A stretch of DNA of 50,306 nt from a bacterium (GTDB lineage Bacteria > JAHJDO01). Where the stretch lies: positions 1 through 50,306 of the forward strand of contig JAHJDO010000134.1 of NCBI GenBank assembly GCA_018812485.1, read 5' to 3'. A program made the position numbers and the translations under genes. Below, piece by piece: positions 1-50,306 of the stretch. Below the pieces are notes generated by a model. That model was not told the origin of the DNA. It did no database searches and saw only the letters and a list, made by a program, of their open reading frames with translations. Position 1 is the first letter of the stretch. Every line of letters starts with the position of its first letter.

Positions 1-168
1 GGTCTGGCGGTGATCGCGAAAAGATGAATACACCCTTAGAGGTTTTTTACCAGAGAAAAGAAAGGAGTATTTATGATAAATAGATAAAAATATATTCTTC
101 ATTTGACATGTCCCTACAAAGATAAATCCCGCCCTTGTTCTCCAAATCTTCCTTATTTTACTTAACAT
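1..168 (-). CDS. Hypothetical protein, N-terminal 56 codons only (cut by window edge)
   Basis: An open frame runs from an ATG at 168-166 to the left edge with no stop. The start is supported by a near-perfect Shine-Dalgarno site (AAGGAGG at 174-180 on the minus strand) five bases upstream. The visible N-terminus is basic (MLSKIRKIWRTRAGF...) and gives no family I recognise. It lies 50 bases downstream of the GntR/LacI-type regulator in the same direction, so it is probably co-transcribed with it and may belong to the carbohydrate locus that regulator controls. The reading frame and start are seen directly; any function is unknown. Confidence 0.55.
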   Translation of the reverse strand, partial: MLSKIRKIWRTRAGFIFVGTCQMKNIFLSIYHKYSFLFSGKKPLRVYSSFRDHRQT

Positions 169-218
169 TTTCGCCTCCTTTTTGTTTTTCCTCAATATAG
201 CACAAAATGCTAGACACC

Positions 219-1424
219 TTAATAGCCAATTCCATTACGAACACCCTTTAATAAACCCGTGGACTCTCTTATTACAAGTGATGTCGGCAAAAATCTGACA
301 GAAGGGCTGGGACATTCCCCATTTTTTATCCATTTAAGAACAAATTTTAATGCTTCTTTCCCTATAATCCTTCGTGGCCGTCTTATTGTTGTAAGTCTAG
401 GCATGCTTTCTGATGCCTGAGTTGAATCATCAAATCCTATTACTGACAGGTCATCCGGGATATTGAGTCCCATCTTCTGCGATTCTCTCATTACACTTAC
501 AGCTACTTCATCATTGAAACACATTACTGCTGTCGGACGATTTTTGTATCCCAAAAATCTTTTCACTCCTCTTTTAATTTCTCCTTCTGCATTTTTGCAC
601 TTCAGTATTAACTTGTTATCAATCTCTATGCCATTTTTCTTGAGAACAGATACAAATGATTCCGTACGACAATATGCATCATGCCTAAATATGGATGAAT
701 GAGCTCCTCCATTTGCTAATCCGATAACACCTATTCTTTTATGACCAAGCTCTATTAAATGTTCCACTCCTGCCTGCATTCCAACCTTCTCATCGCCTCT
801 TACTGCTCCGAAATTCTCCTCTGTACAGTGTCCTGACACAAAAACCCGGGGAATTTCTAAAGTCATTAACATATCAAGCGCAGGATCTTTTTCATGAGTC
901 CGTGGTCCTAGGTATACAAGCCCACCTAAATTAGTTGCCTTAATATTCTCAAACCATTCTTTAACACTTTCTTTATTCTTTGATAATGACGGAAATGCTA
1001 TGAGATTTACAGAGCAGTTAGATTCCTTTGACGCGTCCATAACACCGCTTATATAATCAAAGGTTATCCATGCTTTATTTTGAACATAAAAGGATAAATC
1101 CATTGGAAGCACCAATCCGATAATATTAGATGTTATGGTTTTTTTACCTGGAGAAATAAAGATTCTTCTTTTTCCCTCTCTTCTAATTATTCCTCCTGAT
1201 ACAAGCCTGCTGTAAGCCTTGCGGATGGTTCCTCTATTAACTCCCAGCTGTTCTGCAATAAATCTCTCTGATGGAAGTGAAGTATTATTTAGAACGCGAT
1301 TTTTAGATATCTCTTCAGAAATTGATTTGACGATTTGATAGTAAATAGGTGTAGGATCAGTTTTATCTATAGTGACTTTTAGATGAACAGAACTTCTGTC
1401 TCTACTACTGGTTTTTTTTAGCAT
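219..1424 (-). CDS. GntR-type DNA-binding / LacI-type ligand-binding transcriptional regulator (AraR-like architecture)
   Basis: 401 aa. Residues about 22-92 form a GntR winged helix-turn-helix (DPTPIYYQIVKSI, then LPSERFIAEQLGVNRGTIRKAYSRL). The rest is a LacI/periplasmic-binding-type effector domain with typical segments such as VRGDEKVGMQAGVEHLIELG, HKRIGVIG, FNDEVAVSVMRESQKMG, IPDDLSVIGFDD and PRLTTIRRP. This fusion is the arrangement of Bacillus AraR and related sugar regulators, which usually bind a sugar and derepress uptake or catabolic genes. It follows iolB on the same strand with an 80-base gap that carries its own promoter overlapped by an 18-bp imperfect palindrome, which suggests autoregulation. 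The effector cannot be read from sequence; a sugar or uronate is inferred from iolB next door. Confidence 0.9.
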   Translation of the reverse strand: MLKKTSSRDRSSVHLKVTIDKTDPTPIYYQIVKSISEEISKNRVLNNTSLPSERFIAEQLGVNRGTIRKAYSRLVSGGIIRREGKRRIFISPGKKTITSNIIGLVLPMDLSFYVQNKAWITFDYISGVMDASKESNCSVNLIAFPSLSKNKESVKEWFENIKATNLGGLVYLGPRTHEKDPALDMLMTLEIPRVFVSGHCTEENFGAVRGDEKVGMQAGVEHLIELGHKRIGVIGLANGGAHSSIFRHDAYCRTESFVSVLKKNGIEIDNKLILKCKNAEGEIKRGVKRFLGYKNRPTAVMCFNDEVAVSVMRESQKMGLNIPDDLSVIGFDDSTQASESMPRLTTIRRPRRIIGKEALKFVLKWIKNGECPSPSVRFLPTSLVIRESTGLLKGVRNGIGY

Positions 1425-1452
1425 ACCATACCGCTATATTAAAGATTCTGTT

Positions 1453-1484
1453 GGCATAGTATAATATACCAGCTAAAATGTCAA
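1453..1484 (-). promoter_or_regulatory. Promoter with overlapping operator-like palindrome, upstream of the GntR/LacI regulator
   Basis: On the minus strand TTGACA (1479-1484) is followed after 17 bases by TACTAT (1456-1461), or after 15 bases by TATACT (1458-1463). The -10 region and part of the spacer lie inside an imperfect palindrome, GGCATAGTATAATATACC (1453-1470), symmetric at 14 of 18 positions. A regulator bound there would cover the -10 box, so negative autoregulation by the protein encoded just downstream is the simplest reading. The sequence elements are seen; the regulator-site pairing is inferred. Confidence 0.6.
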
Positions 1485-1504
1485 GAGTTTTTTAAAACAG
1501 GAGT

Positions 1505-2308
1505 TTATTTGTTCTTAATCCATGAATGCTGCGGATCTTCTTTGGGAATGAGTTTTCTGTTTTTCCCTGCAAGTATCCAGAGGTAATAAACTGAATATCC
1601 TGGCGCGGCACAGACAGGATGATAACCTCTAGGCATAACAGTTACAGTGTTGTTTTTCAAGACCACTGCTTCATCAAAACCTTCATCTTTCGAATCAGGT
1701 GCTGTATAAAGTCTCTGCATGCCAAATCCCTCTTCAGGCTGGATTTTAAAAAAGTATACCTCTTCTAATTTTGTTTCTTCTGGTGGATTTTCAATATCAT
1801 GTTTATGCGGAGGGAATGATGACCAATTGCCAGGAGGATTTATTGTCTCCCCAACAAGAAGACACCCTGCAGGAGTTCTCTCATCAATAATATCGTATAC
1901 ATTTCTTGTCCAGACCCCATTTCCAACAGCTCGCACTTTTACTTTATCAGGAGTTATAACAACAGGTTCCCCAGAAAAATTAGTTCTTCCTTTGCATACA
2001 GCCACTTCTAAATCAGTCGTTGCAGTAATATCATATCTGTTCTGTCTTGGTATATACGTAGCATAAGCCTTACCACTAAATACATCCTTTCTCCCACCTA
2101 TCGGCCCCCACTTTATAATGTTTGTACTGATCACACACTTTCCCTTAAGAATAACCAGGACAACCTCATTATCCTCCGTATTTTCTGAATATTGTTCTCC
2201 TTGAGAAAGTTTTATAATACCAAATTCAATATAATTCAATAATTCTCCATCAGGAAATAATACCTTTGTATAACCGGATTTTGGTTCATAATTAAATCTA
2301 ATGTCCAT
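1505..2308 (-). CDS. iolB: 5-deoxy-glucuronate isomerase family protein (IolB)
   Basis: 267 aa with the ATG at 2308. An upstream in-frame ATG at 2326 would overlap the previous gene by 17 bases, but GGGGAG seven bases before 2308 and the stop of the TPR gene at 2310 favour the later start. The bicupin family is clear from GNWSSFPPHKHD, LEEVYFFKIQPEEGFGMQRLYT and PRGYHPVCAAPGYSVYYL. The two His of PPHKHD, a Glu of LEE and the His of GYHP are the likely cupin metal ligands. IolB isomerises 5-deoxy-glucuronate to 5-keto-2-deoxy-gluconate in myo-inositol breakdown. No other iol genes are visible here, so the physiological substrate may differ (for example another uronate). It sits upstream of the sugar-type regulator. 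Confidence 0.88.
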   Translation of the reverse strand: MDIRFNYEPKSGYTKVLFPDGELLNYIEFGIIKLSQGEQYSENTEDNEVVLVILKGKCVISTNIIKWGPIGGRKDVFSGKAYATYIPRQNRYDITATTDLEVAVCKGRTNFSGEPVVITPDKVKVRAVGNGVWTRNVYDIIDERTPAGCLLVGETINPPGNWSSFPPHKHDIENPPEETKLEEVYFFKIQPEEGFGMQRLYTAPDSKDEGFDEAVVLKNNTVTVMPRGYHPVCAAPGYSVYYLWILAGKNRKLIPKEDPQHSWIKNK

Positions 2309-2309
2309 A

Positions 2310-3209
2310 TTAGTTCTCCCCTGCATTTTTTATTTTCTCTTCAATTATCTTCCTATCTTCTGCGCCCAATTCTACCGCTTTTTCCCACTGCTTGATAGCT
2401 TTATTATACATTTTTTTTTGGAAATATACATCTCCAAGATGATCTCTTATTACAGGATCATCTTCTTCTGCTTTAGTAAGCTCCACAGCTCTTTCAAGCT
2501 GTAACATTGCTGCATCAAGCATTCCTCTTTTGTAATATCCCCACCCTAAGCTGTCAACAAAGTAGCCGTTCTCCGGCTCAATTTCAAGAGCCTTCTTAAT
2601 TAATTTTATAGATTTATCAAGTTTCTTCCCCTTATCTATATACATATATCCTAAATAATTATAAGCTTCCGCATAATCCGGATTTAATTTTATAGCGCGG
2701 TTAAACTGCCTGTCTGCATGATATATTTTCCCCATGCGCTCGTAGGCAACCCCAAGATAATAATAGCTTAAATCAGATCTGAATATTTTTAATAACTTTT
2801 TATAGGATCCAACAGCATGTTCATAATCTCCTATTTTACTGTACGTAAGTCCTTGATGTAAATACAAAGCGCCAAGAACTGTACAGAGTCTTGTATTCTT
2901 AGGATCCAGCTTAGATAATATTCTATATTGCTCTATAGCCTGTTCAATGAATCCCCTTCTAACGTAGAGTCCAGCCAGAATGTATCTTGGTCTTATTGCT
3001 GTCCTGTCTACCTGTATTGTGCTCTCATACTCACATATAGCCTTATCAATCTCTCTTTTATTCTCATATATAATTCCCATACAATAATGTGCATAGGCGT
3101 CAGAATTATTAGGAGATATATCTTCGTTGTGGGTAAGTATTGCACAACCTGATAAAGATATCAGGGAAAGAATAAGTAAACTTAAAACGAAATGCTTACA
3201 GAATTTCAT
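2310..3209 (-). CDS. TPR-repeat lipoprotein
   Basis: 299 aa. The N-terminus is a lipoprotein signal: basic start, hydrophobic stretch and lipobox L19-S-G-C22, so the mature protein should be a lipid-anchored envelope protein. The remainder is a solenoid of roughly six to seven tetratricopeptide repeats (for example NPDYAEAYNYLGYMYIDKGK followed by LDKSIKLIKKALEIEPENG). Such proteins usually act as protein-interaction scaffolds in the periplasm. Its start is two bases from the end of hisG and its end lies one base from the start of iolB, so it sits mid-operon. No specific partner can be inferred. Confidence 0.85.
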   Translation of the reverse strand: MKFCKHFVLSLLILSLISLSGCAILTHNEDISPNNSDAYAHYCMGIIYENKREIDKAICEYESTIQVDRTAIRPRYILAGLYVRRGFIEQAIEQYRILSKLDPKNTRLCTVLGALYLHQGLTYSKIGDYEHAVGSYKKLLKIFRSDLSYYYLGVAYERMGKIYHADRQFNRAIKLNPDYAEAYNYLGYMYIDKGKKLDKSIKLIKKALEIEPENGYFVDSLGWGYYKRGMLDAAMLQLERAVELTKAEEDDPVIRDHLGDVYFQKKMYNKAIKQWEKAVELGAEDRKIIEEKIKNAGEN

Positions 3210-3211
3210 CT

Positions 3212-4081
3212 TTAGTAGATTACTTTGTTAAGTGGATACTCTACAATGCCCTGCGCGCCAGCTTCCTTTAACTTAGGGATAATATTTCTAACTATATCTT
3301 CATCTATTACTACTTCCAGCGCCACCCATTTTCCCCCAACTAATTGTGATATTGTAGGAGTCTTTACTGCAGGCAGTATTTTTATGATACTCTTTAGATC
3401 TTTCTGAGCAACATTCATTTTAAGACCAACCTTTTCTTCAGCGTTTAATGCACCTGTAAGAAGCATTGCAAGATTCTGGATCTTTCTCTTTTTCCACGTG
3501 TTTTTCCATGCACCCTTATTTGCAATAAGTTTAGTTGTTGAAGTCATAATTTCATCTATTATCCGAATATTATTTGCCCGTAAAGATGAGCCTGTTTCAG
3601 TAAGCTCAACAATTGCATCTACCAGGTCAGGAACTTTTGCTTCAGTTGCGCCCCATGAAAATTCTACTTCCGCTTGCACACCTTGTGATTTAAGGTATTT
3701 CTTTGTAACATTTACAAGTTCTGTTGCAATCCTCTTTCCTTCCAGATCCTTAACTGTCTTTATTTCTGAATTATCATTAACTCCTAAAACCCACCTAACT
3801 GGTTTCATCCCGCTTTTTGCATATATAAGATCTGCTACTTCAACAACCTGAACGCCATTTTCCATTATCCAATCCTTTCCTGTCAGACCACAATCCAGAA
3901 CCCCATCATATACATATCTTGCCATTTCCTGCGCTCTGATAAGAATGGCCTCAATCTCGTTATCATCAACTATTGGAAAGTAAGAACGTTCAGAAGTTGA
4001 TATATTAAATCCAGCTTTTTTAAATATTCTGGCAGTTGCTTCCTGAAGACTCCCTTTTGGTAATCCAAGTTTTAGTTTCAC
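3212..4081 (-). CDS. hisG: ATP phosphoribosyltransferase, long (HisG_L) form
   Basis: 289 aa, GTG start at 4081 preceded by GGAG. HisG joins ATP and PRPP to give phosphoribosyl-ATP, the first step of histidine biosynthesis. Family features are the N-terminal [13 protein letters not shown], the [15 protein letters not shown] segment, and the PRPP-binding region [17 protein letters not shown] around residues 160-175. The length and the C-terminal segment (about 215-289, ending [14 protein letters not shown]) match the long form with a histidine-sensing regulatory domain, so it should not need HisZ. No other his genes are present in the window. It is flanked by kdsC and the TPR lipoprotein with tiny gaps. 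Confidence 0.95.
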
Positions 4082-4093
4082 CCTTTATTCTCC

Positions 4094-4615
4094 TTATATG
4101 TAATACTTTTCCACTGCTTTATTCCACAATCCCTTTGCTTTAAGGATCATGTTGATAACTTCGCGTACAGCTCCTTCGCCGCCATTTTTTTTAGTTACAT
4201 AATGTGAAACTTGCTTTGCTTCCTCCTGAGCATTTGCTGTAGCCACTGCAAAGCCCACTCTTCTGAGAACAGGGACATCATGCAGATCATCACCTATATA
4301 GGCAGCCTGTTCATCAAGTAATTTATGTTTATCTATCAGCTCTTTATATGTAATAAGCTTATTTTCTACAACTTGATAACAATCTGTTATCTTCAGCTCT
4401 TTTGCACGGATCTCAGTTACCTTAGATTCCCGCGCAGATATTATTGCCACCTTTAAGCCTACTCTTTGAGCTAAAATTATTCCAACACCATCCTGTACAT
4501 TAAAAAACTTCATCTCTTCAGCAGAACTAGTCCATATAATCCGCCCATCCGTCATAACTCCGTCCACATCAAGAATAAGCAGCTCTATCTTTTTTATTTT
4601 ATTATTATCAACCAC
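4094..4615 (-). CDS. kdsC: 3-deoxy-D-manno-octulosonate 8-phosphate phosphatase (KdsC-type HAD phosphatase)
   Basis: 173 aa, GTG start at 4615 with AAAGGTG upstream. It is a compact HAD phosphatase without a cap domain. Motif I is LILDVDGVMTDG with nucleophile D16 and D18; motif II is in AIISARES; the metal-binding motif is YIGDDLHDVPVL; and the C-terminus keeps the family signature KKNGGEGAVREV. KdsC removes phosphate from Kdo-8-P on the way to the Kdo of lipopolysaccharide, which supports a Gram-negative envelope. It is 12 bases from hisG and 11 from the HAMP protein. Closely related HAD phosphatases act on neuraminate precursors, so the exact sugar is not certain. Confidence 0.88.
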   Translation of the reverse strand: MVDNNKIKKIELLILDVDGVMTDGRIIWTSSAEEMKFFNVQDGVGIILAQRVGLKVAIISARESKVTEIRAKELKITDCYQVVENKLITYKELIDKHKLLDEQAAYIGDDLHDVPVLRRVGFAVATANAQEEAKQVSHYVTKKNGGEGAVREVINMILKAKGLWNKAVEKYYI

Positions 4616-4626
4616 TCCCGCACCTT

Positions 4627-5190
4627 TTACCCTATCTTAAACTCTGACAGTATATTATCCAGAGATTCTATTTCCTGATGCAAGTCCTTCCTCTCATTAT
4701 CCTGAAGTGTTGCATTCTCTGATAACGATTTTATTTTGTCTACAGGCTCCTTAACTCTTACCAAACTTTGCTTTATTGAATCCGTAGATTTATTTATTAA
4801 CTCTGCAATGTCGCGAAACTCATCTGTTTTTCGTAGATGAATTTCTTCGCTGAAATCTTTTTCAATTAATTTCTTCATGTGTTTTTTTATCTTAGAAATA
4901 GGTCCTACTACTCTATGTGAAAGAAAAATCGAGACAAAAACCACTACAGGAATAAGTAATATCAAATGTATTATCAATTTTATTTTTACTACATTTAATA
5001 TACTAACTAACATTGACTGGGGATACACCTGCGCCAGTTTTTCACCTAACTGTGTCCAGACTACATGATATGCTGTGTATGCACATATTGCACTTATTAA
5101 GAACACAAATATTAATGTTACAGTCACATACTTCATCTGAAATTTCTTATCTACTAAATAATGCCATCTAAATTTCTTATTCTTTTCCAT
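4627..5190 (-). CDS. Membrane protein with HAMP domain and no output domain
   Basis: 187 aa, ATG at 5190 with AAAGGAG eight bases upstream. Two transmembrane helices (about 21-43 and 68-91) flank a very short external loop. A HAMP linker follows (about 91-145, with RVVGPISKIKKHM and a second amphipathic helix), then a short C-terminal coiled coil. HAMP domains normally pass signals to kinases or chemotaxis domains, but this protein stops after about 40 more residues and carries no such domain. It could be a stand-alone membrane adaptor. It lies between the PDZ proteins and kdsC, with 28- and 11-base gaps. Confidence 0.75.
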   Translation of the reverse strand: MEKNKKFRWHYLVDKKFQMKYVTVTLIFVFLISAICAYTAYHVVWTQLGEKLAQVYPQSMLVSILNVVKIKLIIHLILLIPVVVFVSIFLSHRVVGPISKIKKHMKKLIEKDFSEEIHLRKTDEFRDIAELINKSTDSIKQSLVRVKEPVDKIKSLSENATLQDNERKDLHQEIESLDNILSEFKIG

Positions 5191-5218
5191 TGGCTTATCT
5201 CCTTTTTAGGTTTAAATT

Positions 5219-6709
5219 TTACTGCGTTAGTTCAACTTTTCTTCTGACTTTAATTTTTCTTCTTACTGCTATACTAAATTTAACGTTCTGTCTTTCTTTC
5301 AGTTTTTTTATTATACCTGACATTGCCATATTTCTTATGCCTTCTTTATCTATCGCTGTTATTATATCGCCTGCTTTTAATTTTGCCAAGTCTGCTGCAC
5401 TATTTTTTGTTACATCCGTTATTATTATTCCATCAGAAACTGTTTCTATTTTTATTCCTAAACCTTTTCTATTCGTTCCTGGAATTTTAGTCATAGCCAT
5501 TGGAACATTTTGTTCTACCGTTAATTCCAATTCCTCTTCTGTTGGACAGCTATCTATCAATCTTTTGTAAGTTGTATACTTGGTGCTTTTACCAGCTACC
5601 TCTAATATTTTATCTCCATTTTTCAACCCTGCTTTGTCTGCTGGTGAATTCTCTACTATCGAGATGATTTCCACATTATTATCTGCCAACTTTAATCCTA
5701 AATAGTCTCCCTGTTTCTTTTCTAGAGAAGCAACAATCTCTTTCCCTTCAAAAGGTCTTCTGTCTAGAACAATATCTCTTCTCATTACCAGACTCAGTTG
5801 TTGCTCACATCCTTGCTTCAGATTTTTTACTGCCTGCTTTATATTCATATATCTTGTGCTTTTTTCATTTATTTTTACTATTCTATCTCCTTTTTGTAAC
5901 TTCATTCTCTCTGCCGCACTATTTGTTACTACATGTGTTACAGTCAATCCTGTTTGTTTTATTTCTATTTCTACTCCAAGTTTACCAGGTTTATATAGTT
6001 GAACATCCCTCTCTATGGTTATTCTTACTTTCCCTTTTCCAGAACCTATCAAATACTTTTCGACATTGACAATAGGCATATATTTTATCAGTAGACCGTG
6101 CACAGCGACTAATTTATTTCCTGTTTGAATTTGATCTTTTACTGCTGGACAATTAGGATAAACTTGTAGCCTATTGTCATTACTAATTCTATCTATTTCT
6201 ATTCCCAGCATGTTTCTTAATATAAATTCCAGATAAACTTGCAGCCTGTTGTCATTACTAATTTTGTCTATTTCTATCCCAAACATGTTTCTTAATATAA
6301 AGTCCATTTGTTCTTTTATTTCCGGGGCTTCTATAACGTCCGCTTTTTTTGTCTCTTGTAATCTTAACAATGCATCTTTTGCTGATTGAAAATCAGGATT
6401 TATTTCCAATGCATCTTTGTAAGCTTTTTCAGCTCTATCCAACTCATTCTTTTTCAAGTATGTGTCTCCCAGCCACAAATAACTTTGCTCAACATTGTTA
6501 AATTCCGTATTTAATATTCGGTTCTTATATATTCCTATTTCTCCACCAGAAGTACTTACGATAATTCTATCATCATATTGTTCTACAACTATCCCTTTCA
6601 AGCTATCTCCATTTTTAAGAAATATTTCGTCAGCAAAGAGATTATTTACATTCAAATTACACAGTGTTGTCCAAGCTATTATTAGAGATATAAGCCGTAC
6701 TCTATTCAT
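5219..6709 (-). CDS. Secreted TPR and multi-PDZ protein (longer paralogue)
   Basis: 496 aa. An N-terminal signal peptide (about 1-26, ending NNLFA) precedes a small beta domain (DEIFLKNGDSLKGIVVEQYD), one TPR pair (about 72-118), and then PDZ-type modules. A degenerate module covers about 137-240; clearer ones cover about 243-315 (NSAAERMKLQKGDRIVKIN), 333-400 (NSPADKAGLKNGDKILEVAG) and 415-490 (NSAADLAKLKAGDIITAID). There is no protease domain, so it is likely a periplasmic or envelope scaffold. Residues 137-161 and 162-186 are a tandem duplication. It overlaps the preceding paralogue by ATGA (6706-6709). Compared with that paralogue it has one extra PDZ module (about 333-403). Confidence 0.85.
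   Translation of the reverse strand: MNRVRLISLIIAWTTLCNLNVNNLFADEIFLKNGDSLKGIVVEQYDDRIIVSTSGGEIGIYKNRILNTEFNNVEQSYLWLGDTYLKKNELDRAEKAYKDALEINPDFQSAKDALLRLQETKKADVIEAPEIKEQMDFILRNMFGIEIDKISNDNRLQVYLEFILRNMLGIEIDRISNDNRLQVYPNCPAVKDQIQTGNKLVAVHGLLIKYMPIVNVEKYLIGSGKGKVRITIERDVQLYKPGKLGVEIEIKQTGLTVTHVVTNSAAERMKLQKGDRIVKINEKSTRYMNIKQAVKNLKQGCEQQLSLVMRRDIVLDRRPFEGKEIVASLEKKQGDYLGLKLADNNVEIISIVENSPADKAGLKNGDKILEVAGKSTKYTTYKRLIDSCPTEEELELTVEQNVPMAMTKIPGTNRKGLGIKIETVSDGIIITDVTKNSAADLAKLKAGDIITAIDKEGIRNMAMSGIIKKLKERQNVKFSIAVRRKIKVRRKVELTQ
6152..6301 (-). repeat. In-frame 75-bp tandem duplication within the longer PDZ gene
   Basis: Two 75-base copies (6227-6301 and 6152-6226) encode FILRNMFGIEIDKISNDNRL... 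and FILRNMLGIEIDRISNDNRL..., 25 residues each and almost identical. The neighbouring paralogue has a single, more diverged version of this segment. The high identity between copies suggests a recent duplication in this gene. Confidence 0.85.
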
Positions 6710-7923
6710 ATTTTCATTTCTTTTATTACCGTTATAGTGAATTCAACATCCTTTTTTTCTTTCAATGTTTTTATTATCTCTGACATGCTCATGCCTTTCA
6801 GAGATTTTTTATCTATTGCTGTTATTATATCGCCCACTTTTAACCCTGCTATATCCGCTGCGCTGCCTTTTGTCACGTCAGTTATTTTTATCCCTTCTGG
6901 AATTTTCTCTATTTTTATTCCAAGCCCTTTTCTATCCGTGCCTGGAATTATCAACATGCTTATTGATATATCCTTTTCTGAGATAATTTTTGCGCGAGCA
7001 GGAATTTTGGTTTCTTCAACAGGCATTCTATTTAAGACAATATTTCTTCTTATTGCTAGAGTTAGTTGTCCTGCGGATCGTTGCTTCAGATTTTCTATCA
7101 CTTGCTTCATGTTCATATATCTTGTGTTTTTTTCATTTATCACTGTTATATTATCCCCAGCTTTCAGCCCTACTCTCTCCGCCAGACTATTCTTCACTGC
7201 TTCCGTTATAGTTAATCCTGTCTGTTTTATTTCTATCCTTATTCCCAATCTACCAGATTCGGTTATCTTTATGTGTCTTTCGATTGCGAGCTTTACTTCC
7301 CCTGTTCCAGAGCCTATTAAATATTTCTGTATATTTGACAGAGACATATGCTTTACTAGCTGATTATATATGGACACTAATTTATCACCTGCCTGAATTC
7401 CCTTTTTTGATGCTGGACTGTTAGGATAGATTTCCATTTCATTTTCATTCAATATTTTTATTCCCAGCATGTTTTCCAATGTAATTTCCGACTCTTCCAT
7501 TATTTTTCTTAATAATTCTTCTTCCTTTTGTCTCTCCATCTCTTGAGCTTTCTTTCTATCTTCTAATTTTAATAAAGCATCCTTTGCCTGTTGAAAGTTA
7601 GGATTTGTTTTCAATGCTTTCTCATATAATTGCAATGCTTTATCAAACTGCTTCTTCTCCAGGTATTTATCTCCCATCTGCAAATAATTCTGCTCAGGTT
7701 CATCAAATTCAACACGCAATATTCTGTTTCTATATATTCCTATTTCTCCACCGGGAACGCTGACAATTACTCTATCTTCATATTGTTCTGTTACTATGCC
7801 TTTAATGGTGTCTCCGTGTATTAGAAATATCGTGTCTGCAAACAGACTTACACTATTTATCGCAAGCACTGTCGCTAACACACTAGATAAGAACAACTCC
7901 CTAATTTTTTCAAACTTATTCAT
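6706..7923 (-). CDS. Secreted TPR and PDZ protein (shorter paralogue)
   Basis: 405 aa and clearly homologous to the next gene along its whole length. It has a signal peptide (about 1-29, ending VSLFA), the same DTIFLIHGDTIKGIVTEQYE opening, a TPR pair (about 76-122), a charged linker (KKAQEMERQKEEELLRKIME), a degenerate PDZ-like module, a PDZ module with NSLAERVGLKAGDNITVIN, and a C-terminal PDZ with GSAADIAGLKVGDIITAID. It lacks the extra PDZ module and the 75-bp repeat of its neighbour. It is the first gene after the promoter at 7964-7992 and overlaps the paralogue by four bases, which implies translational coupling. A protein-binding envelope role is inferred. Confidence 0.85.
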   Translation of the reverse strand: MNKFEKIRELFLSSVLATVLAINSVSLFADTIFLIHGDTIKGIVTEQYEDRVIVSVPGGEIGIYRNRILRVEFDEPEQNYLQMGDKYLEKKQFDKALQLYEKALKTNPNFQQAKDALLKLEDRKKAQEMERQKEEELLRKIMEESEITLENMLGIKILNENEMEIYPNSPASKKGIQAGDKLVSIYNQLVKHMSLSNIQKYLIGSGTGEVKLAIERHIKITESGRLGIRIEIKQTGLTITEAVKNSLAERVGLKAGDNITVINEKNTRYMNMKQVIENLKQRSAGQLTLAIRRNIVLNRMPVEETKIPARAKIISEKDISISMLIIPGTDRKGLGIKIEKIPEGIKITDVTKGSAADIAGLKVGDIITAIDKKSLKGMSMSEIIKTLKEKKDVEFTITVIKEMKI

Positions 7924-7963
7924 AAAGTAACTACAAACTCCACGCTTTTATTTGACAATTAGC

Positions 7964-7992
7964 AAGATAGCAAATCAGGCAGGAATTTTCAA
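7964..7992 (-). promoter_or_regulatory. Promoter of the PDZ-kdsC-hisG-iolB run
   Basis: On the minus strand TTGAAA (7987-7992) and TATCTT (7964-7969) are separated by 17 bases, giving a leader of roughly 35 bases before the ATG at 7923. It lies between tRNA-Lys and the first PDZ gene. All genes down to iolB at 1505 have gaps of 28 bases or less, so this may drive the whole run. Confidence 0.5.
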
Positions 7993-8013
7993 GCTGTATC
8001 GATTTTTTCGGCT

Positions 8014-8090
8014 TGGTAGGTCGCGAGAGACTCGAACTCTCCACACCCGGCTTAAAAGGCCGGTGCTCTAACCAGATGAGCTAGCGACCC
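8014..8090 (-). tRNA. tRNA-Lys (anticodon UUU), CCA encoded
   Basis: The minus strand folds as a full cloverleaf. The acceptor is GGGTCGC paired with GCGACCT (one G-U), the D arm is GCTC...GAGC, and the anticodon stem CCGGC/GCCGG has loop CTTTTAA, giving UUU. The T arm is GAGAG TTCGAGT CTCTC, with discriminator A and an encoded CCA at 8014-8016. It lies 21 bases after purA on the same strand, so it may be processed from that transcript. Confidence 0.96.
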
Positions 8091-8111
8091 GAAAACGTTG
8101 ATTATACTAAT

Positions 8112-9413
<1,302 letters not shown>

Positions 9414-10679
9414 TCATGGTATTACTGTCATTATTTGTTTTGCTTGCTCTGGATAATGCGCAATGAACTTTAATTCATCATTAGTAAGAGGCTTTTGTGT
9501 ATGCACATTGGCATATCTAACAAGATCAAGAACTTTAGCAGCTTCTTTATCATCTTTGAACTCTATTTCCAGTTTTCCATACACATTTCTAAAGCCCTTT
9601 ACTCCGCTATACTCCCCTGCTGTTATCTTTCTGCCTGTATCTATTACCTCAGGCTCGCCTCTACCCAGTTCCTCAAAATCATATAATTCGTAATTTCTTC
9701 TATCCTTGAGAGCGCCGTCTGCGTGTATTCCTGATTCATGCGCAAAAGCATTATCTCCAACAGCAACCTGATTTACAGGTATTGGAACTCCAAATGCATA
9801 AGATGCGTACTTCGCTATTTTCCATGCTTTCTTTAACTTAATCCTATCGTCCAATTTATAGTTTCCCTCAAATCCTGAGGACTTTTTAATAGCAAGAATA
9901 ACTGATACCAGATCTGCGTTCCCTGCTCTTTCTCCCATACCATTAAGCGTGGTATTTATGTATGCATCTACTCCTCCGTCTATTGCGCCTTTAGCTCCAG
10001 CTATAGAACATGCCACTGCAAGCCCTAAATCATTATGGCAATGAAGTTCTATTGGTATTTTTACTTTCTCTGCAAGTGTTTTTACTCTCCCATAAATCGA
10101 GAAAGGATCATCATAACCTAATGTATCACAATAGCGGATTCTGTCTGCTCCATGCTCTCTGGCATATTTTGCAAATTTAATAAGAAACTCCATATCTGTC
10201 CTTGATGCATCTTCTGCATTAATGCCAATTGTCAATGCTCCATGCTTCTTCGCTGCTTTTATAGCATCTGCCATAAGACCCAAAACACTTGGTTTATCTT
10301 TGCTCTCAAAATCCCTTGTTATCCTCCCTCCGAATTTCCCATCTATCATCTGCTTGGATGTTGAAATAGACAGATTCCAATGCTTAATGTTAGTATTCTT
10401 GTAAGACTCTTCAATATCCTTTGCCATTGCTCTGCTCCAGCCCTCAAGAATCATAGGAGAAATGAGCCCCATCTCTGCAAGCTCAAGATTAGCATTAATG
10501 TAATTAGTTTCGTGTTTTGTAAGAGGGAATCCAAACTCACTCTGATATATGCCCATATCATTGAGCATAATATTTATCATTGTTTTTTCCAGCTTTGCCA
10601 GACCAAGTTTCGCTGTTTGGACACCGTCTCGATTTGTAACATCAATTATATAAATTTTATTCTTTTTCTTCTGTTCCAT
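9414..10679 (-). CDS. Homocitrate synthase / isopropylmalate synthase family enzyme, candidate Re-citrate synthase
   Basis: 421 aa. This is an HMGL-like TIM-barrel condensing enzyme. DVTNRDGVQT holds catalytic R17-D18; HCHNDLG (about 213-219) gives metal-binding His residues; NGMGERAGNADL (about 246-257) and HESGIHADG are conserved. Enzymes of this family add acetyl-CoA to a 2-oxo acid (homocitrate, citrate with Re stereochemistry, citramalate or isopropylmalate). The opening KIYIIDVTNRDGVQT...SEFGFP resembles, from memory, the subgroup proposed as Re-citrate synthases in anaerobes, and there is no leucine or nif gene nearby. It has no LeuA-type regulatory domain. The start overlaps thrB by 23 bases. 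The family is sure; the substrate is inference. Confidence 0.8.
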   Translation of the reverse strand: MEQKKKNKIYIIDVTNRDGVQTAKLGLAKLEKTMINIMLNDMGIYQSEFGFPLTKHETNYINANLELAEMGLISPMILEGWSRAMAKDIEESYKNTNIKHWNLSISTSKQMIDGKFGGRITRDFESKDKPSVLGLMADAIKAAKKHGALTIGINAEDASRTDMEFLIKFAKYAREHGADRIRYCDTLGYDDPFSIYGRVKTLAEKVKIPIELHCHNDLGLAVACSIAGAKGAIDGGVDAYINTTLNGMGERAGNADLVSVILAIKKSSGFEGNYKLDDRIKLKKAWKIAKYASYAFGVPIPVNQVAVGDNAFAHESGIHADGALKDRRNYELYDFEELGRGEPEVIDTGRKITAGEYSGVKGFRNVYGKLEIEFKDDKEAAKVLDLVRYANVHTQKPLTNDELKFIAHYPEQAKQIMTVIP

Positions 10680-11592
10680 ATCTCTTTCCTTTGCACCCTA
10701 TAATTTCCGTTCCATTATTATTGATTCCTGTTACCAGAAATCTGCTCTCTATATTGTGCTCCAGAAAAGCTCTTTGCATAGACTTTCCTATTGCTTCAAA
10801 GCTTTCTGTTGCAAAAGCGGCTATTGAAGGACCGGCTCCGCTTAAAGCCACACCTCTAGCACCATTTTTCATAGCAGCTTCAAAAACATCCTCCATACCA
10901 GGAACTAGTTTTTTTCTGTAAGGCTGATGCAGCATATCCTGCATGCCAGGGCCAATATATTCAAGTTGTCCAGTTAGAATAGAGCTGACTAACAAACATG
11001 CTCGACCTATATTAAATACAGCTTCTTTTCTCGAAATTTTTGAAGGCAGTATTTCACGCGCCTTGGATGTTGATACCTCAAACTGCGGAATAACCACTAC
11101 CATTTTAAACTCAACATTTGGATTAATCTTGAAATACCTTAATTCTCCTTTATCAACATAAGAAATCGTAAAACCTCCAAAAAGAGCTGGCGTTACATTA
11201 TCAGGATGCCCTTCAAGCTCTGCAGTTAGAGACATAATTTCGTCCCTGCTAAACCTGTTCCCAAGCAAACAATTTGCTCCCATCGCTCCTCCCACTCGCG
11301 CTGATGCGCTGCTTCCCAATCCTCTGGCTAATGGGATATTATTAACCAGCTTTATTTTCAATCCATCCATCCTGACCCCAGCCATATCAAAAACAGCCTT
11401 TGCGGCAATATATACTATATTCTTCTCATCAAGAGGTAAACTGTTTTTCCCTTCATTCTCGACTTCTATATGCGTCTTTGTATTTAATTCAATTGTAACA
11501 TAATTATACAAATCCAGAGCTAGGGCAAGCGTATCAAAACCTGGCCCGAGATTTGCTGTTGTTGCCGGAACTTTTATTGTTACTGACTTCAT
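10657..11592 (-). CDS. thrB: Homoserine kinase
   Basis: 311 aa GHMP-family kinase that phosphorylates homoserine with ATP for threonine biosynthesis. The N-terminal substrate motif is VPATTANLGPGFDTLALAL; the ATP-binding loop is PLARGLGSSASARVGGAMGA (about 88-107); EGHPDNVTPALFGG follows; and ALSGAGPSIAAFA near the C-terminus is motif 3. Length is normal. It sits two bases after serA and its 3' end overlaps the citrate-synthase-like gene by 23 bases. ThrC is not in the window. Confidence 0.95.
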   Translation of the reverse strand: MKSVTIKVPATTANLGPGFDTLALALDLYNYVTIELNTKTHIEVENEGKNSLPLDEKNIVYIAAKAVFDMAGVRMDGLKIKLVNNIPLARGLGSSASARVGGAMGANCLLGNRFSRDEIMSLTAELEGHPDNVTPALFGGFTISYVDKGELRYFKINPNVEFKMVVVIPQFEVSTSKAREILPSKISRKEAVFNIGRACLLVSSILTGQLEYIGPGMQDMLHQPYRKKLVPGMEDVFEAAMKNGARGVALSGAGPSIAAFATESFEAIGKSMQRAFLEHNIESRFLVTGINNNGTEIIGCKGKRYGTEEKE

Positions 11593-11594
11593 CT

Positions 11595-13175
11595 TCAGAA
11601 CTTTACTAACTTAACTGATACTATCTCTTTTAGGCACTCAATTTCACTTAGTGTTTTTCTAGGAGGTTCATTATCCAGGTTAAACACAGTCACTGCCTGA
11701 CCCCCCTGCTTTTTCCTACCAAGTGTCATGCTTGCAATATTGACATTATGCTTGCCAAGTATTGTTCCCATATTCCCCATTATTCCAGGCATATCTTTAT
11801 TTATACACACAAGCATAAACCCCTCAGGAACTGCATCAACATGATAATCATTTATACGTACAATCCTTGGATCATTTTCCCTAAACAGAGTTCCTGCTAT
11901 TGAAGATTCTCCAGAATTAGTTTGTGTGTATATAGTGATTAAATTTGCAAAATCCTCCGCCTTACTAGTCTTACTCTCTACAACTTTTATTCCTCTCTCT
12001 CTTGCAATAAAAGACGCATTTACATAATTAACAACCTTGTTAAGCACAGGATCCAGCAAACCTTTTATTAAAGCTACTGTTATAGGAGTCACATTATAGT
12101 TTGTAACGTCTCCGCTATATTCTATTCTCAAAACCTTTATATGCCCATCAACCAGCTGCCGCTGCAACTTCCCCAACCGTTCTGCCAGATTAAAATATGG
12201 CTTTATCTCTTTGAACACCTTAGGATCTATACTCGGAATATTGACAGCATTAGAATAATTCTCGTTTTGCAGTGCGTCTATTATCTGATGCGCAATGTCT
12301 ATAGCAACATTAATCTGAGCCTCCTCAGTAGAAGCAGCTAAATGTGGTGTGACTATGATATTCTCATATAATAGAAGAGGGCTGTCCGCAGGCAAAGGTT
12401 CTGTCTCAAAGACATCCACAGCTGCTCCTGCAAGTTTCCCTGACTTTACGGCTCTACATAGAGCATTCTCATCTATTATGCCGCCACGCGCACAATTGAT
12501 AATCCTTGCACCCCGTTTCATCAAACCAAACTCTTTATCATTTATTATATACTTTGTATCAGGCGTCAGAGGAAGGTGAACTGTTATATAATCTGCCTTT
12601 TTTAAAACGTTCTCAAAAGTCTCAAGTCTTATGCCAAGCTTATCTGCCTTTTCAGTGGAGATAAATGGATCATATGCTGTAATACGCATTCCAAATGCCT
12701 GAGCGCGGTTAGCAACCTCTGTGCCAATTTTCCCTAGCCCAATTATACCCAACACCTTGCCATACACCTCTGTTCCAATAAATTTCTTTTTATCCCAGAG
12801 ACCATTCTTTAAAGATTGGTTTGCCTGAGGAATATTGCGGGAAAGAGCCAGAAGCATGCTTAGTGTATGTTCTGCCGCTGAAATAGTATTGCCTCCGGGC
12901 GTATTCATAACAACTATACCGCGTTCCGTAGCTGCAGGTATATCTACGTTATCCACGCCAACTCCAGCCCTGCCAATTACCTTTAACTTTTCTGCAGACT
13001 CAATTATATCCTTTGTAACCTTGGTTTTACTTCTTATAACCAGACCTTCATAATCTTTGATGCAGCCTCTGAGTTCTTCGGGAGACATGCTTGTTTTTAC
13101 ATCAACATCTATCTTACTATTTTTGAGAATCTCTATTCCTTCTTTTGCCAAGGAATCACTTACTAATATCTTCAT
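11595..13175 (-). CDS. serA: D-3-phosphoglycerate dehydrogenase, long ACT-containing form
   Basis: 526 aa. It oxidises 3-phosphoglycerate with NAD in the first step of serine biosynthesis. The Rossmann motif is GLGKIG (146-151). Catalytic residues are R230 (NCARGG), E259 (DVFETEP) and H278 (VTPHLA). A middle allosteric substrate-binding domain (about 315-450) and a C-terminal ACT domain (about 455-526, VCINKDMPGIMGNMGTIL) make it the long, serine-regulated form. It overlaps the upstream aminotransferase by ATGA (13172-13175), which couples the first two steps of the pathway. Confidence 0.97.
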   Translation of the reverse strand: MKILVSDSLAKEGIEILKNSKIDVDVKTSMSPEELRGCIKDYEGLVIRSKTKVTKDIIESAEKLKVIGRAGVGVDNVDIPAATERGIVVMNTPGGNTISAAEHTLSMLLALSRNIPQANQSLKNGLWDKKKFIGTEVYGKVLGIIGLGKIGTEVANRAQAFGMRITAYDPFISTEKADKLGIRLETFENVLKKADYITVHLPLTPDTKYIINDKEFGLMKRGARIINCARGGIIDENALCRAVKSGKLAGAAVDVFETEPLPADSPLLLYENIIVTPHLAASTEEAQINVAIDIAHQIIDALQNENYSNAVNIPSIDPKVFKEIKPYFNLAERLGKLQRQLVDGHIKVLRIEYSGDVTNYNVTPITVALIKGLLDPVLNKVVNYVNASFIARERGIKVVESKTSKAEDFANLITIYTQTNSGESSIAGTLFRENDPRIVRINDYHVDAVPEGFMLVCINKDMPGIMGNMGTILGKHNVNIASMTLGRKKQGGQAVTVFNLDNEPPRKTLSEIECLKEIVSVKLVKF

Positions 13176-14305
13176 TTTAGGACCTCCTCTGCAGCTTTTA
13201 TCCCTTTGCCAAGTTCAAAATTATATCCGGAATCTACCAGAGCCATTTCCAAGGCTGAAATTACTGTAATAATATCAAACGTATCTGAATAACCCATATG
13301 AGCGATTCTTATTATCTTCCCCTTAAGCTGCTCCTGGCCGCCGGTAATCATAACATCATATCTCTTCTTTAAGCTCTTTACCAAATCCACGCCATCTACT
13401 CCCTGTGGAACCTTAACAGCCGTTACTGCGTCTGATGGAGATTCTGAAGCTAAAAGTTCAAGCCCCATAGCTTTTATTGCAGCTCGCGTAGCTTTAGCCA
13501 GTTTGCTGTGTCTTGCAAGTACATTCTCAAGTCCTTCTTCCTTTATCATCTCCAATGACTTACTTAAACCAACTATTAGTGACACAGCAGGAGTATATGG
13601 AGTTTGATCAGTTTTTAGAGATTTTCTTGCCTTTGCAAAACTCCAGTAATATTTAGGACATTTGGAGTTTTCTACCAAATCCCATGCTTTATTGCTTACG
13701 CTTGCAAACGCCAATCCGGGAGGCAGCATTAACGCCTTCTGAGAACCGGCAACTACTACATCCACATTCCAATTATCAGTCTGTATATCAACCGCTCCAA
13801 GCCCGCTAACAGCATCCACTACTAAAACAGCAGGAAATTCTTTGACAATACTGCCTAATGCTTTGACATCATGCATAACACCCGTTGATGTTTCTATCAA
13901 TGTGGCAAAAACAACTTTTATTCCCTTTTCTCTTTTTAAAATGCTCCTTACATCCTCAGGATTAACAGGCTTACCCCATTCAACATCTATTGGGAAAGTT
14001 TCTATGTTGTATGCCTTACATATTTCATCCCATCTTTCTCCAAACTTACCCCCTTTAATTGTCAGTGCTTTATCCCCGGGAGACAGAAGATTAACAACAC
14101 TGGCTTCCATAGCTCCTGTGCCTGATGAAGCAAACATGAGGACATCGTTTTTTGTCTGAAAGACATATTTCAGCCCTTCATTAACAGAACGAAATATCTC
14201 AGTAAATTGAGGGGTTCTATGATGCACAATAGGCTTAGCGAGATCTAATAGAACATCAGAAGGAACAGAAGTCGGGCCTGGAGTTAGAAGATAATTTTTT
14301 CTCAT
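13172..14305 (-). CDS. Class V aminotransferase (serine-pyruvate / alanine-glyoxylate type), probable phosphoserine aminotransferase substitute
   Basis: 377 aa PLP enzyme. LTPGPTSVP at the N-terminus, SSGTGAMEAS (60-69, cofactor phosphate contact), D164 in VVDAVSG, and the PLP lysine K190 in GSQKALMLPPGLA identify the PucG/AGXT group. SerC itself is not visible in the window, and in several archaea and deep bacterial lineages an enzyme of this group supplies phosphoserine next to serA. The ATGA overlap with serA strongly suggests that role here. It is first in the operon, with GGGGAG five bases before the ATG and a promoter at 14360-14388. Glyoxylate or alanine transamination is the alternative. 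Confidence 0.85.
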   Translation of the reverse strand: MRKNYLLTPGPTSVPSDVLLDLAKPIVHHRTPQFTEIFRSVNEGLKYVFQTKNDVLMFASSGTGAMEASVVNLLSPGDKALTIKGGKFGERWDEICKAYNIETFPIDVEWGKPVNPEDVRSILKREKGIKVVFATLIETSTGVMHDVKALGSIVKEFPAVLVVDAVSGLGAVDIQTDNWNVDVVVAGSQKALMLPPGLAFASVSNKAWDLVENSKCPKYYWSFAKARKSLKTDQTPYTPAVSLIVGLSKSLEMIKEEGLENVLARHSKLAKATRAAIKAMGLELLASESPSDAVTAVKVPQGVDGVDLVKSLKKRYDVMITGGQEQLKGKIIRIAHMGYSDTFDIITVISALEMALVDSGYNFELGKGIKAAEEVLK

Positions 14306-14359
14306 TTTTTCTCCCCTATGTTGTTTTTTTGACTTACAACTTATCGAAAACGCACCTGA

Positions 14360-14388
14360 ATCTTATTCAATTATGCAACCTTTGTCAA
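14360..14388 (-). promoter_or_regulatory. Promoter of the serine/threonine/citrate-type/purA operon
   Basis: On the minus strand a consensus -35 TTGACA (14383-14388) is followed after exactly 17 bases by TAAGAT (14360-14365). The leader to the ATG at 14305 would be about 50 bases, ending in GGGGAGAAAAA before the start codon. It is divergent from the DUF4143 promoter at 14473-14501. Confidence 0.65.
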
Positions 14389-14410
14389 ATGGAAAAATGG
14401 ACTTTTTACA

Positions 14411-14470
14411 CCCATCCTAAATCCCCCTTTGAAGTGGGACAATTTTTTAGGATATTTTTTGACAAATACA
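14411..14470. repeat. Palindromic upstream element, copy 1 (before first DUF4143 gene)
   Basis: ATCCTAAA (14414-14421) pairs with TTTAGGAT (14446-14453); TCCC and GGGA inside extend the stem. The element continues into GGATA and the exact 14-mer TTTTGACAAATACA (14457-14470). A diverged copy with the same order of parts sits at 19604-19689 ahead of the second DUF4143 gene. It may be a dispersed element that carries the -35 region of these ATPase genes. Confidence 0.55.
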
Positions 14471-14472
14471 AA

Positions 14473-14501
14473 TTGACTATTTGATAAAAACAATGTATAT
14501 T
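14473..14501 (+). promoter_or_regulatory. Promoter of first DUF4143 ATPase gene
   Basis: TTGACT (14473-14478), 17-base spacer, TATATT (14496-14501). The leader to the ATG at 14538 is about 30 bases and contains GGAGGG. A further TTGACA just upstream (14459-14464) lies in the shared repeat element but has no good -10 at the right distance. Confidence 0.6.
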
Positions 14502-14537
14502 CCGAAATAGCAGGACTAATATGGAGGGTATTCCGAG

Positions 14538-15698
14538 ATGAAGAATATTAAAAGAATGCTGGAGATAAAGCTTCCTGAAAGGCAATCCGCGTTTTTGTGG
14601 GGACCAAGAAAAACGGGGAAAACCACATATTTAAAGAGTCACTTTCCTGATAGCCTTGTGTATGATTTTCTGAAGACAGACTTTTTTATCGAAATCTTGA
14701 AAAATCCGGCGCTATTGCGAGAGCAAATACTTGCAAAGAATAATAGTGTCTTAAAGCATCCAATAATACTTGACGAGGTGCAAAAAGTTCCTCAGGTGCT
14801 TGATGAAGTACACTGGCTGATTGAGAACAAAGGATTAAGATTTATTCTCTGTGGATCAAGCGCAAGAAAATTACGAAGGGGACATGTTAATCTTTTAGGT
14901 GGAAGAGCCTGGCGTTACGAAATGTTCCCGCTTGTTACAGCTGAGCTTAAAAAGATTGATCTCCTGCGTATTCTAAATCATGGCATGATACCATCGCATT
15001 ATTTACAGGATGACGATTATAAAAAATCCTTAAAAGCTTATGTGCAGGATTATTTAAAAGAGGAGGTCTTTGCCGAGGGATTAACGCGAAATATCCCTGC
15101 CTTTTCAAGGTTTTTTGACGCATTTGGATATTCACACGGTGAGCTTACGAATTATTCTAATGTTGCGCGAGAGTGTGGAGTAGATTCAAAAACAGTCAAA
15201 GAATACTATCAAATCCTTGTCGACACATTGCTGGCTATGCGGATTGAACCTTTCAAAAAGAGACAATCACGGCATGTTATAACTAAGATTCCGAAGTATT
15301 ACTTGTTTGATGTAGGAGTTGCCGGATGCCTAACAAAGCGGCATCTTGAGGAAGAAAAAGGTGTTGACTTTGGAAAAGCGTTTGAACACTTCTTGCTTAT
15401 GGAGATAGTTGCTTACCGATCTTATAGCGGCAAGGATTTTGAAATAAATTTCTGGAGAACAAAGTCTGGTATTGAAGTAGATTTCGTGCTCGGAAAAGGA
15501 GAGATTGCCGTGGAGATAAAAGGAACGAACCGCGTTGATAAAAGGGATCTTAACGGACTGATGACTTTTATGGAAAGTTATTCTCCAAAAAGAAGGATCA
15601 TTGTTTGCAATGAAAAAGAAAAGAGACTTCATGCCAAAATAGAGATAGTCCCCTGGTATAATTTTCTGAGCGAATTATGGGAAGGAAAAATTCTTTAA
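14538..15698 (+). CDS. AAA-type ATPase with C-terminal DUF4143 (AAA_14/DUF4143 family)
   Basis: 386 aa. The N-terminal ATPase has Walker A GPRKTGKTT (22-30) and Walker B IILDEVQ (D79, E80), plus a sensor-like LCGSSARKL. The C-terminal DUF4143 region has FEHFLLMEI, then GIEVDFVLGKGEIAVEIKG, which looks like a PD-(D/E)XK nuclease core (D...E-x-K). Families like this are scattered as many diverged copies in genomes and are of unknown function; transfer on mobile DNA is often suspected. It has its own promoter, is oriented opposite to its neighbours on both sides, and forms the left border of the accessory island. It is only distantly similar to the copy at 19767. Confidence 0.88.
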   Translation: MKNIKRMLEIKLPERQSAFLWGPRKTGKTTYLKSHFPDSLVYDFLKTDFFIEILKNPALLREQILAKNNSVLKHPIILDEVQKVPQVLDEVHWLIENKGLRFILCGSSARKLRRGHVNLLGGRAWRYEMFPLVTAELKKIDLLRILNHGMIPSHYLQDDDYKKSLKAYVQDYLKEEVFAEGLTRNIPAFSRFFDAFGYSHGELTNYSNVARECGVDSKTVKEYYQILVDTLLAMRIEPFKKRQSRHVITKIPKYYLFDVGVAGCLTKRHLEEEKGVDFGKAFEHFLLMEIVAYRSYSGKDFEINFWRTKSGIEVDFVLGKGEIAVEIKGTNRVDKRDLNGLMTFMESYSPKRRIIVCNEKEKRLHAKIEIVPWYNFLSELWEGKIL

Positions 15699-15704
15699 AG
15701 TTCC

Positions 15705-15794
15705 AACAGACAGCTGAAGCTATCTGTTGTCCCCTCCCCCGCAACCGCCTGCTTTAGCTGGCGGTTATTGTAGGGGCAGCCCTTGCAGCTGCCC
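15705..15794. repeat. Cluster of three hairpin-forming inverted repeats
   Basis: Between the convergent DUF4143 gene and the small phage-like gene lie three stems: AACAGACAGCT/AGCTATCTGTT (15705-15728), AACCGCC/GGCGGTT (15743-15766) and GGGCAGC/GCTGCCC (15774-15794). The third is part of TAGGGGCAGCCCTTGCAGCTGCCC-like sequence, a kind of intergenic palindrome often repeated in bacterial genomes. They could act as bidirectional transcription stops or be REP-like elements. None is followed by a long T run, so classic intrinsic termination is not obvious. The rest of the gap to 15854 shows one weaker stem around the AATCCAGA at 15825. Confidence 0.6.
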
Positions 15795-15854
15795 GTTTGT
15801 CATTCTACGAATTGATTGGGGAATCCAGATGATTCTGGGATTTCTTCTATTTCT

Positions 15855-16229
15855 TTATCCTACGATAGGTTGATCTCCAGCAGGCTCAATTCTTTCTTTA
15901 ATGACATTAATTTTATTCTTAGTTTCCAACTTCGCTTTTAGTTCCCTTATCGCTGTTATTATATCTGCCTTTGTAGCAAATGGATTATCTGCGGAAGGAG
16001 AATTAGCCCCTGTCATAGCAGCTTTTTCGTCTGTAATTGGAAGCCTTGTGTCATTTCCCTCACAGACTGTCTTTGCAGTTGTTCCATATAGAGGATATAA
16101 TTGTGTATCATCGCCTGTAATTCCGTCTTTACCTATACTTGATATACCGTGTTTTGTTACTTTGTCAAAATAGAATATATCTGTGCGCTGGTCAAAGATG
16201 TGATGCACTCCATAGTTTTTTGATTTCAT
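15855..16229 (-). CDS. Small protein resembling phage tail / structural repeat segments
   Basis: 124 aa. It has a very strong Shine-Dalgarno site (AAAGGAGGTGA, eight bases before the ATG), so it is probably translated. The middle part, EGNDTRLPITDEKAAMTGAN then SPSADNPFATKAD, resembles linker repeats found in phage tail fibre and other virion-surface proteins. A helical, charged C-terminal part follows (ITAIRELKAKLETKNK). No enzymatic motif is visible. It is 19 bases after the GHKL ATPase gene on the same strand, so it is the last gene of that operon. It may be a phage remnant or a structural or sensing partner; the similarity is from memory and function is unknown. Confidence 0.6.
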   Translation of the reverse strand: MKSKNYGVHHIFDQRTDIFYFDKVTKHGISSIGKDGITGDDTQLYPLYGTTAKTVCEGNDTRLPITDEKAAMTGANSPSADNPFATKADIITAIRELKAKLETKNKINVIKERIEPAGDQPIVG

Positions 16230-16248
16230 TTTACTTTCACCTCCTTTT

Positions 16249-18525
16249 TTAAAAATTTTCCAAAATTCTTATATCTTTATCTTCAATCATAATTTTATGC
16301 GCCACTGGAAGAAATTCCTTCATTCTTTTTTGCAATTCTGCCACTACAGCATCAGCTATTATATTATCCTCTTTTAAATTAGCCCACTGAAACATCCAAG
16401 AGTGATGCTGTGATTCCAAGAGCAAAGATTTTCTGCACACACACTCTGCAATTATCTCTGCTAGAATTGCACGAAAATAAATAGACTTTTGCCCTACAAA
16501 ATTAGGAGGGGGGCCTAAATATCTCTTTAGTGAAGGATGTTTGGCAGATATAAGAAGTAAGTAAGGCTTGCCTTCGTGATCGCCCCACTTCGCTCTATAA
16601 TTACCGAAGTCTTCATCTTTTATATCAATTTCCAGAGGAGGACCACTTTCTTCTTTCTGTATTGTTTTTACTTTCGTAATCGCATCATAATTGCCCAACT
16701 TTGCTGATAAATTAATTGTCTCATGACACAACCTCCTTGCTTCTATGACGATATCAGCACGTGCAAAATTAGACCCGTGCACAGGAACTAGTATGCATCT
16801 ACCTTTTATTGGCAAACTGACATTATCACTTGAAATAACCTTAATTTCTGTTTCTATATTAATAAGCTCGGGGTATTTAGCAAATAGCTGTATAGTTTTT
16901 GAACTCCTTTCTCTGATTTTATAGTGTTTATGCTCAAACTCTAAAGGGGAAATAAATTCTCTCTCCTCTATTTTGTTTTCAACGACCGTAACAAATGCTT
17001 CAGCTTTATGTAATCCTTCATGTTGAGTTTCAATAATAACTCCATCCTTTAAAGCAATTCCTTTGATACTAAATCTACCATATAATAAATTATTTCTTTT
17101 TTTGTGCGCAACTAACTTAACAATGGGATTCAAAAATTCGATAGCTTCGCTGTCTTTTCCTAATGACACCTCTGCTTCTTCTTTATTAAATATTCTACGA
17201 TCAACGTATAAACTAAATGACCTCACATTCCCTAATGCCACATTTGCATAGGTAGGATATATGAGAATTCCACGCTTAGTAAATGAGTCATCATGCAATC
17301 CTTCGTCAATGCTCGGCTCGTCTAAATCTTCTACCTGTTGAACTAAGAATTTTGATGCAGCTTGCGCGAGTTTATCAAACCGTCTTTTTAATTCCTCATC
17401 GACTATTTCCTCTTTTGACTTTTTCGAAGCGGCGCGATCCTTATCAATTAACTCCTTCAAACGTTGAGTAGGCAAATCAAGTAAGGTTTTAACAAACGGG
17501 TGCTCTCTATACAAACCATACTGCCTATTGGGATCTATTACTAAACTAGGGTTTTCTATTGTTGGGGCTACACGACTTTCTATTCTTTTATCATACTCTT
17601 CCATTAAAAAGTCTATATATTCACACTCTATGCGACCAAAATATTTTTTCCCATAAACATCATTCTCAAAACTATTCTGCAACAAACTACATTCGTGTAT
17701 TGCACGCTTACCTTTAATAATCAATCCAGATTTTCTAAATTTATCAGAAATATCCACTAATGGCTCTGGAGATCGGAATATAATTAACTTCGCCTTTGCG
17801 TGAGGATAACCTGGAACAATAAATTCTTCTTTACAAACTAGCTCTGCCGGCGATTGATAATGCTTCAACTTTTTCAGATTATCATTACTATTAATGTCCT
17901 TGAACCCAATATCGCAAGGAGAGTTTTCTGCCATTATATCTCTTAAGGCAAAGTGAAAAGGAAGATTTTCACAAATAGTTTTAGACCTTGGTAAACGATG
18001 CCGTGTCAATTCAATAGTCACTACGGTACCGTTACGTCTTTCGATATTAAGATACTTTCGTAATTCTTGAGTCACTGTTCTACGCTTTACTAATGGAATA
18101 AAATCGCCATCGCTAGTTATTTTTACTTTATAATATTTACCGTCTACAATTGACTCAAATGTAGTATCACCTAATTCTGTAACATCTTTGGCGCCTCTTC
18201 CCATGATACCCCTGTCCCCTTCTTCACTACTTCGTTTACCAACATTTAATAGCTTTTCCAGCATAGTATCTAGTGTCATTCCTTCCGCCCTATCTCGTAC
18301 GATCAAGATAGAACTAGCATTTTTACGAGCAAGGGTTTCTATCAATATCCGTCCACCATCTTTTGGAATTAATTTACGCTTATATAATCTATGATAACTA
18401 TCATCAGCATTAGTTATAAGTTCAACTAGTGCATCAAAAGAATCTCTTATTGAGAACTGGCGATTATGCACCCAATATCTTTTCGTTACCTTCAATTCTA
18501 AGGGTTGACCGAGTTTAATTGCCAT
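16249..18525 (-). CDS. GHKL (Hsp90/MutL/MORC-like) ATPase of unknown function, large
   Basis: 758 aa, ATG with GAGGAGG five bases upstream. The N-terminal third is a GHKL ATP-binding domain. The N-box is ELITNADDS (E35, N39, D42), G1 is VRDRAEGM (D78, G82; the usual first Gly is Ala), and the lid is GDRGIMGRGAKD (103-114). A transducer-like region follows, then a charged helical section (about 365-410) and a long C-terminal region without a recognised nuclease or kinase domain. It is too long and divergent for HtpG or MutL and has no histidine-kinase H-box. Standalone MORC-like ATPases occur in bacterial conflict loci. It is in an operon with a winged-helix protein and a 78-aa protein. Confidence 0.8.
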   Translation of the reverse strand: MAIKLGQPLELKVTKRYWVHNRQFSIRDSFDALVELITNADDSYHRLYKRKLIPKDGGRILIETLARKNASSILIVRDRAEGMTLDTMLEKLLNVGKRSSEEGDRGIMGRGAKDVTELGDTTFESIVDGKYYKVKITSDGDFIPLVKRRTVTQELRKYLNIERRNGTVVTIELTRHRLPRSKTICENLPFHFALRDIMAENSPCDIGFKDINSNDNLKKLKHYQSPAELVCKEEFIVPGYPHAKAKLIIFRSPEPLVDISDKFRKSGLIIKGKRAIHECSLLQNSFENDVYGKKYFGRIECEYIDFLMEEYDKRIESRVAPTIENPSLVIDPNRQYGLYREHPFVKTLLDLPTQRLKELIDKDRAASKKSKEEIVDEELKRRFDKLAQAASKFLVQQVEDLDEPSIDEGLHDDSFTKRGILIYPTYANVALGNVRSFSLYVDRRIFNKEEAEVSLGKDSEAIEFLNPIVKLVAHKKRNNLLYGRFSIKGIALKDGVIIETQHEGLHKAEAFVTVVENKIEEREFISPLEFEHKHYKIRERSSKTIQLFAKYPELINIETEIKVISSDNVSLPIKGRCILVPVHGSNFARADIVIEARRLCHETINLSAKLGNYDAITKVKTIQKEESGPPLEIDIKDEDFGNYRAKWGDHEGKPYLLLISAKHPSLKRYLGPPPNFVGQKSIYFRAILAEIIAECVCRKSLLLESQHHSWMFQWANLKEDNIIADAVVAELQKRMKEFLPVAHKIMIEDKDIRILENF

Positions 18526-18535
18526 TGCATCCTCC

Positions 18536-19162
18536 TCAATTAATTAATAAATCCTTAAATCTTTCTCCACAAATATCTAAGAAAGATTGAATCTCTGAAT
18601 CATTAATCGCAAAAGCGGTAGTTTTAAAAAGATCGAATTTTTGCCTTATAACTTCTTTGCTTGCGTCAGGGCTACATCTCAACATATCTGTAAAGTCATA
18701 AGCTGATGCCTCCTCAAGAGACTTTTTTTCTTGATATATCTTAAATGTTTTTTCTTTGTGGATTCCTTTAATAAAACGCTGTGCTTGATGTTTTGGCAAT
18801 TCTTGGGAAATAGGTTTCTCTACTTTTAAACTGTTCAAAATTCGTGTTTGATTCTCAAAAAACCATTTTATACCGGCAGAAGTAAACTGCCATCCTTCAC
18901 TTTCACCACCGCCCTTATCTCTTCCTGCCCTTCCCTTAACAAGCTTTTGTTTTTTTGCTGATTCAAGTGCATATCTGACGGTGGTTTTATCTGGAAATTT
19001 ACGTTTCCGAAATTCGAGTAAACTCCAACAAAAACGTTCTTCGGAAAGATTGTACGCTTCCCATGCGATAAGTTCAGTATGAAGCTTTTTAGACGTGCCA
19101 CCTAACTTATGTAGAACATATAATACAACATCAACATTTGATAACCCTCCACCTATAGGCAT
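18536..19162 (-). CDS. Winged-helix protein, partner of the GHKL ATPase
   Basis: 208 aa, ATG with AAAGGAGG five bases upstream. The N-terminal half looks like a winged helix-turn-helix: helical opening NVDVVLYVLHKLGG, then FPDKTTVRYALESAKKQKLV followed by a wing-like GWQFTSAGIKWF. The C-terminal half is helical and charged (KTFKIYQEKKSLEEASAYDF) and unknown. It may bind DNA or regulate the operon, or present the ATPase to nucleic acid. Gaps are 12 bases upstream and 10 downstream, so it should be made together with the ATPase. The fold assignment is from pattern only. Confidence 0.65.
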   Translation of the reverse strand: MPIGGGLSNVDVVLYVLHKLGGTSKKLHTELIAWEAYNLSEERFCWSLLEFRKRKFPDKTTVRYALESAKKQKLVKGRAGRDKGGGESEGWQFTSAGIKWFFENQTRILNSLKVEKPISQELPKHQAQRFIKGIHKEKTFKIYQEKKSLEEASAYDFTDMLRCSPDASKEVIRQKFDLFKTTAFAINDSEIQSFLDICGERFKDLLIN

Positions 19163-19174
19163 TTTGTCCTCCTT

Positions 19175-19411
19175 TTATAAAGTGAATTTGTTGGACTTAG
19201 ATTTGCTGTTAAAAAGAATTTTAACTCTTCTTAGCTCAGAATCAACAGCGGAAAATATTTTGGATACATCTTCGTTAGAGTAACCATATATCCCGCGGTT
19301 AGAACAATTACCTAATTTACGAATGGTGTCCAACACCTTTTCTGTCCTTTTTGAAGCAATCCTTTTAAATCTTTGTTCTTTATTTTCATTTTCAACTTTA
19401 GGTTTTACCAT
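19175..19411 (-). CDS. Small conserved-looking protein (78 aa), first gene of the GHKL ATPase operon
   Basis: The ATG at 19411 is preferred over an in-frame TTG at 19432 because GGAGG lies five bases before it; this gives 78 aa. The core, EQRFKRIASKRTEKVLDTIR then LGNCSNRGIYGYSNEDVSKI and a helical AVDSELRRVK, resembles small uncharacterised proteins I remember from mobile or accessory regions. No catalytic motif is visible. A short conserved Cys-Ser-Asn-Arg segment stands out. It directly follows a near-consensus promoter and precedes the winged-helix gene by 12 bases. Confidence 0.65.
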   Translation of the reverse strand: MVKPKVENENKEQRFKRIASKRTEKVLDTIRKLGNCSNRGIYGYSNEDVSKIFSAVDSELRRVKILFNSKSKSNKFTL

Positions 19412-19456
19412 GCTTGCCTCCATTAATGTCAATTAATTATTACATATTTTCCATTG

Positions 19457-19484
19457 ATTATATACTATTAAAAAAACTTGTCAA
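19457..19484 (-). promoter_or_regulatory. Near-consensus promoter of the GHKL ATPase operon
   Basis: On the minus strand TTGACA (19479-19484) and TATAAT (19457-19462) are both perfect matches, 16 bases apart. The predicted leader is about 40 bases and ends in GGAGG before the ATG at 19411. This is the best promoter match I found in the window and suggests strong basal expression of the island operon. Confidence 0.75.
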
Positions 19485-19603
19485 GTATTTTTAAAATATT
19501 TTTCATTAGTTGTAACTTTTATGATGTCTTACAGGAGAAAAAACGCCAACCTGCGTCGTCTTCAAGATATTTGTTTATTCGTACAAACTCAACATTATAC
19601 TCC

Positions 19604-19689
19604 CACCATCCCAAAATCATAAAGAAAAAAGGGCGAAATCAGGGGGATGTTTTAATGTGCGATTTTTGGGGATACTTTTGACAAATACA
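19604..19689. repeat. Palindromic upstream element, copy 2 (before second DUF4143 gene)
   Basis: ATCCCAAAATC (19608-19618) pairs with GATTTTTGGGGAT (19661-19673), followed by GGATA, C and the exact 14-mer TTTTGACAAATACA (19676-19689). Order and spacing relative to the downstream ATPase gene parallel the copy at 14411-14470. The surrounding gap (19412-19766) otherwise holds only the island operon promoter; no further gene is visible in it. Confidence 0.55.
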
Positions 19690-19766
19690 TAGACGATTAA
19701 GGCAAATTTGAATTCACAATGCAGATTTGTCTTGACGTGGCGTAACATTGATGGTAAAAGGTAGTT

Positions 19767-21014
19767 ATGGTTAGTCAAGAAAATTTATATATACACAGGG
19801 AGATAGAAGATACACTCCGTCATTCGGTTAGGCATTTTCCTGCTGTTGCCTTAACTGGTCCACGACAATCAGGGAAATCTACTCTGGTTAAGAATGTTTT
19901 TGGAAAGACTCATGCTGTGGTTTCCTTTGATGATCCACTTATGCGCGAACGGGCGATTTCTGACCCCCGACTTTTTATTGATAGCCTTGGTGAGAATATA
20001 GTGTTTGATGAAATTCAATATGTCCCTGAAATCCTTTCTTATATAAAGATGCTAATTGATCAAAAACGTCATAGTTATGGCAGATTTATTATTACAGGTT
20101 CACAGCAATTTCATCTTATCAAAAATCTGGGAGATACATTAGCCGGCAGGGTTGCCTTGCTTGATCTATTGCCATTTAGCATAGAAGAGAAAAGGAAGAT
20201 TGTCTCGCTAAAAGCTAAATTATCCAATGATCAAGAGAGTTTTCTTCATGCCTGCCTCAGGGGTTCTTACCCAGAAAACTCAATTCACTCAGGCGTAAGT
20301 TCCCGGCAATGGTACGGTAGTTATGTGCAGACCTACTTAGAACGAGACATACGCACAATTTATAACATAGGCATTTTAAGAGAATTTCAGCAGTTTATGC
20401 GTCTTTTGGCTGGGCGCTGTTCGGGAATATTGAACTTAAGCTCACTTGCCAGTGATTTAGGCGTAAGCGGCAATACCATTAAAAAATGGCTTTCAATATT
20501 AGAAGCAAGCCATATTATTTATGTCCTTCCACCATATTACAGGAATTTAGGAAAGCGGATAACTAAAAGTCCAAAAGTTTATTTTTTAGACGCTGGGTTA
20601 GTTTGTTATTTAACCGGCTTGGAGACCAAAGAGCATTTACTAAACGGACCATTAGCCGGCGCCTTGTTTGAAAATTTTGTTATTCAAGAGACCGTAAAAC
20701 ACTTTTTTAACCGTGGTATCAAACCCAATCTTTTCTACCTGCGGACACATAATGATGTAGAGATTGATTTAATTATTGAAAGCAACCTAAAGCTTTACCC
20801 CTTTGAGATTAAATTAAGTAAAACTCCAAATCTCGGCATGGCAAAACCGATAGAGACATTTAAGAAGCTATTTCCAAAACTAAAGATCGGTGACGGCAGT
20901 GTCATTTCTTTAAGCAAACAGGAAGTACCTTTGACAAAAAATGTATCAACCATAAGTGTAAATTCATATCTAAAGCACCTTGCTGAAATCAGCAAGGCTA
21001 CTGTTCCGAGATGA
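19767..21014 (+). CDS. AAA-type ATPase with C-terminal DUF4143, second copy
   Basis: 415 aa. Walker A is GPRQSGKST (31-39, K37), Walker B is IVFDEIQ (D81, E82), and ITGSQQFHLI is sensor-like. The C-terminus has FENFVIQETVKHF and VEIDLIIESNLKLYPFEIKLS, again like a PD-(D/E)XK core. It belongs to the same broad family as the gene at 14538 but is only distantly similar, so the two are not a recent duplication. It overlaps tolC by ATGA (21011-21014), which is odd: a mobile-type ATPase is translationally chained to an efflux operon. The function of this family is unknown. Confidence 0.88.
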   Translation: MVSQENLYIHREIEDTLRHSVRHFPAVALTGPRQSGKSTLVKNVFGKTHAVVSFDDPLMRERAISDPRLFIDSLGENIVFDEIQYVPEILSYIKMLIDQKRHSYGRFIITGSQQFHLIKNLGDTLAGRVALLDLLPFSIEEKRKIVSLKAKLSNDQESFLHACLRGSYPENSIHSGVSSRQWYGSYVQTYLERDIRTIYNIGILREFQQFMRLLAGRCSGILNLSSLASDLGVSGNTIKKWLSILEASHIIYVLPPYYRNLGKRITKSPKVYFLDAGLVCYLTGLETKEHLLNGPLAGALFENFVIQETVKHFFNRGIKPNLFYLRTHNDVEIDLIIESNLKLYPFEIKLSKTPNLGMAKPIETFKKLFPKLKIGDGSVISLSKQEVPLTKNVSTISVNSYLKHLAEISKATVPR

Positions 21015-22459
21015 AAAGCAAGGCTATTCTCATAGCAGCACTGCTTTTTCTACTATTACAAAGTTCGTATGCAGAACAACAAATTTCAATTGATGATGTT
21101 ACACGATTAGCGCTTGAAAATTCACTGGATATCCAGATTGCTAAGATTGATGTGTATAAAGAAAGAACATCTCTTGGAAAGGCAAAATCAATCTTTGATA
21201 CATTCCTGAATTCAGGAGCAAGCTATGAGGATGATAAGAAAAAGACCTCAACAACTCTCTCCAGAATAAAAACCGCTACAAATGAATATTCACTTGGCGT
21301 TGAGAAAAAGCTTCCAACAGGATCAAGCATTAAAATAGATGCAGAACATTCATTAGTTGATGCCAATTCCTCTTCTTCAGCAATAAACAACTATAATGAA
21401 TCAAGCATTAAATTTTCTCTCAATCAATCACTGGGGAAAAACTTTTTTGGACTAGCTGACCGATCTAATATTAAGATAACAAAAATTAATATAGACAATG
21501 CAGAATATTCCTCTTTAGGTGAAATTGAAAATGCTCTTTATAAAGCCCAGGCAGCTTACTGGAATGTTGTTCTCAAAGAAAAAGAACTCGATATAAAATT
21601 GGATATGCAGAAGGAAGCTGAAAAGCTATATTCCATATACAAAGAAAACTATGAAAGAGGAACAACTGAAAAAGGAGACTTGTTCGCAATTGAAGCCAAT
21701 ATGCGCACAAGAAAAAATGAAGTGCTTATAGCTCATCTAGAGAAGGAAATTGCAAAAAACAACCTGTTATTCCTGCTTAACGAAGAAGACACACACATTC
21801 AGCTGCAGCCTCTTGACCCGCTGGTTACCACTCTGCACAGCGTTGATGTGTATGCAATACTGAAAGAGGCAATCCTGCATCGCAGGGACTATAAGGTCAT
21901 AAAGAACAAAATAGAATCGCAAAATATAGATATAAAAATAAAAAAGGATGCTCTATGGCCTGAAATTGATCTGGAGGCCAGTTTTCTGAAGAACGGGCTG
22001 GCTTCAAACTATCAAGACTCGTGGAATAAAACTTCTGACGAAAATAACTACGAGTTTTTTACGGGGATTACCTTTAGAATACCCCTTGAAAACCGCTCGG
22101 CAAAGGCAGACCTTGAAAAGGCAAAACTAAACAAGGAACAGCTTCTTCTTTTCCTTAAACGGACTGAACGACTAATATTAAAAGAGATCAACAACAAAGT
22201 TAAAGAAGTAAACAGTCTGAAGAATCGAATTGAACTGCTTACTTCCATTAGCAAATTGCAGGAAAACAAACTAAAAGAAGAAATGAAGCATCTTAGTTAT
22301 GGACGTTCAAGCTCGGATATTATTCTTCGTTATGAAGAAGATTTATTACAAGCCAATCTAGATCTAAGCTCATCATTATTTAAATACAGGGTCAGCCTTA
22401 TTGACCTGGATCTGGCAAAAAATACACTGCTTGATAAATACTGGAAGGGCGTGTTATGA
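21011..22459 (+). CDS. TolC-family outer membrane efflux protein
   Basis: 482 aa. It has a signal peptide (about 1-21, ending SSYA) and the duplicated outer membrane efflux (OEP) architecture. Long amphipathic helices such as NALYKAQAAYWNVVLKEKEL and LEKAKLNKEQLLLFLKRTER alternate with beta strands. It should trimerise as an outer-membrane channel with a periplasmic tunnel. It overlaps the DUF4143 gene upstream and the RND pump downstream by four bases each. It most likely acts as exit duct for that pump. Confidence 0.9.
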   Translation: MKSKAILIAALLFLLLQSSYAEQQISIDDVTRLALENSLDIQIAKIDVYKERTSLGKAKSIFDTFLNSGASYEDDKKKTSTTLSRIKTATNEYSLGVEKKLPTGSSIKIDAEHSLVDANSSSSAINNYNESSIKFSLNQSLGKNFFGLADRSNIKITKINIDNAEYSSLGEIENALYKAQAAYWNVVLKEKELDIKLDMQKEAEKLYSIYKENYERGTTEKGDLFAIEANMRTRKNEVLIAHLEKEIAKNNLLFLLNEEDTHIQLQPLDPLVTTLHSVDVYAILKEAILHRRDYKVIKNKIESQNIDIKIKKDALWPEIDLEASFLKNGLASNYQDSWNKTSDENNYEFFTGITFRIPLENRSAKADLEKAKLNKEQLLLFLKRTERLILKEINNKVKEVNSLKNRIELLTSISKLQENKLKEEMKHLSYGRSSSDIILRYEEDLLQANLDLSSSLFKYRVSLIDLDLAKNTLLDKYWKGVL

Positions 22460-25400
22460 AAATAAGTGAATTTTCAGTTAAACATTCTCTTTTAATTAAT
22501 CTCATTTCAGTTTTTATCCTGATTGCGGGTTTCTATACCTTATACATCTATAAGATAAGAAAAGAGGCTTTCCCTGAAGTCTCGATGGATGCAGTAGTTA
22601 TCAGCACTGCTTATCCTGGCGCTCCTCCTGAAGAGATTGAAAAATTAGTAACAGTACCTATTGAAAAAGAGCTCAAGAGCGTAGACGGAATTAAAGAGAT
22701 ACAGTCCATATCTGATGAAAACGTTTCTACTATCATGATCAATATTAGTCACGATGCAAAAGACAAAGACAAGGTTGTAGATGATATTCAACAGGCTGTT
22801 GATCAGGTTCAGGATCTTCCCGGCGATGCTGAAGATCCAATTGTAACAGAAATCACTACAGGTGAGGTCCCAGCAGTTGAAATCGCATTGAGCGGAGATT
22901 TGCCGGAGACTGAACTTCGAAAATACGCAGAAAACCTTGAGGATATACTTGAGGATATACCCGGTGTCTCGTCTATCTCCAAACGGGGCTGGAGAGATGA
23001 AGAAGTGTGGGTGGAGGTGGATCCTGATAAAATGAAAGACTTTCACGTCAGCGTGGAAGAAGTAATGAATGCTTTGCGTGAGAAAAACATCAGTATTCCG
23101 GGCGGAAAACTGCGTGGGGAAAAAGAATTCAGCATCCGTACCACAGGGGAATTTCACAAAAAGCAGGAGATTGAAAACGTGATCATACGCGCCAATGACC
23201 TTGGCAATTGGCTGCGCATAAAGGATATTGCTTCAGTTCGTTTTTCTCTTAAAGAAGAGGATGTGATCAATAAAAGCTTTGGAACACGTTCAATTAATCT
23301 AACTGTAATCAAAAAATCAACAGGCGATACAGTCAAAATTGTTGATATAGTTAAGGATAAAACAACTGACTTTATTCATAGAGCAGACCCGAAATTAAAG
23401 GTCTCCTACATTAATGACATGTCTTTTTACATTAACAGGCGGTTGGGTGTATTAAGAAATAACGGAATTATCGGATTGGTTCTCGTTTTATGTGTTCTTA
23501 TGTTGTTCCTTAACTATAGAGTGGCTTTGTTAACAGCATTGGGAATCCCTATTGCTTTTTGCGTTACACTGACAATCATGGGATTTACAGGCTTAAGCGT
23601 AAATCTTATAACTATGCTTGGCCTGATCATAGTTCTGGGAATGTTAGTGGACGACGGAATTATCGTGGCAGAGAATTGCGCGCGCCATCTGGAGACAGGT
23701 TTAGATCCTCATCAGGCAGCTATTATCGGGACACAGGAAGTTGTTAAACCTGTTACAGCCACAATAATCACAACTATTGTAGCTTTCAGTCCGCTTATGC
23801 TCATAGAAGGGATAATTGGTAAATTTATATTGGGCATACCGATAGTTGTGATTATTGCTTTAAGCGCATCACTGTTTGAAGCTTTAGTAATTCTCCCGTC
23901 TCATTTTGCGGATTTTGTTGGAATAGGAAAAAACAAGAAATACAGATCAAAGAAGGACTTGCCATGGTTCAAGACATTACTCAAATTTTATACGGGAATA
24001 ATTAACAAAGCTCTTAACCGGCGCTATTGGGTGCTCGCTGGTGTTATCGTGGTGCTCCTTCTGACTTTTGCACTAAGCAGGATAATGCCTTTTATCCTTT
24101 TTGGATCTGAGGGTATAGAGCAGTTCTTTATACGCGTAGAAACTCCCTCAGGTACAAACCTTTATACTACAAACAAATTAGTAAAAGAGATTGAGGAAAA
24201 AGTGGCGCAGCTTCCTGAAAATGAGCTGGATGCCTATACAACTCAGGTTGGTTCCTCAGGAGATACATGGATGTTTGACCCTTATGGAAAATCAGGTCCT
24301 CATGTAGCGCAGATTGTGGTTTACCTTACTCCAAATACTGAGCGGGAAAGAAACGTTGAGCAAATCGTAGAGGATTTGAGAGATAGAACTAAAGATGTCA
24401 AAGGATTTGAGAAAATTTATTTTGAAAAACCCCATGAAGGTCCGCCTGTTGGAAAAGCTGTGGCGATTAGAATTCGCGGAGAAGACTTCGCAGTACTAGA
24501 AAAAATATCAAATGAGATATTTCCATTCCTGAAGAACATAGAAGGAGTAACAGATATTGCCTCTGATTATGAAGTAGGAAGAGGTGAAATTCGGGTTGTA
24601 ATTAATGAGGAACAGGCAGCGCGTTCCTATCTTTCAGTAAAAGAGATTGCCTCTACTATCCGTTCTGCATTTAAAGGTGGACTTGCTACATCTATTAAAC
24701 CGACCAAAGCTGAGGAAGAAATTGATGTAATTGTTCGTTTCCCTGAAACTTCCCGCAGTAAAAAAGAGACCTTTGAAAAAATACTTATATCAAACAAATT
24801 CGGCAATCTTATCCCGCTAAAAAAAGTTGCGCATCTGGAAGACAGAACATCAGTAACCCGTATCCGCCATTTAGACGGAAAAAGAGTAATTACAATTCAC
24901 ACTGATGTTGATACTAAAAAGATAACTTCTTCAAAGGCTAATCAACTTTTGGCTGAAAACTTTAAGTACATCCCAGGGAAGTATCCGGGTTATGATATAA
25001 AATACACAGGAGAGCAAGAGGAGAATATCAAAATGGTCAACAGCTTTGTTAAAGCCTTTGGTCTGGCATTCTTCTTGATATTCCTGATCTTAGCCGCTAA
25101 CTTTAACTCATTGATTCAGCCGCTTATAGTAATGATGGCTATCCCTTTTGGCCTGATAGGTGTTATATGGGCATTTTTCTTCCATCAGCTTCCTATAAGT
25201 TTCTTTATGATGATGGGTATTGTAGGCCTCAACGGTATTGTGGTAAATGACTCTATTGTGCTTGTAGATTTCATCAATAACCTGCGCAGAAAAGGAGTGG
25301 ATAGACGGGCGTCTATCATAGAGAGCGGACAGTTAAGATTAAGACCTGTCCTGCTCACTACAATCACAACAGCATTGGGCCTTGCACCGACAGCCTATGG

Positions 25401-25569
25401 TATCTGGGGAAACGACCCATTTCTAAGACCAATGGCTCTCACTATTGTATGGGGCATCGTTTGCGCCACCCTGCTAACCCTAATTGTCCTTCCATGTATC
25501 TATGCCATTATTGATGACATAACGCTTAAGATTGCAGGACACACAACAGTAAAAAAGGATGAGGAATAG
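22456..25569 (+). CDS. RND-superfamily efflux permease (HAE1/AcrB-like)
   Basis: 1037 aa, normal length for the family. The first transmembrane helix (about 13-31) is followed by the porter region (AYPGAPPEEIEKLVTVPIEK), a block of helices with the proton-relay motif GMLVDDGIIVAEN (about 395-407), a second periplasmic loop, and a second helix block with GIVGLNGIVVNDSIVLVDF. The AcrB TM10 lysine region is replaced by GLNGIVVNDS, as in several RND subgroups. It should export small molecules across the inner membrane using proton force. No membrane fusion (adaptor) gene accompanies it, so the adaptor must be encoded elsewhere. The substrate is unknown. Confidence 0.93.
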   Translation: MKISEFSVKHSLLINLISVFILIAGFYTLYIYKIRKEAFPEVSMDAVVISTAYPGAPPEEIEKLVTVPIEKELKSVDGIKEIQSISDENVSTIMINISHDAKDKDKVVDDIQQAVDQVQDLPGDAEDPIVTEITTGEVPAVEIALSGDLPETELRKYAENLEDILEDIPGVSSISKRGWRDEEVWVEVDPDKMKDFHVSVEEVMNALREKNISIPGGKLRGEKEFSIRTTGEFHKKQEIENVIIRANDLGNWLRIKDIASVRFSLKEEDVINKSFGTRSINLTVIKKSTGDTVKIVDIVKDKTTDFIHRADPKLKVSYINDMSFYINRRLGVLRNNGIIGLVLVLCVLMLFLNYRVALLTALGIPIAFCVTLTIMGFTGLSVNLITMLGLIIVLGMLVDDGIIVAENCARHLETGLDPHQAAIIGTQEVVKPVTATIITTIVAFSPLMLIEGIIGKFILGIPIVVIIALSASLFEALVILPSHFADFVGIGKNKKYRSKKDLPWFKTLLKFYTGIINKALNRRYWVLAGVIVVLLLTFALSRIMPFILFGSEGIEQFFIRVETPSGTNLYTTNKLVKEIEEKVAQLPENELDAYTTQVGSSGDTWMFDPYGKSGPHVAQIVVYLTPNTERERNVEQIVEDLRDRTKDVKGFEKIYFEKPHEGPPVGKAVAIRIRGEDFAVLEKISNEIFPFLKNIEGVTDIASDYEVGRGEIRVVINEEQAARSYLSVKEIASTIRSAFKGGLATSIKPTKAEEEIDVIVRFPETSRSKKETFEKILISNKFGNLIPLKKVAHLEDRTSVTRIRHLDGKRVITIHTDVDTKKITSSKANQLLAENFKYIPGKYPGYDIKYTGEQEENIKMVNSFVKAFGLAFFLIFLILAANFNSLIQPLIVMMAIPFGLIGVIWAFFFHQLPISFFMMMGIVGLNGIVVNDSIVLVDFINNLRRKGVDRRASIIESGQLRLRPVLLTTITTALGLAPTAYGIWGNDPFLRPMALTIVWGIVCATLLTLIVLPCIYAIIDDITLKIAGHTTVKKDEE

Positions 25570-25620
25570 ATGGAGGTTTTAAGCAATTTGAGCTATGGTA
25601 ATATCTAGGAAAGGTGAGTT

Positions 25621-25920
25621 ATGAAGAAGTGTCCATTCTGTGCCGAAGAGATTCAGGACGAAGCGATAAAGTGTAAGCACTGCGGTGAATTCTTGGAGAA
25701 GAAGATTAAATGGTATTTCAGTAAAACCTTTATTGTCATTGCAGTTGGCTGTGTGGGTCCCCTGGCACTTCCTTTGATATGGTGGCGCCCGCAAACAACA
25801 CGAGCCTGGAAAATCGGACTGACAATAGGCATTCTTTTACTCAGCTGGCTTTTGCTTCAGGCAACTATGAAATCCATTGCAAGTCTCAGACAATGCTACG
25901 AACTGATGAACGAATTCTAG
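25621..25920 (+). CDS. Zinc-ribbon membrane protein
   Basis: 99 aa. The N-terminus is a four-cysteine zinc ribbon, [19 protein letters not shown] (C-x2-C...C-x2-C). Two hydrophobic segments follow (about 37-54 and 64-82). AGGTGAGTT upstream includes a plausible Shine-Dalgarno site. Such short ribbon-plus-membrane proteins are common and have no assigned role. It follows the RND gene by 51 bases in the same direction and ends near a terminator-like hairpin. Confidence 0.7.
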
Positions 25921-25957
25921 AATGAGCGGTAGGCAGAACAAACTGAATGTACTCTAC

Positions 25958-25989
25958 AAAAATAGGTGCACACATTTTTGCCTATTTTT
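25958..25989 (+). terminator. Terminator-like hairpin after the efflux operon
   Basis: AAAAATAGG (25958-25966) pairs with CCTATTTTT (25981-25989), a nine-base perfect stem with a 14-base loop and T-rich 3' arm. It lies 38 bases after the zinc-ribbon stop and before the small-protein/nucleotidyltransferase pair. The loop is long for an intrinsic terminator, so confidence is moderate. Confidence 0.45.
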
Positions 25990-26079
25990 ACTGAGGTTTT
26001 AAGCAAGAGGGCATTATAATTTCTTGTGAATCATCAGGGTTTATGGTAATCTGTTTTTACAGTATGAGAGGGTGATATT

Positions 26080-26262
26080 GTGTCTATACTACAGATAGAT
26101 AATAGTAGTGAAAAAAAAGAAATGGAGTTTGAACTGGACTACTTGAAAAAGCTCTCTATTGGTGAACGGATGCAAATGATGCTTCAAAAATCTAAAGAGA
26201 TGGCAAAAATTCTTAGAAGAAATGAAGACAGAAAAACTACTTTCATTACTCAGAGACAATAA
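26080..26262 (+). CDS. Small protein paired with a nucleotidyltransferase
   Basis: 60 aa, GTG start at 26080 preceded by GAGGGTG; an ATG at 26122 is the alternative start. It is highly charged and helical (DYLKKLSIGERMQMMLQKSK) with no recognised domain. Its 3' end overlaps the start of the nucleotidyltransferase gene by 41 bases. Small upstream partners that overlap MNT-type nucleotidyltransferases are common and often suspected to form toxin-antitoxin-like pairs. That role is inferred from arrangement only. Confidence 0.55.
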   Translation: MSILQIDNSSEKKEMEFELDYLKKLSIGERMQMMLQKSKEMAKILRRNEDRKTTFITQRQ

Positions 26263-26671
26263 GGTAGAATTTGTCCTGATTGGCGCAGTCACCTTCCCTG
26301 TCTATGGTTACTCAAGATCCACATTAGATACTGATATCTTTATAAGACCAACAATCAAAAACGCAAGAAACACACTGATAAGCCTGGAAGAATTTGGTTA
26401 TGATGTGTCATCCTTAACTCCTGAATTGCTTCTGAAGAAAAAAACTCTTATCCGGCAATATATTGTGGAAACAGACATTCATCCATTTGTCAAAGGTATT
26501 TCATTTGAAGAGGTTTGGGAGAATAAAGTTGAGAACTTCTTTGGTAAGCAGAAAGTTTATTTTGCTTCTCTAGAAGATATTATAAAAATGAAGAAAGCTG
26601 CTGGAAGAGTTAAAGATAGAGAAGATTTGAAAGTTCTCAAAAGATTGTTAAAGCAAGAAAGACCTAATTAG
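26222..26671 (+). CDS. Minimal nucleotidyltransferase-fold protein (AbiEii/MNT-like)
   Basis: 149 aa. VEFVLIGAVTFPVYGYSRST precedes the metal-binding D36-x-D38 of LDTDIF, and VETDIHPF provides a third acidic residue (D85). This is the nucleotidyltransferase superfamily pattern. The usual GG of the first motif is GA here. C-terminal KMKKAAGRVKDREDLKVLKR is the helical end typical of this group, which includes AbiEii-type toxins and DNA-polymerase-beta-like MNT antitoxins. Its ATG lies inside the upstream small gene, in another frame. Whether it modifies RNA, protein or another target cannot be told. Confidence 0.75.
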   Translation: MKTEKLLSLLRDNKVEFVLIGAVTFPVYGYSRSTLDTDIFIRPTIKNARNTLISLEEFGYDVSSLTPELLLKKKTLIRQYIVETDIHPFVKGISFEEVWENKVENFFGKQKVYFASLEDIIKMKKAAGRVKDREDLKVLKRLLKQERPN

Positions 26672-26711
26672 CAATTTCTATTCTGTTTCACCTCGGAGAA
26701 AAAACAGAGAG

Positions 26712-27704
26712 ATGAAGAAAACTAAAATAGGACTTGCCCTGGGAGGCGGGGCTGCAAGAGGTCTGGCCCACATTGGAGTTCTGAAAGCTTTAGTGGAAAA
26801 CAATGTTCCTGTCGACATGATAGCTGGAACAAGCATTGGAGCATTAGTGGGCGCCTGTTTCGCTAAAGATGGTGAAATAAATACTCTTGAAGAAATAATA
26901 TTAAACATAGATTGGAGACAATTAGCTCTTTTACTTGATCCGAATTTAGCTCTATTGAAAAAAGGATTTATTCACGGAGAAAAGATTAAAGAGCTTCTGC
27001 GTTCCATTATCGGAGACATAGAATTTAAGGATTTAAAAATTCCACTTAGAGTCATAGCCACTGATGTCATTACAGGGGAAGAAGTAGTGATTGACAGCGG
27101 TTCTGTAGCTGAAGCTGTAAGAGCAAGCATTTCAATTCCAGTGATATTTACGCCTGTAAAGTTTGAAAACAAGTTTTTAGTAGATGGAGGCATAGTAAAT
27201 CCTGTTCCTGTAAATATAGTAAGAAATATGGGAGCAAAACTTGTTATTGCCTGTAATGTAATACCAGAGCCTCAAAAAAGAGGACATATTACTTCTGAGG
27301 TAATTAATAAACAACCTCTTACTCTGCCCCAACATTCCCGAAATCACACGATAAACAAATCCCTTGCAAAATTAAATAGTAAAATAGATAAGCTCATTCA
27401 GGCAAACAAAGACAAGTTAGAAACCGTCCGTGAATTTACTTCTATATTAAAAAATAAAATATATAAAGGGCAACAAGTAGATTCAAACACTCCCAATATA
27501 ATTGATGTTTTAATACACTCATTCTATATTATGGAGCATAAAATAGCTGCTTCAAACTTAAAGAAAGCTGACATAATAATTAATCCTGAGGTGAATCATA
27601 TCTCCACCTTGGAATTTCACAAAGGAGCAGAAGCTATATCAGAAGGTTATAAATCAGTATTAGATGTGTTACCAAAAATTAAAAAAAAAGCTAATATATG
27701 TTAA
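26712..27704 (+). CDS. Patatin-like phospholipase (RssA/NTE family)
   Basis: 330 aa. The oxyanion-loop motif GGGAARGLAHIGVL (11-24), the serine nucleophile elbow GTSIG (S41) and the catalytic Asp motif DGG in LVDGGIVNPVPV (near 158) form the Ser-Asp dyad of patatins. Short bacterial members resemble RssA. It likely hydrolyses acyl chains from lipids at the inner face of the membrane. The C-terminal half has a helical insert rich in Lys and Asn (about 196-255). Its last seven bases overlap the lipoprotein gene that follows. Confidence 0.92.
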   Translation: MKKTKIGLALGGGAARGLAHIGVLKALVENNVPVDMIAGTSIGALVGACFAKDGEINTLEEIILNIDWRQLALLLDPNLALLKKGFIHGEKIKELLRSIIGDIEFKDLKIPLRVIATDVITGEEVVIDSGSVAEAVRASISIPVIFTPVKFENKFLVDGGIVNPVPVNIVRNMGAKLVIACNVIPEPQKRGHITSEVINKQPLTLPQHSRNHTINKSLAKLNSKIDKLIQANKDKLETVREFTSILKNKIYKGQQVDSNTPNIIDVLIHSFYIMEHKIAASNLKKADIIINPEVNHISTLEFHKGAEAISEGYKSVLDVLPKIKKKANIC

Positions 27705-28855
27705 AAAGAATCTTCGTATTCGTTTTATTGTGTGTATTTCTTACAGGTTGTATCACTTCCTTAAGACTTACCAGAAAAGAAAGTAAAAAAAATAATATTC
27801 TTGAGGAGTTTGGAATAAAGTATAAACCAGATTATATAATATCCTCTTTTCTTTATAAAGACCCTCCTAAGATTGTCGCAATACTTCCATTCGAAAATAT
27901 TACAAGAGAAATAAAGAAAGATGGAAACATTCAAACAAAAAACAACAATCTTCCAAAAGATATAGCTGACCTCCTAAGAGATACATTCTTCAGACACATA
28001 AGCACAAAATCCTATACATATATGAAACTTAAAAAGAGTGATGCTTTACTTAAAGAACAAGGCTTGATAAATCCTGAAAAAACTTTGCCTGCTGATGCCC
28101 TGATCTACGGAAAGGTTACTCATTACAGAAAATTCTATGGGGTAATTTATTCCCAGGTAGGTATTGGGGTTTCTGTAAAAATGGTTGATTCACACACAGG
28201 CAACTTATTATGGCAGGCAAGCGGTATATCTACAAGTCATGAAGGCAGACTATATCTATCTCCACAGGACTTAGTGATGGGAAGTCTTAAAGCGGCTTTG
28301 CATATGAGAAAGACATGGATATATCGGGTTTCTGACCAGCTTTTTAGAGATATATCCATAACCCTGCCAGATGTAGTCACTCCTGTAATTCCCACAGTTA
28401 TCATAAATAATAAAACTGCTTCCATTTACTCCGAACCATCAAGGAATGCTGAAATTATCGCAAGCGCGTCCAGAAAAACAAAATTTAATATGATTAGCAG
28501 ATTGGATGATTGGTATTTTATAGAAATCACTGAAGATAAGGAGTTGCAACCCCCTAGGTTTGGATGGATCCATAAAGAGGATGTTGTTTCTCATTTTATC
28601 AAGATTGAAACAGCAAAAAAATTGCAGCGTCTTAGTAAAAAACAAGCTGCTCTTTACCCAAAAGAACATATTAATACAGAAAAACACACCGCCAGATACT
28701 ATATGGTTAAAAAAGGAGATACATTACACAGCATAGCCGGAAATCCTGATATATATGGAGACAGAGCAAAATGGAAACTAATCTATGATGCAAACAAGGA
28801 AAGAGTCCCGCAAATCAACTTTTTAAATCCGGGACAGATTTTAATAATCCCTTAA
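27698..28855 (+). CDS. GNA1162-like (DUF799-type) lipoprotein with SH3-like and LysM regions
   Basis: 385 aa. A lipoprotein signal with lipobox L15-T-G-C18 opens the protein. The first half (about 45-225) resembles the DUF799/GNA1162 fold: KIVAILPFEN, PADALIYGKVTHYRKFYGVI, then LLWQASGISTSHEG. A bacterial SH3-like stretch follows (about 232-300, KTASIYSEPSRNAEIIASAS), and the C-terminus is a LysM peptidoglycan-binding domain (YYMVKKGDTLHSIAG ... NFLNPGQILIIP). It should be lipid-anchored and touch peptidoglycan. It follows the patatin gene with a seven-base overlap and is convergent with the symporter gene. Confidence 0.85.
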   Translation: MLKRIFVFVLLCVFLTGCITSLRLTRKESKKNNILEEFGIKYKPDYIISSFLYKDPPKIVAILPFENITREIKKDGNIQTKNNNLPKDIADLLRDTFFRHISTKSYTYMKLKKSDALLKEQGLINPEKTLPADALIYGKVTHYRKFYGVIYSQVGIGVSVKMVDSHTGNLLWQASGISTSHEGRLYLSPQDLVMGSLKAALHMRKTWIYRVSDQLFRDISITLPDVVTPVIPTVIINNKTASIYSEPSRNAEIIASASRKTKFNMISRLDDWYFIEITEDKELQPPRFGWIHKEDVVSHFIKIETAKKLQRLSKKQAALYPKEHINTEKHTARYYMVKKGDTLHSIAGNPDIYGDRAKWKLIYDANKERVPQINFLNPGQILIIP

Positions 28856-28877
28856 CGATTTAGGTATCGAATTGTCT

Positions 28878-30875
28878 TTAATCTTTTTCGCCTAGAAGAT
28901 GATGGTGCACAACCGTTCCGTCATCCATATCATTGCGTTTGATAGTTGAAAGACGTTTAAATAGTCGTTTTATATCTCGTATCCCCCCCCATGTAAACCA
29001 GATGGTGGCGGGAATTCCAATCAGAAGTTGCAGCCATATCCAAATATGCCAAAAAGTAGCCCACGAATCCGTCGGAACATCAACAATTAGGTTGTAGATG
29101 GTTCCAAAGAGGAAAATGCCAAACCAGCCAAAATTCCAGACTACCAAAGCGCCGGCTAGGAACTTGTCCGAACGGCTGAACTCCTTGCTTATACCCATTA
29201 TCTTCCACCAGATGGACTTAGGAGCATCGGAAGCTTTGACATGCTCTCCCTTTACAGCATATTCTCCAATATGCAGCATTCGCTGCATATTGAATGGTTT
29301 CCTGCAAGTCAGTATGGAAATTATGATATAGCTCAGAATGCAGGAGAGCATGATAAAAAACCATACAGTCTGACTATTGATGGAATTGAGTTTATCCATA
29401 AACTGCAGAAACAGCCCTCTGTCAGCAATATTCTTGAAGTGGGGTGCAATCTGTCGCAGGACGATACGGCTAATTGCCATAACCCAGCCGATTGTTAGGG
29501 CTGTACAGGCGGCAAAAGTTGTGCCTCGTTTCCAGTATAATCCGCCGACAATAGCTGCGCCCAGACCACTGACTATAGCGCCGGTTATTGCAAAAAACAT
29601 TAAAATATATTCACTTTGTCTGAATAAAAGACTAAATAAAAATGCAAAGACTGCCACACCAAAAATAGACCAGCGTAATAGCGAAACATGGTGTTTTGCC
29701 TCAAGTGGTTTTTTGCGGAAAGGCAATATAACGTCCTGAATAAGGATGCTTCCCCATGAATGCAGATAAGTGTCCTGGGTGGTGATGAGAAAGAATAACA
29801 TCACTGCACAAAAAAGCCCCTTGATTCCATTTGGAAGAATATAAGCAAGAGCAACCGGCACACGCATTTGATTTGCGATTGTAGAATTGTCTACGGTTTT
29901 CAGGACATTTACAACTGCCGAAGCTTGTGTAGAAAATTTCGGAAGATTAAGAAAAGCAAAAGCGCAGATTGGCAAAAGAACTAACATCAATACCTGAACA
30001 AGTTGTTTCCACAGGCTGATAACTGCGCCCATTTTCTGCTCATGCGGATTAAGACCCGAGCTAAAATATGCTTGAGAGCCCTGCCATGACATGTATGCAT
30101 AAAATGACCCGAATACTGTGATAAGAAAAAAGAAAACGTTAAAATCTTTTACCTTTGATGTGTGATAAGGATGCAACATAGAAGCATCTACAGGCGCCAT
30201 TTTTATGGCTTGAGTAATATCCAGCCATGAAAATTGGTTGAGAAGAACTAAACATACAATAATGAAAGCAATGGCACAGAAAATACCCTGAATACAGTCA
30301 GTAACCATAACTGTAATCTGTCCCCCCAGGCAGGTATAGAGCATGGCTATCCCCAAAGTTAAAATCATTACAGGAGCAAACGTGGGAATCTCCATTCCCA
30401 TCAGCATGAATTTATTTGGGAATCCACAGAAATAGACGAAGAACCGAGAAGCTACTGCGGGGAATATCCCAAAATTAACAATACCGGACAGCCATGTTAT
30501 AATTCCTGAGTAGATACGGAATTTTTTGCTGTAACGAACCTCAAAAAATTGGGCTATGGTCATACAGCGGGTTTCACGGAATCTGTAGTAAACCCATCCT
30601 GTCATGACGATAAAAACTCCGACAGGAAGCATCATGAGGCTCCACCAGATAGGTGGAAAACCAGCTGCATAGTACATTTCAAACATAGCAATTGCAGAAA
30701 TGGCGCCAACACCTGACATACCACCAGCTATCGAAAGCAAAAAACGCCCAGCCGAACGATTAGCTGAAAGAAAATCTGCCACACCTTTCATATATTTTAC
30801 TGTTTTAAGGCTGAAATAGGTTAAAAGTCCTATTGAGCAAAATACAATTGCCCAGTCCAGAAAGTTCAGATTCAT
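28878..30875 (-). CDS. Sodium:solute symporter (SSS) family transporter
   Basis: 665 aa with about 13-15 hydrophobic helices. The early segment SIAGGMSGVGAISAIAMFEM and the sodium-site-type stretch LFFLITTQDTYLHSWGSIL fit the SSS family (PutP/SGLT fold). It is longer than PutP, with an extra C-terminal helical segment (from about 555) ending in a charged cytosolic tail with HHHLLGEKD. The solute is unknown. The start is eight bases after DHQ synthase II, with GAGGAT upstream, so it is probably the third gene of the ADH synthase operon. Confidence 0.88.
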   Translation of the reverse strand: MNLNFLDWAIVFCSIGLLTYFSLKTVKYMKGVADFLSANRSAGRFLLSIAGGMSGVGAISAIAMFEMYYAAGFPPIWWSLMMLPVGVFIVMTGWVYYRFRETRCMTIAQFFEVRYSKKFRIYSGIITWLSGIVNFGIFPAVASRFFVYFCGFPNKFMLMGMEIPTFAPVMILTLGIAMLYTCLGGQITVMVTDCIQGIFCAIAFIIVCLVLLNQFSWLDITQAIKMAPVDASMLHPYHTSKVKDFNVFFFLITVFGSFYAYMSWQGSQAYFSSGLNPHEQKMGAVISLWKQLVQVLMLVLLPICAFAFLNLPKFSTQASAVVNVLKTVDNSTIANQMRVPVALAYILPNGIKGLFCAVMLFFLITTQDTYLHSWGSILIQDVILPFRKKPLEAKHHVSLLRWSIFGVAVFAFLFSLLFRQSEYILMFFAITGAIVSGLGAAIVGGLYWKRGTTFAACTALTIGWVMAISRIVLRQIAPHFKNIADRGLFLQFMDKLNSINSQTVWFFIMLSCILSYIIISILTCRKPFNMQRMLHIGEYAVKGEHVKASDAPKSIWWKIMGISKEFSRSDKFLAGALVVWNFGWFGIFLFGTIYNLIVDVPTDSWATFWHIWIWLQLLIGIPATIWFTWGGIRDIKRLFKRLSTIKRNDMDDGTVVHHHLLGEKD

Positions 30876-30883
30876 AATATCCT

Positions 30884-31873
30884 CTATTTTTCAATAATAG
30901 TTTCTTCAATCTTCATTCCAAAATGCCTGCCAGACTTTTCTATGTGCCCGAGCACTTCATCTCCAGGCTTCAAGCTGACGACAGAAACTGGTTTTCCTTC
31001 CGGAGTTACTAATCTTATTGTTTCTGCATTTTGTAATACAAGTGATACTTTCTGTTTGTTGCAGGTTCCTTCTACAAGAAGCATAGGCCTTTTCTCAATC
31101 TTTATTCTGCCAACAATCACCTCTTGTGTCTTTCCTTCCCAGTTTACAATCAGTGCCTTATCCCCTGCTTTAAGATCCGAAAGATATCGTGTTTTTCCCT
31201 CTGTAACCATCACATATGCATGCACTCCTCCTGCATTTACACGAAAAGGTCTTTGATCAACATACGGATTTTCTACTGATTCTGAATGCAAAAGAAACAT
31301 GCCCGAGCTTGTATTACCAACCAGCATTCCTTCTCCAATAGTCATATTAGTACATGTATCTATGCAAACCCTATCTCCAACGCCTAATGACTTTACAGAC
31401 TTGATCTTTATTTTTTTAATAGATAGCAAGATACTTTCTATTTTTAGCCGTTTAATCACTTTTCTTAATTCAGCAGGATTTTTTATATCCAATAAAACAC
31501 CATCTACCCCTTTCTCAAGGATATTCAAGGCTGCTTCTGCTTCTTGTAAATTTTTAACTTCTGCTATCAACCCTTTTGTTTGAGCAATAAGATTTTCCAG
31601 AGGGATAATCTTCCAGTCATGCGTTTTAATAACTATCCATTTGTTATGTATCGTTGCTGCTTTGATTTCATCCTCTTTTTTCTTAATTTCTATTTGCGCA
31701 ACATCCTTGTCTATTCGCAGATCTCCATCCTCGGAAACAGTTTGTATTTTTCCCAGTTCCTTTACCTTCCCGTTAAATCCTCTATCAACAACAACAAAAT
31801 CTGCTCCACATTCCAGAGCTGCAATAACAATCTCTTTATTCCACGGTCTCGCATTAACCCAAACTTGTTTCAC
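30884..31873 (-). CDS. aroB': 3-dehydroquinate synthase II (archaeal-type)
   Basis: 329 aa. The family is recognised from KQVWVNARPWNKEIVIAALE at the N-terminus, TKGLIAEVKNLQEAEAALNI, GVDGVLLD, GMLVGNTSSGMFLLHSESVE, PYVDQRPFRVNAGGVHAY and the C-terminal PGDEVLGHIEKSGRHFG. In archaea it uses ADH (2-amino-3,7-dideoxy-D-threo-hept-6-ulosonate) and NAD to make 3-dehydroquinate, bypassing DAHP and classical AroB. The partner ADH synthase gene lies immediately upstream, 15 bases away. This is the entry to the aromatic amino acid pathway that pheA completes elsewhere in the window. Confidence 0.93.
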   Translation of the reverse strand: MKQVWVNARPWNKEIVIAALECGADFVVVDRGFNGKVKELGKIQTVSEDGDLRIDKDVAQIEIKKKEDEIKAATIHNKWIVIKTHDWKIIPLENLIAQTKGLIAEVKNLQEAEAALNILEKGVDGVLLDIKNPAELRKVIKRLKIESILLSIKKIKIKSVKSLGVGDRVCIDTCTNMTIGEGMLVGNTSSGMFLLHSESVENPYVDQRPFRVNAGGVHAYVMVTEGKTRYLSDLKAGDKALIVNWEGKTQEVIVGRIKIEKRPMLLVEGTCNKQKVSLVLQNAETIRLVTPEGKPVSVVSLKPGDEVLGHIEKSGRHFGMKIEETIIEK

Positions 31874-31888
31874 TATTTATCATCCTTA

Positions 31889-32686
31889 TTAATTTAAAAT
31901 TTTTAACGCTTCCTCTACAGAGACATCTTCGTGCACAATCTTGCATATTGCCTCAACCATCTTTTTAGGATGCTTATGCTGGAATGCATTTCTTCCAATA
32001 GAAACCCCCGATCCGCCTGCTTCCAGCGAGTTTTTGACATTTTCAAGCACTTCGCTGTCATTAGACGCTTTTTCCCCTCCGGCAATAACTACTGGTATTG
32101 GACATCCTTCAACAACTTCGGAAAAAGTCTCCTTTGACCCTGTGTATGTAACCTTAACAATATCTGCGCCTAATTCTGCTGCAATCCTTGCCGCATGTTT
32201 AACTCCTTCAACATCTGATTCACTCTTGAACTTCTTCCCACGTATATACATCATTGCAAGAAGAGGCATGCCCCAGTTCATACATGCAACACTGACCATA
32301 CCAAGATCCCTTAGCATCTCTGCCTCGTTCTCAGCACCAATATTTATATGAACAGATACTCCATCAGCGCCCATTTTCAGAGCATTTTCAACTGTGTTTA
32401 CCAGTACCTTTGCATTTGGATCAGGACTCCAGAGAGTACTGCCAGAAAGATGCAGAATCAATCCTATGTCCTTGCCATGTCTTCTGTGGCCATGCATTGG
32501 AAGACCAACATGCCCTAAAACTGCATTTGCACCGCCTTCAGCGATGTCATTTACCATGTCCCGCATGTTTTCAATTCCCTTAATTGGACCTACAGTTACA
32601 CCATGGTCCATTGGCACAATAACAGTTCTTCCAGTATTTCTATTAATTATTCTCTCTAAACGTACACTCTTTCCTAATCTGGACAT
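31889..32686 (-). CDS. aroA': 2-amino-3,7-dideoxy-D-threo-hept-6-ulosonate synthase (ADH synthase)
   Basis: 265 aa with the ATG at 32686, which has AAAGGAG eight bases upstream; an in-frame ATG 12 codons earlier lacks this and is not favoured. It is a class I aldolase-like TIM barrel of the archaeal FBA/ADHS family: [38 protein letters not shown], a Schiff-base lysine in DIVKVTYTG, and [12 protein letters not shown]. Together with DHQ synthase II it forms the archaeal-type shikimate entry. A fructose-bisphosphate aldolase role is the alternative, but the neighbour makes ADH synthase far more likely. It has its own promoter at 32721-32749. Confidence 0.92.
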
Positions 32687-32720
32687 ATTGCAGTCTCCTT
32701 TATATTTGGATACAATCCGC

Positions 32721-32749
32721 ATGATATTAAATTTTATGTTTCATGTCAA
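32721..32749 (-). promoter_or_regulatory. Promoter of the ADH synthase / DHQ synthase II / symporter operon
   Basis: On the minus strand TTGACA (32744-32749) is followed after 17 bases by TATCAT (32721-32726). It lies in the 68-base gap after miaA, with a leader of about 30 bases containing AAAGGAG before the ATG at 32686. Confidence 0.7.
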
Positions 32750-32754
32750 ATTTC

Positions 32755-33684
32755 TCATAATCCTGCTAATCTGAGAATGTTATGACAAATCAAGTCAATT
32801 TCTTCATCTATATCACTTATTTCTATCCACTTAGTCCTAGGATCCTTGTTGAACCAAGTCATCTGTCTTTTTGCAAAATGACGGGTATTTTTCTTGAGGA
32901 GTGCTTTTGCCTCATCAAGACCATAATGTCCATTTATATATCCCAAAACTTCCCTATATCCCAAACTCCGCATAGGCAAAAGGTCTTCGTCATATCCTCT
33001 TATTATGAGCTGCCTAACCTCTCTCACAAGTCCTTTTTTAAACATAAAATCCACTCTGCCCTCAATTCTCCTATAAAGATTTTTGCGTCCTGTCTTAAGC
33101 CCTATTATGTGATATTGACAATCTATGGACTCGGCTTTAGTTTTACTCTGAAGACTTGAAATGGTCTCTCCTGTTGATAAAAAAACTTCCAAAGCTCTGA
33201 TTATTCTTCTCCAATCATTTGGATGAATTCTTGATGCAGCTATGGGATCAACTTTTTTAAGCTTTCCATACAGACAATGTGAACCCTTATTAGCCAGCTG
33301 AGTTTTTACTCTTTTTTTAATAGTCTCTTTGATCATAGGTTCAGGGAAAAGACCGTCAATTACAGCTCTTATATATAAACCTGAGCCCCCGACAAGTATC
33401 GGGGTTTTGCCTGAGTTAATAATTCTATTTATTTTGTCTCTTGCCATTTTCGCATATTCCCCTGCACTGAAATATTGATCAGGATAAATAATATCTATCA
33501 TGTGATGAAGAACTGATCTTCTCTCTTCTCTTGACGGTTTTGCTGTTCCAATATTCATGTATTTATACACTTGCATGGAATCTGCTGATACAATTTCTGA
33601 GGGGAAGAATGCAGAAAGGCTTACAGCAACTTTACTTTTACCTATACCTGTAGGACCTACAAGGACTATGACGGAGGAATTCAT
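32755..33684 (-). CDS. miaA: tRNA dimethylallyltransferase
   Basis: 309 aa. MiaA attaches a dimethylallyl group to A37 of tRNAs that read UNN codons. The Walker A loop is GPTGIGKS, SADSMQVYKYMNIGTAKPS is the catalytic and substrate region, and LVGGSGLYIRAVIDGL, HPNDWRRIIRALEV and RHFAKRQMTWFNKDP are family blocks. Length is normal. It overlaps the small HTH gene by four bases at its 5' end. Confidence 0.96.
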   Translation of the reverse strand: MNSSVIVLVGPTGIGKSKVAVSLSAFFPSEIVSADSMQVYKYMNIGTAKPSREERRSVLHHMIDIIYPDQYFSAGEYAKMARDKINRIINSGKTPILVGGSGLYIRAVIDGLFPEPMIKETIKKRVKTQLANKGSHCLYGKLKKVDPIAASRIHPNDWRRIIRALEVFLSTGETISSLQSKTKAESIDCQYHIIGLKTGRKNLYRRIEGRVDFMFKKGLVREVRQLIIRGYDEDLLPMRSLGYREVLGYINGHYGLDEAKALLKKNTRHFAKRQMTWFNKDPRTKWIEISDIDEEIDLICHNILRLAGL

Positions 33685-33884
33685 CTATTCTTTGACTTGT
33701 CAGAGCTTCCTTCTTGCTCAATTGCAAGCATAAATTTATCTACATCCTCATATTTAAACACAATGCAATTGTCTAGGCGATAGGCTTTCAGCTTTTGCTC
33801 AGTAATAAGTTTCAGCATCTCTTCTCTAGTAAGCTTTAACATTCGTTGAACCTGTTTTCTTGTTAGATACTTATCTTCTATCAT
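33681..33884 (-). CDS. Small helix-turn-helix (excisionase/MerR-like) protein
   Basis: 67 aa. YLTRKQVQRMLKLTREEMLK followed by LKAYRLDNCIVFKYEDVDKF matches the single-domain HTH_17 (excisionase-type) pattern, a winged helix that reads DNA or is used as a targeting domain. It abuts the kinase gene upstream (no gap) and overlaps miaA by four bases, so it sits in the same transcript. No target can be inferred. Confidence 0.75.
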   Translation of the reverse strand: MIEDKYLTRKQVQRMLKLTREEMLKLITEQKLKAYRLDNCIVFKYEDVDKFMLAIEQEGSSDKSKNR

Positions 33885-34682
33885 CTACATGCCCTTTTTT
33901 ATATCTAAAACCAATTCTTCTACGCTCTGGTATCTTTTTGCAGGATCAACATTAAGAGCTCTTAGAACAATATTCTCAATATCCTTAGACATCTCTCGAT
34001 TATAAAATCGAGGGGATTTTACAAGCATATTCACTTGCTGAGTAACAATTTCATCGAATGAATTTCCTTCAAATGGTCTCCTGCCTGTTATAAGTTCATA
34101 CATAACAACACCAAGAGAGTAAACATCAGATCTCTCATCTCCTCTATATCCTTTTATTTGTTCAGGCGACATATAATGCGGAGTACCAGCCCTTTCTCTA
34201 ATCCTTACATTAGATTTATTCTTTTCATAAGCTAAACCAAAATCTACTATTTTTACATCCATGTCTTTTGTCAAAATCATATTTCTGCTTTTTATATCTT
34301 GATGGATAATCCCCTTTTCGTGAATATATGCAAGTGTTACACACATCTTCAAAATTATATCAATATAGTCTTTTAACAGAGTATGATGCGTTCTTATCAT
34401 CTCTCTGAGATTGTGTCCATCAAAATATTCTAATACAATATAACAAATATCATCTTCTCTGTTAACATTATACACCTTGGGAATATTTTCATGATTTAAT
34501 TTCTGCATTATCTCGGCTTCATAAAAAAATCTACTGACATGTTTTTTGTCAGTATCCGGTTTTATTTGCAGCACCTTGATGGCTACTTTTCTCTTGTCTT
34601 TAATCCCCAAATAAACATCAGTAAGACTAGTAGAAGAAAGATGTTTGATTATTTTGTATTCTGATATGTATGTGCCAATCAT
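33885..34682 (-). CDS. Eukaryotic-type Ser/Thr protein kinase, cytosolic, with atypical glycine loop
   Basis: 265 aa, only a kinase domain. VAIK lysine K36, catalytic loop H127-Q-D129-I-K-S-R-N134, DFG at 147-149, and GTPHYMSPE (166-174) are all present, so catalysis is plausible. Two features are unusual: the loop normally GxGxxG reads LSSTSLTDVYLG with no glycine before the valine, and HRD is HQD, which suggests activation without arginine-dependent loop phosphorylation. There is no membrane segment or sensor domain. It lies between hldE2 (three-base gap) and the HTH gene. The substrate is unknown. Confidence 0.87.
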   Translation of the reverse strand: MIGTYISEYKIIKHLSSTSLTDVYLGIKDKRKVAIKVLQIKPDTDKKHVSRFFYEAEIMQKLNHENIPKVYNVNREDDICYIVLEYFDGHNLREMIRTHHTLLKDYIDIILKMCVTLAYIHEKGIIHQDIKSRNMILTKDMDVKIVDFGLAYEKNKSNVRIRERAGTPHYMSPEQIKGYRGDERSDVYSLGVVMYELITGRRPFEGNSFDEIVTQQVNMLVKSPRFYNREMSKDIENIVLRALNVDPAKRYQSVEELVLDIKKGM

Positions 34683-34685
34683 AAT

Positions 34686-35156
34686 TTATAACTGCTGTTG
34701 TATTTTTTTTATTATATCGGTTGTTGAATGATTTTTTCTATCTCCAGTTATTGCAATCTGTCCACCATAGGAAAGAACAATATTTCGTTCTGGAACAGTC
34801 TCAGCTGTGTAATCTGTTCCTTTTGCATGTATTGCTGGTTTTATAATTCTTAACAAATTTTCTACAGTAAGGTCTGAAAAAAGCACTACATAATTCACGC
34901 ATTCTAAAGCTGCTACAATCTCTATTCTATCTTCCTCCGGCATAATTGGTCTGCCATGCCCTTTCAACTGCGATTCAGATTCATCATCATTGATCCCTAC
35001 AATTAATATATCGCCCAAAGACTTTGCCTGCTCAAGATATCTGGTATGCCCTACATGAAGAATATCAAAACAGCCATTTGCAAAAATTATTCTTTTATTA
35101 TCTTTTTTAAGTTTTTTTACCAGATTAGGAAGGTTATTTAGACTGCAAACCTTCAT
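34686..35156 (-). CDS. hldE2: D-glycero-beta-D-manno-heptose 1-phosphate adenylyltransferase (HldE C-domain type, RfaE2)
   Basis: 156 aa. The nucleotidyltransferase motif GCFDILHVGHTRYLEQAKSLGD (the HxGH loop in the middle), VGINDDES and the C-terminal ITGDRKNHSTTDIIKKI are typical. It makes ADP-heptose from heptose-1-phosphate for lipopolysaccharide inner core. The kinase half is a separate gene immediately upstream, with a four-base overlap, unlike the fused HldE of enterobacteria. Confidence 0.93.
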   Translation of the reverse strand: MKVCSLNNLPNLVKKLKKDNKRIIFANGCFDILHVGHTRYLEQAKSLGDILIVGINDDESESQLKGHGRPIMPEEDRIEIVAALECVNYVVLFSDLTVENLLRIIKPAIHAKGTDYTAETVPERNIVLSYGGQIAITGDRKNHSTTDIIKKIQQQL

Positions 35157-36151
35157 GATTTTTTTGCGTGTTTTACAACCTCAACCAGCTCTTTTTGTGT
35201 GGCTGTAGCTGCACCGGTCTTCATAACAACAATACTGCCCGCATAGTTTGCCAGTCTTGCAGCCTCAATTGCACTTGCTCCTGCTGAAAGAGCCAGAGTT
35301 ACTACAGCAGAAACCGTATCCCCTGCGCCAGTAACATCAACCACGTCTGTACTTCCGTGTATTGGGATAAATGTACTTTTACTGTGTTTGTCTAATACCA
35401 TCATGCCTTTACTACCGCGCGTTATGATTGCATTCTCGCACTCTATCTCGGATTTAAGCCTCTCTGCTATGTTGCACAGGGATTTTTCTCCATTAATGCT
35501 GTAATGAAAAACATCTTCAACCTCTGTCTCATTCGGTGTTACTGCTGTTGCGCACTTATAATTGAGTAATCCATATCTGGAATCAACAACCAGAACAAGT
35601 TTCTTCTCTCTTGCATACTTAGATATTACAGAATACACCGCTTTCGAGATAGTCTTATATCCATAATCTGAAATAAGTACAGCATCCATAGTATCTAGTA
35701 CTTCGTCAAGATAAGTAAGCATTTTTGTTTCGCTAATTGAACTTATGCGAAAATTCTTTTCTTTATCTATTCGTATAACCTGCTGCTTTGCTGTATGGTA
35801 ACTACCTGCCATAATCCGTGTTTTTGTAATGGTTGAACAGGATTTATCAATAATAATTCCGTCTGTGTCCACCCTCATTTTCCCGAGAAAGGAAATGACC
35901 TCTTTCCCAGCATTATCATTCCCTATCACACCAACGGGATATACTCTTGCACCTAACGCTTTTAGGTTTGATATCGCATTTGCTGCTCCTCCCACCTTGA
36001 ACATGTTTGAATCAAACTTTAAAATCAATACAGGCGCTTCCCTTGATATGCGGGAGACCTCCCCATATACATATTCGTCACATATCATATCCCCAATGCT
36101 AAGTACTCTTTTACCGCTGAACTTTTTAGTAATACCTGCTAAATCACTCAT
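35153..36151 (-). CDS. hldE1: D-glycero-beta-D-manno-heptose-7-phosphate kinase (RfaE1)
   Basis: 332 aa PfkB/ribokinase-family sugar kinase. VGGAANAISNLKALGA near the N-terminus, LISDYGYKT, TPNETEVE and the C-terminal anion-hole/catalytic motif DVTGAGDTVSAVV identify the RfaE N-domain group. It phosphorylates heptose-7-phosphate at C1. It overlaps gmhB by eight bases and hldE2 by four, so the three genes form a tight ADP-heptose block; gmhA is not in the window. Confidence 0.93.
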   Translation of the reverse strand: MSDLAGITKKFSGKRVLSIGDMICDEYVYGEVSRISREAPVLILKFDSNMFKVGGAANAISNLKALGARVYPVGVIGNDNAGKEVISFLGKMRVDTDGIIIDKSCSTITKTRIMAGSYHTAKQQVIRIDKEKNFRISSISETKMLTYLDEVLDTMDAVLISDYGYKTISKAVYSVISKYAREKKLVLVVDSRYGLLNYKCATAVTPNETEVEDVFHYSINGEKSLCNIAERLKSEIECENAIITRGSKGMMVLDKHSKSTFIPIHGSTDVVDVTGAGDTVSAVVTLALSAGASAIEAARLANYAGSIVVMKTGAATATQKELVEVVKHAKKS

Positions 36152-36725
36152 TTTTTTCTCTGTTTATATTTCTTATTATCCATTTTACAGCATCATATAA
36201 ATCTTCTGCAATATGGGCAGGCACAATACCCGCCTTCCTTAGCTTATTTTGCTCTAGTTTTCCATAACCTGTTCTAACCAGTATTCCCATTGCAGATATA
36301 TTATGGGCAACTTTAATATCTGTTAATTTATCTCCTATAATATAACATTTATTGAGTTTTAAATCAAAATCCTTTGCAGCCAGTTTGAACATCCCCTTTT
36401 TAGGTTTTCTACAAGAGCATTCCTCATCAGGATGGTGTGGGCAATAGTATATTGCGTCTATATAAGCACCATTCCTACGCAATCTTCTCTTTAATTCATT
36501 ATGCACATTATCTAAATCGTCTATAGAGAATAGACCTCGGCCAATGCCTGACTGGTTGGTAACAATAATAACTTTAATCTTATTCTGATTTAAAATCCGG
36601 ATAGCTTTTGCAGTATTTTCGATGAGCCTTAAATCCTTCACACTCTTTAAATAATCAACCTCTGTATTAATTGTTCCGTCTCTATCTAAAAAAACTGCTC
36701 TATGTGAATATCTATTGTCAGTCAC
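36144..36725 (-). CDS. gmhB: D-glycero-D-manno-heptose 1,7-bisphosphate 7-phosphatase
   Basis: 193 aa HAD phosphatase. FLDRDGTIN (D14, D16) is motif I, VTNQSGIGRG is motif II, and YIGDKLTD-type sequence (CYIIGDKLTDIK) is motif IV. The zinc-binding loop CPHHPDEECSCRKPK distinguishes GmhB from other short HAD phosphatases such as HisB-N. It removes the 7-phosphate between the kinase and adenylyltransferase steps. It is first of the heptose block, 11 bases after the acylphosphatase gene. Confidence 0.93.
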   Translation of the reverse strand: MTDNRYSHRAVFLDRDGTINTEVDYLKSVKDLRLIENTAKAIRILNQNKIKVIIVTNQSGIGRGLFSIDDLDNVHNELKRRLRRNGAYIDAIYYCPHHPDEECSCRKPKKGMFKLAAKDFDLKLNKCYIIGDKLTDIKVAHNISAMGILVRTGYGKLEQNKLRKAGIVPAHIAEDLYDAVKWIIRNINREKNE

Positions 36726-36736
36726 CTAAATCCTCC

Positions 36737-37006
36737 CTAAAATCTAATTTCAAATTCTTTATATTCTTCTGTTGCAGGCTCCCAATGCTTTTCAACATTC
36801 CTTATATAATCACGAAGACTGCTGCATATAGAGTCTATGAAGTTTTCAACGACTTCTCTATCGCCTTCTGCCACTACTTCTACCCGCCCGTTTGGAAGAT
36901 TTTTGACAAAACCTGTAACTTCATACTGCTCGGCAATTCTTCTTGCAGTAAATCTAAATCCTACTCCCTGAACTGTCCCTGAAAAATTTGCACGCAAGCG
37001 TATCAC
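36737..37006 (-). CDS. acyP: Acylphosphatase
   Basis: 89 aa, family length. GTVQGVGFRFTARR carries catalytic R18, and GFVKNLPNGRVEVVAEG carries catalytic N36. It hydrolyses acyl phosphates such as carbamoyl- and 1,3-bisphosphoglycerate-type anhydrides in vitro; the physiological role is unclear. It overlaps rtcB by four bases. Confidence 0.94.
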   Translation of the reverse strand: MIRLRANFSGTVQGVGFRFTARRIAEQYEVTGFVKNLPNGRVEVVAEGDREVVENFIDSICSSLRDYIRNVEKHWEPATEEYKEFEIRF

Positions 37007-38166
37007 CCCTTTATTACTCCCAATGGTCTGAGCTTAACAATAACCTCAACCAAATCACTTTGACTTTCAATAACTGCGTCAATATCCTTATATGCCTGCG
37101 GCGCTTCGCTCAAATCAATATTGTCCCTTCTGTCTTTGCTCCACTGAGCGTAAACAATACCATGCATAGCCTTATTGCATTCTTCAACAGAGTGAATTCT
37201 ATTAAACTTTGTCCTGCTCATACACCGACCTGCTCCATGCGAACATGACATAAAACTTTCAGAATTGCCCAATCCTCTTACAATGTACGATGTCGTTCCC
37301 ATAGAGCCCGGGATGATTCCCATCTGTCCTTTTTTCGCCTGAGTAGCGCCTTTTCTGTGAATCCACACACTTCTTCCAAAATGAGTTTCCATAGCTGCGA
37401 AATTATGATGGATATTTATTTCCTCGTCAAACCCGCAATGAAGAATCTCCCTGGCCGCCGCTTTAAAATGCGCCATCATTAATCTTCGGTTTTCCTGCGC
37501 AAATGCAAGGGCGTATTTCATAGCCTCAATGTATTCTTCAGCTCCCCTTGTGCCAATAGACAGAAATGAAAGATCCTTCTGCCCATTAAAATGTTCTCTA
37601 TTGCAAATCCTCTGAGCAACTGCATTATACTCTTTTGCTACCTTGTAGCCAAAATTTCTACTGCCGGAATGAAGCATCAGCCAGATAAATCCATCAGAAC
37701 CGGATTGAATCTCTATGAAGTGGTTACCTCCACCAAGAGTCCCGAGCTGTCTTTTTGCGGATTCCAATTCTCTCCGAATAACGGGAATATCCGGAGCTTG
37801 ATTAAAACCCGGCCAGCTTTGCCCTTTTTTGTGATGCAAAAAGCCAACAGGGATTATACTTCTCAGCTTATAAATAATGTCTTTTACTGCTCGCTCTGAA
37901 ACTTCAGAAGTATTATATGTAGTCTTAACAGCACACATACCGCAGCCAATATCAACTCCAACAGCGTTTGGAATAACAGCATCGCTGCAAGCAATCACAC
38001 CTCCGATAGGCATACCATATCCAACATGGCAGTCCGGCATTAAGGCAACATGATGAAAAGTTCGGGGATGCTCCGAAAGATTCCCCGCTTGAGTCATTGC
38101 CTCTTCTTCAATATCCCTGCACCACGATTTGATTGGAAGCCTGTAATTAGAATTTACCCATTCCAT
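37003..38166 (-). CDS. rtcB: RNA-splicing ligase RtcB
   Basis: 387 aa. RtcB joins RNA 2',3'-cyclic phosphate (or 3'-phosphate) to 5'-OH ends using GTP and manganese. Metal ligands are in GVDIGCGM (D72, C75), LGGGNHFIE and NIHHNF, and the GMP-accepting histidine is in SCSHGAGR. GAAGG lies upstream of the ATG. It is shorter than archaeal RtcB and close to E. coli RtcB in length. No archease or rtcA is adjacent. It starts 25 bases after tRNA-Ala, in the same direction. Confidence 0.95.
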   Translation of the reverse strand: MEWVNSNYRLPIKSWCRDIEEEAMTQAGNLSEHPRTFHHVALMPDCHVGYGMPIGGVIACSDAVIPNAVGVDIGCGMCAVKTTYNTSEVSERAVKDIIYKLRSIIPVGFLHHKKGQSWPGFNQAPDIPVIRRELESAKRQLGTLGGGNHFIEIQSGSDGFIWLMLHSGSRNFGYKVAKEYNAVAQRICNREHFNGQKDLSFLSIGTRGAEEYIEAMKYALAFAQENRRLMMAHFKAAAREILHCGFDEEINIHHNFAAMETHFGRSVWIHRKGATQAKKGQMGIIPGSMGTTSYIVRGLGNSESFMSCSHGAGRCMSRTKFNRIHSVEECNKAMHGIVYAQWSKDRRDNIDLSEAPQAYKDIDAVIESQSDLVEVIVKLRPLGVIKG

Positions 38167-38191
38167 GATTTTGACCTTCTATTTTTATAAG

Positions 38192-38264
38192 TGGAGCAGA
38201 AGGGATTCGAACCCCCGACCCCCACGTTGCGAACGTGATGCTCTCCCAACTGAGCTACTGCCCC
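38192..38264 (-). tRNA. tRNA-Ala (anticodon CGC), CCA not encoded
   Basis: The minus-strand cloverleaf has acceptor GGGGCAG/CTGCTCC with the G3-U70 pair that is the alanine identity element. The D arm is GCTC...GAGC. The anticodon stem TCACG/CGTGG has loop TTCGCAA, giving CGC, and the T arm is GGGGG TTCGAAT CCCTT. Discriminator A73 is followed by CTT, so CCA must be added by an enzyme. It lies between glyS (11 bases) and rtcB (25 bases). Confidence 0.95.
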
Positions 38265-38275
38265 AACTCTTCTTT

Positions 38276-40375
38276 CTACTTGTTTTTTTCTGTTACGACA
38301 TACGAGAAATTGGCAAGCTGTGAAAACATGCTCTCTATTTCCTGCAGGAATGCAAGGCGGTTGTTTCTCAAGGCATGATTTTCATCCATTACCATAACCT
38401 TGTCAAAAAAATCATCTAAAGGTTTTCTCAGACTTATAATCTGACTAAATGCATTAGTATACTCTTTTTTCTTTATTAATTTGTTTACGTTTTTACTGAT
38501 ATCTAAAAACTTTTCAGCAAGTGTCTTTTCTTCAGGCTCAACAAGTTTTCTCTTGTTAAAATAAATAAACTCTATTCCCCTTTCTCTTGCCTGTTTCAGA
38601 ATATTGGAAATACGCTTGAAAGAGGTTGTTATTGATTCAAAATCATTTTTACTTGGTTTAGAAAGTGCGTACAGGATTTTATCTTTTTCTACCGGTTTAA
38701 AACCATGAGTATTAAGCACAGCATCAACAAAATCATATCTGTAAAAATGCCAACTTATAAGATGATTTTTTAATCTTTGTTTGAAGAAATCAACGACCAG
38801 GCGAAAAACCTTCTCATGCTTATCTTCACTGATTTTATAAAGTTTTATACACTCGCCGATTATATTCTCCAGATCAATGTCATATTCTCTTTCAAGAATT
38901 ATTCTAAGAATTCCTATTGCCTGCCTTCTTAATGCGAATTTATCGCCTGAACCGGTTATTGCGTTCTCATTCTCAATAATATGAGACACAATCGCATTCA
39001 TTTTATCGGAGATAGAAACCACACTTCCTGCCTTTGTGTTCGGAAGTTTATCCTCTGCAAATCTTGGATAATAATGACAAGCTATGCCTGAACTAACTTC
39101 TTCAGAGACATTGCCCTCTCTTGCATATTCTCCGCCTATTTCCCCTTGAAGTTCAGGAAAATCCTCAACCATATGAGTTCCCAGATCAGCTTTGCATAAT
39201 TCACATACTTTCTTAAGTGTTTTTGAATCTACGCGTACATTCTTATTTACCACCTTTGCTAATCTTTCTATTGCTCTGATTCTTTTAGGCAGCGTTCCGA
39301 ACTGATGCGCATTTCTTGCCTCCATTATCTGTTTTGCGCGTTCTTCCAAACTTGTTTTTTTATCCTCATCCCAGAAGAATTTAGCATCGGCAAGTCTTGC
39401 GTTAAGCACTCTCTCATTCCCCTCTATGATTTGTTCTTCATTGCCTTTCATATTAGAGACAAAAACAAACTTGTTAGTAAGTTCAAGTTGTTTTCCCTTA
39501 ATAACAGGGAAATATTTTTGATGAGATTTCATTGCCGCCTCAAGCACAATATCAGGAACCTTTAAGAACTCTTCAGGAAAAGTGCCTTTCAGAACATTTG
39601 GATATTCAACCAGATCAGTTACTATTTCCAAAAGCTCTTCATCAGGTGGCACAAAAAAAGCAGGATTATATTTCTTTAGTATTTTGTTTAAATCTTCTTC
39701 TATTTTCTTCTTTCTTTCATCCTGATCAACGATAACAAAAGCATGATTCAAACTTTTTTTATATTCGTCAATGTCTGCGCTCTTGATTTTTATTACGTCT
39801 GGGGCAAGAAAACGATGTCCATAAGTTATATTGCCTGCCTCAAGTTTTCCGAATTTAACAGGAATCACTTCATCCCCATACAAACACCCTAACCACCTTA
39901 TTGGTCGCGCAAATTTGACACCAGAATTATCCCATCTCATAGTCTTTGGAAAGGGTATACTTTTTATCAGGTTTGGAAGCAGCTCCTTGAGCAGTTCATT
40001 AGTTGGTTTCCCCTTCTCAATTTTCTTTGCAAAAATATATTTTCCTGATTTAGTTTCTACTATTTCTAGCTCACCAACTTGAAGACCAAGTTTTTTAGCA
40101 AAACCAATTGCGGCTGGCATCGGTTTATTATCATTATCAAATGCCTTATCATACGGCGGACCCTGAACCGTTATCTCCTTATCGTCCTGCTTTTCGCTTA
40201 TATCTTTAATAAAAAGAACAAGTCTTCTGGGAGTGCCTAAGCAGTGTGGTTCTGAAAATTTTAGACCTGCTTCTCCTAACATCTCAGAGGCAATTCTCAC
40301 AATATCATCTCTCGCTGAACTAACATATGAAGCAGGTAATTCCTCCACTCCTATCTCAAATAATAAATTTTTCAT
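38276..40375 (-). CDS. glyS: Glycyl-tRNA synthetase, beta subunit
   Basis: 699 aa. The ATG at 40375 is chosen: it overlaps the glyQ stop as ATGA and gives the standard opening [20 protein letters not shown]. An in-frame upstream start at 40408 would add 11 residues inside glyQ. Further family blocks are [30 protein letters not shown] and [20 protein letters not shown]. The beta subunit binds tRNA-Gly and is needed with GlyQ for charging (alpha2-beta2 type, usual in Gram-negative bacteria). The C-terminus carries the DALR-like anticodon-binding region. Confidence 0.95.
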
Positions 40376-41211
40376 TCTCTTTCCAGATATATCTTTGCGC
40401 ACATACAAGCCAGCTTTCTCACTCTTTGTATAAATTCTGCCCTTTCTGCCACACCAATTACTCCTCTTGCATCCAGAATATTAAAGACATGAGAACATTT
40501 CAATGTATAATCGTATGCTGGAAGAACTAGTTCTTCCTCTATCAATCTTTTTGCTTCTTTTTCATACATATTGAAGAGTTTAAACTGCATTTTTGTATCA
40601 GCCTTCTCAAAATTATATATAGAAAATTCTCTTTCATTGTCCTTGTAAACATCTCCATATTTAAACCCATTTGTCCACTGGATATCAAACACATTGTTTT
40701 TCCCCTGAAGATACATTGCGATCCGCTCCAGACCATAAGTTAGCTCAACTGATATAGGAGCTAATTCAATTCCTCCAACCTGCTGAAAATACGTAAACTG
40801 AGTTATCTCCATGCCGTCAAGCCAAACTTCCCAGCCAAGTCCTGTCGCTCCAAGTGTGGGAGATTCCCAGTCATCTTCAACAAACCTTATATCGTGTTTG
40901 GAGAGATTTATCCCCAGCTCTTTTATGCTATCCAGATATAGGTCCTGCACATTATCAGGAGAAGGTTTTAGTATTACCTGGTATTGATAAAAGCGGCCAA
41001 GTCTGTTTGGGTTTTCTCCATACCTGCCGTCTGTCGGTCTTCTTGACGGCTGAACATAGGCAGTCTTCCACGGCTTTTTATCAAGCACTCTTAAGAAAGT
41101 ATAAGGACTGAAAGTCCCTGCTCCAACCTCAAGATCATAGGGTTCGGCAATTACACAACCCTGTTTCGCCCAATATTCAGTAAGTGCTGATATGATTTCT
41201 TGAAATGTCAT
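40372..41211 (-). CDS. glyQ: Glycyl-tRNA synthetase, alpha subunit
   Basis: 279 aa. The class II catalytic subunit has [20 protein letters not shown] at the N-terminus, [39 protein letters not shown] and [10 protein letters not shown]-type sequence ([15 protein letters not shown]). The C-terminal helical part ends [12 protein letters not shown]. It overlaps recO by four bases upstream and glyS downstream. Confidence 0.97.
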
Positions 41212-41957
41212 ATGCTTATAATTTGTTCCAGAAAATCCAAAGATTTCAGACTTCTAACCAATGTATATTTTATATAGGATTCTAGCATTAGTTTAAGCTC
41301 TTTACTAGATAATTTACTGAGTTTTAAACGGGAAATGTCTGAGAAGTCTGATGATTGCAAATGCTGTACAGTCAGTATAGTGCCTAGAGATACCCGAAGA
41401 GCACTTTCATCTGCTCCCCAGCATTCCCTATTAAGAACGCCCCCGAGACTTAGACTGAATCTTGCATTGAGTATCTTTGCTCCACAATTCACACACCTAT
41501 CAAAAACAGGTATACATCCAAGCATTTTTAAAAGCTTGATTTCAAAAAAGTGCGTGAGAACTTTTGGTTCCACATTAGTAGTTTCTAATGTAATTAAGGC
41601 ATTAAGAAGTAAGCTGAAAATCTGCTCGCACTCTTGAGCCCCTTCAGTAGTTTTATTTATAAGTTCTATAAAATATGATGCATAAGCTATTTTAACTATA
41701 TCATTACGTATATTTAAAAATGCATTTTTCAGATCACATTGGCTAACAAGCTGAATATCTGTTTTCTTCTGATAAAAGACCAAAGTAACGTGACTAAATA
41801 TCTCCAAGCTGCTGCCGAACTTGTTTTTTGCGCTTCTAGCACCCTTTGCAATGCCTTTTATCTTGCCAAATTGAGGAGAATAGAATGTAACGATTTTGCT
41901 GGATTCTGCAAAATTTGTACTTCTAAGAACGACTGCCTCTGTAGTTTGGATATTCAT
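41208..41957 (-). CDS. recO: DNA repair protein RecO
   Basis: 249 aa. It has the N-terminal OB fold ([21 protein letters not shown] then [19 protein letters not shown]), a helical middle, and CVNCG of the zinc-binding region (about residues 157-161). Later family cysteines are partly replaced: only one is seen in [10 protein letters not shown]. RecO helps load RecA in the RecF pathway. It is first in the recO-glyQ-glyS run and has a TGGTATAAT extended -10 at 41991-41999. Confidence 0.9.
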
Positions 41958-41990
41958 CTAAGATACCTGAATAAGCTTGGACTGCTGGAG

Positions 41991-41999
41991 ATTATACCA
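41991..41999 (-). promoter_or_regulatory. Extended -10 promoter of recO-glyQ-glyS
   Basis: On the minus strand TGGTATAAT (41991-41999) is a perfect extended -10 (TGnTATAAT). Any -35 match (TTACAA, 16 bases upstream) is poor, as is usual for extended -10 promoters. The leader to the recO ATG is about 27 bases. It is back to back with the promoter at 42050-42078. Confidence 0.6.
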
Positions 42000-42049
42000 A
42001 ATGTCCTTTATTTTGTAATCAAAATTATCTTGATATGTGTTTATTCATA

Positions 42050-42078
42050 TTGTAAAAGCGCATTATTGCTGATATAAA
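42050..42078 (+). promoter_or_regulatory. Promoter of the TMTC-like membrane/TPR gene
   Basis: TTGTAA (42050-42055), 17-base spacer, TATAAA (42073-42078). The leader to the ATG at 42102 is about 17 bases. It is divergent from the recO promoter. Confidence 0.5.
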
Positions 42079-42101
42079 ATTAATGAAGTTTGAGAATAAA
42101 T

Positions 42102-43598
42102 ATGAACATTACTACTTCTAAGTCTTTTTTACGGACTAAAACTTTCCATATTATTTGTCTAACGGTGGTCACTTTTCTGGTTTATTCAAATACATTAAAA
42201 AATGCGTTTGTTTGGGATGACACCCAACTAATAGTCAAAAATACTTTTATTAAAGACATCCATAACCTGAAGCAAGTTTTTTCAAAAAATTACTTTACCT
42301 ATTCAGGACAAGAAACATGGGTGCATTCGGGACAAGAAAGCTTCAGACCTATTACTACAACTAGCTATTTCATTGATTATTATATTTGGGATAACAATGC
42401 GTCTGGTTACCATTTGACAAATTTAATACTTTATATGCTGGCAGTAATACTCGCCTATAAAATAGCTTTCTTGCTTTTCTCATGCTGGAAATCTGCACTT
42501 ATAACTGCACTGTTATTCTCATTGCATCCAATCCATACAGAGGTTATAAATGCAATTTGTTTTAGAGGAGACATACTCGCATTTATTTTTGCTTTACTGT
42601 CATTTTTATTTTACATAAAGGCAAAAAACAAAGGATATATTTTTTTCTCTTGTTTATTTTTAATACTTGCTCTTTCCTCTAAAGAGAGTGTTATTATTAT
42701 GCCGCTTATCTTTATTGTTTACAGCAAATTATATGAAAAAAATAATTTGAAGTATAAGGCTCTGCCCTATGTATTGATATCAACTCTATTTTTAGTTGCA
42801 AGGATTTTTATTCTGCATGCGCCGGGAACTAGTTTTATATCAAAGATTGACTACTCATTAACAATGTCTCCTTACATAATGAGCCTTATGTTAAAGGAAT
42901 ATCTGCGGCTTTTGATTATTCCATTAAATCTTTCCACAGAACATCCTTTATCTAGCAATTTTAGTATACTTGATATAGCAACATTCATCACAACTGGGAT
43001 TATTCTAATTACAACATTTCACGATAAGAAAAACAAACCTTTAATCATTGGAGTAATCTGGATTTTTGCAGCACTTATACCTGTTGTCAATCCTCTTGTA
43101 AATGTTGTTGCAGAGAGATACTTATTTCTGGCATCTTTTGGATTCTGTCTGATTCTAGTTTCTGTAATAAAACCTTTCTTATTAAAAAGCAGAACGAAAT
43201 ATCTTGTTTTATTTATATGTTCTCTGCTGTGTGTAGTTTATGGCATGAGGACATTTGAACGAAATTATGATTGGAAAGATGATAAGACACTGTGGTCAAA
43301 AACCATTTGGGATAACCCGTACAGTGTGCTGGGATATTATAACCTTGGTTGTATATTCCTTTCCGAAGGGAAATATTCTAATGCAGAGAATTACTACAAA
43401 AAATGTATTGAAATTAATCCTGCTCATGAAAAGGCCTATTGCAATCTCGGTCTTATAGAATATCATAATAACAGATTACTTAACGCTGAAAAATACTTTA
43501 AAAAGTCATTAGAAATTAATCCAAATCTAAAAGAAGCTCTTTACAATATGTCGCTTGTCTTAAAAAAGCAAAAAAAGCATGAAGAATCTATAAAATGA
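42102..43598 (+). CDS. Multi-pass membrane protein with C-terminal TPRs (TMTC / GT-C-like)
   Basis: 498 aa from the ATG at 42102; a TTG four codons upstream is possible but has no better ribosome site. About ten hydrophobic helices start near residue 15. VYSNTLKNAFVWDDTQLIVK near the N-terminus, SFRPITTTSYFIDYYIW and GYHLTNLILYMLAVILAY resemble the TMTC family of membrane glycosyltransferase-like proteins, where the Asp-Asp loop is thought to be catalytic. Two full TPRs (ALGYYNLGCIFLSEG-like) and one incomplete one end the protein. The stop falls inside the last repeat and the next gene begins at the next base, so the C-terminus may be truncated. Protein or lipid mannosylation is inferred only. 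Confidence 0.78.
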   Translation: MNITTSKSFLRTKTFHIICLTVVTFLVYSNTLKNAFVWDDTQLIVKNTFIKDIHNLKQVFSKNYFTYSGQETWVHSGQESFRPITTTSYFIDYYIWDNNASGYHLTNLILYMLAVILAYKIAFLLFSCWKSALITALLFSLHPIHTEVINAICFRGDILAFIFALLSFLFYIKAKNKGYIFFSCLFLILALSSKESVIIMPLIFIVYSKLYEKNNLKYKALPYVLISTLFLVARIFILHAPGTSFISKIDYSLTMSPYIMSLMLKEYLRLLIIPLNLSTEHPLSSNFSILDIATFITTGIILITTFHDKKNKPLIIGVIWIFAALIPVVNPLVNVVAERYLFLASFGFCLILVSVIKPFLLKSRTKYLVLFICSLLCVVYGMRTFERNYDWKDDKTLWSKTIWDNPYSVLGYYNLGCIFLSEGKYSNAENYYKKCIEINPAHEKAYCNLGLIEYHNNRLLNAEKYFKKSLEINPNLKEALYNMSLVLKKQKKHEESIK

Positions 43599-44552
43599 TC
43601 AAACCTTCTCTCGCCAGTAATTCAATAGGTCTTTTAATGTTCTCTCAAAAGGAATCTCTGGCTTCCATCCAGTTGCTTCCCTAAACTTAGTGCTGTCCCC
43701 GCCAAGATATGGGACATCTGAAGGTCTCATCTTTGCAGGATCCTTTTTTATCTCTATTTTTAGCTTTGATAAACCAATTAGTATATCCAAGACCGCGCTA
43801 ATCTTATATGCTTTGCCTGTACAGATATTATAAACTTCACCGGGCTTGCACTTATCCAACCCCAACCAGTAAGCTTTTACTGTATCGCGAACATCTGTAA
43901 AGTCCCGTTGAGCATCAAGATTCCCAACAAGGATCAGAGGTTCTTTCTGCCCTTTCTCTATTTTTGCTATCTGCTTTGCAAATTCCGAACAAACAAAAAC
44001 ATCTCCTCTTCTTGGTCCCGTATGATTGAAAGCCCTGGTTCTTACAACATTAAGTTTGTAACTCATATAGTACTGGTAAGCTAGCAGATCCTGCCCAACC
44101 TTACTTACTCCATAAGGACTTAAAGGTCTCAATGGATTTGTCTCTTTGATAGGAGTTTCTTCAGGATAAACCATACCATATTCTTCCGAGGAACCGGCAA
44201 TCTGCATCCACGGATTAATCTTAGCCCTTCTAATAGCTTCAAATATATTCAATTCTCCAATAATATTTGAAGTAAGAGTTTCTGCAGGACTGTTCCATGA
44301 AGTAGGCACAAAACTTTGCGCAGCCAGGTGAAATATTTTGTCTGGTTTTATATCCACAATCAAATCATTCACAGAAGATGCATCATTAAGATTACACTGA
44401 ATTAAATGAAGTTTGTCCTTTATATGCTCAATGTTCTCTGTTTTACTACGCCATCTTATAGTTCCATATACTTCGACATTTCCCTTTGCTAATGCATAAT
44501 CGGCAAGATGACTGCCTACAAAACCAGTAATTCCTGTAATTAAAATCTTCAT
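43599..44552 (-). CDS. NAD(P)-dependent sugar epimerase/dehydratase (GDP-mannose 4,6-dehydratase / RMD group)
   Basis: 317 aa extended SDR. The NAD(P)-binding motif is TGITGFVGSHLADY, the serine of the active site is in IAGSSEEYG, and the Tyr-Lys pair is in SPYGVSKVGQDLL. TRAFNHTGPRRGDVFVCSEF is the GDP-mannose-type block. The later segment NLDAQRDFTDVRDTVKAYW is closer to GDP-4-dehydro-6-deoxymannose reductase (RMD) than to GMD, and the protein is shorter than typical GMD. It should act in deoxyhexose supply for surface polysaccharide. It ends the leftward operon that starts with the M50 gene, four bases after apgM. Confidence 0.87.
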   Translation of the reverse strand: MKILITGITGFVGSHLADYALAKGNVEVYGTIRWRSKTENIEHIKDKLHLIQCNLNDASSVNDLIVDIKPDKIFHLAAQSFVPTSWNSPAETLTSNIIGELNIFEAIRRAKINPWMQIAGSSEEYGMVYPEETPIKETNPLRPLSPYGVSKVGQDLLAYQYYMSYKLNVVRTRAFNHTGPRRGDVFVCSEFAKQIAKIEKGQKEPLILVGNLDAQRDFTDVRDTVKAYWLGLDKCKPGEVYNICTGKAYKISAVLDILIGLSKLKIEIKKDPAKMRPSDVPYLGGDSTKFREATGWKPEIPFERTLKDLLNYWREKV

Positions 44553-44556
44553 AATT

Positions 44557-45762
44557 CTACGCTCCGTATTTTGTTAATCTCAACGCATTAGCCATCATTA
44601 GGGGCATTATATCAAGGGCTGGAAACCTACCCAGAGCTCCTTTTAAACAGCTTGTTTCCCCAAAACGCTTCATGTCATCAGGTCTGCAATATTTCGAATA
44701 CAGTAAAAAAGGAACAGAATGCCAGCTGTGTGATTTTAAAAAAGCAGGTGTAGAATGATCGCCTGTTATAACTAGAACATCGGGTTTAAGATCGGTAATA
44801 AGCGCTAAACTTTTGTCAACATCTTCAATAACATTTACCTTTCTATCAAAATCACCATCCTCTCCGGAACTATCAGTTGCCTTTATATGGATAAAGAAAA
44901 AATCGAATCTGTCAAAATTAGTTCTTAAAGTCTCAAATTCCTCCAAGATACTGCCTCCTGTCTTAAGTATCTCCATACCAACAAACTGAGCCAGCCCTTT
45001 ATACATAGGATAGCCTGCAATGGCAGCAGCATTCAGCTTATATACATCCTTCATTTGCGGCAATTCGGGTTTCCTTGCAAAACCTCTTAATAATATTGTA
45101 TTTGCCGGGTGTTTATCAGCCAATATACTTTGAGCTTTATGAATAAACTCGTTCACTAAAACAGCCGTAGTTTTAGCCCCATCAGCTAAAGCAACGACCT
45201 CTTTAGTCCGCACACCTGTTTTCTGAGGATCAGAATCTGAAAGTTTGTCTGATAAGCCAGATCCTCTGAATATTACCACTGCACGATGTTCTTTTACTGG
45301 TTTCACAAATATCTCAACATTGTCGATTTCTATTTTATCCAGTAGCTCGCATAACTGAGAGCTTTCATCTGTTGTAATACGGCCAGCTCTGCGATCTGTT
45401 ATCAATCCACTATTATCAACTGTAGCAAAGTTAATTCTAGCTGCCAAGTCGTCTTCCTGCATGTTAAATCCTATTCCTGCAGCTGCAAGAGCTCCTCTGC
45501 CTATTGCATATTTGATCGGATCATATCCAAAAAGCGCCAGATGCGCAGGTCCGCTTCCAGGGGTTATTCCAGTCATCATAGGATCAGTCATTCCTAAAGC
45601 AGCTGATTCAGCAAGCAAATCAAGATTAGAAGTATTTGCTGTTTCCAGCTCTGTCTTCCCTCCTGCTTCTAAACCCAGCCCTCCAAGTCCGTCAAGAACT
45701 AACAGTACCATCTTTGTATCATTAGTAACCGACAGATCCTTTATTAAATCCAACTTATCCAA
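44557..45762 (-). CDS. apgM: 2,3-bisphosphoglycerate-independent phosphoglycerate mutase, archaeal (ApgM) type
   Basis: 401 aa, TTG start at 45762 with GGAGAAG upstream; it overlaps the RCK_C gene by eight bases. It belongs to the alkaline-phosphatase superfamily. VLLVLDGLGGLGLEAGGKTE holds the first metal Asp, TGITPGSGPAHLALFGYDP the phosphorylated-residue region, IHIKATDSSGEDGDFDRKV and LVITGDHSTPAFLKSHSWHS later metal ligands. It interconverts 3- and 2-phosphoglycerate in glycolysis. This type is common in archaea and scattered in bacteria. Confidence 0.94.
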   Translation of the reverse strand: MDKLDLIKDLSVTNDTKMVLLVLDGLGGLGLEAGGKTELETANTSNLDLLAESAALGMTDPMMTGITPGSGPAHLALFGYDPIKYAIGRGALAAAGIGFNMQEDDLAARINFATVDNSGLITDRRAGRITTDESSQLCELLDKIEIDNVEIFVKPVKEHRAVVIFRGSGLSDKLSDSDPQKTGVRTKEVVALADGAKTTAVLVNEFIHKAQSILADKHPANTILLRGFARKPELPQMKDVYKLNAAAIAGYPMYKGLAQFVGMEILKTGGSILEEFETLRTNFDRFDFFFIHIKATDSSGEDGDFDRKVNVIEDVDKSLALITDLKPDVLVITGDHSTPAFLKSHSWHSVPFLLYSKYCRPDDMKRFGETSCLKGALGRFPALDIMPLMMANALRLTKYGA

Positions 45763-46441
45763 CTTTTGCTTCTCCTTTTGATTTTTGCTGACTGACTAAT
45801 TCTTTTATCCCAGCCAATTTACCATAACAAATCAATGTGTCCCCTATCTGCATTTTCATCTGGCCTTTTGGTGCAGGAATAGTTATATTGTCCCTATTTA
45901 TTGTTAATACTAATATGTCCTTTTCCCTTAAAGGCGACTCTGCAAGAGTACGCCCAATATAAGGAAAATTTTCTTTTAGATTCAGTTCTACAACGCCATA
46001 TCCCTGAGCTAAATTAAGGATTTCTTCTATTGCCCTTTTCTCAAACACAGAACTCTTAAGTAGTCTATCTTCTATCTTTCCTTTTAACTTACGCATTAAT
46101 CCTTTATGAGAGGAAATCTTATATAAAAAGAACAGCAATGCAGAAAAAATGCCCAGTTTTACAAATAAATACACTGTAGTCTTGGAAACAATAATATTTG
46201 AAAGAATCAGTATAATACCAATATTTCCAAGAATCATTAACGCCATTACAATTGCTCGCCGCTGGCGATGACTAACTATAAGCTCTGAATCTCTTGTTGT
46301 AAAACCTGTTCCCGTTAGGGCAGAAAGTGCCTGAAAACGAGCTTTGTCATGCGCCAGTCCTGTGATTGAAAGGGCAACTGACGCAATCTCCCATATCAAG
46401 AAAATCAATGCTATGGTAATAATAAGGAAAAATAGCCCCAT
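45755..46441 (-). CDS. Membrane protein with RCK_C (TrkA-C) domain
   Basis: 228 aa. Three hydrophobic segments (about 3-25, 63-86 and 88-107) are followed by a soluble RCK_C domain (about 140-220, GYGVVELNLKENFPYIGRTL then GQMKMQIGDTLICYG). The motif ALTGTGFTTRDSE between the first helices recalls the pore-type sequence of Trk/Ktr channels but only one copy is present. It may regulate ion or small-solute transport in response to a bound ligand. Its start shares one base with the rpsU stop. Confidence 0.78.
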   Translation of the reverse strand: MGLFFLIITIALIFLIWEIASVALSITGLAHDKARFQALSALTGTGFTTRDSELIVSHRQRRAIVMALMILGNIGIILILSNIIVSKTTVYLFVKLGIFSALLFFLYKISSHKGLMRKLKGKIEDRLLKSSVFEKRAIEEILNLAQGYGVVELNLKENFPYIGRTLAESPLREKDILVLTINRDNITIPAPKGQMKMQIGDTLICYGKLAGIKELVSQQKSKGEAKVG

Positions 46442-46638
46442 TACTGATCCTTGTTTCTGTTTTTGTTGTAAGCGTCTTTCTTGGCCTTTAGCATTTTCCT
46501 GCGTTTCTTTTGAGACGGCTTTTCGAAATGTTCAAGCTGTCTTATCTGTCTTATTATACCCTCCTTGTCCATCTTCCTTTTTAGCCGCCTCAGTGCTTTA
46601 TCAATTGGTTCATCTTTTCGCACCCTGACTTTTGGCAC
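46441..46638 (-). CDS. rpsU: 30S ribosomal protein S21
   Basis: 65 aa, GTG start at 46638 with GGAGGGGAGGAAT upstream. MPKVRVRKDEPIDKALRRLK, then KMDKEGIIRQIRQLEHFEKP and the basic RRKMLKAKKDAY tail are the S21 pattern. It helps mRNA binding during initiation. Its first 49 bases overlap the 3' end of the UPF0280 gene in another frame, so its ribosome site is inside that coding region. Confidence 0.95.
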   Translation of the reverse strand: MPKVRVRKDEPIDKALRRLKRKMDKEGIIRQIRQLEHFEKPSQKKRRKMLKAKKDAYNKNRNKDQ

Positions 46639-47369
46639 TTTATTCCTCCCCTCCTTTCAATACAAAAATCTCCCCACGCACCTAGAGTATTATTTTTTAT
46701 GATAATTACTCCGTTAAGATTGTGGATTTTTTTTGAAAAACTTAAGATACTTTCCACATCTTCCTCTGTTTCTACCATATTTGCTATAGATGTGGCTGCT
46801 GCATCTGCGAAGACAGCTGACTTAGATAAAACAGTAACTGCATCTGCGGTTCCAAAACTTATAGAATGTCCTACTGAGCCACTTGATGTGCAGACACCTA
46901 TCGGCATGTGTTGAGATTCTATTTTAATTTTTATATCTTCACTAAAAATGGATTCTCCAGCAAAAATACAAACATTTCTCGTTTTTTTGCTATTCATATA
47001 TACATCGCCGCCATTTTCTATGATAAGCTCGTCACTAAATTCAATAAGATCCTTTCCAACATATTCTGCAATTGCGCCAGCAACTGACGCCATAGGTCCA
47101 ACATTAACCTTGCTTGCCTGTATAGCCATTTCTTTTACTATCTCAGGAGCATCATCATTCGGAGAATATGAAGACAATGTTGTCTCAAATAAAGGATACT
47201 GATTTATATAATCCTCTATGTCTCTACGATACTTTAACAGAGAATTTAAAGCTTCCTCTTCTAAATCCACACATGCTTTAATAAATAGTTCTGTTTCCTT
47301 AGCAATTACTTTAGTTATTACTAAGTCATCCTCTCTTACTAATCGTTGGTATGTTCTTACTTCATACAC
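46590..47369 (-). CDS. UPF0280 family protein (ApbE-like fold)
   Basis: 259 aa, GTG start at 47369 with AAGGAAAA upstream. VGPMASVAGAIAEYVGKDL, IIENGGDVYMNS, SGSVGHSISFGTADAVTVLS and FADAAATSIAN are the conserved blocks of UPF0280, a group related to the flavin transferase ApbE and often found in methanogens and anaerobes. Function is not established. The C-terminal 16 codons overlap rpsU. It follows pheA by 40 bases. Confidence 0.88.
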   Translation of the reverse strand: MYEVRTYQRLVREDDLVITKVIAKETELFIKACVDLEEEALNSLLKYRRDIEDYINQYPLFETTLSSYSPNDDAPEIVKEMAIQASKVNVGPMASVAGAIAEYVGKDLIEFSDELIIENGGDVYMNSKKTRNVCIFAGESIFSEDIKIKIESQHMPIGVCTSSGSVGHSISFGTADAVTVLSKSAVFADAAATSIANMVETEEDVESILSFSKKIHNLNGVIIIKNNTLGAWGDFCIERRGGIKCQKSGCEKMNQLIKH

Positions 47370-47409
47370 GTGTGTTTTTCCTTATAGAAGTATCCGCTTT
47401 TTAGCAGAT

Positions 47410-48477
47410 TTACACAGTAGTGTCAACAGGATATGAACCCAGTACTTTCAAAGAAATACACTTTTTTTCTAATTCTTTTAGTGCAAGTTCTATCTCTTTA
47501 TCCTTACAGTACCCTTCGCAGTCAATAAAGAAGATATACTCCCACGCCTTCTGCTTGGACGGCCGTGATTCAATCTTTGTTAAATTAATATTACGTCTTT
47601 TAAAAATTTCGAGTATATTATAGAGTGACCCAGGCTCATCTTTTACAAAGAACATGATAGAGGTCTTCATATGCTTGCATTTTTCACTAAGATCCTTACT
47701 AATAACCAGAAAACGCGTTAAATTAGTTTCTAAATCTTCAATACGCTGCTCTAGCATGTTTAAATCGTACACTTCAGCAGCAAGTTCATTGGCTATTGCC
47801 CCATTCTGTTTTGACTGAGATGCCAACTTTGCGGCCTCTGCAGTGCTGGATGTTTCTATGAATTGAACAGAGGATAGATTATTCTTTACCCATGTTCTAC
47901 ACTGCGCTAGAGCCTGCGGATGAGAATACACACGTTTAATTTCCTTTTTAGAACCTTTTGCTAATAAATTATGAGTAATAGGCAAACTAACTTCTCCAGA
48001 TATCTTAAGCTCAGAGCTAAAAAACATGTCTAATGTATGGGAAACCATTCCCTCTGTGGAGTTTTCAACAGGAACAAGACCAAAATGCGCCTTGTCTTTT
48101 TCAACTTCTCTGAAAACATCAAAAATAGTACTAACAGGGACAAAATCAACAGATGCTCCAAATCTCTTTCTTGCAGCAAGATAGGCATTAGAAGCTTTTG
48201 GCCCCAAATACGCTACTTTAATAGAGGACTGCAAACTGCGACATGCAGATAGTATTTCACGATATACAGCAATAACCATTTTTTTTGATAAGGGACCTTC
48301 ATTTCTCAAAACAAGTTTTTCGAGAATCTTCTCTTCACGAAGCTTATCGTGTGTTTTTAATCGCTTTTTCTGCTTTTCCTTACCAATAGCCACTGCTGTT
48401 TTTGCTCTTTGATTTAACAGGTTTAAAATCCCCTCATCTGCTTCATCTATCATTTTTCTCAATTTATTAATACCCAT
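47410..48477 (-). CDS. pheA: Bifunctional chorismate mutase / prephenate dehydratase (P-protein)
   Basis: 355 aa. The chorismate mutase helix bundle is about 1-85 (LRKMIDEADEGILNLLNQRA). Prephenate dehydratase is about 87-270 (VAYLGPKASNAYLAARKRFG, VPVENSTEGMVSHTLDMF, SSTAEAAKLASQ, NLTRFLVISKD). The C-terminal ACT domain (about 278-350) keeps ESRPSKQKAWEYIFFIDCEG for phenylalanine feedback. It converts chorismate to phenylpyruvate. The ATG follows the trpS stop directly, with its GGAGG inside the trpS end. Confidence 0.96.
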   Translation of the reverse strand: MGINKLRKMIDEADEGILNLLNQRAKTAVAIGKEKQKKRLKTHDKLREEKILEKLVLRNEGPLSKKMVIAVYREILSACRSLQSSIKVAYLGPKASNAYLAARKRFGASVDFVPVSTIFDVFREVEKDKAHFGLVPVENSTEGMVSHTLDMFFSSELKISGEVSLPITHNLLAKGSKKEIKRVYSHPQALAQCRTWVKNNLSSVQFIETSSTAEAAKLASQSKQNGAIANELAAEVYDLNMLEQRIEDLETNLTRFLVISKDLSEKCKHMKTSIMFFVKDEPGSLYNILEIFKRRNINLTKIESRPSKQKAWEYIFFIDCEGYCKDKEIELALKELEKKCISLKVLGSYPVDTTV

Positions 48478-49487
48478 TTAAAAGCCTCCGCTGTATAGTT
48501 TCATTGCTTTCCTAACCTCTGACATAGTAGCTTGCGCAACTTGCCTCGCTTTTTTAGTTCCCTCATACAAAATTTCTCCAACTAGTTTTCTTTTCTTTTG
48601 ATAGTATAATCTTTTTTCTCGGATGGGAGACAACCTCTTAATTATATCTTGAGCTAATTGTTTTTTGCATTGAACACAACCCCTATCTCCCTTTTTACAC
48701 TCTTTTCTAATTATCTCTAATTTTTCAGCACCAAACATTTCGTAATAATGATACACTACACAGATATCCGGATGCCCTTTATCCTTAAGACGAATTTTCT
48801 GTGTATCAGTTATTGCTGAGAGAACTTTCCTTTCAATTATTTCCGGAGAATCAGCTAGATATATAGCATTATTCAAGCTCTTGCTCATTTTATTCCCATC
48901 TAATCCTTTAACCCTGGGAAACCGCCCTATTCTAGGTTCCGGCTCCTTTAGTGTTTGCCCATAAATTTGGTTGAATTTTCTAACAATTTCTCTAGTTAAC
49001 TCAATTTGAGGCAACTGATCATCACCTACTGGTACCAAATCAGCCTGAAACGCAGTAATGTCTGCCGCCTGACTAATTGGATATCCCAAGAACCCAAATG
49101 TTACATTATCGCCAAATAAATCTTTTTTTTGTTTAATCTCCTCTTTAACCGTCGGATTTCTCTCTAATCTGGCAATTGTAACTAGATTAGAATAAAAAAC
49201 AGTTAGTTCTGCTATTTCAGGAATTAAAGATTGAATAAAAATGGTTGACTTGTCTGGGTCTATACCAACAGCAAGGTTATCAATTGCAACCTCAAAAATA
49301 TTGCTTCGCACTTTTTGGGGATCTTTAAAATTGTCAGTTAACGCCTGTATATCAGCAATTATTATAAAGGTATCATATTCATCCTGAAGTGCTACACGGT
49401 CTTGCAGGGCGCCTAGAAGATGTCCAATGTGTAACTGCCCTGTTGGCCTATCTCCTGTTAAAATCTTTTTTTTACCTCGTTAGACAT
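48478..49487 (-). CDS. trpS: Tryptophanyl-tRNA synthetase, frameshifted at an A8 tract near its start
   Basis: The main open frame begins only at a GTG (49311) and encodes 277 aa with KMSKS (GNKMSKSLNNAIYL) and PVGDDQLPQIELTREI. The missing N-terminus is present in the same frame upstream: ILTGDRPTGQLHIGHLLGAL, with the HIGH motif, and IIADIQALTDN. Going further up, that frame meets TAA before any start. The natural ATG (49487, reading MSNEVKK...) is one base out of phase across eight A residues (49466-49473). One extra A would give a normal 336-aa enzyme. A homopolymer sequencing error, slippage, or a real mutation could explain it. It charges tRNA-Trp and is normally essential. Confidence 0.88.
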
Positions 49488-49523
49488 ATTCGTATTTCCG
49501 TTTCATCTCTATTTCTATCATTC

Positions 49524-50165
49524 CTATAATATCTTATTAATTAATCCACCAGTCATAAAATATCCTAATGGCAAGACGACATATCTAACAATAAAGCCAA
49601 ACATCCCAGAAAAAACGAATAGCATTATCAAAATAAATCCAAACCGCTCAAATTTTAAGTAAGCCATCATCTGTCTGTGCGGCAGAACTGACATTAACAC
49701 TTTCGAACCATCCAACGGAGGTATTGGGATAAGATTAAACACCCCCAAAAGAATATTTATCAGCACGCCATACATACACAGCATAGTAAAAGCCGGCAGT
49801 ATTCCCGCAATCCCTAATCTTATAAGAAGTGCAAAAAAAATAGCTGCTATGAAATTCGACACACATCCGGCAAGAGACACGAGAATCATGTCTCTTTTAG
49901 GGTGCCTGAAATTATTAGGATTAATGGGAACTGGTTTTGCCCCTCCAAATATAAACCCTGACATCTGATATATTAAAAAAGGAACTATTATCGTCATAAA
50001 TAGATCTATGTGGGGCAGGGGATTAAGCGTAAGTCTTCCCATATCTCGGGCAGTAGGATCTCCGCACTTATAGGCAACCCAGCCATGGGCAACCTCGTGT
50101 GTTATAACTGCAAAAAGCAAAACAAAAATTAATAATAGAATTGCAGGATTCAATATTTTTAACAC
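49524..50165 (-). CDS. M50-family (site-2-protease-like) membrane metalloprotease
   Basis: 213 aa, GTG start at 50165 with a weak ribosome site. Zinc motif HEVAHG (H23, E24, H27) lies in the first membrane segment and the third ligand is the Asp of IPPLDGS near residue 152. RDMGRLTLNPLPHIDLFMTI and FGGAKPVPINPNNFRHPKRD are typical of the short bacterial S2P-like group without PDZ domain. It cleaves membrane-embedded substrates; targets are unknown. It is first in the leftward operon, 36 bases before trpS. Confidence 0.92.
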   Translation of the reverse strand: MLKILNPAILLLIFVLLFAVITHEVAHGWVAYKCGDPTARDMGRLTLNPLPHIDLFMTIIVPFLIYQMSGFIFGGAKPVPINPNNFRHPKRDMILVSLAGCVSNFIAAIFFALLIRLGIAGILPAFTMLCMYGVLINILLGVFNLIPIPPLDGSKVLMSVLPHRQMMAYLKFERFGFILIMLFVFSGMFGFIVRYVVLPLGYFMTGGLINKIL

Positions 50166-50184
50166 TCACATTTCAATAAAAGAA

Positions 50185-50214
50185 ATTATATCATATTTTA
50201 ATGATATAAGACAA
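50185..50214 (-). promoter_or_regulatory. Promoter with palindrome, upstream of the M50-trpS-pheA run
   Basis: On the minus strand TTGTCT (50209-50214) and a consensus TATAAT (50185-50190) are 18 bases apart. A perfect nine-base inverted repeat, TTATATCAT and ATGATATAA (50186-50209, six-base loop), fills the spacer and overlaps the -10. It would suit a repressor operator. The leader is very short (about 13 bases). Beyond it, to 50306, I see no gene. Confidence 0.6.
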
Positions 50215-50306
50215 TGGGAAGTTTTATTGGTAATGTAAAATATTTTATGCAAAAGTAATTGAGATAGGAAAAAGAAAGGGCTATCCTCTCTCCTAAGAAA
50301 AAAACA

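Follow-up and report, generated by a model that had tools for sequence, protein, structure and literature searches.

Organization of the operon and its island

The window, a 50,306-nucleotide stretch of contig JAHJDO010000134.1, harbors a minus-strand operon of four genes, separated by intergenic gaps of 12, 10 and 19 nt according to the ORF calls. As read directly from the sequence, a GGAGG-type Shine-Dalgarno site lies upstream of the start of each ORF. The operon promoter is the sole 12/12 match in a 4.2-kb scan, in which the runner-up scores 10/12. It is kept in a congener, where the -10 box differs at one position, and positions 323-520 of the congener locus L105 share 79% nucleotide identity with the promoter region. 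The ORFs, gaps, Shine-Dalgarno sites and promoter all bear out the four-gene operon of the original prediction.

Table 1. Features of the operon and of the island that carries it
Feature	Position	Strand	Remarks
12-bp direct repeat TTCCGAGATGAA, left copy	14531..14542	+	
DUF4143/AAA_14 ATPase, 386 aa	14538..15698	+	Starts at former tolC start codon
Inserted island, 6.46 kb	14543..21003		Separates tolC leader from tolC coding sequence
124-aa tail-like protein	15855..16229	-	Weak PHROG tail match; cassette 3' end
758-aa GHKL+S5 ATPase (predicted)	16249..18525	-	Motifs; AF2 pLDDT 91.2; Foldseek
208-aa winged-helix protein, helical C-terminal domain (predicted)	18536..19162	-	AF2 pLDDT 91.7; Foldseek
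78-aa small protein, GHKL companion	19175..19411	-	ATG start; homologues upstream of GHKL genes
Sigma-70 promoter TTGACA-16-TATAAT	19457..19484	-	12/12 match; drives operon
DUF4143/AAA_14 ATPase, 415 aa	19767..21014	+	Island passenger
12-bp direct repeat TTCCGAGATGAA, right copy	21004..21015	+	

The block had been proposed to interrupt housekeeping operons, which could be refined to an insertion that separates serC from a tolC-like gene and lies at the start of the latter. The repeat TTCCGAGATGAA is present once at the uninterrupted sites of congeners; two of these (G002 and G004) have no island at the tolC site, one of them possessing an unrelated gene instead.

Not all genes of the island belong to a conserved unit. 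The two predicted DUF4143 ATPases are both real neighbors; however, the genome has four DUF4143 genes, two of them on other contigs, and their role as neighbors is not conserved, so we discarded them as components and regard them as island passengers. The “phage-tail-like” label of the 124-aa protein goes back to one weak PHROG match (E 0.013). A homologue of 73% identity sits at the 3' end of a swapped cassette in congener G001, the only other member of the genus to have one, and beyond the genus the fetched loci contain no clear homologue. The 124-aa gene was therefore dropped as well; it is a genus-level passenger outside the conserved core, and a system unit of all four genes is not supported.

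The GHKL ATPase and its winged-helix partner

In the AF2 model, the 758-aa protein comprises a GHKL+S5 module, a helical stalk, two β-rich, sandwich-like domains and a C-terminal α/β domain. Its ATP site consists of an N-box (E35...N39-x-D41-D42), a G1 box (D78-x-A-x-G82), a G2 box (R105-G106...G111) and a G3 box (G166-T167), all invariant or nearly so among 89-90 aligned homologues. The Hsp90 N-domain profile matches at an E value of 1e-3. Structural similarity search using Foldseek revealed a Bergerat fold that resembles TopoVI-B, ParE/GyrB, TRAP1, MORC2/4 and MutL, with E values of 1e-8 to 1e-12, and residues about 200-340 of the model fall inside the stretches aligned with TopoVI-B, GyrB and MORC, which take in the S5/transducer domain of those proteins. 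The conserved boxes and the structural matches agree with the original GHKL assignment, and the protein is, judging from its predicted structure, a GHKL+S5 ATPase of the MORC/topoisomerase VI-B/Hsp90 type. It matches no Pfam, NCBIfam or PADLOC model, and neither a nuclease motif nor a known effector domain was found.

The 208-aa protein is modeled as several helices followed by a two-strand wing (residues 9-93), in addition to a helical C-terminus of unfamiliar shape. The winged helix partially matches PadR/MarR-type regulators in Foldseek (probability up to 0.99, at E values of only 0.1-0.2), and the AF2 model supports the earlier description of this protein. No Pfam, NCBIfam or PADLOC model matches it, and a PDB sequence search returned nothing credible for either the 208-aa or the 78-aa protein.

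A survey of the ATPase family gave 84 non-duplicate loci from many phyla. The winged-helix gene adjoins the ATPase gene in 59 of them, usually overlapping it or lying within about 45 nt, and divergence in one protein tracks divergence in the other (Mantel r 0.88). The analysis supports a pair that is conserved across phyla and horizontally mobile. The partner is missing from one large ATPase clade (25 loci); no copy was found elsewhere in 14 of the 15 genomes searched from this clade, which rules out for those 14 that the gene is merely unlinked. The winged-helix partner thus appears dispensable for some family members.

The distribution of the ATPase is patchy, with 8/385 genomes in a broad sample and one of the five genomes of the genus, and its tree conflicts with taxonomy; the family also occurs in small SAR11 genomes. 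A single-protein search found no homologue in plasmids, phages or viral contigs, and a search with an alignment as query revealed the family to be nearly absent from viral contigs (one match) and plasmids.

Recurrence of the small protein and exchange of cassettes

The third conserved element is the 78-aa protein, which would extend to 85 residues if a possible alternative TTG start at 19432 is used. Proteins of this family, 70-80 aa in length, look helical from their sequences. A homologous gene lies upstream of the ATPase and its partner in 20/84 family loci and was not found at the other 64, where some contigs end early. These counts bear on a selfish addiction module, in which a toxic ATPase would retain the island and the 78-aa protein would serve as antitoxin or regulator. 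Such a module would suit the island setting and a strong promoter that looks constitutive and is followed first by the small gene; however, as those 64 loci yielded no small gene, its product is not a general antitoxin for the ATPase, and we hold this explanation to be improbable.

The small gene also lies upstream of GHKL genes from at least four further classes, among them the PADLOC candidate PDC-M33 and GHKL-Gabija loci. In the PDC-M33 loci it precedes the GHKL gene with Dcm/Vsr/AlwI/MutH-type genes or Shedu nearby; it likewise precedes a GHKL gene in GajA/GajB loci, and on the Ensifer conjugative plasmid pCTYH.Ch1_3 the trio of small, GHKL and winged-helix genes is close to a DNA methyltransferase gene. 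An obligate link to PDC-M33 was rejected, as most further PDC-M33A loci that we fetched lack the small protein. The observations support a genuine and repeated association of the 78-aa protein with GHKL ATPases, several of which reside in restriction-modification or defence-candidate loci.

Congener G001 carries the same promoter, small gene and tail-like gene, with a different GHKL gene and partner in between; thus, within a single genus, two members show an exchange behind a fixed promoter and small gene. Tentatively, and with somewhat less confidence than we place in a conflict role, we propose that the 70-80-aa protein might be a common adaptor or licensing factor for swappable GHKL-ATPase immune modules, whose cassettes are exchanged behind the fixed promoter and adaptor gene. 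The modules would include the ATPase plus winged-helix type, PDC-M33, GHKL-Gabija hybrids, and types with 682-aa and 616-aa proteins.

Analysis of the neighborhoods gave a mixed picture of the expected enrichment in defence islands. Genes with methyltransferase motifs lie near 8/55 loci compared to 0/40 control regions (p 0.019), an enrichment that is significant but modest; the other 47 copies have no such gene within 6 kb, and most copies sit alone among variable or housekeeping genes. Several have housekeeping neighbors, as in L062 and L063 (between ATP synthase genes), L065 and L073. PADLOC match counts by themselves were set aside because control genes also score, via kinases and similar families. 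No recurrent helicase or nuclease partner was found in the loci examined, helicases being present in only a few. Enrichment in defence islands is only weakly supported.

A rival reading is a host-serving factor of DNA repair or chromosome structure, namely a MutL/MORC-like clamp that has spread laterally and plays no part in defence. Its GHKL+S5 fold in common with MutL, TopoVI and MORC, its presence in small SAR11 genomes, and the helicases, UmuC/UmuD, DinB or XseA recognized by eye among some neighbors would fit such a role. The very patchy distribution, the precise island, the replacement of the cassette and a small protein common to PDC-M33 and Gabija-associated GHKLs argue against it, and we consider it rather unlikely.

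Relation to known systems and proposed mode of action

MORC/paraMORC GHKLs occur in restriction-modification operons (Iyer et al. 2008, PMC2292703). They resemble the present family in the N-terminal GHKL plus S5 module, the patchy and laterally mobile distribution, and the minority of restriction-modification neighbors; strict MORCs are marked by the motif GhXhhpXXRhl in S5, and the likeness here is one of fold and S5. They differ in a conserved SFII helicase/nuclease partner that is missing at our loci, whereas the ATPase described here adds a dedicated winged-helix partner, the stalk, two β-rich domains and the α/β C-terminus.

PDC-M33, which consists of GHKL-type A, B and DUF6339 C proteins, shares the small-protein family upstream in six loci. 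When profiles were compared, its GHKL-type protein (620-640 aa by motifs) showed no clear relation to our ATPase (probability 15%, E 0.0017). Its partners B and C are missing here, and the small protein does not occur at many PDC-M33 loci. The PDC-M33A/B/C models gave no PADLOC match among the core proteins, the genome contains no PDC-M33A at E 1e-20, and we found no mention of PDC-M33 or DUF6339 in the literature searched.

The GHKL-Shedu protein VcSduA (paraMORC3) protects against phage in a manner dependent on its GHKL Glu (PMC12137116), which gives experimental evidence of phage defence by a GHKL ATPase. It differs in having its own PD-(D/E)xK nuclease: none was recognized in our ATPase, and the C-terminal Shedu nuclease (DUF4263) has no Pfam or PADLOC match here. 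RIIA of T4-type phages has a GHKL-type N-terminal part that aligns in Foldseek (E about 1e-10); the alignment is limited to this part, and these phage proteins have no partners.

The pairing of a GHKL protein with a neighboring winged-helix DNA-binding protein recalls CapK, an HTH-STAS-GHKL kinase, and CapS, which has a STAS domain (PMC13373217). By analogy, the ATPase could be a sensor or kinase that modifies or displaces a winged-helix repressor, controlling its own operon and neighbors under stress such as DNA damage. The PadR/MarR-type winged helix points the same way, as do the LexA, UmuC/UmuD or DinB genes recognized by eye near some loci. Nevertheless, CapK is a kinase, whereas the present protein has the S5 domain and GyrB/MORC architecture of a clamp-type ATPase, unlike SpoIIAB-type kinases; the gene pair usually forms its own cassette, and no downstream effector operon is conserved. 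STAS has no Pfam match at E<=1 and no STAS-like top structure match for either protein, so we rejected membership in CapK/CapS. Such a regulatory pair is unlikely overall, albeit less so than the repair and addiction explanations.

The libraries searched (Pfam, NCBIfam, PADLOC) contain no matching named system, as originally supposed. The reading that fits best is a GHKL system of the conflict type, laterally mobile and as yet undescribed, and the operon is a good candidate for a new kind of phage or plasmid defence. We give about an even chance to a mobile operon of this type whose targets would most likely be phages or plasmids. In this proposal, the ATPase would act as an ATP-gated GHKL+S5 clamp: upon ATP binding, two subunits would close via their N-terminal domains and trap DNA, as in MORC, MutL and topoisomerase VI-B. 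The winged-helix protein would be the dedicated DNA-contact partner that sets the clamp on invading DNA, and the 70-80-aa protein may be an accessory factor, common to several otherwise unrelated GHKL defence modules, that binds or regulates their ATPases. As no nuclease motif was seen, we propose that, instead of cutting foreign DNA, the clamp probably blocks or compacts it, or brings in enzymes of the host.

If true, microbial immunity would gain a widespread, unnamed and apparently nuclease-free GHKL clamp system, and a tiny common protein would tie together separately catalogued candidate systems and provide a handle for finding more. It would also bear on how eukaryotic MORC-type silencing ATPases relate to prokaryotic conflict systems.

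Operon layout and distribution of the ATPase family

As originally described, the operon comprises four minus-strand open reading frames with gaps of 12, 10 and 19 nt and Shine-Dalgarno sites, and its promoter, TTGACA-16-TATAAT, is the sole perfect match in the region scanned. The ATPase, the winged-helix protein and the 78-aa small protein have no significant match in Pfam, NCBIfam or PADLOC; the small protein weakly matches one PHROG family (E 6e-4), itself without an assigned function.

A family scan, with one genome per species, turned up 171 candidate relatives; 80 loci were retained, and one viral contig was added to them. The winged-helix gene adjoins the ATPase gene in 59 of 84 non-duplicate loci and lies directly upstream in 57, separated by -89 to +45 nt; the exceptions are L059, with the winged-helix gene downstream, and L047, where the ATPase reading frame is divided into two that overlap, perhaps a frameshift or a pseudogene. 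The small gene is found upstream in 20 of the 84. ATPase distances correlate with those of the winged-helix protein at r 0.88 and of the small protein at 0.60, both values still including host relatedness. Phyla are intermixed in the ATPase tree, where the nearest relatives of the window protein come from Myxococcota, Nitrospirota, a Roizmanbacterium, Acidobacteriota and Chloroflexota, and which requires at least two changes for the winged-helix gene and at least ten for the small gene. The clade without an adjoining winged-helix gene is mostly Gemmatimonadota and Rhodothermota, and 14 of 15 searched genomes of this clade lack the gene elsewhere as well. Three Chloroflexota cassettes (L062, L063 and L066) have an extra conserved gene of 70-90 aa downstream; in L062 the cassette is flanked by atpG- and atpD-like genes, and L063 likewise has the atpD-like gene downstream.

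Modelled structures of the ATPase and winged-helix protein

The AlphaFold model of the ATPase (window 16249-18525; pLDDT 91.2, pTM 0.62) divides into the domains tabulated below. The Hsp90 N-terminal domain is a borderline match (E about 1e-3) for a profile built from 70 homologues. Foldseek groups the N-terminal half with topoisomerase VI-B, ParE/GyrB, TRAP1, MORC2/MORC4 and MutL; the residues of its ATP-binding motifs, Glu35 among them, vary little or not at all across homologues, and no nuclease domain was recognised. Foldseek also matched nearly the full-length model to giant-virus proteins of Hokovirus HKV1 (702 aa, E 3e-34) and Yasminevirus (759 aa, E 3e-29), at 14-16% identity and far better than to any phage protein; with phage RIIA proteins the match lies in the GHKL part. 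The winged-helix protein (pLDDT 91.7) combines a winged helix with an all-helical C-terminus, and only its first part is matched, partially, by PadR/MarR-type folds.

Coordinates of modelled domains (ATPase borders are our reading of modelled secondary structure) and of sequence features
Feature	Location	Basis
ATPase, GHKL domain	residues about 1-200	AlphaFold model
ATPase, S5/transducer domain	residues 200-340	AlphaFold model
ATPase, helical stalk	residues 343-399	AlphaFold model
ATPase, two beta-rich, sandwich-like domains	residues about 420-622	AlphaFold model
ATPase, alpha/beta C-terminal domain	residues 632-757	AlphaFold model
Winged-helix protein, winged helix	residues 9-93	model
Operon promoter	window 19484-19457	
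Island between tolC leader and tolC	window 14543-21003	
tolC-leader-like segment; recurrence	window 14444-14470; 19663-19689	
GC-rich repeat copies	window 15719-15768; L105 3768-3817, 6453-6485; L185 6005-6121	
Split ATPase gene	L047 10001-12228	
682-aa GHKL-type and 209-aa proteins	L105 704-3383	

Cassette exchange, the tolC island and the small protein

The congener G001 (locus L105) has the same two cassette ends as the window: nucleotide identity is 79% across 200 nt for the promoter with the small gene, and 84% across 251 nt for the 124-aa gene at the 3' end. Between these ends, in the position of the window pair, it encodes a 209-aa protein and a different, 682-aa GHKL-type protein, assigned, like PDC-M33A, from motifs read by eye. 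Neither has a Pfam match or a credible PADLOC match, and the two together may be another undescribed system.

Nothing separates the tolC leader from tolC in the congener G002, and 6.46 kb lies between them in the window; in G004, one unrelated, seemingly glycosyltransferase-like gene lies between serC and the tolC-like gene. A 12-bp direct repeat, TTCCGAGATGAA, flanks the island and overlaps the tolC start codon, and the old tolC start is now the start of the first DUF4143 gene. A second copy (78%) of a 27-nt tolC-leader-like segment precedes the second DUF4143 gene, a hint that the island arose through more than one insertion. A dispersed GC-rich repeat (CCGCCAGCTAAAGCAGGCGGTT...) adjoins the 124-aa gene and has further copies in congeners.

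Homologues of the small protein also directly precede other GHKL ATPases, both on plasmids and in further genomes. Six such loci are of PDC-M33 type (L093, L094, L107, L108, L166 and L168; L094, L108, L166 and L168 were placed here on gene order and resemblance to L107), with DUF6339 or Dcm, Vsr, AlwI, MutH/Sau3AI-type or Shedu genes nearby; PDC-M33A compares weakly with the window ATPase family in profile comparisons. On Agrobacterium and Dinoroseobacter plasmids (L090, L092), the small protein precedes a 621-aa GHKL protein and a GajA-like gene, with a GajB-like gene in L090; this GHKL gene is a possible, hitherto unrecognised accessory of Gabija. L164 has the small protein upstream of a lone 616-aa relative of that 621-aa protein. 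On a conjugative Ensifer plasmid (L163), the small protein, a divergent relative of the window ATPase (profile E 5e-9) and a relative of the window winged-helix protein (E 2e-8) follow one another close to a DNA methyltransferase gene. Other small-protein copies have no adjoining GHKL gene (L091, L109, L110, L165, L167, L169), or lie at contig ends (L106, L112), and one (G119) carries an internal stop codon. The small protein is missing from many PDC-M33A loci. The link is thus strong seen from the small protein and optional seen from the ATPases.

Neighbourhoods and proposed role

Of 55 winged-helix-bearing loci, 8 have a methyltransferase-motif gene within 6 kb, as against 0 of 40 control regions from those genomes (Fisher p 0.019 counted by locus and 0.008 counted by gene), by a crude motif search applied equally to both, with differing region lengths and controls taken non-randomly from low-numbered contigs. 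PADLOC detected restriction/modification genes of types I, II, IIG, III and IV, SoFic, HmaB and DpdF among neighbours; its hits in control genes were mostly to kinase-like families. Most loci have no restriction/modification or similar defence neighbour, and some lie inside housekeeping operons. Homologues lying mostly alone in stable housekeeping contexts would count against the predicted undescribed conflict system: the neighbours partly fit that description, whereas stability does not, the copies being patchy, laterally transferred, swapped and inserted.

Closest in idea are GHKL-Shedu VcSduA (PMC12137116) and, from RM operons, the paraMORC proteins (PMC2292703), but the partner or nuclease features that define these two are absent here, as are those of PDC-M33 and CapK/CapS; the window system is therefore left outside all four.

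Altogether, the operon probably has a conflict role. The data fit, with about even confidence, a mobile conflict module in which the ATPase would act as a GHKL+S5 clamp in the manner of the MORC, MutL and TopoVI-B clamps, the winged-helix partner would direct it, and the small protein would serve as an optional accessory common to several GHKL types.
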